Assembly (NCBI GenBank): GCA_945897555.1
Contig: CAMDGF010000015.1
Location: forward strand, 1 to 33,992
From: Klebsiella pneumoniae
GTDB taxonomy: Bacteria; Pseudomonadota; Gammaproteobacteria; Burkholderiales; UBA3065
DNA length: 33,992 nt
Direction of reading: 5' to 3'
Positions 1-33,992 of this stretch are shown in pieces. Each line of letters starts with the position of its first letter. Position 1 is the stretch's first letter. The translations under genes and the position numbers were made by a program. Under the pieces are notes generated by a model. The model saw nothing but the letters and a program-made list of their open reading frames with translations. It was not told the origin of the DNA and searched no databases.

Positions 1-221
1 CCGGGCGCCAGCCCCACCACCAGCAGGCGGGCATCGGCCGCGCCAAAGGCCGGCACCGGCGCGTTGTAGTAATTCGGCAGCGTGGCCCGCTGCTGCGCCA
101 GAAAACCCGCCAAGCGCAGGCAGGCGGCGCAACCGGCATCGAACGGCCGCCCCCGCGCCATGGCCGGGCTGGCGGCGTGAGCGGTGCTTGTGACGACGTC
201 GGGCAAGCGCGGGACAGTCAT
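1..221 (-). CDS. Uracil-DNA glycosylase, type 5 (UdgB) family, N-terminal part
   Basis: The reading frame runs off the left edge of the window, so only the first 73 or so residues are present. An N-terminal CAAC pair (C31, C34 from this start) is followed by a PVPAFGAADARLLVVGLAPG stretch. This matches the opening of family-4/5 uracil-DNA glycosylases, where the first cysteines bind an iron-sulfur cluster and the GLAPG loop belongs to the uracil pocket. The enzyme would remove uracil from DNA in base-excision repair. The start is uncertain: ATG at 221 gives a short spacer to nagZ, while an in-frame ATG at 161 lies closer to the conserved region. The catalytic motifs that separate type 4 from type 5 lie outside the window; the PVPxFG pattern favours type 5. 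It follows nagZ on the same strand by 22 bases and is probably the operon tail. Confidence 0.72.
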   Translation of the reverse strand, partial: MTVPRLPDVVTSTAHAASPAMARGRPFDAGCAACLRLAGFLAQQRATLPNYYNAPVPAFGAADARLLVVGLAP

Positions 222-243
222 GGTGACGAGGCCGCGGCGCGCC

Positions 244-1329
244 TCAGGGTGCTTCGCCCACCGCCGGCCCGGCGGCGAACTGCGAGGCCTCCGCACCGAG
301 CCGCTGCAGGCTCTCCAGCGCCAGCTGGTACTGCAGATCGCCCGCGAGCGCGGCGGCACCGGGGGCCGGGCTGCGCGCCACCATGGCACCGACGCGCCGC
401 GTCGATTCGGCGCGCAGCGCCGGCTGCCAGCCGTCCAGCACCTGATCGACGCTGCCCGGGTCGTTGCACACCAGCACCATGTCGCAGCCAGCGCAGTAGG
501 CGGCCTCGGCGCGCTCGACGATGTCGCCCACGCCCTGCGCGCCCTTCATCGACAGGTCGTCGCTGAACACCGCACCGTCAAAGCCCAGCCGCTCACGCAG
601 CACGGTCTGCAGCCAGAACGGCGAGAAACCGGCGGGCAGCGGGTCCACCGCGGTGTAAAGCAGGTGCGCCGGCATCACCGAGGCCAAGCCTTGGTCAGCC
701 AGGCGCGCGAAAGGCAACATATCGTATGCAGCGAGTTCCGCGTAGCTGCGCGGATCCTCTGGCAGCGCGTGATGGCTGTCGGCCACCGCCCAGCCGTGCC
801 CAGGAAAATGCTTGCCGCAACTGCTCATGCCGCGCGCGGCCAGCCCGCGGATGAGCGCAGCTGCCAGCGCGATGACGCAGGCCGGGTCGCGGCCGAAGCT
901 GCGGTCTCCGATGATCTCGGAGTGGCCCCAATCGAGGTCCAGCACCGGCGTGAAGCTCAAGTCGACGCCGACCGCGCGCAACTCGGCGGCCAGCACCACA
1001 CCCGCGTCGAAGGCCAGCGCCGTGGCGGCGGCTGGGTCCGCCAGCCAGCGCAGGCCGAGCGCACGCATCGGCGGGATATGGGTGAAACCCTCACGGAAGC
1101 GCTGCACGCGCCCGCCCTCGTGGTCTACGGCGATCAGCAGTTGTGGTTCCCGCAGAGCGCGGATGGCCGCCACCAGAGCCGCCACCTGCTGCGGGCTCTC
1201 GTAGTTGCGGCGGAACAGGATCACGCCGCCCACCAGCGGGTGACACAGCCGCTCGGCCTCGGTCAGCGTGAGGTGCAGACCGGCAACGTCGGCCATGAGT
1301 GGGCCGAGGGGCTGCTGCAAGCGACTCAT
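244..1329 (-). CDS. nagZ: Beta-N-acetylhexosaminidase NagZ (GH3)
   Basis: This 361-residue cytoplasmic glycosidase releases N-acetylglucosamine from anhydromuropeptides during peptidoglycan recycling. Visible family marks are [11 protein letters not shown] (residues 69-78), the KHFPGHG loop (173-179) that carries the catalytic histidine, and FSDDLSMKG (255-263) with the aspartate nucleophile. Length and order match proteobacterial NagZ. The frame extends upstream, but the ATG at 1329 is chosen because it forms an ATGA overlap with the acpS stop and gives the normal family N-terminus. It is the second-last recognisable gene of the lepA-to-nagZ operon. Confidence 0.95.
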
Positions 1330-1709
1330 GGCGCCCTCTGCAGCACACACACCGACACCGCCATGCTGCGCTCGTCGCTGATGCTCAGATGGTGCGAGGT
1401 CACGCCGCGGCCGACGACGAACGACTCAAGCTCGGGCGCCAGCCGCAGCGACGGCCGGCCGAACTCGTCGTGGTCGATGGCGATGTTGCCCAGCGTTGCC
1501 GGCGGGCGGATGCCGGTGCCCAGCGCCTTGGCGAACGCCTCCTTGGCAGCAAAACGCTTGGCCAGAAAGCGCGGCGGTTGCGCGGCGGCCTCGAACTCGG
1601 CCCACTCGGACGCAGCCAGCACGCGGCGCGCAAAACGTGCGCCGAAGCGTTGCCAGGCGCGTTCCATGCGCTCGATCTCGACCACGTCCTGACCGATGCC
1701 GTAGATCAC
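1326..1709 (-). CDS. acpS: Holo-[acyl-carrier-protein] synthase AcpS
   Basis: AcpS transfers 4'-phosphopantetheine from coenzyme A to apo-ACP, activating it for fatty acid synthesis. The 127-residue protein begins [15 protein letters not shown], with the magnesium-binding Asp8, and has the family motif [14 protein letters not shown] (residues 53-66) with the second metal ligand Glu57. The C-terminal SHHLSISDE strand is also typical. It overlaps nagZ by four bases and lies 22 bases after pdxJ, the usual arrangement in betaproteobacteria. Confidence 0.95.
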
Positions 1710-1731
1710 GCCATGTGCTCCGATGCGGCCG

Positions 1732-2469
1732 TCAGGACCCGCGCGCCGCGAGCATGGCGGCCTTCATCTGCCGCACCGCCGTGTCGAGCCCGACGAACAC
1801 CGCATCGCCAATGAGAGCGTGGCCGATGTTGAGCTCCTCCATCTGCGCAATGGCAGCGATCGGTGCCACGTTACCGAGATTGAGGCCGTGTCCGGCATTG
1901 ACGGCAAGACCGAGAGCAGCGCCGCGTTGGGTGGCGCGAATGATGCGTTGCAGCTCCGCGTCACGCTCGGCGCCAGTGGAATCCGCATAGTGGCCGGTGT
2001 GGATCTCGATCACCGGCGCGCCCACCTCCGCCGCCACATCGATCTGCGCAGGGTCGGGCGCGATGAACAGCGATACACGGATGCCGGCATCGCTGAGTCG
2101 GCGCACCGCCGACGCGACGCGATCGCGTTGTCCGAGCACCTCGAGGCCACCCTCGGTGGTGCGCTCTTCGCGCCGCTCGGGGACGATGCAGACGTCTTGC
2201 GGCAACACATCGAGCGCGATGCCGATCATCTCCTCGGTGAGCGCCATCTCCAGATTCATGCGCGTCTGCAGCAGCGGCCGCAGCGCGTAGACATCGTGGT
2301 CCTGAATATGCCGGCGGTCCTCGCGCAGATGCAGGGTGATGAGGTCGGCACCGGCCTGTTCGCACAGCAGCGCCGCCTCGACCGGGCTTGGGTACACCGT
2401 ACCGCGGGCCTGCCGGAGCGTGGCGACGTGATCGATGTTGACACCAAGGCGGATGGGGCTGTGGAGCAT
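1732..2469 (-). CDS. pdxJ: Pyridoxine 5'-phosphate synthase PdxJ
   Basis: PdxJ condenses 1-deoxy-xylulose 5-phosphate with 3-amino-2-oxopropyl phosphate to make pyridoxine phosphate, the last ring-closing step of the DXP-dependent vitamin B6 pathway. The 245-residue protein opens with [17 protein letters not shown], the family N-terminal strand with its active-site histidine, and keeps [16 protein letters not shown] and the phosphate-binding GHGLNLGN region near the C-terminus. Length is normal. ATG at 2469 is chosen over upstream starts because these would run through the recO-pdxJ spacer and give non-homologous sequence. No clear Shine-Dalgarno sequence precedes it. A strong hairpin lies 36 bases upstream. 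Confidence 0.95.
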
Positions 2470-2504
2470 GTCGGGAGGTCGAGGCGGTTGCCGGACTGGA
2501 GCAG

Positions 2505-2533
2505 GGTGCGGCAATCTTAGCTTGCGCCGCACC
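2505..2533 (-). promoter_or_regulatory. Inverted repeat in the recO-pdxJ spacer
   Basis: GGTGCGGC at 2505-2512 pairs perfectly with GCCGCACC at 2526-2533 across a 13-base loop. The hairpin fills much of the 82-base gap between the recO stop and pdxJ start, the longest gap in this operon. No T-run follows on the minus strand, so a rho-independent terminator is unlikely. A transcript-processing, stabilising or attenuation site is possible; function is inferred only from position. Confidence 0.4.
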
Positions 2534-2551
2534 GGCGTGCCCTGCTGTGGC

Positions 2552-3331
2552 TCACTCCTGGAACGGCGCCAGCATGTCGCGCGACAGCAACGGACGGTCG
2601 CCGAGGTAATGGCCGAGTGCGGTGCGCAGAAGACGCAAGGCCTCACGGCGGACACCCATCTCGGCGTAATCGCCGGCCTGCATGGCCAACAGCGTGGTTC
2701 CGCTGACTCGCGCACCGATCGACGCCCCCGCATCTGTGCTTGGGCCGCCCTCGGCATCGCGCGTGTCGCGATGCCCTGCCCCGGCGGCCCCTGCCACGCG
2801 CACCAAACCGCTCTCGGGCAGATATCGATAGCAACCCTCGGCCGTCACCGGCGCGCCCCCCCCGGCCTCACGTGCGAGGTCGATGGCGTAGCCGAGGTCG
2901 GCCAGCAGCGCCAGCTCGAACGGACGCAACACCGCGTCGATGCGCGCTGCGCAAGGTAGCGCAGCCAGCGCACGCTCGTAGGCGGCAAAGGTGCCAGGGT
3001 GGGGGTCCTCGCGGGGCAGCAGGCGCACCAGCAATTCGTTGAGGTAGAAACCGCAGATCAATGCTCGACCATTGAGCCCCGGTGTCATTGCCAGCCACTC
3101 GGCGCTGTGCAGGGTCTTGACCTCGCCCTTGCCGAACCACGACAGGCTCACTCGCTGGAAGGGCAGCAAGACTCCGCGCAGCGCCGACGCCGGCCGTCGC
3201 GCGCCGCGCGCCGCCAGACTCACGCGGCCATGGCGCTCGGTAAAAGCGTCGACCAGCAGGCTGGTCTCGCGGAAAGGCAGGGTATGGAGGACGTAAGCCT
3301 CCACCTGGTCGATGCGGTTGACGCCCGCCAC
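2552..3331 (-). CDS. recO: DNA repair protein RecO
   Basis: RecO works with RecR to load RecA onto SSB-coated single-stranded DNA in recombinational repair. The 259-residue protein has the N-terminal OB-fold signature ([18 protein letters not shown] and [13 protein letters not shown]), then a helical domain containing the motif [19 protein letters not shown]. Start choice: a GTG at 3331, four bases after the era stop, gives the normal N-terminus; longer starts would overlap era. The C-terminal third has a variable, glycine-rich stretch before [12 protein letters not shown]. It sits between era and pdxJ, the usual position. Confidence 0.93.
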
Positions 3332-3335
3332 GGCA

Positions 3336-4217
3336 CTACTCGAACCCGAGCTGGCGCAGGGCCCCGGCGTCATCTGCCCAGCCGCTGCGCACCTTGACCC
3401 AGACCTCGAGGAACACCTTGCAGCCCAGCAGCCGCTCCATGTCGGCCCGCGCCACCGAGGCGATCTGCTTGAGGTGCTCGCCACTACGGCCGATCAGCAT
3501 GCCCTTGTGTGCGGGCTTATCGACCAGGATGGCCGCGTAGACACGCACCAGATGCTCGGCCTCCTCGTACTTCTCGATGACCACCGTGGTGCCGTAGGGC
3601 ACCTCGTCGCCGGTCATGCGGAACACCTTCTCGCGCAGCAGCTCCGCCACCAGGAAGCGCGACGTGCGGTCGGTGAGGTCGTCGGGGCCGAACATCGGCT
3701 CGCCCTTCGGCAGATGCGGCGCCAGCACGTCGAGCAAGGTGTCGGTCTGCGTGCCCTGCTGCGCCGAGACCGGGACGATGTCGGCGAACGTGAAGCGCCC
3801 GGCCATGGCCTGGGCGAACGGCAGCAGCCGCGCTTTGTCCGGTGTGCGGTCGACCTTGTTGATGGCCAGCACCACGGGCCGGTCGGCCGGCAACAGGCGC
3901 AGCACCTGCTCGTCCTCCGGGCCGAAGCGCCCGGCCTCGACCACGAACACCACCGCATCAACCTCGCCCAGCGCGGCTTTGACCGTACGATTGAGGCTGG
4001 CATTGAGGGCACCGCCATGGCGCGTCTGGAAACCCGGCGTGTCGACGAACACGAACTGCGCGTCAAGGCGTGTCTGCACGCCGGTGATGCGATGGCGAGT
4101 GGTCTGCGGCTTGCGCGAAGTGATGGACACCTTCTGCCCGATGAGGCGGTTCATGAGCGTGGATTTGCCCACGTTGGGCCGGCCGACAATGGCGACAAAA
4201 CCGCAACGGATGCTCAT
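3336..4217 (-). CDS. era: GTPase Era
   Basis: Era is an essential GTPase that binds 16S rRNA and helps assemble the 30S ribosomal subunit. The 293-residue protein carries the G1 loop GRPNVGKS (residues 12-19), the switch [15 protein letters not shown] (32-46), G3 DTPG (59-62) and G4 NKVD (120-123). The C-terminal half is the KH RNA-binding domain, including [11 protein letters not shown] and [11 protein letters not shown]. Its ATG overlaps the rnc stop as ATGA, so translation is probably coupled to RNase III. Confidence 0.97.
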
Positions 4218-4900
4218 GTCCAGCCGGTCTTCTCAAGCAGTTCAGCCATCGCCACAGCAGCGGCTGCCTGTTCGGCGGCACGGCGGCTCGGGCCACTGCC
4301 CATGCCGGCCAGGTCGTGCGCGGGCACCCGGCACATCACCGTGAACACCGGTTGCTGGGGCGAGCCGCCCTCGCCCGCCACTGTGTAGTCGGGTGGTGGC
4401 TGGCGGTGGCGCTGCAGCAACTCCTGGAGAGCGGTCTTGGCATCTTTTTGCGCGGTGCCCAGCGCCGGCGATGCGAGCTGGTCGGCGAACAATCTCGTGA
4501 CCACATGGGCGGCGGCCGCATAGCCAACATCCTCGTGCACCGCGCCGATGAGGGCCTCGAAGGCGTCGGCCAGCAAGGCAGACTGCTCACGGCCACCCGC
4601 CCGCTCAAGGCCGGTGCCCAGATGCAGCAAAGGCGGGATGCCGAGCGCCAATGCCTTCTCATGCAGCGAGGCTTGGCAGACCAGATCGGCACGGGTGCGA
4701 TGCAGATCACCTTCGGATGCGTCCGGCAGACGCGCCATGAGCAAGGGCGAGAGCACACAGTCGAGCACGGCGTCACCCAGGAACTCGAGACGCTCGTTGT
4801 GGGTGGCCGAGTGGCTGCGATGGGTCAGCGCCCGGCGCAACAGGTCCGGCTCGGTGAAAGTGTGGCCAAGTCGTTGCTGCAAGCCGTCGAGCGCGTTCAT
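4214..4900 (-). CDS. rnc: Ribonuclease III
   Basis: RNase III cleaves double-stranded RNA, processing rRNA precursors and regulatory duplexes. The 228-residue protein has the signature ERLEFLGDA (36-43 region) and the metal-binding Asp112 and Glu115 in [13 protein letters not shown], followed by a double-stranded RNA-binding domain from about residue 150. The ATG at 4900 gives the normal N-terminus ([15 protein letters not shown]). Only 31 bases separate it from lepB; many betaproteobacteria have a small DUF4845 gene in this place, which is absent here. Confidence 0.96.
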
Positions 4901-4931
4901 GCGTCCCACACCGGGCACCCGCCGCCCTGCA

Positions 4932-5731
4932 TCAGTCCACCGCCCGGCCGATGCGGTCGAAGCGGCCAAAGTTCCACCAGATCATAAAGGCCTTGCCGAC
5001 GATGTTCTCGTCCGGCACAAAGCCCCAGTAGCGGCTGTCGCTCGAGGCATCACGGTTGTCGCCCATCATGAAGTAATGGTCGGCCGGCACCTTGCACTCG
5101 AAACCATCGTGGCGATACTTGCACTGGCCGAAGAACTCGAACTGGCGCACCTGACTCAACAGGATGGTGGGCTGCTGCGGGCGCACGAGGATGTCGTGGG
5201 CGTGGTCGCCGGTCTGCGACGCATAGCGTTGTGAGGCCACAAAATCGGCACCGGCGTCGATGTCGAGGTACTCACCCTTTTCGCGCATCGGCACGTCCTG
5301 GCCATTGATGGTGAGCCGCTTGTCGCGGTAGGTCACGACGTCACCCGGCACGCCGACGATGCGCTTGATGTAGTCGACACGGGTGTCCTCCGGGTAACGG
5401 AACACCATCACATCGCCCCGTTGCGGGTCCTCTACGTCGATCACCTTACGGTTGATGATGGGGAGGCGGATGCCGTAGGCGAACTTGTTGACGAGGATGA
5501 AATCCCCCACCAGCAAGGTCGGGATCATCGACCCGGAAGGGATGCGGAACGGTTCAAACAGGAAGCTGCGGAGCACGAACACGGCAAGGATCACCGGCAA
5601 AAAACTCTTGGGATACTCGATCCACCACGGCTCCGGCTGGCCCTCTTGCCGCAGGTGCCTGAAGAACAGCCGGTCGAGCAGCCAGACCGCAAAGCAGACG
5701 ACCAGCAACACAAAGAGAAGCAACGCGAAGT

Positions 5732-5735
<4 letters not shown>
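4932..5735 (-). CDS. lepB: Signal peptidase I (LepB)
   Basis: LepB is the membrane-bound leader peptidase that removes signal peptides from exported proteins. The 267-residue protein has two N-terminal hydrophobic segments (about 2-25 and 44-60). It has the catalytic Ser69 in [10 protein letters not shown], the general-base Lys124 in [12 protein letters not shown], and the conserved [17 protein letters not shown] block. Its ATG overlaps the lepA stop as ATGA. The periplasmic domain has the insert typical of Gram-negative LepB. Confidence 0.96.
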
Positions 5736-7528
<1,793 letters not shown>

Positions 7529-7568
7529 CAGGGTGTGGCCATGGGCCGCCAAAAAGGGCCGGCCACCA

Positions 7569-7590
7569 ATAAAAAAGGCGCTTGCGCGCC
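7569..7590 (-). terminator. Rho-independent terminator after the DUF3429 gene
   Basis: On the minus strand, GGCGC-GCAA-GCGCC forms a tight hairpin (7577-7590) followed directly by a run of six T. This is a textbook intrinsic terminator, 42 bases after the DUF3429 stop. It probably marks the end of the tad-globin-DUF3429 transcription unit, with leak-through into lepA possible. Confidence 0.75.
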
Positions 7591-7631
7591 TGAGGGATCA
7601 AGCCAGCGGGTACAGCCTTCCATTGTATCGG

Positions 7632-8081
7632 TCAAGCCGACAACTGCGCGAGATAGAGCGCAATGATCACGAGGACGCTGATGAGCGTGCGCAACGGCAC
7701 GAACCACACGGGCAGCCCCCGACCAGCCAGCCAGCGCTGATCGACCACCATGGCGGCGATGAAGCTGAGGCTGAGCAGCATGAGCGCATCGTGGTACGGC
7801 AACAGCAGAGCCACCCACGCCACCAGCGCGGGCACCACCGACCAGCCATAGCTGCGCCAGGCCGGCAGCGGCGCCGAGGTGTTGTCGCGGGCGGCGGCCA
7901 GGCCCCAGTGCAGCGCGCCGACAAAGCTCAGGATGACCGCGGCGTAGCCGATCAGCGCCTGCTGCAGCTGCGGCGGGTTGATGCCAAAACGCGGCGCCAG
8001 CGCCAGCGCCCAGAACGGGATGAGGCCGCCGAGCGCGAGGATGCGGGCGGCAGCGGGCGCCTGGTTGAACGCAGCGATCAT
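7632..8081 (-). CDS. DUF3429 family membrane protein
   Basis: This 149-residue hydrophobic protein has about five predicted membrane helices. The opening ALGGLIPFWALA and the AVILSFVGALHWG segment (about 48-60) match the DUF3429 family, whose function is unknown. It overlaps the preceding globin gene by four bases (ATGA) and is followed by a strong terminator, so it is the last gene of its operon. Nothing in the sequence shows a catalytic site. Its pairing with a truncated haemoglobin could hint at a redox or respiratory role, but that is inference. Confidence 0.8.
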   Translation of the reverse strand: MIAAFNQAPAAARILALGGLIPFWALALAPRFGINPPQLQQALIGYAAVILSFVGALHWGLAAARDNTSAPLPAWRSYGWSVVPALVAWVALLLPYHDALMLLSLSFIAAMVVDQRWLAGRGLPVWFVPLRTLISVLVIIALYLAQLSA

Positions 8082-8539
8082 GGGGTTTCCTCGTCGGGAG
8101 GCATGGAACGGCCCGCCATCATGCCAAAACCGGGGTCGGGCACGCCGGGCTCTTCACGGTTGCGCATGAAGTCGGCGGTGTTGAAGAACGCGGCCACCAG
8201 GCGCTCGCGCAGGTCCGGCGCCAGCGGGCTGTCCTGCAGGGCGCGCGTCATGCACTGCATCCACTGATCGCGTTCGATCGACCCGATCGGGAACGGCATG
8301 TGGCGGCGGCGCAGCATGGGGTGGCCGTACTTCTCCACATACAAGGGCGGGCCGCCCATCCAGCCGGACAGGAACAGGTAGAGCTTCTCCTTGCTGTGGG
8401 CAAGATCGGCCGGGTGCAGGTGGCGGATGCGCTCGAAGGCCGGGTCGTCATCCATCTGGCGATAGAAGCGCTCCGCCAATGCATGAATGCCCGCATCGCC
8501 GCCGATCAGGTCATAGAGAGTGGTGCCGACGTCTGACAT
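8078..8539 (-). CDS. Group II truncated haemoglobin
   Basis: This 153-residue protein is a haem-binding globin of the trHbO (group II) class. Supporting marks are the B-helix FYRQMDDDP (Tyr26 as likely B10), the F-helix block YGHPMLRRRHMPFPIG with proximal His80, and Trp93 at the group-II G8 position. Such proteins bind oxygen or nitric oxide or act in peroxide chemistry; the exact role here cannot be read from sequence. ATG at 8539 gives the family N-terminus (TTLYDLIGG). It begins 10 bases after the prepilin peptidase stop and overlaps the DUF3429 start, so it appears to be co-transcribed with the tad pilus genes. About 20 residues follow the last globin helix. Confidence 0.92.
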   Translation of the reverse strand: MSDVGTTLYDLIGGDAGIHALAERFYRQMDDDPAFERIRHLHPADLAHSKEKLYLFLSGWMGGPPLYVEKYGHPMLRRRHMPFPIGSIERDQWMQCMTRALQDSPLAPDLRERLVAAFFNTADFMRNREEPGVPDPGFGMMAGRSMPPDEETP

Positions 8540-8549
8540 GCCCACCAAT

Positions 8550-9254
8550 CTAGCGCAAGCCGGGGCTCTCCACGACAGCAATGATCATGGCTGCCACCAC
8601 GATCGCCGGCCCGAACGCAAAGGCGTCCGTCAGCCGTGTCTGCCGCATCAGCGCGAGCCCACCCCGCCCCATCAGCGCCAGCAGGGTCGCAAGGATGTAA
8701 GTGGTGACCACGAACCCCGGCCCCCAGATCGCCCCCAGCGCTGCCAGCAATTTCATGTCGCCTTGCCCCATGCCATCGCGGCCACGCAGGCCAAAGTACA
8801 CATCGTTGATGAGACGGAATGGCAGATAGCCGACCACGGCACCGACAATCGCCGCCTCCAGGCCGACGGTGCGCGTCGACTCCGGGATCTGCAACAACAG
8901 CCCACACCAGAGCATGGGCTGGGTGATCAGATCGGGTAACAGCCGGTACTGCAGGTCGATGCGGAGCAAGGTGACCAATCCCAGCACCCAGATGCCAGCC
9001 AGCAGACCCGTCTGTCCGGCACCGCCCAGCAGAAAGGCGATCAACGATGCGATGACAAAGAACGGTAACCGCTCGAGGTTCTCGCGGCCGCGCAAGCCGG
9101 GCACGAAACTGAACGGCTCGGGCTGCGGTGGCAACTCGCGCCCAAGGTGCATAGCCACTGCGCGCGCATCCTCGGCGAGGATGCGTTGCGGCAGCCAGTC
9201 GCCCAACAACACGAAGAGCGGTGCCAGCAGACACAAGAACACGGCTTCAGCCAA
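8550..9254 (-). CDS. tadV: Prepilin peptidase, TadV/CpaA type (A24 family)
   Basis: This polytopic membrane aspartyl peptidase would cut the leader from Flp prepilins and TadE-like pseudopilins. The two catalytic aspartate regions are visible: RIDLQYRLLPD (Asp100/Asp108) and GMGQGDMKLL (Asp166, the GxGD motif). At 234 residues it lacks the N-terminal cysteine-rich methyltransferase domain of PilD, as expected for Tad loci, although an unusual basic-acidic N-terminal stretch (25-60) precedes the first core helices. The likely start is TTG at 9254, overlapping the tadC stop by eight bases with an AAGG nine bases upstream; GTG at 9242 is the alternative. Confidence 0.88.
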   Translation of the reverse strand: MAEAVFLCLLAPLFVLLGDWLPQRILAEDARAVAMHLGRELPPQPEPFSFVPGLRGRENLERLPFFVIASLIAFLLGGAGQTGLLAGIWVLGLVTLLRIDLQYRLLPDLITQPMLWCGLLLQIPESTRTVGLEAAIVGAVVGYLPFRLINDVYFGLRGRDGMGQGDMKLLAALGAIWGPGFVVTTYILATLLALMGRGGLALMRQTRLTDAFAFGPAIVVAAMIIAVVESPGLR

Positions 9255-10182
9255 GACCGAAGACCTTGCTCAGGGACATCGCCGCCGGCCCAAAAAGGAT
9301 GATCACGAGTGCGGGCAGCAGGCAGAGCATGAGCGGCGCCATCACCTTGACCGGCAATTTGGCAGCCTGCTCTTCGGCGCGCTGCATGCGCCGCACGCGC
9401 ATCGAGTCGGCATGCACGCGCAGCGAATCGCCCAAGGAGACGCCATAGCGATCGGCCTGGATGACCATGGTCACCAGTTCGCGCATGTCATCCAGCGCTG
9501 TGCGTTCCGCCAGCTCGCGCAACGCATCGGCCCGGCTGGCGCCGGCACGGATCTTCTGGTTGACGCGATCGAGCTCGCTGCCGAGCAAGGGGTTGTGACG
9601 GGCCAGCTCGCGTGCCGAGCGACGCATCGCTGCATCAAAAGCTTGCCCCCCCTCGATACAGATCACCAACAGGTCGATCAGCTCGGGCAAGCCCTTCTGG
9701 ATGGCGTCGACGCGACCGGCAGCGCGCTGCCCGACATGCAAAGCCGGCAAGCGCATGGCGAGAACCAAGGGCACCACCGCCGTCAGCAGCCACTGCATCG
9801 GTTGGGCTGGCTCGGGCTGGAGCAGCAGGAGGCCGACGCCGATCCCGAAGAGGACCGCGGCGAGAGCGGTACTGGAAGCGCGGTAGAGGGTCAGCGAATC
9901 GGGGTGGTGGTAACCGGCCTGCAGCAACAGCTTGGCTGCGGCGGCGGTATCGCGGCCACCCAGCACCGGCGAGACGCGCGCCAACATGTCGGCCAGCGGC
10001 ATCCAGAAGTTGCTCGCCAACTTGCGTCCGGGCGCGGCGCGACGCGTATGCGTACTCTCGGCGAGGATGCGGTCGATAGCCTCGCGGCGACGGCGCTCAT
10101 CGCCGGTGCGCACGAACGCCAGCACCAGCATCGACACCGTCGTGGCGATGATAAAGATCAGCCCCCAGAGCTTGAGCGACAT
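9247..10182 (-). CDS. tadC: Flp pilus inner-membrane platform protein TadC
   Basis: This 311-residue protein belongs to the type II secretion F-domain family. It has an N-terminal helix (about 5-24), a cytoplasmic F domain around GLPELIDLLVICIEGGQAFDAA, and two C-terminal helices ending MLCLLPALVIILFGPAA. TadC pairs with TadB as the inner-membrane platform on which the TadA motor acts. ATG at 10182 lies three bases after the tadB stop. The family resemblance is clear; TadC rather than TadB is assigned by order and by the 'GQ-F-A-M' F-domain pattern. Confidence 0.9.
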   Translation of the reverse strand: MSLKLWGLIFIIATTVSMLVLAFVRTGDERRRREAIDRILAESTHTRRAAPGRKLASNFWMPLADMLARVSPVLGGRDTAAAAKLLLQAGYHHPDSLTLYRASSTALAAVLFGIGVGLLLLQPEPAQPMQWLLTAVVPLVLAMRLPALHVGQRAAGRVDAIQKGLPELIDLLVICIEGGQAFDAAMRRSARELARHNPLLGSELDRVNQKIRAGASRADALRELAERTALDDMRELVTMVIQADRYGVSLGDSLRVHADSMRVRRMQRAEEQAAKLPVKVMAPLMLCLLPALVIILFGPAAMSLSKVFGLG

Positions 10183-10185
10183 CGC

Positions 10186-11163
10186 CTACACCTTCACGCG
10201 GACGGTGCGCATGACCCAGAACGATCCGGCAGCCAGCAAGCCCCCTGCCAGCACCATCATCTGCCTGCCTGCATCGGTGGTCCAGAACACTGCAACGTAG
10301 TCGCGGTTGGAGAAATACATAAACCCGAGCACCAGCAAAGGCAGCAGGCAGAGGATGATGGCTGAGAGCCGTCCTTGGGCAGAAAGCACCTTGACCTTCC
10401 CATCGAAGACGAATCGCTCACGGATGGTCTTTGCCAACGTGGCGATCGCGTTGGCCAGACTGCCCCCGGTCTCGCGCTGGATGCCGATGCAGGCAATGAG
10501 GTAGCCGATGTCATAGCAGGACACGCGCTCCGCCATAGCCGAGAAAGACTCCTCGAGCGGCATGCCAAAACCAGCCTCCTCCACCGCTTGGCGGAACTCG
10601 CCGCCCAAAGGGTCTGGAAACTCCTCGCTCACCATGCGCATGGAGGCCATCAGGTCGTGGCCGGTGCGCATCGAACGTGCCAGAAAGTCCAGAGCCTCGG
10701 CGTACTGCGTAGAGAAACGCCGGCTGCGCTCGCGGGCGCGACCCTCCAGAACCACCACCGGCACCAGGCTCGCGAGGAGCCCCGCTGGAAGCGCCAGCAG
10801 CGGCTGGTCGATGAGCCAGACCAGCGCGATAGCCGCAAGCAGCAGCCCGACCGTGCCGGCGAGCACCGCCAACGGCGAGGCCTTGCTGCCGGAGCGCACC
10901 AGCAGCAGGGAGAGTTTGCGTGTCAGCGACGCGCCGAGCGCGCGGCGCAAGGCCTCTGGCAGCTCCGGGCCTGCGTCACGGTCCAACACGATGGACTCCG
11001 GCTGCCGCACGCTGTCGGCGATCTCGCGCAGACGGCTGGCGACGGCCCGAGGCCGGCTGCGCCGTTCTGCCCCGCTCGAACTCCCAACCAGCAATACCAG
11101 CGTGAGCACGGTGAGGAAGACCCCGCCGATCAGCGCATAGTGGCGCAGCGTCTCAGGCGTCAC
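10186..11163 (-). CDS. tadB: Flp pilus inner-membrane platform protein TadB
   Basis: This 325-residue type II secretion F-family protein has an N-terminal membrane helix, a paired helix region near residues 95-140, and an F domain with EALDFLARSMRTGHDL, followed by C-terminal helices after LSAQGRLSAIILCLLPLL. GTG at 11163 is chosen: it overlaps the end of tadA by 11 bases, which is the tight coupling seen elsewhere in the locus. TadB works with TadC in the assembly platform. Confidence 0.9.
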   Translation of the reverse strand: MTPETLRHYALIGGVFLTVLTLVLLVGSSSGAERRSRPRAVASRLREIADSVRQPESIVLDRDAGPELPEALRRALGASLTRKLSLLLVRSGSKASPLAVLAGTVGLLLAAIALVWLIDQPLLALPAGLLASLVPVVVLEGRARERSRRFSTQYAEALDFLARSMRTGHDLMASMRMVSEEFPDPLGGEFRQAVEEAGFGMPLEESFSAMAERVSCYDIGYLIACIGIQRETGGSLANAIATLAKTIRERFVFDGKVKVLSAQGRLSAIILCLLPLLVLGFMYFSNRDYVAVFWTTDAGRQMMVLAGGLLAAGSFWVMRTVRVKV

Positions 11164-12535
11164 GCCAGTCGCCCTCGCGGTCACTACCGAGCAGTGATTC
11201 GGGCAGGTCGATGCCACGCGACTGGATGCGCTCCATCAGGCGCGGTCGGATGCCAGACCAGGCAAAGTGGCCGATGGCGCGACCGGCGGCGTCGATGCCC
11301 TGCCGCACGAACTGAAAGAGGGTCTGCGTGGTGATCACCTCGCCCTCGATGCCGGTCACCTCCTCGATGGCGACCACCCGGCGCGAACCATCGGCCAGCC
11401 GCTCGACCTGCACGATGACCTGAATGGCCGAAGCGATCTGCTCACGGATGGCACGCACCGGCATGGCGATTCCTGCCATCGACGTCAGATTCTCCAGACG
11501 CGTCAGGGCATCGCGTGCAGAGTTGGCGTGGATGGTAGTGAGCGAGCCGTCGTGGCCGGTGTTCATGGCTTGCAACATGTCGAACACCTCACTCGAGCGC
11601 ACCTCACCCAGGACGATGCGGTCCGGCCGCATGCGCAGAGCGTTCTTGACCAAGGCGCGGGTGGTGATCTCCCCCTTGCCCTCGAAGTTCGGCGGACGCG
11701 TCTCGAGCCGCGCCAGATGGCTCTGTTGCATCTGCAGCTCGGCGGTATCCTCGATGGTGACGATGCGCTCATCGTCGCCAATGAAGCCGGAGAGGATATT
11801 GAGCAGCGTGGTCTTGCCGGAGCCGGTCCCGCCGGAGATGGCGATGTTCACCCGCGCCCGCACCAGCGCCTGCAGATAGCGCGCCATGCCCGCAGACAAG
11901 GTGTGCTTCTGCACCAGGTCGCGCATGCGCAGCGGCACCACGGCGAAACGCCGGATCGACAGCAGCGGACCATCCACTGCTACCGGCGGGATGATGGCGT
12001 TGACCCGCGACCCGTCCGGCAGACGGGCATCGGCCATCGGGCTGGCCTCGTCAACACGTCGCCCGACCTGCGACACGATCTTGTCGATGACGCGCATGAG
12101 GTGCGCGTTGTCGTTGAAGCGCGCCGGCACTCGCTCGAGACGGCCGGCTCGTTCGACAAACACCGTATCGAAGCCGTTGACCATGATCTCGGAGATGGAC
12201 GGGTCGGCCAGCAGTGGCTCGAGCGGACCCAGCCCGCTGATCTCGTTGTACATCTCCAGCGCCAGCCGGTCGCGCTCGGCGGAGTTGATCGGCAGGTTCT
12301 CCTCGTCGACCATCGCACCGATAAGTTCGCGCAACTGGCTGCGCAACATGTCCGGGCTCAGCTTCTCGGCAGCGTCGAGGTCCATGCGTTTGAGCAGGTG
12401 CTGGTGCAGCTGCGATTTGATGCGGTAGTAGCGTCGCGAGGTGTCGCCCTCATTCGGCGTCTCGCTGGCGATACCGACCCGGCGCAGAACGCTGCCATAA
12501 CCCCAGACAGCTAGCGATTCATCAGTCTTTGCCAT
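11153..12535 (-). CDS. tadA: Flp pilus assembly ATPase TadA/CpaF
   Basis: This 460-residue hexameric secretion ATPase powers Flp pilus extrusion. It has the N-terminal CpaF helical domain (MYNEISGLGPLEPLLADPSI), the Walker A GGTGSGKT (235-242), the Asp box ending IEDTAELQ, Walker B RIVLGEVR (306-313) with Glu311, and the His box TTIHANSA. Length fits CpaF. ATG at 12535 starts inside the last 25 bases of tadZ, so the two genes overlap. Residues 1-40 are variable. Confidence 0.96.
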   Translation of the reverse strand: MAKTDESLAVWGYGSVLRRVGIASETPNEGDTSRRYYRIKSQLHQHLLKRMDLDAAEKLSPDMLRSQLRELIGAMVDEENLPINSAERDRLALEMYNEISGLGPLEPLLADPSISEIMVNGFDTVFVERAGRLERVPARFNDNAHLMRVIDKIVSQVGRRVDEASPMADARLPDGSRVNAIIPPVAVDGPLLSIRRFAVVPLRMRDLVQKHTLSAGMARYLQALVRARVNIAISGGTGSGKTTLLNILSGFIGDDERIVTIEDTAELQMQQSHLARLETRPPNFEGKGEITTRALVKNALRMRPDRIVLGEVRSSEVFDMLQAMNTGHDGSLTTIHANSARDALTRLENLTSMAGIAMPVRAIREQIASAIQVIVQVERLADGSRRVVAIEEVTGIEGEVITTQTLFQFVRQGIDAAGRAIGHFAWSGIRPRLMERIQSRGIDLPESLLGSDREGDWRDA

Positions 12536-13716
12536 AGCGATTCCTTGGGTGGAGTGACGACGACACCGGCCAGCTCTGCCGCCCATCGCGTCAGTTCGAG
12601 GGTCATCGGGCTACGGGGCGCGTGCTGGACCAGAGGCAGACCAGCCACCACCGCCTGATTGAGCACCTCGGGAACGTTCGGCAGCTGCCATGCCAGCGGC
12701 TGTCGGAGGGCCTCTTCGAACTCCTCGGCGCTGAGGTCCCATTTGCGTGCCATGCGATTGCCGACCAAGAGCAGCCGCTCCGGCTCGCGGCCGATGCGCT
12801 CCCAGATGCCGAGCACCTGGCTGGCCTTGCGCAGCGAGGGCACGGTGGGTGTGGCGACCACCGCCAACTGGTCAACGATGCGCATCAGGTCGAGCGCGAC
12901 CGGGCTGATGCCCGAGCCCAGGTCGAGGATGACGAAACGATAGAGTGTCATGGCCCGGCGGATCAGTTCCTCGATGCGCTCCGGCAAGATCGCTCCAAAC
13001 CGGTCGAGTGCGCGCAGAGACGGGATGCGGTGCAAACCCGAACTCATCTGCAGCGTCATCATCTCGAACAGCTCGCGGTCTAGCCGGCCGATGTCCTCGC
13101 AGAAGTCAGCGAGGTCGTATTCGGGTTTCTGCAACTCAAGGAACATCTCGACATCGCCGAAGGGCAAAGCGAGGTCGATGAGCAGGATCGGCGCCTCGGT
13201 GACGCGGGTCAGCACGGTCGCCAGATTAGCCGCTACGAACGAGCCGCCATCGCCGCCCTTTGCCGACATCACCCCGACCACCACGCCGGGCTCGGCCGCC
13301 TCGCGAGCGCGGCTCTGGGTGGCAGGCGGCACACGCCGAGCGCGCGGGGGGCTGGCATCCACTTCAGCGATCGACGAGTTCAGGGCCGCAACCATTCCAT
13401 GCAGCCGGCGCTCGCTCAGACCACTCCAGACCTCAAGCACGCCGAGCCGACCCATACCGGTGGCGAACTCGGTCGCGGCATCGGGCGCCACCACAGCGAC
13501 GCGCTCAGGCGGAAAACGCTCGAGCAGGCGCGTGATCGAGCGCAAAAGCGTCGGGCCGGGGATATAACCGGCCAGCAACAGCAGATCGGCGTCGGCCAAA
13601 CTGCTGTCGTTGACCTGATCCGGCAGGTCGGCCTCCAGTGGCAGCAATACGACCCCTTCGGGCTTCCAGTCCGGGTCGAAGTAACAGTCTGGTGGTGTGG
13701 CGGCGAGCACGCGCAC
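12511..13716 (-). CDS. tadZ: Pilus localisation ATPase TadZ/CpaE
   Basis: This 401-residue protein has an N-terminal receiver-like domain without clear phosphorylation residues (about 1-130) and a C-terminal MinD/ParA-type domain beginning VVGVMSAKGGDGGS. The deviant Walker A reads KGGDGGS (153-159): the signature first lysine is kept but the usual GK of the P-loop is GG, a common oddity of TadZ proteins. TadZ places the pilus machine, usually at the pole. The likely start is GTG at 13716, preceded by AGGGA that overlaps the upstream tadE stop codon. Confidence 0.9.
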   Translation of the reverse strand: MRVLAATPPDCYFDPDWKPEGVVLLPLEADLPDQVNDSSLADADLLLLAGYIPGPTLLRSITRLLERFPPERVAVVAPDAATEFATGMGRLGVLEVWSGLSERRLHGMVAALNSSIAEVDASPPRARRVPPATQSRAREAAEPGVVVGVMSAKGGDGGSFVAANLATVLTRVTEAPILLIDLALPFGDVEMFLELQKPEYDLADFCEDIGRLDRELFEMMTLQMSSGLHRIPSLRALDRFGAILPERIEELIRRAMTLYRFVILDLGSGISPVALDLMRIVDQLAVVATPTVPSLRKASQVLGIWERIGREPERLLLVGNRMARKWDLSAEEFEEALRQPLAWQLPNVPEVLNQAVVAGLPLVQHAPRSPMTLELTRWAAELAGVVVTPPKESLWQRLMNR

Positions 13717-13725
13717 GGCTTTTCC

Positions 13726-14277
13726 CTAAAAGATGCAGGCCGGGATATTGGCGCCGTTGAGGGTCCTGGCCATGGGCTCACGCAGTACGCGAGCCGGCAG
13801 CGGCGGAACCGTTATATTAAGCGGTCTGAGGGGAATCAGCAGATTGGCAACGAAGCCATTGATGCGCGCCTCGACCGCTGTGCAGTTCGTTGCTGTGCAA
13901 TTGGTGGGCAAATAAGTGAAGCTCAGCCAAGTGTTCGCTTGTGCCGGCGCCACGATGTATCCGCCCGCCTGTGCCCAACCCAACACCCGTGCCCTCACGC
14001 TCGCCTGCCCGGCGACATCGGCGGGGCCGGTGGTGCAGATCGCCGCCATCCGAGCGGCCATCCGGGTGGCTTCGGCAGCGGTGCCCAGCGTCAACATGAA
14101 GCGCCCGAACTCGATGACGGCGAAGACGAGGCCAAAGAAGAGGAGCCCGGACACGGCCAGTTCCAGCAGCGCCACGCCCGACTGGCGCTGAGCCGAGTTG
14201 CGCACCGCCCGAAGGCGCATGCCTGATCGCCGGACCACCGTTCGGCGCAGAGAGCTTGAGTGGCGTGGCAAGGGCAT
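13726..14277 (-). CDS. tadE: TadE-like pseudopilin (first)
   Basis: This 183-residue protein carries the TadE signature: QSGVALLELAVSGLLFFG followed by VIEFGRFMLTL, a hydrophobic N-terminal helix processed by the prepilin peptidase before it anchors a periplasmic domain. The ATG at 14277 overlaps the previous stop in TGATG; an internal ATG at 14220 would give a shorter leader. Two cysteines in TNCTATNCTA could pair. A second TadE-like gene lies immediately upstream. Confidence 0.87.
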   Translation of the reverse strand: MPLPRHSSSLRRTVVRRSGMRLRAVRNSAQRQSGVALLELAVSGLLFFGLVFAVIEFGRFMLTLGTAAEATRMAARMAAICTTGPADVAGQASVRARVLGWAQAGGYIVAPAQANTWLSFTYLPTNCTATNCTAVEARINGFVANLLIPLRPLNITVPPLPARVLREPMARTLNGANIPACIF

Positions 14278-14780
14278 CAGTTGATGTACTGGCGATGGGT
14301 GGCGGCAATGTCGGGAAACGGGATCGAAGTGACGTTGCCGAATACCGGGTTGAGGATGCCGGCCGCCACCAATCTGTAGCGGAAGCCACTCACGGTGACC
14401 GTCACCAGATTGATGCGAACCCCCGTGGTGTCGTTGGGGATGGTGGTGCGCTGGCGGCGCTGTGTCGCCGGTGTGGTGCCAGCACCAGCCACCGTCACAG
14501 CGGCGGTCTCAAGCCCGGGCACCAGCGGCGCGCCGCTGCAGGTGGCAGCTATCACACCAAAGCGCACCAGGCAGGTGGCCTCGGCAGTGCCGGCGCCGAC
14601 GGGGCGCGTGGACAGATAACGCGCAGCCGCGTTGGCCTGCGCCACGATCTGTTTGAACTGCGTCAGCGCACGGCCGAGCTCGATGGTGGCGAACAGCACC
14701 ACCAACATCAGCGTGGCTACCAGCGCCAGTTCCAGCAGTGCCACGCCTGCTTGGCGCCCACGGGCTGGCGGCCTGGACAT
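14277..14780 (-). CDS. TadE-like pseudopilin (second)
   Basis: This 167-residue protein has the same layout as its neighbour: GRQAGVALLELALVATLMLV, then IELGRALTQFKQIV, and a beta-rich periplasmic part. The VALLELA cleavage region is nearly identical in the two proteins, so they are likely a duplicated pair acting together as TadE and TadF. ATG at 14780 forms a TGATG junction with tadG. Confidence 0.85.
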   Translation of the reverse strand: MSRPPARGRQAGVALLELALVATLMLVVLFATIELGRALTQFKQIVAQANAAARYLSTRPVGAGTAEATCLVRFGVIAATCSGAPLVPGLETAAVTVAGAGTTPATQRRQRTTIPNDTTGVRINLVTVTVSGFRYRLVAAGILNPVFGNVTSIPFPDIAATHRQYIN

Positions 14781-16168
14781 CACTGGATCAGCGCCGGGAC
14801 CAGCGGCCCCAGCGAGCTCGCACCACCCGGCGTACCGTGGCTGCGGCAGGGTGAATCGGCGGCGTTGGCAAAGCCTAGGAACTCCAGCGCCCAAGACAAC
14901 TTGTAGGTGATCAGCGCAAGGCCGAGCACTGCGGCATCCTCCCCGATCGGCCGGTGCAAGAGCACGCAGGCGTAGTCGACGACATTGCGCATCTGCCCAT
15001 TGCCATTGCTGGGCGGCGTGGTCACCGGCACCACCACCAAGCGACGCCCGCTGGCCGCAAAGGCGTTGTGATTGCCCTGCGCCGGGGAGGGTGCAAAGTT
15101 GTTGGGGCGGGCACTCGCCGGCATCACCGTACGGGCGTTGGCATGCAGCTGGTAGGTGTTGCCGTTGCCGTCCGGATTCTGAAAGCGGCCATCTTCCTCC
15201 GCCACCGTAAGCGACAAGACGCCGAGCAACGGCGGCGGATTGGGTGCCCAACCGGTGAGATCGGGCAAAAGGCCGTTATTGGGCGCATTCGCAGAAGGGA
15301 TCAGTGGCGAGTTGTTGGTGTACACCCCGAAGCGGGCATTCCACGGCGCCCAACCGGCATTCAGTTGGTCACGATCATTGATCAGCGGCGCGCGCTGGTT
15401 GACCCGCACGGTCATCGGCACATCGCAGAGCCCGGTCCCGAACTGCGCGATCAGCGTCGGGTTGCTCGCACCGGTCACAGTGCCTGCTGGCACGGTGAAA
15501 TCGACCAGACGGGCCTGGTAGTTCAAGTCGACGTTGATCGCGCCGAGCAAGCCGATCGTGACAAAAGGTTCGACCGGCCGGTACACCTCATTGACCACCA
15601 ATCCCCACGGCCGCGCGTTGGCGATGTTGGCGCGCTCGAGCGCCAAGGGGAAGACACAGGCGGTCTGCGAAGGTACACCCGTGGCGCGCGCCACCGTGGT
15701 CACTGCCCCGTCCACCGACGCACCGATGAGCTGCGCAAAGAACGTGGTGACACCGGGATGGCTCACCACACATTCGACAACGCGGTAGTTGGCGGCCTGG
15801 TTGGTGGCAGTCACGTTCGCCGCACTGACCCAAGCTCCATTCACGGCCGTCGAGAAGCGCAGCGTCGCTGTGGTGCGGTTCTGTCCCGTGGCCGGCTTCT
15901 GAAACCCCGCTGGCAGCAACCCCGCCACGAAACGCCCGGTCGCCTCGGCGCGGGTGAGCTGACCACGGGTGCGATCGAGCTCATCGACCGCTGCCAGTGC
16001 GCAGCTGTCCGCCGCTGATTGCACCTCGGCGCGAACCACCATGAGCCGGCCTAGATCGACCACCAACGCCACAAAACCGAACAGCATGGCAGCGCTGATG
16101 GCGAGGAAAGGGAGTGCGATGCCTGCCTGCCGTGGTCCTCTGCACTGCCGCATGGCCCGGTGCTGCAT
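14780..16168 (-). CDS. tadG: TadG-type pilus assembly protein
   Basis: This 462-residue protein begins with a short basic leader, then a hydrophobic segment (about 16-43, IALPFLAISAAMLFGFV) and the motif VDLGRLMVVRAEVQSAADSCALAA, which is typical of the TadG family N-terminus. The remaining 400 residues form a predicted periplasmic domain with several cysteines and no clear von Willebrand-type motif that I can see. It is coupled to its neighbours by TGATG overlaps on both sides. TadG is thought to anchor or control pilus assembly; its biochemical action is unknown. Confidence 0.85.
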   Translation of the reverse strand: MQHRAMRQCRGPRQAGIALPFLAISAAMLFGFVALVVDLGRLMVVRAEVQSAADSCALAAVDELDRTRGQLTRAEATGRFVAGLLPAGFQKPATGQNRTTATLRFSTAVNGAWVSAANVTATNQAANYRVVECVVSHPGVTTFFAQLIGASVDGAVTTVARATGVPSQTACVFPLALERANIANARPWGLVVNEVYRPVEPFVTIGLLGAINVDLNYQARLVDFTVPAGTVTGASNPTLIAQFGTGLCDVPMTVRVNQRAPLINDRDQLNAGWAPWNARFGVYTNNSPLIPSANAPNNGLLPDLTGWAPNPPPLLGVLSLTVAEEDGRFQNPDGNGNTYQLHANARTVMPASARPNNFAPSPAQGNHNAFAASGRRLVVVPVTTPPSNGNGQMRNVVDYACVLLHRPIGEDAAVLGLALITYKLSWALEFLGFANAADSPCRSHGTPGGASSLGPLVPALIQ

Positions 16169-16494
16169 CAGCGCCCGCCTTGACCGCCCCCTGCGGTACT
16201 GGGGGCCGTCAGCATCTCTTGCGAAGACTGGCCACGCACCGTCTCCACCGCGCCGCCGAGCTCACGGGCGGTCGGCCGGAGTCCGTCGGTCTCACCTTTC
16301 TGCAATGTCTGCGCACGGATGGCCGCGCGGTACGCTTCGCCATAACGCGCGGGCTGCTGAGTCACCGGCGTGTTGGCGCAGCCTTGCACGATCAAGGCTG
16401 AGGCCAGCCCGCACGCTGCGGCCACCCGGCGCACCCGTTGCCGGCGTGCCGACAGGTGTTGGACCACCCTAAAGGCCTTCTCAGGACGCATCAT
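16168..16494 (-). CDS. Small tad-locus lipoprotein
   Basis: This 108-residue protein starts at ATG 16494 (or the adjacent ATG 16491), one base after the secretin stop. An arginine-rich head is followed by ACGLASALIVQGCANTP, a probable signal peptide II with lipobox VQGC at about residue 38. The rest is hydrophilic. By place, between secretin and TadG, it could take the role of the CpaD/RcpB-type lipoprotein that helps the secretin, but I see no sequence resemblance to those families. Its stop overlaps tadG. Confidence 0.7.
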   Translation of the reverse strand: MMRPEKAFRVVQHLSARRQRVRRVAAACGLASALIVQGCANTPVTQQPARYGEAYRAAIRAQTLQKGETDGLRPTARELGGAVETVRGQSSQEMLTAPSTAGGGQGGR

Positions 16495-16495
16495 G

Positions 16496-18061
16496 TTACT
16501 GAGCGCCCCCCTCGAGCCTGCCCTCGCCGAAAAGCTGCTTTTCAGTAGGGATCGTGACGGTCTCGGTGGGCAATGCCGGCGCGTCCTCGGTGGCGCGGAT
16601 GAGGCGCGGCGTGACCACCACCAGCAATTCGGTGAGCTCCGAGCTGTAGTCGGCGCTGCGAAACAGAGGCCCGAGGATCGGCAGGCTGGCCAAGCCGGGA
16701 ATCTGCTTGGCGCCATCGCGAAAGTTGTCTTGCAACAACCCCCCGATGATCAGGCTCTGGCCCTCACGGATCTGCACCGTGGTCGACAGCTTGCGCACCC
16801 GGAAAGAAGGCGCGTTGCTGGGGACACCCGAGCTGTTGAAAGCCAGCCGATTGGTATCGAGCTCGGTGACCTCGGGCGAGACCTTGAGCGAGATCCGTCC
16901 ACCATCCAGCACCGTCGGGCGAAATTTGAGACCCACGCCAAAATCGCGTTCCTGAAAAGAGAAGAGCGGCGTCGCTCCAGCAGCACTGGCTTGCGCTGCA
17001 GGCAGCAGCACGCGGCCACCCGCCAGGAACGAACCTTCCTCGCCGCTCACCGCGACGATGGTCGGCTCAGCCAGGATGCGCACGAGACGCTGATCCCGGC
17101 TGGCATTGGCGGTGATGCCAGTGTCGCGGAAGAACAAAGCCGCGAGAGGGGTGCCGCTCGCAGCGAGCAAGGCTGAGCGGCTGGCGATGCCCCAACTGAA
17201 ATCCCCGGCCCGACCGTTTGAATCGAAAGCAAGGCCCAGCGCCTTGATGGCGCTGCGCGACACCTCGGCAAAGCGCACCTCGAGTAGAACCTGCTGCGGA
17301 TCGCGGATACGCAGGGTGTTGATGACGCGCACCAACGAACCCCCGGTGGCGCCAGCACTCCCTCCCGATGTGTCAGCGCCTGCCACAGCCGTACCCGACA
17401 GCGTTCGCTGCAGATTGCGGGCGAACGCTTCGGCAAAATTCAGCGCGTGCTCTGCCGCAATGGTGTCCGAGACGCTGCCACTGAGCACCAGCGACCCACC
17501 GACCGAAGCCACGCGGATGTCGGTCTCTTGCGGAAGCAGCTCAAGGAAGGTCTTGCGCAGCGACACCAGGTCGACGTCTACCGAAATGTCGACCTTGCGC
17601 AGCTCTTCGTCCTTGTTCCAGATCATCAGGTTGGTGGCGCCGATGGCCTTGCCGTAGACATAGAGCTGGGTGGGCGCGACCATGACGTAGTCGGCGATGC
17701 GCGGATCGCTCACCGCCACCCGCAGCGCGGGTTGCGGCAACTTGACGATCTGCGAGCGCCCGACCAGCACCGGGATGATGCCGCTGTCGGGCAGCGGGAA
17801 CATGGCACTGGAGATCGGCAGGGGCGCAACGGGCGGTGGGGCGCTGCGAGCCACCGCGGCCACGGGTGCGGCCTCTGGCATGCCGGTGGCTGCCGGAGCC
17901 GGCGCCGCGCTCCCTGCCTCGGCCGATGGCTGTACGGGAAAAGCGAACAGGCGCGGTGGCACCCGGCGGGCCGCTTCACCCGCTCCAGCCCAGGTAGAAC
18001 TGCCAAAAAGACACACCAAAATGCCGGCGAGGACGATGCGAAAGTCAGCCACAGGGTTCAC
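16496..18061 (-). CDS. cpaC: Flp pilus outer-membrane secretin CpaC/RcpA
   Basis: This 521-residue protein forms the outer-membrane pore for the pilus. After a signal peptide (about 1-27) and a proline/alanine-rich linker, there is the pilus-secretin N-domain (VGRSQIVKLPQPALRVAVSDPRI region), a BON-like stretch with VGGSLVLSGSVSD, then the secretin core with VRILAEPTIVAVSGEEGSFL and IIGGLLQD. The C-terminal block RSADYSSELTELLVVVTPRL is the secretin end signature. GTG at 18061 overlaps the cpaB stop as GTGA. Confidence 0.94.
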   Translation of the reverse strand: MNPVADFRIVLAGILVCLFGSSTWAGAGEAARRVPPRLFAFPVQPSAEAGSAAPAPAATGMPEAAPVAAVARSAPPPVAPLPISSAMFPLPDSGIIPVLVGRSQIVKLPQPALRVAVSDPRIADYVMVAPTQLYVYGKAIGATNLMIWNKDEELRKVDISVDVDLVSLRKTFLELLPQETDIRVASVGGSLVLSGSVSDTIAAEHALNFAEAFARNLQRTLSGTAVAGADTSGGSAGATGGSLVRVINTLRIRDPQQVLLEVRFAEVSRSAIKALGLAFDSNGRAGDFSWGIASRSALLAASGTPLAALFFRDTGITANASRDQRLVRILAEPTIVAVSGEEGSFLAGGRVLLPAAQASAAGATPLFSFQERDFGVGLKFRPTVLDGGRISLKVSPEVTELDTNRLAFNSSGVPSNAPSFRVRKLSTTVQIREGQSLIIGGLLQDNFRDGAKQIPGLASLPILGPLFRSADYSSELTELLVVVTPRLIRATEDAPALPTETVTIPTEKQLFGEGRLEGGAQ

Positions 18062-18915
18062 CCCGGTTCCTTGCGCATCATCACATTACCGCCCCGGATC
18101 TCCTGCACCACGACCGGGGCGGGCGGGGCTGCAGGCGCGGGAGCCGGCTTGGTGACGTAGATCACCTTGGTCTCAGGCTCAGGGACCGCCACAGGGGCGG
18201 CTTCGGGCTGCTTGGGCTGCATGGCGCCCATCAGGTCGGCCACGCGCACGCCGCCCGAGACCGAATCGTCCGGATCGCCCGGATTGCGCATCACCAAGGT
18301 GAGTTCACCCAAGAGGCGTGCGAGGTCGAGCGTCTCGGCTTGCTCGGTGGTGAGCTCAAAGGTAACGAGACTGGCGGTCGGGGCCGCCTGCGCGTTCTGA
18401 TCGCCTGGCTTGATCTCGGCGCGCACGGCGAGCACGCGCACACCCGTGAGGATCATGCGGCTGAACGGCTGCGGCACGTTTCGCGTAGCCGACAACATGA
18501 CATCGACCGTGCTGCCGGGGCCACCAAAACCCACCAATTGGCTCAGGTCGCTGATGCGTGCCACGTAGGCGCGCATGCCGATGCCCAAGGACATGGCGAT
18601 GGCATCGGGACGCGGGTAAAAATCGGAATCGCGCAGGACCCGACCGGCCTGCAGCGGGATCTTGGCAATGCGTCCGGCAATGGCGTCGACCGAAGCGACG
18701 GCATCGGCCGGGGGCAGCTCGTGCTCGTTGGCCCATTGCGAGCGCATGAGCAGCTCGGGGCGCACCGTCTCACCAACGGCAATGGGCGACGCCGCCACAA
18801 CCACCGGCCGCTCGACCTTGGTGGCGACAGCAGGCTCGCCGATGAGGCCGGCGGCAATGAAGGACGCCACGCCGCCCAAGGCGGTGGCGAGCGCTACAAG
18901 GCGCATCCCTCTCAT
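18058..18915 (-). CDS. cpaB: Flp pilus assembly protein CpaB/RcpC
   Basis: This 285-residue protein has an N-terminal signal anchor (about 1-27), an SAF-like domain (VVVAASPIAVGETV to LQAGRVLRDSDF), and the CpaB block VDVMLSATRNVPQPFSRMIL. CpaB is a periplasmic partner of the secretin. The start ATG at 18915 is preceded by a full AAGGAGGT five bases away, the best ribosome-binding site in the locus. The 43-base gap after the last pilin holds a small GCCG-GATG-CGGC hairpin, which might separate abundant pilin transcripts from the machine genes. Confidence 0.93.
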   Translation of the reverse strand: MRGMRLVALATALGGVASFIAAGLIGEPAVATKVERPVVVAASPIAVGETVRPELLMRSQWANEHELPPADAVASVDAIAGRIAKIPLQAGRVLRDSDFYPRPDAIAMSLGIGMRAYVARISDLSQLVGFGGPGSTVDVMLSATRNVPQPFSRMILTGVRVLAVRAEIKPGDQNAQAAPTASLVTFELTTEQAETLDLARLLGELTLVMRNPGDPDDSVSGGVRVADLMGAMQPKQPEAAPVAVPEPETKVIYVTKPAPAPAAPPAPVVVQEIRGGNVMMRKEPG

Positions 18916-18958
18916 ACCGAACCTCCTTTAACTTGCCTCGCGGGCCGCATCCGGCACA

Positions 18959-19135
18959 TCACGGGCAGTTGCCGCTCGTGCTGTTCTGGATGCAGTCTGC
19001 GACAGCGCCAAGCTTGTTGCCCGTGCTGTTGGACAGCTTGGAAACTGCAAACACACCGACACCCACGATGATCGCAGCCATGATCGCGTACTCGACCACT
19101 TGGATACCCGACTGGCGGCTGCGGCGGCTCGTCAT
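18959..19135 (-). CDS. flp: Flp-type pilin, third copy
   Basis: This 58-residue pilin has the leader plus QSGIQVVEYAIMAAIIVGVGVF, matching the Flp processing pattern G/xxxxEY, then a short tail with two cysteines (ADC...GNC, eight residues between). The ATG at 19135 overlaps the preceding pilin stop as ATGA and is preferred to an upstream TTG at 19168. Processed by the prepilin peptidase, it would give a subunit of about 48 residues. Confidence 0.88.
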   Translation of the reverse strand: MTSRRSRQSGIQVVEYAIMAAIIVGVGVFAVSKLSNSTGNKLGAVADCIQNSTSGNCP

Positions 19136-19392
19136 GGCGTGCTGGAAGGCGTGCTGGAAGTGTTGCAATTTGCTGCAGAGGCCTTACCGTCTGCTGCCGG
19201 AGTCGTGCTTGAGCCGATGGCTCCTTTCGCCCCCGCAGACGCAAGGCAATTGCCCACGGCAGCAGTCTTGTTGACGCTCTGATCGCTCAGCTGACCCGTC
19301 GCGTAAGCGCCACCCGCCACCATGATGGCGCCGAGCAGGCCATATTCGAGAACCTGGACGCCCAGTTGCTTCTTCTGGATAGACTTAAGCAT
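19132..19392 (-). CDS. flp: Flp-type pilin, second copy
   Basis: This 86-residue pilin has KKQLGVQVLEYGLLGAIMVA, so cleavage is expected after Gly11 in G/VQVLEY. The C-terminal half is long for Flp and serine/threonine/alanine-rich, ending SSTPSSTP, and could be glycosylated; two cysteines (GNC...ANC) have 26 residues between them. AAGGAG lies five bases upstream of the ATG. It sits between the other two pilins. Confidence 0.9.
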   Translation of the reverse strand: MLKSIQKKQLGVQVLEYGLLGAIMVAGGAYATGQLSDQSVNKTAAVGNCLASAGAKGAIGSSTTPAADGKASAANCNTSSTPSSTP

Positions 19393-19401
19393 GGCCGCTC
19401 C

Positions 19402-19623
19402 TTACTTGATCACTGTCTGGCATTCGTTCGCATTGACAGCGCCGTTGGTGTCAGTCTTGCCCACGACATCGATACAGTTGCCGACTTCGGCCTGCTTGTC
19501 CTTGCTCTGATTGCTGAGCGTTGCAACGGCATAGGCACCACCGCCCACCACGATCGCGCCGAGGAGGCCGTACTCGAGAACCTGGATGCCGCGCTGCTTG
19601 GCCTTGCTGAAAAGCTTGAACAT
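19402..19623 (-). CDS. flp: Flp-type pilin, first copy
   Basis: This 73-residue pilin is the first gene of the tad locus. KAKQRGIQVLEYGLLGAIVV gives the cleavage G/IQVLEY. The tail carries two cysteines (GNC...NEC, 17 residues between). ATG at 19623 is preferred over upstream ATGs because GGGAG sits seven bases before it. It is most like the second copy in the helix and may be the major pilin, but abundance cannot be judged from sequence. Confidence 0.92.
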   Translation of the reverse strand: MFKLFSKAKQRGIQVLEYGLLGAIVVGGGAYAVATLSNQSKDKQAEVGNCIDVVGKTDTNGAVNANECQTVIK

Positions 19624-19680
19624 TCTCATCTCCCTGTCAGGAATAGGGCGTAAGCCCATAATGTTGTTTACGAAACTTAA

Positions 19681-19689
19681 CTTATACCA
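19681..19689 (-). promoter_or_regulatory. Possible extended -10 promoter of the tad operon
   Basis: On the minus strand TGG-TATAAG forms an extended -10 motif about 60 bases before the first pilin start. A convincing -35 box is not seen at 17 bases. The 257-base gap 19624-19880 is AT-richer than its surroundings and holds no gene; I saw no clear sigma-54 site. Confidence 0.35.
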
Positions 19690-19880
19690 ACCCGCTTCGA
19701 AAGTCTATTCAAAAAAGGTTTGGCCGCACAGTAGTTAAGGTTCGGGCCCGGTGTCTATCCGTCAAGCAGACTAATACACCCACTTTTTAAGAGCAATCGA
19801 GCCTTTGGCATCGACTTTCGGCGCTTGATTGCCAAATATGCACGGATGCGTGCGGCCACCGCCCCCATTCCGAGGCGTGC

Positions 19881-22352
19881 TCAAGGGGTGTGGCGCAGGT
19901 GCGGCCCCGGCGGTGTCCCAAGCACCGCGCGAAGCAGCCAGAGAGCTCCAGCCAAGGCCATCCCGATCCCCAGCAGCAATGCCCAGAGCACCGGCTGCAT
20001 CGTCAGGCGGCCGGGCACATCGAGCACCTGCGAAGCCACCACCCAGCCCACGGCAAGCGCCCCTGCGGCCGCCACCACGCCAGCGATGGCACCCACCAGT
20101 GTGAACTCGCAGAGCAAAGCGCCACGCAACTGCGCCCGAGTGGCCCCGAGCACGCGCAAGAGGGCCCCTTCGCGCTGCCTTTCCCGCTGCGAGAGCAGCA
20201 AAGAGGCCGCCACCACCAAGACGCCGGCGACCAGCGTGAGCGATGCCAGCAGGCTCACCGCGCCGGCAAGGCGGTCGACGAGCGCGCGGATGCGCTCGAG
20301 CAGCTCGCCTACGTTCACCACGGTGACATTGGGCAACTCGCGTACCAATCGGGCCTCGAGTGCGGCCTGCGCACGAGGCAGGTGGAAGCTCGATACGTAG
20401 GTTGCCGGCTCGCCAGCCAACACCCCGGGCGTGGCCACGACAAAGAAATTGACCCCGAACGAGTCCCAGCGCACGGTACGAACGGATTGCACGACGACTT
20501 CGACCTCGCGCCCACCAAGGCCGTAGCGCAGCCGGTCGCCCACTTGCAGGCCCAGCTTCTGGGCGATGCCCTGCTCCACCGACACCAGCGGCTGATCCAG
20601 CTCATCGGCGCCCCACCAGCGGCCCTCGACGATGCGGTTGTCGTCCGCTTCGAGCCGCGCCTGAAAGCTGAGGTTGAACTCACGCTCCACCAAACGGCGC
20701 GTGTTCTCGTCGGCGTAGCGGGCCGGGTCTACTCCCTCGCCGTTGATGGCGAGCAGGCGGCCACGCACCATGGGGTAGGCGGCCGGCGCCGGCCGGCCCT
20801 GCTCGGTGAACAGGCGCTGCAGGTGGGGCACCTGCTCCGGCGTAAGGTTGATGACGAAGCGGTTGGGTGCCTCCGGCGGGAGGGTGGCCTGCCAGGCGCC
20901 GAGCAGCTGGTCGCGCACCACGGTGAGCAGCAACAGCGCCATGATGCCGATGGCCAGCACCATGACCTGCAGCAGCGTCTCGCGCCAGCGACGGGTGATG
21001 GCGGCCAAGCCAAGGCGCCAGCCGCTGCCAGCCCGCGACGGGCTGAACCCGCGCGCCAGCCGAGCCAGCGGCAGCAGCGCAGCACCGGCGGCCCCAGCCA
21101 CGGCCAGTGTGGCCAGCAACCCGCCCAGCGTGTAAAAGCCGAGCCGCCATTCACCGGCTTGCCAGACCAGCAGACCCGCGACGGCAGCCAGCGTGAGCAG
21201 CGTCGTGAGCCACCCAGAAAGGCCAGGCGGCGGGAGGTCGTCGCGCAATACCCTCAGGGGGGACACGTCGCGCAGACGCAGCAGCGGCGGCGCCGCAGTA
21301 GCGAGAAGCAGCACCATGCCCGAAACGAACGCGGCGACCGCTGGCGCCGGCGAGGGCGGCGGCAAGGTCTCGCCGACAAAAGCCGCGAGGCGTTCGGCCA
21401 GCAGGTGTTGCAGCCCGAGACCCAACGCCACACCCGCGACCCCGGCCATCGCGCCGGCCATCAGCAGTTGCGTGCCATGCAGGGCGAGGATGCGCCACGA
21501 GGCCAAGCCCCAGCTGCGCATGAGGGCGGCCTCCTCGACGCGCCGGCGAACGTACTGACGCGCCGACAACACCAGTGCCACCGCCGCCAGCACGACGCTG
21601 GCCATGGCGGTGAGCGCGAGGAACTGGTGGGCGCGGCGCAGGGTGTTGCGGATCTCCGGGCGCGCATCCTGCAAGCCTTGGATACGCTGGCCAGCCGCCA
21701 ATCGCGGCACAAGCGCTGCGCGTAGACGGTCGATGCCGCTCGGCGAGCCAGCGACCAGCAGACGATAGGTCACGCGACTCCCCGGCGCGATGAGCCCGGT
21801 GGCTGGCAGGTCGACACGGTTCATCACCAGCCGCGGTGCGACGCTGAACACCTCGAACGCGGAATCGCCCCGCGCCGCGAGGATGCGTGACACACGCAGC
21901 TCGCTGTAACCGAGGCCGAGCCTGTCGCCGACCGCAAGCGAGAGCCGATCGGCCAGACTGGCGTCGATCCAGACCTCGCCGCTCGCGGGGAGACCGCCGG
22001 TGGCCTGCTCGCCACGCAGGGGGAACGGCCCGTCGACGGCGCGCACATCGGCCAGCTGGCTGCGCTCACCTGCCGAGGCCATGCTTGGAAACGCGCTCAC
22101 GCCGGTCGACTCCAAGCCAGCGCCGCGGGCCTCGGCTGCCCACTCGTCAGGCAGCGCTCGATCGCCGCTGATGACGAGATCGGCCCCAAGCAACTGCCCG
22201 GCTTTTTGCTGCAGGTTGTCGTCGACGCGCTGCGCCACCACACCGATGGCAGTCATGGCGGCCACGGCGAGCGCCAGCGCCAGCATGGCGAGCAACAATT
22301 CGCCACTGCGCCACTGCCGCGACAGGCCGCGCCACGCGAGCGTCGTGATCAC
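19881..22352 (-). CDS. ABC transporter permease, YbbP/FtsX type
   Basis: This 823-residue membrane protein resembles the YbbP permeases. It has an N-terminal helix (about 18-40), a large extracytoplasmic domain, and two FtsX-type three-helix blocks (around 260-400 and 700-810), with two further helices in the middle. The conserved SQRERQREGALLRVLGATR loop that contacts the ATPase is near the C-terminus. The likely start is GTG at 22352, overlapping the ATPase stop as GTGA. Such pairs export or remodel lipid-linked or hydrophobic cargo; the exact substrate is unknown. Confidence 0.9.
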   Translation of the reverse strand: MITTLAWRGLSRQWRSGELLLAMLALALAVAAMTAIGVVAQRVDDNLQQKAGQLLGADLVISGDRALPDEWAAEARGAGLESTGVSAFPSMASAGERSQLADVRAVDGPFPLRGEQATGGLPASGEVWIDASLADRLSLAVGDRLGLGYSELRVSRILAARGDSAFEVFSVAPRLVMNRVDLPATGLIAPGSRVTYRLLVAGSPSGIDRLRAALVPRLAAGQRIQGLQDARPEIRNTLRRAHQFLALTAMASVVLAAVALVLSARQYVRRRVEEAALMRSWGLASWRILALHGTQLLMAGAMAGVAGVALGLGLQHLLAERLAAFVGETLPPPSPAPAVAAFVSGMVLLLATAAPPLLRLRDVSPLRVLRDDLPPPGLSGWLTTLLTLAAVAGLLVWQAGEWRLGFYTLGGLLATLAVAGAAGAALLPLARLARGFSPSRAGSGWRLGLAAITRRWRETLLQVMVLAIGIMALLLLTVVRDQLLGAWQATLPPEAPNRFVINLTPEQVPHLQRLFTEQGRPAPAAYPMVRGRLLAINGEGVDPARYADENTRRLVEREFNLSFQARLEADDNRIVEGRWWGADELDQPLVSVEQGIAQKLGLQVGDRLRYGLGGREVEVVVQSVRTVRWDSFGVNFFVVATPGVLAGEPATYVSSFHLPRAQAALEARLVRELPNVTVVNVGELLERIRALVDRLAGAVSLLASLTLVAGVLVVAASLLLSQRERQREGALLRVLGATRAQLRGALLCEFTLVGAIAGVVAAAGALAVGWVVASQVLDVPGRLTMQPVLWALLLGIGMALAGALWLLRAVLGTPPGPHLRHTP

Positions 22353-23032
22353 GACGGCTCGGCTCCGACACCGGGGACCACGCGGCCACTGGCCAGCTGG
22401 ATCTGCTTGGAGCAACGCGCCGCCAGCATTGCATCGTGCGTCACCAGGACCAGCGTCGTGCCAGCCTGCGCGTTGAGTCGGAACAACAGATCGATGACCG
22501 CGGCGCCGGTGCCGGCATCGAGGTTCCCCGTCGGCTCGTCGGCGAACAAGACGCGGGGATCGCCGGCGAATGCGCGCGCCAGCGCCACGCGCTGCTGCTC
22601 ACCGCCCGACAGCTGGCTGGGATAATGGCGGCCGCGCGCATCGAGGCCGACGAGGCCGAGCCAGTGCGCGGCGCGGTCCATGGCATCGGAGCGACCGGCG
22701 AGCTCGAGCGGCAGCGCAACGTTCTCCAGCGCCGTGAGGCCCTGTAACAGCTGGAAGTTCTGGAACACGAAGCCGACGGCGCGAGCGCGCAACGCCGCCC
22801 TGCCCTCTTCATCGAGGCTGAACAGCGACTCACCGTCGAGCCAGATCTCGCCGCAGCTTGGCACGTCGAGCCCCGCCAGCAGTCCAAGCAGCGTCGACTT
22901 GCCGCTGCCGGAGGGTCCTACGATGGCCACCGACTCGCCAGCGTTGATCGCGATATTGATGTCATCAAGAATGACCAGGGGCTGCCCGCCCATGGCGACA
23001 GTTCGGCCGAGCCCGAGAGTGTGGAGGATCAT
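22349..23032 (-). CDS. ABC transporter ATPase, YbbA/LolD type
   Basis: This 227-residue ATPase has Walker A GPSGSGKST (39-47), the Q-loop VFQNFQL, signature LSGGEQQR (141-148), Walker B VLFADEP (161-167) and the switch His199. It belongs to the MacB/LolD/YbbA group that energises FtsX-type permeases. ATG at 23032 overlaps the tesA start on the other strand; an internal ATG at 22990 would remove part of the first strand and is less likely. The tesA-ybbA-ybbP layout is the same as in E. coli. Confidence 0.92.
   Translation of the reverse strand: MILHTLGLGRTVAMGGQPLVILDDINIAINAGESVAIVGPSGSGKSTLLGLLAGLDVPSCGEIWLDGESLFSLDEEGRAALRARAVGFVFQNFQLLQGLTALENVALPLELAGRSDAMDRAAHWLGLVGLDARGRHYPSQLSGGEQQRVALARAFAGDPRVLFADEPTGNLDAGTGAAVIDLLFRLNAQAGTTLVLVTHDAMLAARCSKQIQLASGRVVPGVGAEPS
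22944..22972 (+). promoter_or_regulatory. Putative sigma-70 promoter for tesA
   Basis: TTGATC (22944-22949) and AAGAAT (22967-22972) are separated by exactly 17 bases and lie about 60 bases before the tesA ATG, inside the ABC ATPase gene. Each box matches the consensus at four of six positions. Confidence 0.35.
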
Positions 23033-23708
23033 GAAGCGTCTTTTGCCTGACTGGCGGTTGCGGTGGTACTGCGTGCTGGCTTGCCTCGCGGTGCTTGGAC
23101 TGTCTGCCGCGCCAAGCGTTTCTGGCGCTGCGCAGGATAGCCGCGAACTCAGCGGCCCGACCATCCTGGTGATGGGCGACAGCCTCTCCGCGGCGTATGG
23201 CATCCCGCTGCAACAGGGCTGGGTGCATCTGCTTTCACAGCGCTTGCAGAAAGACGGGGTGCGCATGCGCGTGGTCAACGCCAGCATCAGCGGCGAGACC
23301 ACACAGGGCGGCGTGACGCGCCTCCCGGCTGAACTGGCGCGGTCCAGGCCCTCTGTCGTGATCATCGAGCTCGGCGCGAACGATGGCCTGCGCGGGCAGT
23401 CGCTCGACGCGATGCGCGACAACCTGCGGCGCATGATCCGCATGAGCCGGGACGCAGGCGCCCGGGTGCTGGTGCTCGGTATGCGCATCCCGCCCAACTA
23501 CGGGCCGCAATACGGCGAGCGTTTTTATCGCACCTTTGATGAGGTGGCCGGCGACGCCCGGGTGCCGGTGGTGCGCTTCTTTCTGGAGAAGGTCGCGCTG
23601 CAGCCGCAGCTGATCCAAGCCGACGGCCTGCACCCCACGGCAGACGCGCAGACACTGCTGCTGGAGACCGTGTGGCCGGCGCTGCGGCCCTTGCTGCCAA
23701 GGAAGTAA
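23031..23708 (+). CDS. tesA: Acyl-CoA thioesterase I / lysophospholipase L1 TesA (arylesterase)
   Basis: TesA is a periplasmic SGNH-type esterase that hydrolyses acyl-CoA, lysophospholipids and esters. The 225-residue protein has a basic N-terminus and signal peptide (about 10-34), the nucleophile Ser51 in GDSLSAAYG, the oxyanion Asn117 in GAND, and the Asp198/His201 pair in DGLHP. GAGGAT lies just upstream of the ATG, inside the oppositely oriented ATPase gene. The ATG at 23031 shares the sequence CATG with the ATPase start codon. Confidence 0.94.
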
Positions 23709-23739
23709 ACTCGCGGGCCCCCTCCTCTTCTCCACGCAC

Positions 23740-25131
23740 ATGGCCACCACCAAGACCCGCTTCGCCCCCTCGCCCACCGGCTACCTGCACATCGGCGGCG
23801 CCCGCACCGCGCTGTTCTCATGGGCCTACGCGCGCCAGCAGGGGGGCGAGTTCGTGCTGCGCATCGAGGACACCGATCGCGAGCGCAGCACGCAGGCCTC
23901 GGTCGACGCCATCCTCGACGGCATGCAGTGGCTCGGCCTCGATTGGGACGAGGGCCCGGTGTTCCAGATGGACCGCCTGGCCCGCTACAAGGCGGTGGCC
24001 GACGATCTCATCGCGCGCGGCTTGGCCTACCCCTGCTACGCCAGCAAGGACGAACTCGACGCGATGCGCGAGGCGCAGCGTGCGGCTGGCCAGAAGCCCC
24101 GCTATGACGGCCGCTGGCGCCCGGAGAACGCCGCCGGCAAGACGCCCCCGGCTGGCGTGGAGCCGGTGATCCGCTTCCGCAACCCGGACCAGGGCGAGGT
24201 GAGTTGGAACGACCTGGTGAAAGGCGTGATCACGGTCTCCAACGAAGAACTGGACGATCTGGTGATCCTGCGCGCAGACGGCGTGCCGACCTACAACTTC
24301 GGCGTGGTGATCGACGACTGGGACATGGGCATCACCCAGGTGATCCGCGGCGACGACCACGTCAACAACACGCCGCGACAGATCAACCTGCTGCGCGCCA
24401 TCGGCGCACCGCTGCCCGAATACGCGCACGTGCCGATGATCCTCGGCCACGACGGCGAGCGACTATCCAAGCGCCACGGCGCTGTGAGCGTGCTGCAGTA
24501 CGACGAGGACGGCTACCTGCCGGAGGCGCTGCTGAACTACCTGGCGCGGCTGGGCTGGAGCCATGGTGACGACGAGGTGTTCGACCTCAAACAGCTGGTG
24601 CAGTGGTTCGATCTGGGCCACATCAGCCGCTCGCCGGCGCGATTCGACCCGGAGAAGCTCAACTGGCTGAACCAGCAGTACCTCAAGATCTGCCCCGCCC
24701 CACGACTGGGCGAGCTGCTCCGCCCGCGGCTGGAGAGGGCCGGCCTGAACGTGGACGCCGGCCCCGACGTGGCGCAGGTGGCCGACCTGCTGCGCGAGCG
24801 CGGCGTGACGCTGAACGAGATCGCCGACGCAGCACACTATTTCTATGCGACCCCCACCCCACCCGCCGACCTGCTGGCGCAGCACCTCAACGACGAATCG
24901 CGAGTGGCTCTAAAAGCCCTCAATAATGCGCTGCAAGCTGCTGATTGGAATTCGGAAACCATTAGTCCGCTGATCAAGGATACGGCCGCTGCACATGGGC
25001 TCAAGATGCCCAAGGTGGCGATGCCGCTGCGGGTGCTGGTGTGCGGCACCACCAGCACGCCGTCGATCGATGCGGTGCTGGCGGTGCTGGGCCGCGAGCG
25101 GGTGCTCGAGAGGCTGATGGTGCTCGGTTGA
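23740..25131 (+). CDS. gltX: Glutamyl-tRNA synthetase
   Basis: GltX charges tRNA-Glu with glutamate. This 463-residue class I synthetase has the HIGH-like motif YLHIGG (about 15-20), the KMSKS-like loop RLSKRHGA (about 240-247), and the family blocks [19 protein letters not shown] and [19 protein letters not shown]. Length and domains are normal. It follows tesA by 31 bases on the same strand with no clear ribosome-binding site, and faces sthA tail to tail. Confidence 0.96.
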
Positions 25132-25171
25132 GGCGCGCCCGGCCCAGACCGGCCCTCGCTGCCGACGAGAA

Positions 25172-26617
25172 CTAGTAACTCATCCGGTTCAAGCCATCCA
25201 GAGCCGCCGTCTTATAGCACTCACCCAGCGTCGGAAAGTTGAACACAGCGTCAACGAAGTAATCGATGGTGCCGCCCAGCGCCATGGCCGCTTGACCGAT
25301 GTGGATCAACTCACTCGCCTGCTCGCCGATGATGTGCACGCCAAGTAGCGACTTGTCCACCGGGTTGAAGATGAGCTTGAGCAAGCCGGTGCTGTCGCCG
25401 AGGATCTGCCCGCGCGCGATCTCACGGTAGTAGGCCTTCCCGATCTCGTAGGGCGTGCCCGCCTCGGTGAGCTCGTTCTCACTCTTGCCGATGGTCGAGA
25501 TCTCGGGGACGGTGTAGATGCCATACGGGAACAGGCGGATGCTGGCGTCGGCGTCGTCCTTGAGTAGCCCGAAAGCATGGCGAGCAGCGGCACGGCCCTG
25601 CTCGTAGGAGGTGGAGGCCAGCGAGGGGAAGCCGATGACATCGCCCACCGCATAGATGTGGTCGACATTGCTCTGGAAATTGTGGTTCACCGGCACCCGA
25701 CAGCGGTCGTCCACGGACACCCCAGCGTTCTGCAGCTCAAGACGCGCCGTGGCGCCTACCCGGCCGATCGAATACAGCGCTGCCTCGGCATGGAGCACCT
25801 TGCCACTCTTGAGCCGCACCTCGACCGGCTTGGCTGCATCGGCCAGCAGCGCGATGTCTGCCACCTCCTCGCCCAGGCGCATCAGCACGTTGTGCTGCTG
25901 CGAGATGTAGGTGAGCGCGGTCGAGATCTCGTGATCAAGGAAGGGCAGCAGCACGCCGCGCTTGTCAACAACAGTGACACGCACACCGAGCGCAGCGAAC
26001 ATGGTGGCGTACTCGATACCGATGACCCCGGCGCCGACCACGATGATCGAGCGCGGGAGGAAGCGCAGGCCCAGGATGTCGTCGCTGGTGAAGATGCGTT
26101 GGCCATCGAATGGAATGTGGTCGTCGCGAGCGGCTTCGGTGCCGCAAGCGATGACCACCCGTGCGGCGCTGATCTGGCGTGTGCCCGATCCGTTCGGGCT
26201 GATGAGTTCGAGGGTGTGCGCATCGACGAAGCGAGCCGAACCCTCAAGCAGTTCTACGCGGTTGCGCGACATCTGGCTGCGGATCACATCGACCTCGGTG
26301 GCGACCACGTGGTTGACCCGGTGCAACAGGTCCTCGATCGTGATGTCCGACTTGACCCGATAGGACGCGCCGTAGATGCCACGCTCACGGAAACCGGACA
26401 GGTGCATCACCGCCTCGCGAAAGGTCTTGGAGGGGATGGTGCCGGTGTGCACACAGACGCCGCCGATCGAGCGGGCCCGCTCGACCACCGCGACGCGCTT
26501 GCCCAACTTGGCGGCCTGGATGGCGGCCCGCTGGCCGGATGGCCCGGAGCCGATGACGATCAGGTCGTAGTCGAAACTGTGTCCGGCGAACGCGTCGCCA
26601 GTGTCCTGCTTTGCCAT
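25172..26617 (-). CDS. sthA: Soluble pyridine nucleotide transhydrogenase (Si-specific)
   Basis: SthA is a flavoprotein that passes hydride between NADPH and NAD, balancing the two pools. The 481-residue protein has the FAD-binding GSGPSG (23-28), the NAD-binding VVGAGVIGIEYATMFA near the centre, AVGDVIGFPSLAS, and the dimer domain. The disulfide region reads GGVCVHTGTIPSKT: only one of the two redox cysteines of dihydrolipoamide dehydrogenase is present, which is what separates SthA from that enzyme. ATG at 26617 gives the usual start. Confidence 0.93.
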   Translation of the reverse strand: MAKQDTGDAFAGHSFDYDLIVIGSGPSGQRAAIQAAKLGKRVAVVERARSIGGVCVHTGTIPSKTFREAVMHLSGFRERGIYGASYRVKSDITIEDLLHRVNHVVATEVDVIRSQMSRNRVELLEGSARFVDAHTLELISPNGSGTRQISAARVVIACGTEAARDDHIPFDGQRIFTSDDILGLRFLPRSIIVVGAGVIGIEYATMFAALGVRVTVVDKRGVLLPFLDHEISTALTYISQQHNVLMRLGEEVADIALLADAAKPVEVRLKSGKVLHAEAALYSIGRVGATARLELQNAGVSVDDRCRVPVNHNFQSNVDHIYAVGDVIGFPSLASTSYEQGRAAARHAFGLLKDDADASIRLFPYGIYTVPEISTIGKSENELTEAGTPYEIGKAYYREIARGQILGDSTGLLKLIFNPVDKSLLGVHIIGEQASELIHIGQAAMALGGTIDYFVDAVFNFPTLGECYKTAALDGLNRMSY

Positions 26618-26686
26618 GGTGTCTCCGCGAGGAAGGTCGATGGACACTGCCAGCACTACACGCCAGGGTCGTCCGGTGGCCGCATT

Positions 26687-26708
26687 CTAGCCGCCAAAAC
26701 CTGGCTAG
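26687..26708. promoter_or_regulatory. Inverted repeat between siaC and sthA
   Basis: CTAGCC (26687-26692) and GGCTAG (26703-26708) form a perfect inverted repeat with 10 bases between, overlapping the siaC stop codon. A TAGAAT -10-like box for sthA lies within the left arm. No T-run follows, so it could be an operator or a weak processing hairpin. Confidence 0.3.
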
Positions 26709-27103
26709 CTGTGGGTATCCCCGGCGACCGCCTCGCACAACTCGAAACGCAAATGGTCAACGCGGTCTCGGAACTCCTCGCCAAGCTCGCGGATATTGAA
26801 ATCCTCGGCGTCATGCCACCAGCGCACCCGGCAGTCACGGCCCAACGCCGCCTGAGCGTCGAGCCGGACCAACAGCTTGACGAAGACCTTGGCCGACGAG
26901 CTGTTGAGATAGATCATCTGGAAATCCAGCAGGACCGGGCCCTGGCTTTCATCAAGCCATTCGTTGACCCGTCCCATCGGTCCGTCGAAGAAAGCATTCA
27001 CATCCTCCGGGAACGACTCACCGGCGATGCGTAGATGGCCCGCGTCAGGGTCGAAGGCCAGCTCAGGTGTGCGCTGCGTGGCAGGAATCAGTAGGACGCT
27101 CAT
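26705..27103 (-). CDS. siaC: SiaC-family partner-switch protein (DUF1987)
   Basis: This 132-residue protein matches SiaC (DUF1987), the target of the SiaB kinase and SiaA phosphatase that controls biofilm formation in Pseudomonas aeruginosa. MIYLNSSSAK (63-72) aligns with the phosphorylation region YLNTSS; the phosphosite corresponding to Thr68 is Ser68 here. The fold is STAS-like. The start overlaps the siaB stop as ATGA. In Pseudomonas, unphosphorylated SiaC binds and activates the diguanylate cyclase SiaD. No siaD gene is in this window, so the output partner is unknown. Confidence 0.88.
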   Translation of the reverse strand: MSVLLIPATQRTPELAFDPDAGHLRIAGESFPEDVNAFFDGPMGRVNEWLDESQGPVLLDFQMIYLNSSSAKVFVKLLVRLDAQAALGRDCRVRWWHDAEDFNIRELGEEFRDRVDHLRFELCEAVAGDTHS

Positions 27104-27693
27104 GGTCTCGGTTCAAAAAAGGCGGTGAAATTGAAGTAACTGTGCTCGCTGGTCTCGACCGGATAAAAGTCGAAGTCGAACAGACCGTTGACTTCGCGCA
27201 CGATGGTAATCCAGCCGACCCCCGCGCCACGCTCGGAATGGTCGTGATCATCAAACAGGATATCGCTCATGAGGGTGGTCAAAGCACGACGATCGAGCCC
27301 ACGCAGGCGTTCGAGTGTGTCGCGCAGCGCAGCCACCTGCGCGTTGTCGAGCAGATTCGAGCAACTCACATAGATGCTGCCTTGGGCGGTACGACCGACG
27401 CGGATGAGGCCATCGCGCAGCGCCGGTCCGCCATCGGCCGCCAAGCCGTCTGGGCACGCCTCGCTCGAATAGCGCATCACGTTCTGCACCTGTTCCACCA
27501 GCACTGCGAAGACACTGCGCACCGTCTGACCGTCGGCACCCTGCGCACTCATGCGCGTCTTGAGAACCGCGCGCAGCCCCATCAGCAACTCATCGCTGAC
27601 GGGGCCCAGATAGCTCGCGATGATCTCGCCGCTCAACATCACGTTGCGGATGCGGAATGCTTCGGCGGCGTTGACAAGCGCGTTGGGGGCCAT
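27100..27693 (-). CDS. siaB: SiaB-family protein kinase
   Basis: This 197-residue protein belongs to the SiaB kinase family, GHKL-fold kinases that phosphorylate SiaC. The N-box is VEQVQNVMRYS (Glu67, Asn71) and a glycine loop GAGVG lies at 156-160. It contains no membrane segment or sensor domain. Translation is coupled to siaC by ATGA overlap. The 127-base gap upstream separates it from the divergent PAS-phosphatase gene and should hold promoters for both. Confidence 0.86.
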   Translation of the reverse strand: MAPNALVNAAEAFRIRNVMLSGEIIASYLGPVSDELLMGLRAVLKTRMSAQGADGQTVRSVFAVLVEQVQNVMRYSSEACPDGLAADGGPALRDGLIRVGRTAQGSIYVSCSNLLDNAQVAALRDTLERLRGLDRRALTTLMSDILFDDHDHSERGAGVGWITIVREVNGLFDFDFYPVETSEHSYFNFTAFFEPRP

Positions 27694-27820
27694 GGGTCCC
27701 GACTGGATACGAACCTGCCGCGCAGTTTAACGGCTATACGGGCATTGCAGCGCAAGCCGCTGACTGACACACCGGCGATGCAGACCTTTGCCCCCTTTTC
27801 CTGCTACCGTTGCGCCTGCC

Positions 27821-29359
27821 ATGGATCCGACCCACACGCCCCGCATCGACACGCGATCGCTCTGGCAGGGGCTTTCGAGCCTGAGGCCGATATTACTGGT
27901 CCGCCGGTCCGATGGCGCCATACTCGAGGCCAACACGGTGGCCTGCGCTTTGCTCGGTCGTGATGCCCCGGCGCTGCTCGAAACCACGCTCGGCGCCTTG
28001 CATGACGAGATCGAGCTCGAACTCATCGAGCGTCGACACGATCTGGTGCAAGGCCACATCGCGAGCGCTGAACTCTGCCTTCGCCGCGCCGACGGTGCAG
28101 CGGTCTGGCTGGTGCTCGAGGCCTTCGACCACCCCCCGGTCGACGATGCACCCTGCTGCCTGCTGCTGGGCTTCGAATGCGCGGCACAGGTCGAAGCGCG
28201 GATCGAGACCGCCGGCCAGCTGCAGGCCTTGCGGCGCGGGCAGGGCATCGCCGAGTACGACCTCGATGGCAAGCTGCTGAGCGCCAACGAGATGTTCTAC
28301 GGACTGCTCAACGCCTCCGCTGAGGATCTCAAGGACGCCACCCACCAGACACTGTGCGAGCCGATTTTCGCCTGGAGCGATTACTACACCACGTGGTGGG
28401 GGCACATCCGTCGCGGCGAAGCCGATGAGGGTACGCGCCGCTACATCGACATGCTCGGCCATGAGGTCTGGCTGCGCGAGATCTTTGTGCCGATCTTTGG
28501 CCTCGACGGCCGTCCGACCCGTGTGCTGCACGCAGCGCTCGACGTCACCAAGGGCCGATCGGCCGAACTGCGCATGCTCGAGAGCATGAGTTACGCGAGC
28601 CGCATCCAGCATGCGATGCACGACCCCTCGCGTGAGATGCTATCCGGCTTCATGACCGACCACCACAGTCTGGTATGGCAGCCGCGCGAACCTGTGGGTG
28701 GCGACTGCTTCTTTGCCAGGATGGTGGGCGATGACCTCTGGCTGTGCCTGTTCGACTGCACCGGCCACGGCGCACCTGGGGCGATGCTTGCCACCATCGT
28801 GCTGTCGCTGGTCGACCGCATCTTCAGCACGGACGACGGCGAGATGTTGCCTGGTGATGTCCTTGAGCGCCTGAACCGTCGGATGAAGGTGGTGCTCGAT
28901 CAGGAGCAACAGCGCCCTGACATCGACAGCGGCAGCGACGACGGTGTGGACGGCGTGGTGATATGCCTCAAGCCCAAGTCGGAACTGGCACTCTTTGCCA
29001 GCTCTGGCCTGCCCGTGTTCGTCCTGCCGCCCGCCGGCGATCCGGTGGTGCAGCGCTGGGCTGGCGGCGGACTGGGCTACCGCTTGATCGAAGCCAACCG
29101 GCAGTGGCCCACGCGCGAGATGCACTGCCCTGCACAGACGCGCTTGTTCGTGGCGACCGATGGCATCTTTGATCAGATCGGCGGCCCCCGTGGCATGGGC
29201 TACAGCGCGACGCGCTTCTTGCAGAGCTTGCAAAGTCACGCGCATCTGCCCATCGCGCTGCAAGGCGACGCCGCTTTCCGCGACTTCGCCGCCTATCAGG
29301 GCACCCAGCAGCGTCGTGACGATCTGGCCTACATCGGGCTGCAGATGCCCGCTACCTGA
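27821..29359 (+). CDS. PAS-PAS-PP2C (SpoIIE-type) serine/threonine phosphatase, SiaA-like
   Basis: This 512-residue soluble protein has two PAS-like domains (about 20-120 and 135-248) and a SpoIIE-type PP2C phosphatase domain (about 280-508). Metal-binding acidic residues are Asp295 in VGGDCFF, Asp312 in DCTGHGAPGAM, Asp447 in ATDGIFD and Asp500/Asp501 in RRDD. The family removes phosphate from partner-switch proteins, so the likely target is the nearby SiaC. It differs from the Pseudomonas SiaA, which is a membrane protein with a HAMP domain; here the sensor part is cytosolic. ATG at 27821 is chosen; a TTG at 27788 would add 11 residues. No clear ribosome-binding site is seen. Confidence 0.9.
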   Translation: MDPTHTPRIDTRSLWQGLSSLRPILLVRRSDGAILEANTVACALLGRDAPALLETTLGALHDEIELELIERRHDLVQGHIASAELCLRRADGAAVWLVLEAFDHPPVDDAPCCLLLGFECAAQVEARIETAGQLQALRRGQGIAEYDLDGKLLSANEMFYGLLNASAEDLKDATHQTLCEPIFAWSDYYTTWWGHIRRGEADEGTRRYIDMLGHEVWLREIFVPIFGLDGRPTRVLHAALDVTKGRSAELRMLESMSYASRIQHAMHDPSREMLSGFMTDHHSLVWQPREPVGGDCFFARMVGDDLWLCLFDCTGHGAPGAMLATIVLSLVDRIFSTDDGEMLPGDVLERLNRRMKVVLDQEQQRPDIDSGSDDGVDGVVICLKPKSELALFASSGLPVFVLPPAGDPVVQRWAGGGLGYRLIEANRQWPTREMHCPAQTRLFVATDGIFDQIGGPRGMGYSATRFLQSLQSHAHLPIALQGDAAFRDFAAYQGTQQRRDDLAYIGLQMPAT

Positions 29360-29367
29360 GGCTTCGC

Positions 29368-29736
29368 ATGTCCAAGACCATCCTGGTTGTCGACGATTCC
29401 CGCAGCATCCGCGAGATGGTGGCGAGTTTCCTCACGTCCGCAGGCTACGAGGTGCTCACCGCGGACAGCGGCGCCAGCGCCTCACAACTGCTCGACGGCC
29501 GCAAGATCAACCTGGTGGTCTGCGACGTTGAGATGCCCGAGATGGATGGCATCGAGTTTGTCTCGCGCATGAAGCAGCTGGCGGCTTATCGGATCACGCC
29601 GGTCATCATGCTCACCACCATGTGGACCGATGAACGCAAGCTACAGGGGCGCAACGCAGGCGCCAAAGCTTGGTTCGTGAAGCCCTTCGATCCCGACAAG
29701 ATGCTCGCCGCGGTGACCCGCTTCATCCTGCCCTGA
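29368..29736 (+). CDS. CheY-like single-domain response regulator
   Basis: This 122-residue receiver domain has the acidic pair Asp9/Asp10, the phosphoacceptor Asp53 in VVCDVEMPEMDG, Thr82/Thr83 and Lys104 in FVKPF. It contains no output domain. It follows the PAS-phosphatase stop by eight bases with GAGG upstream, so the two are co-translated. It could feed a two-component signal into the Sia-like pathway or link it to motility; no cognate histidine kinase is in the window. Confidence 0.93.
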   Translation: MSKTILVVDDSRSIREMVASFLTSAGYEVLTADSGASASQLLDGRKINLVVCDVEMPEMDGIEFVSRMKQLAAYRITPVIMLTTMWTDERKLQGRNAGAKAWFVKPFDPDKMLAAVTRFILP

Positions 29737-29779
29737 CCCCGGCGCCCCGAGGCTGACGGCGGAGCGCGCCTGGCAGGAT

Positions 29780-30430
29780 TCAGTGGAGTGGCTCGTTGCC
29801 GGACAGGTCGACGCCGAGGGGCGAACGCAAGGAAGCCAGCACCGCGCGGCAGAGGTCAACGTGCGCGTCGTCGAGCCCGCCAACGCCACCCGACTCGATC
29901 ACCGACTCGATCAGCAAGCCCGCCATCTCGTTGCGCTGCCGTGCCCCGGCAAGGGCGTTGCGCAACTCGACGATCAGATTGTCGCGTGCGTCGAGCTCCC
30001 GCAAAAGTGGGTCCCAGTGCTGCGAGCGGTGCCGCTGCAACAGGCTCTCCACAGCCGCCGGGTTGGCGCTGAGGAACTCCGGATTGAAATCGTCGAGCAC
30101 AAAATCCTCGAGCTCCGGCACGTCTTTGAGCATCTCCTCGCTGAGCCGCTGGAAGCCCATGGTCCAGCCGCCGTAGAAGCGCCGGGTGATGTTTTCGCGC
30201 CGCAGCACCCGGAAGTTCTTGTGGCGCGGGTCTTTCTCGATCTTGGCCAAAAGGCCGTCTACGGCGGCCGCCTCACCCTCGATGGTCTGGAGGAATGAGC
30301 CGTTGCCGTGGATCAGCAGGCCCGTGAGCCCGAGTTCCGGGTTCTTGATGTGGCAGTGGCGAAGCAGTTGAAGCAGCATCGAAGGCGTCCAGGGCGTGCT
30401 CTCCTGGCTGAGGTAGGTAACGCGGATCAT
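29780..30430 (-). CDS. BLUF-domain blue-light photoreceptor
   Basis: This 216-residue protein begins with a full BLUF domain, which binds FAD and senses blue light. Key residues are Tyr6 in VTYLS, Asn30 in IKNPELGLTG, Gln48 in FLQTIEGE, and Trp89/Met91 in GGWTMGF. Residues 94-216 form a helical extension with no domain I can name, probably the output or partner-binding part. A perfect AAGGAGGT lies a few bases upstream of the ATG at 30430. It follows yceI by 37 bases on the same strand. Confidence 0.93.
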   Translation of the reverse strand: MIRVTYLSQESTPWTPSMLLQLLRHCHIKNPELGLTGLLIHGNGSFLQTIEGEAAAVDGLLAKIEKDPRHKNFRVLRRENITRRFYGGWTMGFQRLSEEMLKDVPELEDFVLDDFNPEFLSANPAAVESLLQRHRSQHWDPLLRELDARDNLIVELRNALAGARQRNEMAGLLIESVIESGGVGGLDDAHVDLCRAVLASLRSPLGVDLSGNEPLH

Positions 30431-30467
30431 GGAGACCTCCTTGTGCGTTGCGGGGGGCTGGGGCGGG

Positions 30468-31031
30468 TCAGTCCTTGAAAGCCTCAACCGGAATCTTGAT
30501 CGTCACCTCGTCGGCGATGGCGGGCAAGTACTTCTTCATGCCCCACTCAGACCGCTTGATGGTGGTGCTGATGTCGGCCGCACAGAGGGCTTTCTTGTTG
30601 ATCGGATGAGTACCACAGGTAAAGCCGGAGATGGTCAGGGCCACAGGCCGCGACACCCCCAGCAGGGTGAGGGTGCCCTCGGCGGCAACCGGCTTGTCGC
30701 CGTCAAAACTCATGCGGCTGGCAGAGAAAGTCATGGTCGGGAATTGCGCAGCATTGAAGAAATCCTCGCCCCGCATGTGCTTGTCCCAGTCGTCGAGGCC
30801 CATGTCGATGGAAGCACTGTCGATGCGGACCTCAACGCTACCGCTTTTGGCAGAACGATCGAGGGTGATCTTGCCTTCGGTCTTGTTGAAGCGACCACGC
30901 TGCGTCGAAAAACCGAGGTGGTTGATCTCGAACACCGGGAAGGTGTGACGCGAGTCCACCGTGAAGGATTCGGACGCCTGTAGCGGCGCGCTGATGGCCA
31001 GGGTGATGATCGCAGCAACGAGTGGCTTCAT
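30468..31031 (-). CDS. YceI-family periplasmic protein (first)
   Basis: This 187-residue protein has a signal peptide (about 1-19, cleaved near LQAS) and a YceI lipocalin-like fold: FTVDSRHTFPVFEINHLGF, then VRIDSASIDMG and MTFSASRMSF. YceI proteins bind isoprenoid-type lipids such as polyprenyl chains or quinone-like molecules. Two cysteines (GFTCG and ALCAADIS) could form a disulfide. It lies between a second YceI gene and the BLUF gene. Confidence 0.93.
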   Translation of the reverse strand: MKPLVAAIITLAISAPLQASESFTVDSRHTFPVFEINHLGFSTQRGRFNKTEGKITLDRSAKSGSVEVRIDSASIDMGLDDWDKHMRGEDFFNAAQFPTMTFSASRMSFDGDKPVAAEGTLTLLGVSRPVALTISGFTCGTHPINKKALCAADISTTIKRSEWGMKKYLPAIADEVTIKIPVEAFKD

Positions 31032-31096
31032 GGGATTTCCTGAAATAGGCAATGGTGGGAGTGTGGGGCCTAAAGGTGGCCGCTGGCTGAATCGGC

Positions 31097-31675
31097 TCAG
31101 GTCTTTTTGCTGGCAGCGACCAGACGGAACTTGATCTGCACCTCGTTGGCAACGGTATCGAAATCGGCCCACACACCCTGCCCGATGCCGAAATCGGCGC
31201 GCCGGATGGTGATGGCCCCCTCGAATAGGGTGTTGGCACCTTGTTGCGTGATGATGACCGGCGCCACCACATCGCGGACTTTGTCGCGGATCGTAAGTTT
31301 GCCGGCCACCTCCAGACGGTTGCCGCTGAGCGCCTTGACGCTGCTCGAGACAAAGGTGGCTTTGGGAAACTGCTTGACGTGGAACCAGTTCTTGCTGGTG
31401 ACTTCCTCGTTGGTCTCGGCGGCACCGGCATCCACGCTGGCCATATCGATCTCGATCTGGGCGCGCCCGGCGTCTGGTTTGGCCGGATCGAAGCTCATGT
31501 TCACCGCGAACCGGCGGAACTCGCCTTCGACGGCGACGCCCATCTGCCGCGAAACGAAGGTGAGGCGGCTCTTGTCGGGCAGGATCGGGCCGAGTTCGGC
31601 GGCGGCCGCCGGGCCACCACTGGCGAGGCTGGCCACGAGGCCACAAACAACGAGGAGGAAGCCGTTCCGGATCAT
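31097..31675 (-). CDS. YceI-family periplasmic protein (second)
   Basis: This 192-residue protein has a signal peptide (about 1-26, ending PAAAA) and the YceI pattern: DKSRLTFVSRQMGVAVEGEF, ARAQIEIDMASVDAG-like strand and NWFHVKQFPKATFVSSSV. It has no cysteine pair, unlike its neighbour. ATG at 31675 overlaps the cytochrome b561 stop as ATGA, a common partner arrangement. It is 65 bases from the next yceI gene. Confidence 0.92.
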   Translation of the reverse strand: MIRNGFLLVVCGLVASLASGGPAAAAELGPILPDKSRLTFVSRQMGVAVEGEFRRFAVNMSFDPAKPDAGRAQIEIDMASVDAGAAETNEEVTSKNWFHVKQFPKATFVSSSVKALSGNRLEVAGKLTIRDKVRDVVAPVIITQQGANTLFEGAITIRRADFGIGQGVWADFDTVANEVQIKFRLVAASKKT

Positions 31676-32214
31676 GATCTGGCCTTGCGCTCGAGGAAGG
31701 GGAGCATGCGCGCCAGAACCCCGTCTGACCCGTGCAGATGGTGGCGCACGGCGGCAGCAACATGCACGGCAACGAGGGTGGCGAGGGTCAGGTTGAGCGC
31801 CTGGTGCAGGGCCGCCAGAGCCTCCCCTAGCGCTTTGTCCTTGGCCACGAGATCGGGCAGCGGCAAGACGCCGAACCACACCGTCTGAAAGCCCTTGGCC
31901 GAACTCATAAGCCAGCCGGACAGAGGGATGGCAAGCAGCAGAACGTAGAGCGAGCGGTGTGTCCATGCCGCTGTCTCGCGCTGCCAAGCCGGCAATGCGG
32001 CCGGCAGCGGAGGGGCCGGGTGCGTGATACGCCAGCCCAAGCGGATCAGCACCAAGGCAAAGAGGGTCACGCCTGCCCACTTATGATACGAGTAGAGCTT
32101 GAGCTTGGCCGGGGAGATCGGCAGGTCCTGCATGTAGAGCCCGACCGCAAAAGACCCGAAGAGGCCTAACGCGACCAGCCAATGCAGGGCGATGGCGGTG
32201 CGGGTGTAACGCAT
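31672..32214 (-). CDS. Cytochrome b561 family protein
   Basis: This 180-residue integral membrane protein has four helices and the four haem-ligand histidines expected of the bacterial b561 family: His11 (ALHWL), His44 (YSYHKWAG), His137 (LHQAL) and His151 (AVHVAAA). Such proteins pass electrons from quinol, possibly to periplasmic acceptors or superoxide. It is the first gene of the b561-yceI-yceI-BLUF operon. ATG at 32214 is chosen; an ATG 21 bases upstream is the alternative. Confidence 0.92.
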   Translation of the reverse strand: MRYTRTAIALHWLVALGLFGSFAVGLYMQDLPISPAKLKLYSYHKWAGVTLFALVLIRLGWRITHPAPPLPAALPAWQRETAAWTHRSLYVLLLAIPLSGWLMSSAKGFQTVWFGVLPLPDLVAKDKALGEALAALHQALNLTLATLVAVHVAAAVRHHLHGSDGVLARMLPFLERKARS

Positions 32215-32307
32215 CGGGGGAAGGGCTCCGGGCATCAGGGCTCTGCCGCATGCCAGCCAGTCGGCGCACCTGCCAGGCGCGTCGCACCGGTCTTGCGGCC
32301 TGCGTGG

Positions 32308-32336
32308 TGTAAAGGACGCAACTGAGAACTTGCCAA
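32308..32336 (-). promoter_or_regulatory. Putative sigma-70 promoter of the b561-yceI-BLUF operon
   Basis: On the minus strand TTGGCA (32336-32331) is 17 bases from TTTACA (32313-32308), giving a leader of about 85 bases before the b561 start. The -10 box is weak. An overlapping GAACTT (32350-32345), 16 bases from TTCTCA, also resembles an extracytoplasmic-function sigma site. Confidence 0.3.
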
Positions 32337-32378
32337 GCACCAGAAAGTTCAGCCGCGGCGGTGGCTCTGGCGGTGCCA

Positions 32379-32395
32379 CGGGCCCTGCGGGCCCG
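32379..32395. repeat. GC-rich hairpin downstream of the patatin gene
   Basis: CGGGCCC, a TGC loop and GGGCCCG form a perfect 7-bp stem 33 bases after the patatin stop. No T-run follows on the minus strand, so it is not a clear intrinsic terminator. It may still slow transcription or protect the RNA end. Confidence 0.35.
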
Positions 32396-32427
32396 CTCGG
32401 CCGGCCGCCGCTTGCCACCCCTCCTGA

Positions 32428-33597
32428 TCAGTCGTACTCGCGATGAACGTCGTGAACCACGATGCCCGCCCCCGCGGCCGGCATCTCCAACCACTGCCGG
32501 TGTTTGAGGACGCGCCGCGTGTCCTCATAACCACTGCTCCAGTGATCCCGCATGGAGGTGCCCGAGAAGTCGTAGTCTTTGGCGTGCCCCTCGTAGGTCT
32601 TCTGCTGGTAGATCATCTGCAGGATGACGATGTCTGGCATGTGCGAGAGCGTGGCCTTGATCTTGCGCTGCTCGTCGTCGAGGCGTTCCTCGGGCACTTT
32701 GGCGAGCGCGTCGAGGGCCACCTGCTTCCAGCGCCGGATCTTGCGATAAGTCTCGGTGTTGGCGCGGGTCCGCGACGAATACATGATGTCTTTGTGGCGG
32801 GCGAGGACCTCGGGCATGTCGCGTGGCAGTTGCCCCCGCGCACTGAACAGATCGACCTGGAACACCAGTGTGTTGAGCGTCTCATCATGGTCGAGCAGGT
32901 GCCGCAAAGGCGTATTGGAAACGATGCCGCCGTCCCAGAAATAGTCGGTGCCGATCTTGACCATCGGCAAAGCCGGAGGCAGCGCCCCACTGGCCATGAT
33001 GTGCTCAGGCTCAATGTCTTCGGTCTGGTTGTCGAAGAAGATGAAATTGCCACTGAGGACGTTGACAGCCCCGACCGCAAAGTGCACCGGGCCGTGGTTG
33101 AGCCGATCAAAATCGACGAGCCGAACCAAAGTCTCGCGCAAGGGGTCCGACTCGTAGAAGCTGGTGGCATGCTCGGAACCGGTGAGTGCGGTCCAGGGAT
33201 TGACCTGTCGCGGCGCGAAGAAGCCCGGTTGGCCAGCCATCATGGTCAGCATGGAGCTGTGGGCGTTGCGCGCTTTGCGAAAGATGTCACCGTCTGGCGT
33301 GAAAGCCCAGATTTTGCGGTCGGAGATGGTCTCCCAGAACTCGCGAAGGCGCGGCAAGCGGTCACGCGCGTCGTTGCCGGCGATGATGGCCGAATTGATA
33401 GCGCCGATCGAGACGCCACAGACCCAATCGGGCTCAAGGCCGGCCTCGTGCATCGCCTCGTACACGCCCGCCTGATAAGCGCCCAGAGCGCCCCCACCTT
33501 GCAGCACCAAGGCGACACGGTCGCAACCCTCGGGGCGCCAGGGGCCGGGTTTGCGATGGGTGGCTTTGCTACGGCGAGTGATGGTCTGGTCGGACAT
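32428..33597 (-). CDS. Patatin-like phospholipase with DUF3734 C-terminal part
   Basis: This 389-residue protein has the patatin fold: oxyanion loop GGGALGA (34-40), nucleophile Ser63 in GVSIG, and Asp222 in DGG, which together make a Ser-Asp lipase dyad. The C-terminal 120 residues (VFQVDLFSARGQLP, then RHKDIMYSSRTR, KDYDFSG) match the DUF3734 extension. There is no signal peptide, so it is likely cytosolic or membrane-associated. Its substrates may be phospholipids or short-chain polyesters; which cannot be told. It is on the same strand as the b561 operon but 213 bases away. Confidence 0.92.
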   Translation of the reverse strand: MSDQTITRRSKATHRKPGPWRPEGCDRVALVLQGGGALGAYQAGVYEAMHEAGLEPDWVCGVSIGAINSAIIAGNDARDRLPRLREFWETISDRKIWAFTPDGDIFRKARNAHSSMLTMMAGQPGFFAPRQVNPWTALTGSEHATSFYESDPLRETLVRLVDFDRLNHGPVHFAVGAVNVLSGNFIFFDNQTEDIEPEHIMASGALPPALPMVKIGTDYFWDGGIVSNTPLRHLLDHDETLNTLVFQVDLFSARGQLPRDMPEVLARHKDIMYSSRTRANTETYRKIRRWKQVALDALAKVPEERLDDEQRKIKATLSHMPDIVILQMIYQQKTYEGHAKDYDFSGTSMRDHWSSGYEDTRRVLKHRQWLEMPAAGAGIVVHDVHREYD

Positions 33598-33833
33598 GGC
33601 AGCGGCCCCCGAAAGAGGTAATAAACCAGTATGGCAAGCCAATATTGCGGAATTTCGTCGCCAGCGCTGCGGAGGGTATGGACGAGATGTTCGACTTCGA
33701 CCCACACCAGCAGGGTGACCTGCCCCTGCATCTTCGGGTCAGTCGAAACTCGAGTGGCTGGCTCCCTCCAATGGGGCACAGCCAATAGGGTCGCAAATGA
33801 TCACTGTCGGGTGATGACGGTGCTCTAGCAAAA

Positions 33834-33862
33834 TTGACCGTGAAGAGCCCCGAACGTACAAT
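33834..33862 (+). promoter_or_regulatory. Strong sigma-70 promoter for the tRNA-Val gene
   Basis: TTGACC (33834-33839), a 17-base spacer and TACAAT (33857-33862) are near-consensus, with a GC-rich discriminator typical of stringently controlled tRNA genes. The tRNA begins 15 bases after the -10 box. The 236 bases between this promoter and the patatin start hold no convincing gene. Confidence 0.8.
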
Positions 33863-33876
33863 CCGCGCTCTCTTCC

Positions 33877-33914
33877 GGGCGGTTAGCTCAGCGGTAGAGC
33901 ACTGCCTTCACACG
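33877..33914 (+). pseudogene. 5' half of tRNA-Val(CAC), interrupted in the anticodon arm
   Basis: The sequence gives a complete acceptor 5' strand (GGGCGGT), the D arm (GCTC-AGCGGTA-GAGC), the anticodon 5' stem CTGCC and the loop TTCACAC with anticodon CAC. The matching 3' stem GGCAG is not there: GACTC follows, and no T arm or acceptor 3' strand can be found. The gene is therefore cut within the anticodon arm. It keeps its promoter. tRNA-Val(UAC) can read GUG codons, so its loss is survivable. Confidence 0.8.
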
Positions 33915-33992
33915 ACTCCAGTGGTCAACAAAATGTGACCCTGAAAGTCCGATTTCTCCAAGCGCGACAACAGGTTGCGTTGCCCCGAACAC
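33915..33992. mobile_element. Probable left end of an inserted element, cut by the window
   Basis: The sequence after the broken tRNA does not resemble tRNA or the flanking gene region. It holds a perfect inverted repeat GGTCA-ACAAAATG-TGACC (33923-33940), of the type found near the ends of some insertion sequences. IS21-family ends are a possible match from memory only. Only 78 bases are visible and no transposase is in view. Confidence 0.4.

Follow-up and report, generated by a model that had tools for sequence, protein, structure and literature searches.

The window, a stretch of 33,992 nucleotides, comes from a freshwater bacterium whose draft genome (G000; 52 contigs, 98.5% complete) we compared with those of four congeners (G001-G004; 79-94% complete). 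Its minus strand carries siaC (26705-27103), encoding a partner-switch phosphoprotein of the DUF1987 family (PF09345, E=1e-30), and siaB (27100-27693), encoding a predicted SiaC kinase of the DUF6272 family with GHKL-like motifs (PF19788, 2e-26). The two genes overlap by 4 nt (ATGA), and the gene directly after siaC is sthA. Divergent from this pair, on the plus strand, lies the gene for a soluble phosphatase with two PAS domains and a PP2C domain (27821-29359; SpoIIE, 1e-17); its longest open reading frame begins at a TTG at 27788, although the ATG at 27821 is the more likely start. A single-domain CheY-like receiver (29368-29736, plus strand; PF00072, 2e-27) begins 8 nt past the phosphatase gene, and the two are separate genes rather than one protein. 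The 127 bp between the divergent units (27694-27820) presumably hold both promoters, which we place there by inference only since the region has no match to a sigma-70-type consensus; a scan for promoters and terminators returned nothing.

Convergent with the receiver gene is a BLUF photoreceptor gene (29780-30430, minus strand; PF04940, 7e-25), which is at most a candidate member of the module. Congener G002 has, in the corresponding neighbourhood, a BLUF protein 82% identical to it; the original prediction did not mention the window gene.

Kinase, phosphoprotein and phosphatase

The locus had been read as a Sia-type partner switch with siaBC divergent from a PAS-PAS-PP2C phosphatase, and the protein families, catalytic motifs and coordinates all agree with this. 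A similar kinase/phosphatase switch governs biofilms in Pseudomonas. SiaC matches the solved SiaC structures (6kko/6kkp, 2.5e-18), and in an ungapped alignment its phospho-acceptor is Ser68 (within LNSSS), at the place of Thr68 in the Pseudomonas aeruginosa protein, with N67 and Y65 beside it; the same serine occurs in all 78 stalk-associated SiaC proteins compared. SiaB passes the NCBIfam model for SiaB-family kinases (NF038262; 116 bits, cut-off 85) and matches the SiaB chain of 6kko (2e-7). By inspection it has the catalytic E and QN residues, E67, Q70 and N71 being invariant.

The phosphatase was predicted to be of the SiaA type, and both sequence and fold bear this out. Its PP2C domain matches the SiaA-PP2C structure 6k4e at 1.3e-31, and the AlphaFold model, which consists of two PAS domains, a long helix (242-276) and the PP2C domain, has in that last domain 6k4e as its best PDB match (TM 0.89 on the target). 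The catalytic motifs GGD, DCTGHG, TDGIFDQIGG and RRDD are present by inspection, and the signature TDGxxDQxGG is common to 58 of the 81 PP2C reading frames in the compared loci, mostly siaBC loci. From this likeness we infer that the window phosphatase would dephosphorylate SiaC. No relative of it was found in the viral contigs searched.

In the SiaABCD system of P. aeruginosa (PMC7647112, PMC8457831), a membrane-bound SiaA is encoded in a single operon, siaA-siaB-siaC-siaD, and SiaD joins a GGDEF domain to a stalk whose RISDRxQ docking motif has been mapped experimentally. The window shares with it the SiaB kinase, SiaC and a SiaA-type PP2C domain with its catalytic residues. It differs in that the phosphatase has no predicted transmembrane segment, carries two PAS domains, is divergent from siaBC and is followed by a receiver, and in that all three proteins fall below the NCBIfam equivalog cut-offs (phosphatase 127 against 700 bits, SiaB 52 against 225, SiaC 82 against 150). 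Solubility and layout had been taken to set the module apart; neither is distinctive, because soluble phosphatases and divergent loci are common among relatives: 13 phosphatases were scored soluble among the 80 nearest SiaC loci (a few of them truncated or congeneric), and the divergent layout is seen in many loci of Alphaproteobacteria.

Docking-stalk effectors are not detected in the window genus

Among the 80 SiaC loci closest to the query, 73 carry behind siaC a gene whose product opens with the stalk by which SiaD docks to SiaC, here joined to a class III cyclase, a GGDEF domain, an HD-GYP domain or a histidine kinase. The GGDEF-type SiaD is only one among the effectors of the siaBC family. 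In a tree of SiaB and SiaC, the window genus is sister to cyclase loci of the Limnohabitans type (support 0.999). These siaB-siaC-class III cyclase-CBS-PP2C operons of Limnohabitans and other Comamonadaceae, described here (L134, L137, L139, L143, L153, L173), still have the stalked class III cyclase, encoded between siaC and the phosphatase gene, whereas none was found in the window genus. The original prediction took a GGDEF SiaD as the natural output to seek; this is not supported, because the sister lineage has a class III cyclase there instead. Among the literature searched, DUF1987 is named only in PMC8457831 and nothing was found on SiaC with adenylate cyclases, an absence that is no proof of novelty.

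SiaC, SiaB and SpoIIE-type phosphatases are each present exactly twice in the genome of the window, in two modules. The phosphatase of the second module is a CBS-PP2C protein about 50% identical to that of Limnohabitans and other Comamonadaceae. The tree does not support an origin of the PAS-PAS-PP2C protein as a duplicate of CBS-PP2C, and the window phosphatase is not a copy of the Limnohabitans-type protein. No stalked class III cyclase was found after either siaC, the window copy being followed by sthA and the second by the CBS-PP2C gene.

We searched all five genomes of the genus (G000-G004) with two stalk models and found no docking-stalk protein of any kind, SiaD with its RISDRxQ stalk and GGDEF domain included; the same models gave hits where expected in six control genomes (1e-12 to 1e-25). 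The first model (A4) was insensitive to SiaD of the P. aeruginosa type, scoring 0.02 or missing it in G070 and G099, so we made a motif-only model (A7), which finds that type at 1e-12 to 1e-13 and again nothing in the window genus. As had been predicted, no SiaD lies nearby: the five GGDEF matches of G000 are all on contigs other than the window's. The case that would have spoken against the prediction, siaD within the same operon in close relatives, was looked for and occurs in no congener.

Could a conventional SiaABCD-like pathway nonetheless operate, with a stalked class III cyclase or GGDEF protein that was missed because it lies in an unassembled part or because its stalk has diverged? 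The genome has five class III cyclases besides the five GGDEF proteins, and the assemblies are drafts. The contact residues of the P. aeruginosa type are also largely kept in the window SiaC (except D114 and M75) and fully kept in that of the second module, as one would expect had a stalk-like partner persisted; yet SiaB and SiaA use the same face. Against this stand the negative stalk searches, with their positive controls, and the proteins themselves: the GGDEF and cyclase proteins of G000 lack the docking motif, are linked to PAS, GAF, REC, EAL or membrane segments, and align with the Limnohabitans enzyme in the catalytic part only, at no more than 36% identity. We consider this pathway unlikely. 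A distant SiaD is rejected as far as the drafts allow, and the G000 cyclases are rejected as moved orthologues of the Limnohabitans effector.

The output had been left as either a distant cyclase or a different partner. The genome-wide search turned up no protein with a SiaC-docking stalk, which speaks against the first; the second remains and is favoured. With the effector not found in this genome or in its closest relatives, the switch has apparently been redirected to another target.

Linkage of the receiver to the phosphatase

The receiver is intact by inspection, with the conserved DD, D, T and K residues present. It had been predicted to be coupled to the phosphatase, and the linkage holds in congeners: the phosphatase gene is followed by the receiver gene in all three congeneric loci whose contig continues far enough (L033, L067 and L066, the last with one short gene between them). 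The flanks of these units vary, and adjoining siaBC may be present or absent. In L033 an MCP gene begins 80 nt past siaB-siaC, with a CheY gene and the start of CheA behind it, and in L066 the unit stands at the head of a CheY-STAS-CheA-CheW-CheR-CheB cluster.

HsbR is a known case of receiver and phosphatase in one protein. Fused forms of this kind, unlike the two separate genes of the window, also occur with siaBC in Magnetococcales, in the arrangements REC-PP2C, REC-PAS-PP2C and REC-PP2C-SiaB, three of them in chemotaxis clusters described here. There, as in the window, a receiver, a SiaA-type phosphatase and SiaBC come together; unlike the window, the receiver is fused to the phosphatase and the che genes lie in the cluster. 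L140 has REC-PP2C with siaBC inside a chemotaxis cluster, L144 has REC-PP2C-SiaB in one reading frame, and in L172 REC-PAS-PP2C adjoins CheA, CheW and MCP genes and is divergent from siaBC, sharing both a PAS domain and the layout with the window. REC-PP2C is also found in L178 and L035. The occurrence of REC-(PAS)-PP2C fusions with siaBC in Magnetococcales makes a receiver-controlled SiaA-type phosphatase credible. The REC fusions belong to lineages distant from the window genus.

These chemotaxis genes raise the question of whether the chemosensory apparatus is itself the output, with SiaC binding a chemoreceptor, CheA or a receiver and so tuning the array rather than a second-messenger enzyme. 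The MCP-CheY-CheA order after siaBC in G002, the MCP gene upstream of the second siaBC in G000 and the PAS-PAS-PP2C gene heading a che cluster in G001 would all fit. However, the MCP gene beside the second module does not recur in congeners, and we reject it as a fixed partner. In Magnetococcales the gene behind siaC codes for a stalked HD-GYP effector (L144 and L172), which makes the chemotaxis genes there resemble an input, and there is no known binding site. This output we think improbable.

Because PAS-PAS-PP2C units occur without adjacent siaBC in G004 and G001, the STAS protein of the CheY-STAS-CheA cluster (L066, L104) may be what the phosphatase works on, in addition to SiaC or in its place. 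In favour of SiaC, the siaBC locus of G004 lacks CBS-PP2C and the sole SiaA-type phosphatase of that genome is PAS-PAS-PP2C. This argument is limited to SiaA-type phosphatases: a REC-PP2C protein of the RsbU type is also present, and we reject the idea that G004 has only one PP2C of any type. That siaB-siaC and a PAS-PAS-PP2C/CheY unit acting on a che-cluster STAS protein stand back to back by chance, as the units apart from siaBC and the G001 paralogue heading a cluster with CheY, a STAS protein and CheA might suggest, has a poor chance of being right, given a phosphatase domain that is SiaA-like by profile, sequence and fold (with the DQxGG loop), one SpoIIE-type phosphatase beside each siaBC copy in G000 and no others, and a back-to-back layout that recurs in G002 and, with REC-PAS-PP2C, in L172.

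A partner switch with a possible new target

The reading we prefer, and to which we give an even chance, is a SiaABC-type switch that has lost its original effector and in which two-component signalling has come to control the phosphatase arm. SiaB would phosphorylate SiaC on Ser68, and the PAS-PAS-PP2C protein would remove the phosphate, its activity being set by the PAS domains together with the CheY-like receiver in its phosphorylated or unphosphorylated form. One of the four CheA-type chemosensory clusters in G000 would probably supply the receiver, although other receivers of this genome could instead be the relevant ones. Unphosphorylated SiaC would then bind a target other than a SiaD-type or docking-stalk enzyme. 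Such a switch may descend from a siaB-siaC-cyclase-phosphatase operon, with the stalked class III cyclase lost in the window genus. It would work like the HptB-HsbR-HsbA-HsbD pathway of P. aeruginosa (PMC5085249, PMC6482189), where a two-component signal controls a PP2C phosphatase that dephosphorylates a STAS-like partner; there, however, HsbA is a STAS protein rather than a DUF1987 protein and HsbD is a membrane cyclase.

A wider reading, which we offer tentatively and with some doubt, is that SiaBC in the window genus has lost the whole class of docking-stalk enzymes, has become linked to a CheY receiver and to chemosensory genes and acts on a target of a new kind, perhaps the chemosensory array; more broadly, SiaC would be a general plug-in activator, with one conserved stalk linking it to GGDEF enzymes, class III cyclases, HD-GYP phosphodiesterases and histidine kinases. 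So far SiaC has been known to activate a single diguanylate cyclase; in this comparison four kinds of signalling enzyme, each encoded directly behind siaC, begin with the mapped SiaC-docking motif. The motif therefore leads to testable predictions, for example that SiaC activates the Limnohabitans or Ruegeria cyclase or the Magnetococcales HD-GYP protein. The window module is in this respect a natural experiment, in which kinase, phosphoprotein and phosphatase have been kept, the effector class is apparently gone and a receiver has been added; the identity of the SiaC partner in this genus would reveal how partner switches change their outputs.

The module and its neighbourhood in the SiaC family

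The window's module is a Sia-type partner switch of a new form, and its genes lie as the original prediction described them: siaC (26705-27103) and siaB (27100-27693) are on the minus strand with a 4-nt overlap, while divergent from siaB and 127 nt away the plus strand carries a gene for a 512-residue PAS-PAS-PP2C phosphatase (27821-29359) and, starting 8 nt past it, a gene for a 122-residue receiver (29368-29736). Domain scans, matches to solved structures and the predicted fold are concordant. Because the closest solved structures for SiaC, SiaB and the phosphatase are three proteins of the P. aeruginosa Sia system, membership in the Sia family is well beyond chance; the window proteins are too distant to reach any of the NCBI equivalog cut-offs for SiaA, SiaB and SiaC.

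Scanning genome contigs with a SiaC alignment gave at least 584 relatives, and we compared the neighbourhoods of the best 80. The scan pattern favours window-like SiaC, so that ratios from these loci describe this family neighbourhood and not the whole family. The phosphatases there mostly have membrane segments (13 scored soluble, 4 are fused to a receiver), and the divergent layout is common (e.g. Ruegeria L115-L119, Stappia L122, Granulosicoccus L156 and L165). The original interpretation is partly supported: the reading as a Sia-type switch holds; a soluble phosphatase and divergence are not distinctive of this module. The SiaB and SiaC frames at L042 (G096) seem to be divided or present twice, around the phosphatase gene.

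A BLUF photoreceptor gene (29780-30430, minus strand) runs convergently to the receiver gene, and its flavin-pocket tyrosine, glutamine and tryptophan/methionine positions seem intact by eye; downstream of it, two YceI-type genes and one for cytochrome b561 stand in series (30468-32214, minus strand). The congener G002 keeps a BLUF gene in the equivalent neighbourhood (L033, 7055-7654). BLUF proteins bind CheY-like proteins in other systems (PixD-PixE).

The phosphatase-receiver pair

Further PAS-PAS-PP2C genes, at 46-57% overall identity, occur in congeners at L033 (G002), L065 and L066 (G001) and L067 (G004). The same receiver follows directly at L033 and L067; at L066 one short gene intervenes, and STAS-CheA-CheW-CheR-CheB come after the receiver; L065 ends with its contig. 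Of these congeneric loci, only the window and L033 have siaBC beside the phosphatase. It is therefore the phosphatase-receiver pair that is the conserved unit, siaBC being the second unit. The siaBC locus of G004 is without the CBS-PP2C gene that congeners retain there, leaving PAS-PAS-PP2C as its sole SiaA-type phosphatase, which suggests that this enzyme serves SiaC even when the genes are unlinked.

Judged from these sequences, the phosphatase very probably acts on SiaC, and together with SiaB it would most likely set the phosphorylation state of Ser68. The receiver, in turn, would relay a two-component signal to the phosphatase. That it acts on this enzyme is reasonably likely, the best support coming from three Magnetococcales loci where a phosphatase with a receiver domain lies among CheA, CheW and MCP genes: REC-PP2C at L140, REC-PP2C-SiaB in one ORF of a MAG at L144 (5841-7727, with siaC and then a stalked HD-GYP protein behind it) and REC-PAS-PP2C, divergent from siaBC, at L172. 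In the window, by contrast, receiver and phosphatase are separate genes. The L144 ORF could be a true fusion or else reflect a lost stop codon. More tentatively, a CheA may feed the receiver. At L033, genes for an MCP and a CheY begin 80 nt past siaB-siaC, with a CheA start behind them; the window's genome (G000) has four che clusters, in which twelve CheW domains were matched.

In the che clusters of both L104 (11167-11463 and 11852-12229) and L066, a STAS-domain protein stands between CheY and CheA, and a short unassigned protein precedes CheY; in G001 a PAS-PAS-PP2C paralogue heads the cluster. A second partner switch on such an operon is possible. On contig 3 of G000, a PucC-family gene (PF03209, 6e-148) adjoins a che cluster (L105, 2183-3577), a hint of phototrophy in the genus.

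The missing effector

The assembly of G000 (1.81 Mb, 52 contigs, 98.5% complete, the window being one contig) holds siaC, siaB and SpoIIE-type phosphatase genes in exactly two copies each, split over this module and a second, siaB-siaC-CBS-PP2C, on contig 3, where siaD is also absent. The original prediction saw no siaD nearby, which stands, and allowed for a distant cyclase, which is now disfavoured. A model of the docking stalk, the N-terminal SiaC-binding segment known from SiaD, had no match in G000 or its four congeners (model A4; controls 1e-15 to 1e-25 in G040, G084 and G096, weak for P. aeruginosa-type SiaD). Nor did motif model A7, which takes in that type and finds known SiaD genes at 1.7e-13, 8e-13 and 2.5e-12 in G030, G070 and G099. 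Inspected directly, the GGDEF proteins (five matches) and the five class III cyclases of G000 showed no stalk. We consider it highly likely from these searches that the genus has no stalked effector. Neither model found a stalk in G024, G063 or G064, of other families; a stalk-less HD-GYP gene adjoins siaBC in G024 and G064. L039 and L043, of another lineage, have siaBC and CBS-PP2C next to an HD-GYP gene without the stalk.

A tree built from SiaB joined to SiaC resolves the genus as a clade (support 1.0); its sister is a set of Limnohabitans/Comamonadaceae loci (0.999) ordered siaB-siaC-stalked class III cyclase-CBS-PP2C. The second module has a CBS-PP2C about 50% identical to theirs and, unlike them, no cyclase between siaC and phosphatase; the simplest reading is that the genus lost this effector. 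The branch of window-type SiaBC is long (0.71). Its SiaC carries D114R and M75V at SiaD-contact positions, where stalk-associated SiaC has D or E at 114 in 77 of 78 and M at 75 in 71 of 78. These substitutions fit a changed partner and do not prove it. Unphosphorylated SiaC would most likely act on a partner other than a stalked enzyme.

The docking stalk behind siaC

In 73 of the 80 compared loci, the gene after siaC encodes the motif [R/K]-hydrophobic-S-D-R-x-[E/Q] in its N-terminal segment; three of the seven others belong to the window's genus. Behind the stalk lies a class III cyclase (30 loci), GGDEF (23), HD-GYP (9), a histidine kinase (8) or a truncated or other part (3). Fusions directly past siaC to a class III cyclase, HD-GYP or histidine kinase (L115, 8387-9445; L134, 8401-9441; L172, 8384-10447; L127, 4242-5297; and others) occur in many Proteobacteria, and we found no description of these three kinds in the literature searched. 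That DUF1987 proteins modulate adjacent proteins has been proposed only in general terms (PMC8457831). The shared motif leads us to infer that SiaC would dock on all these kinds of enzyme. In our view this broader result, a single docking stalk behind SiaC and four kinds of output, is the more useful outcome.
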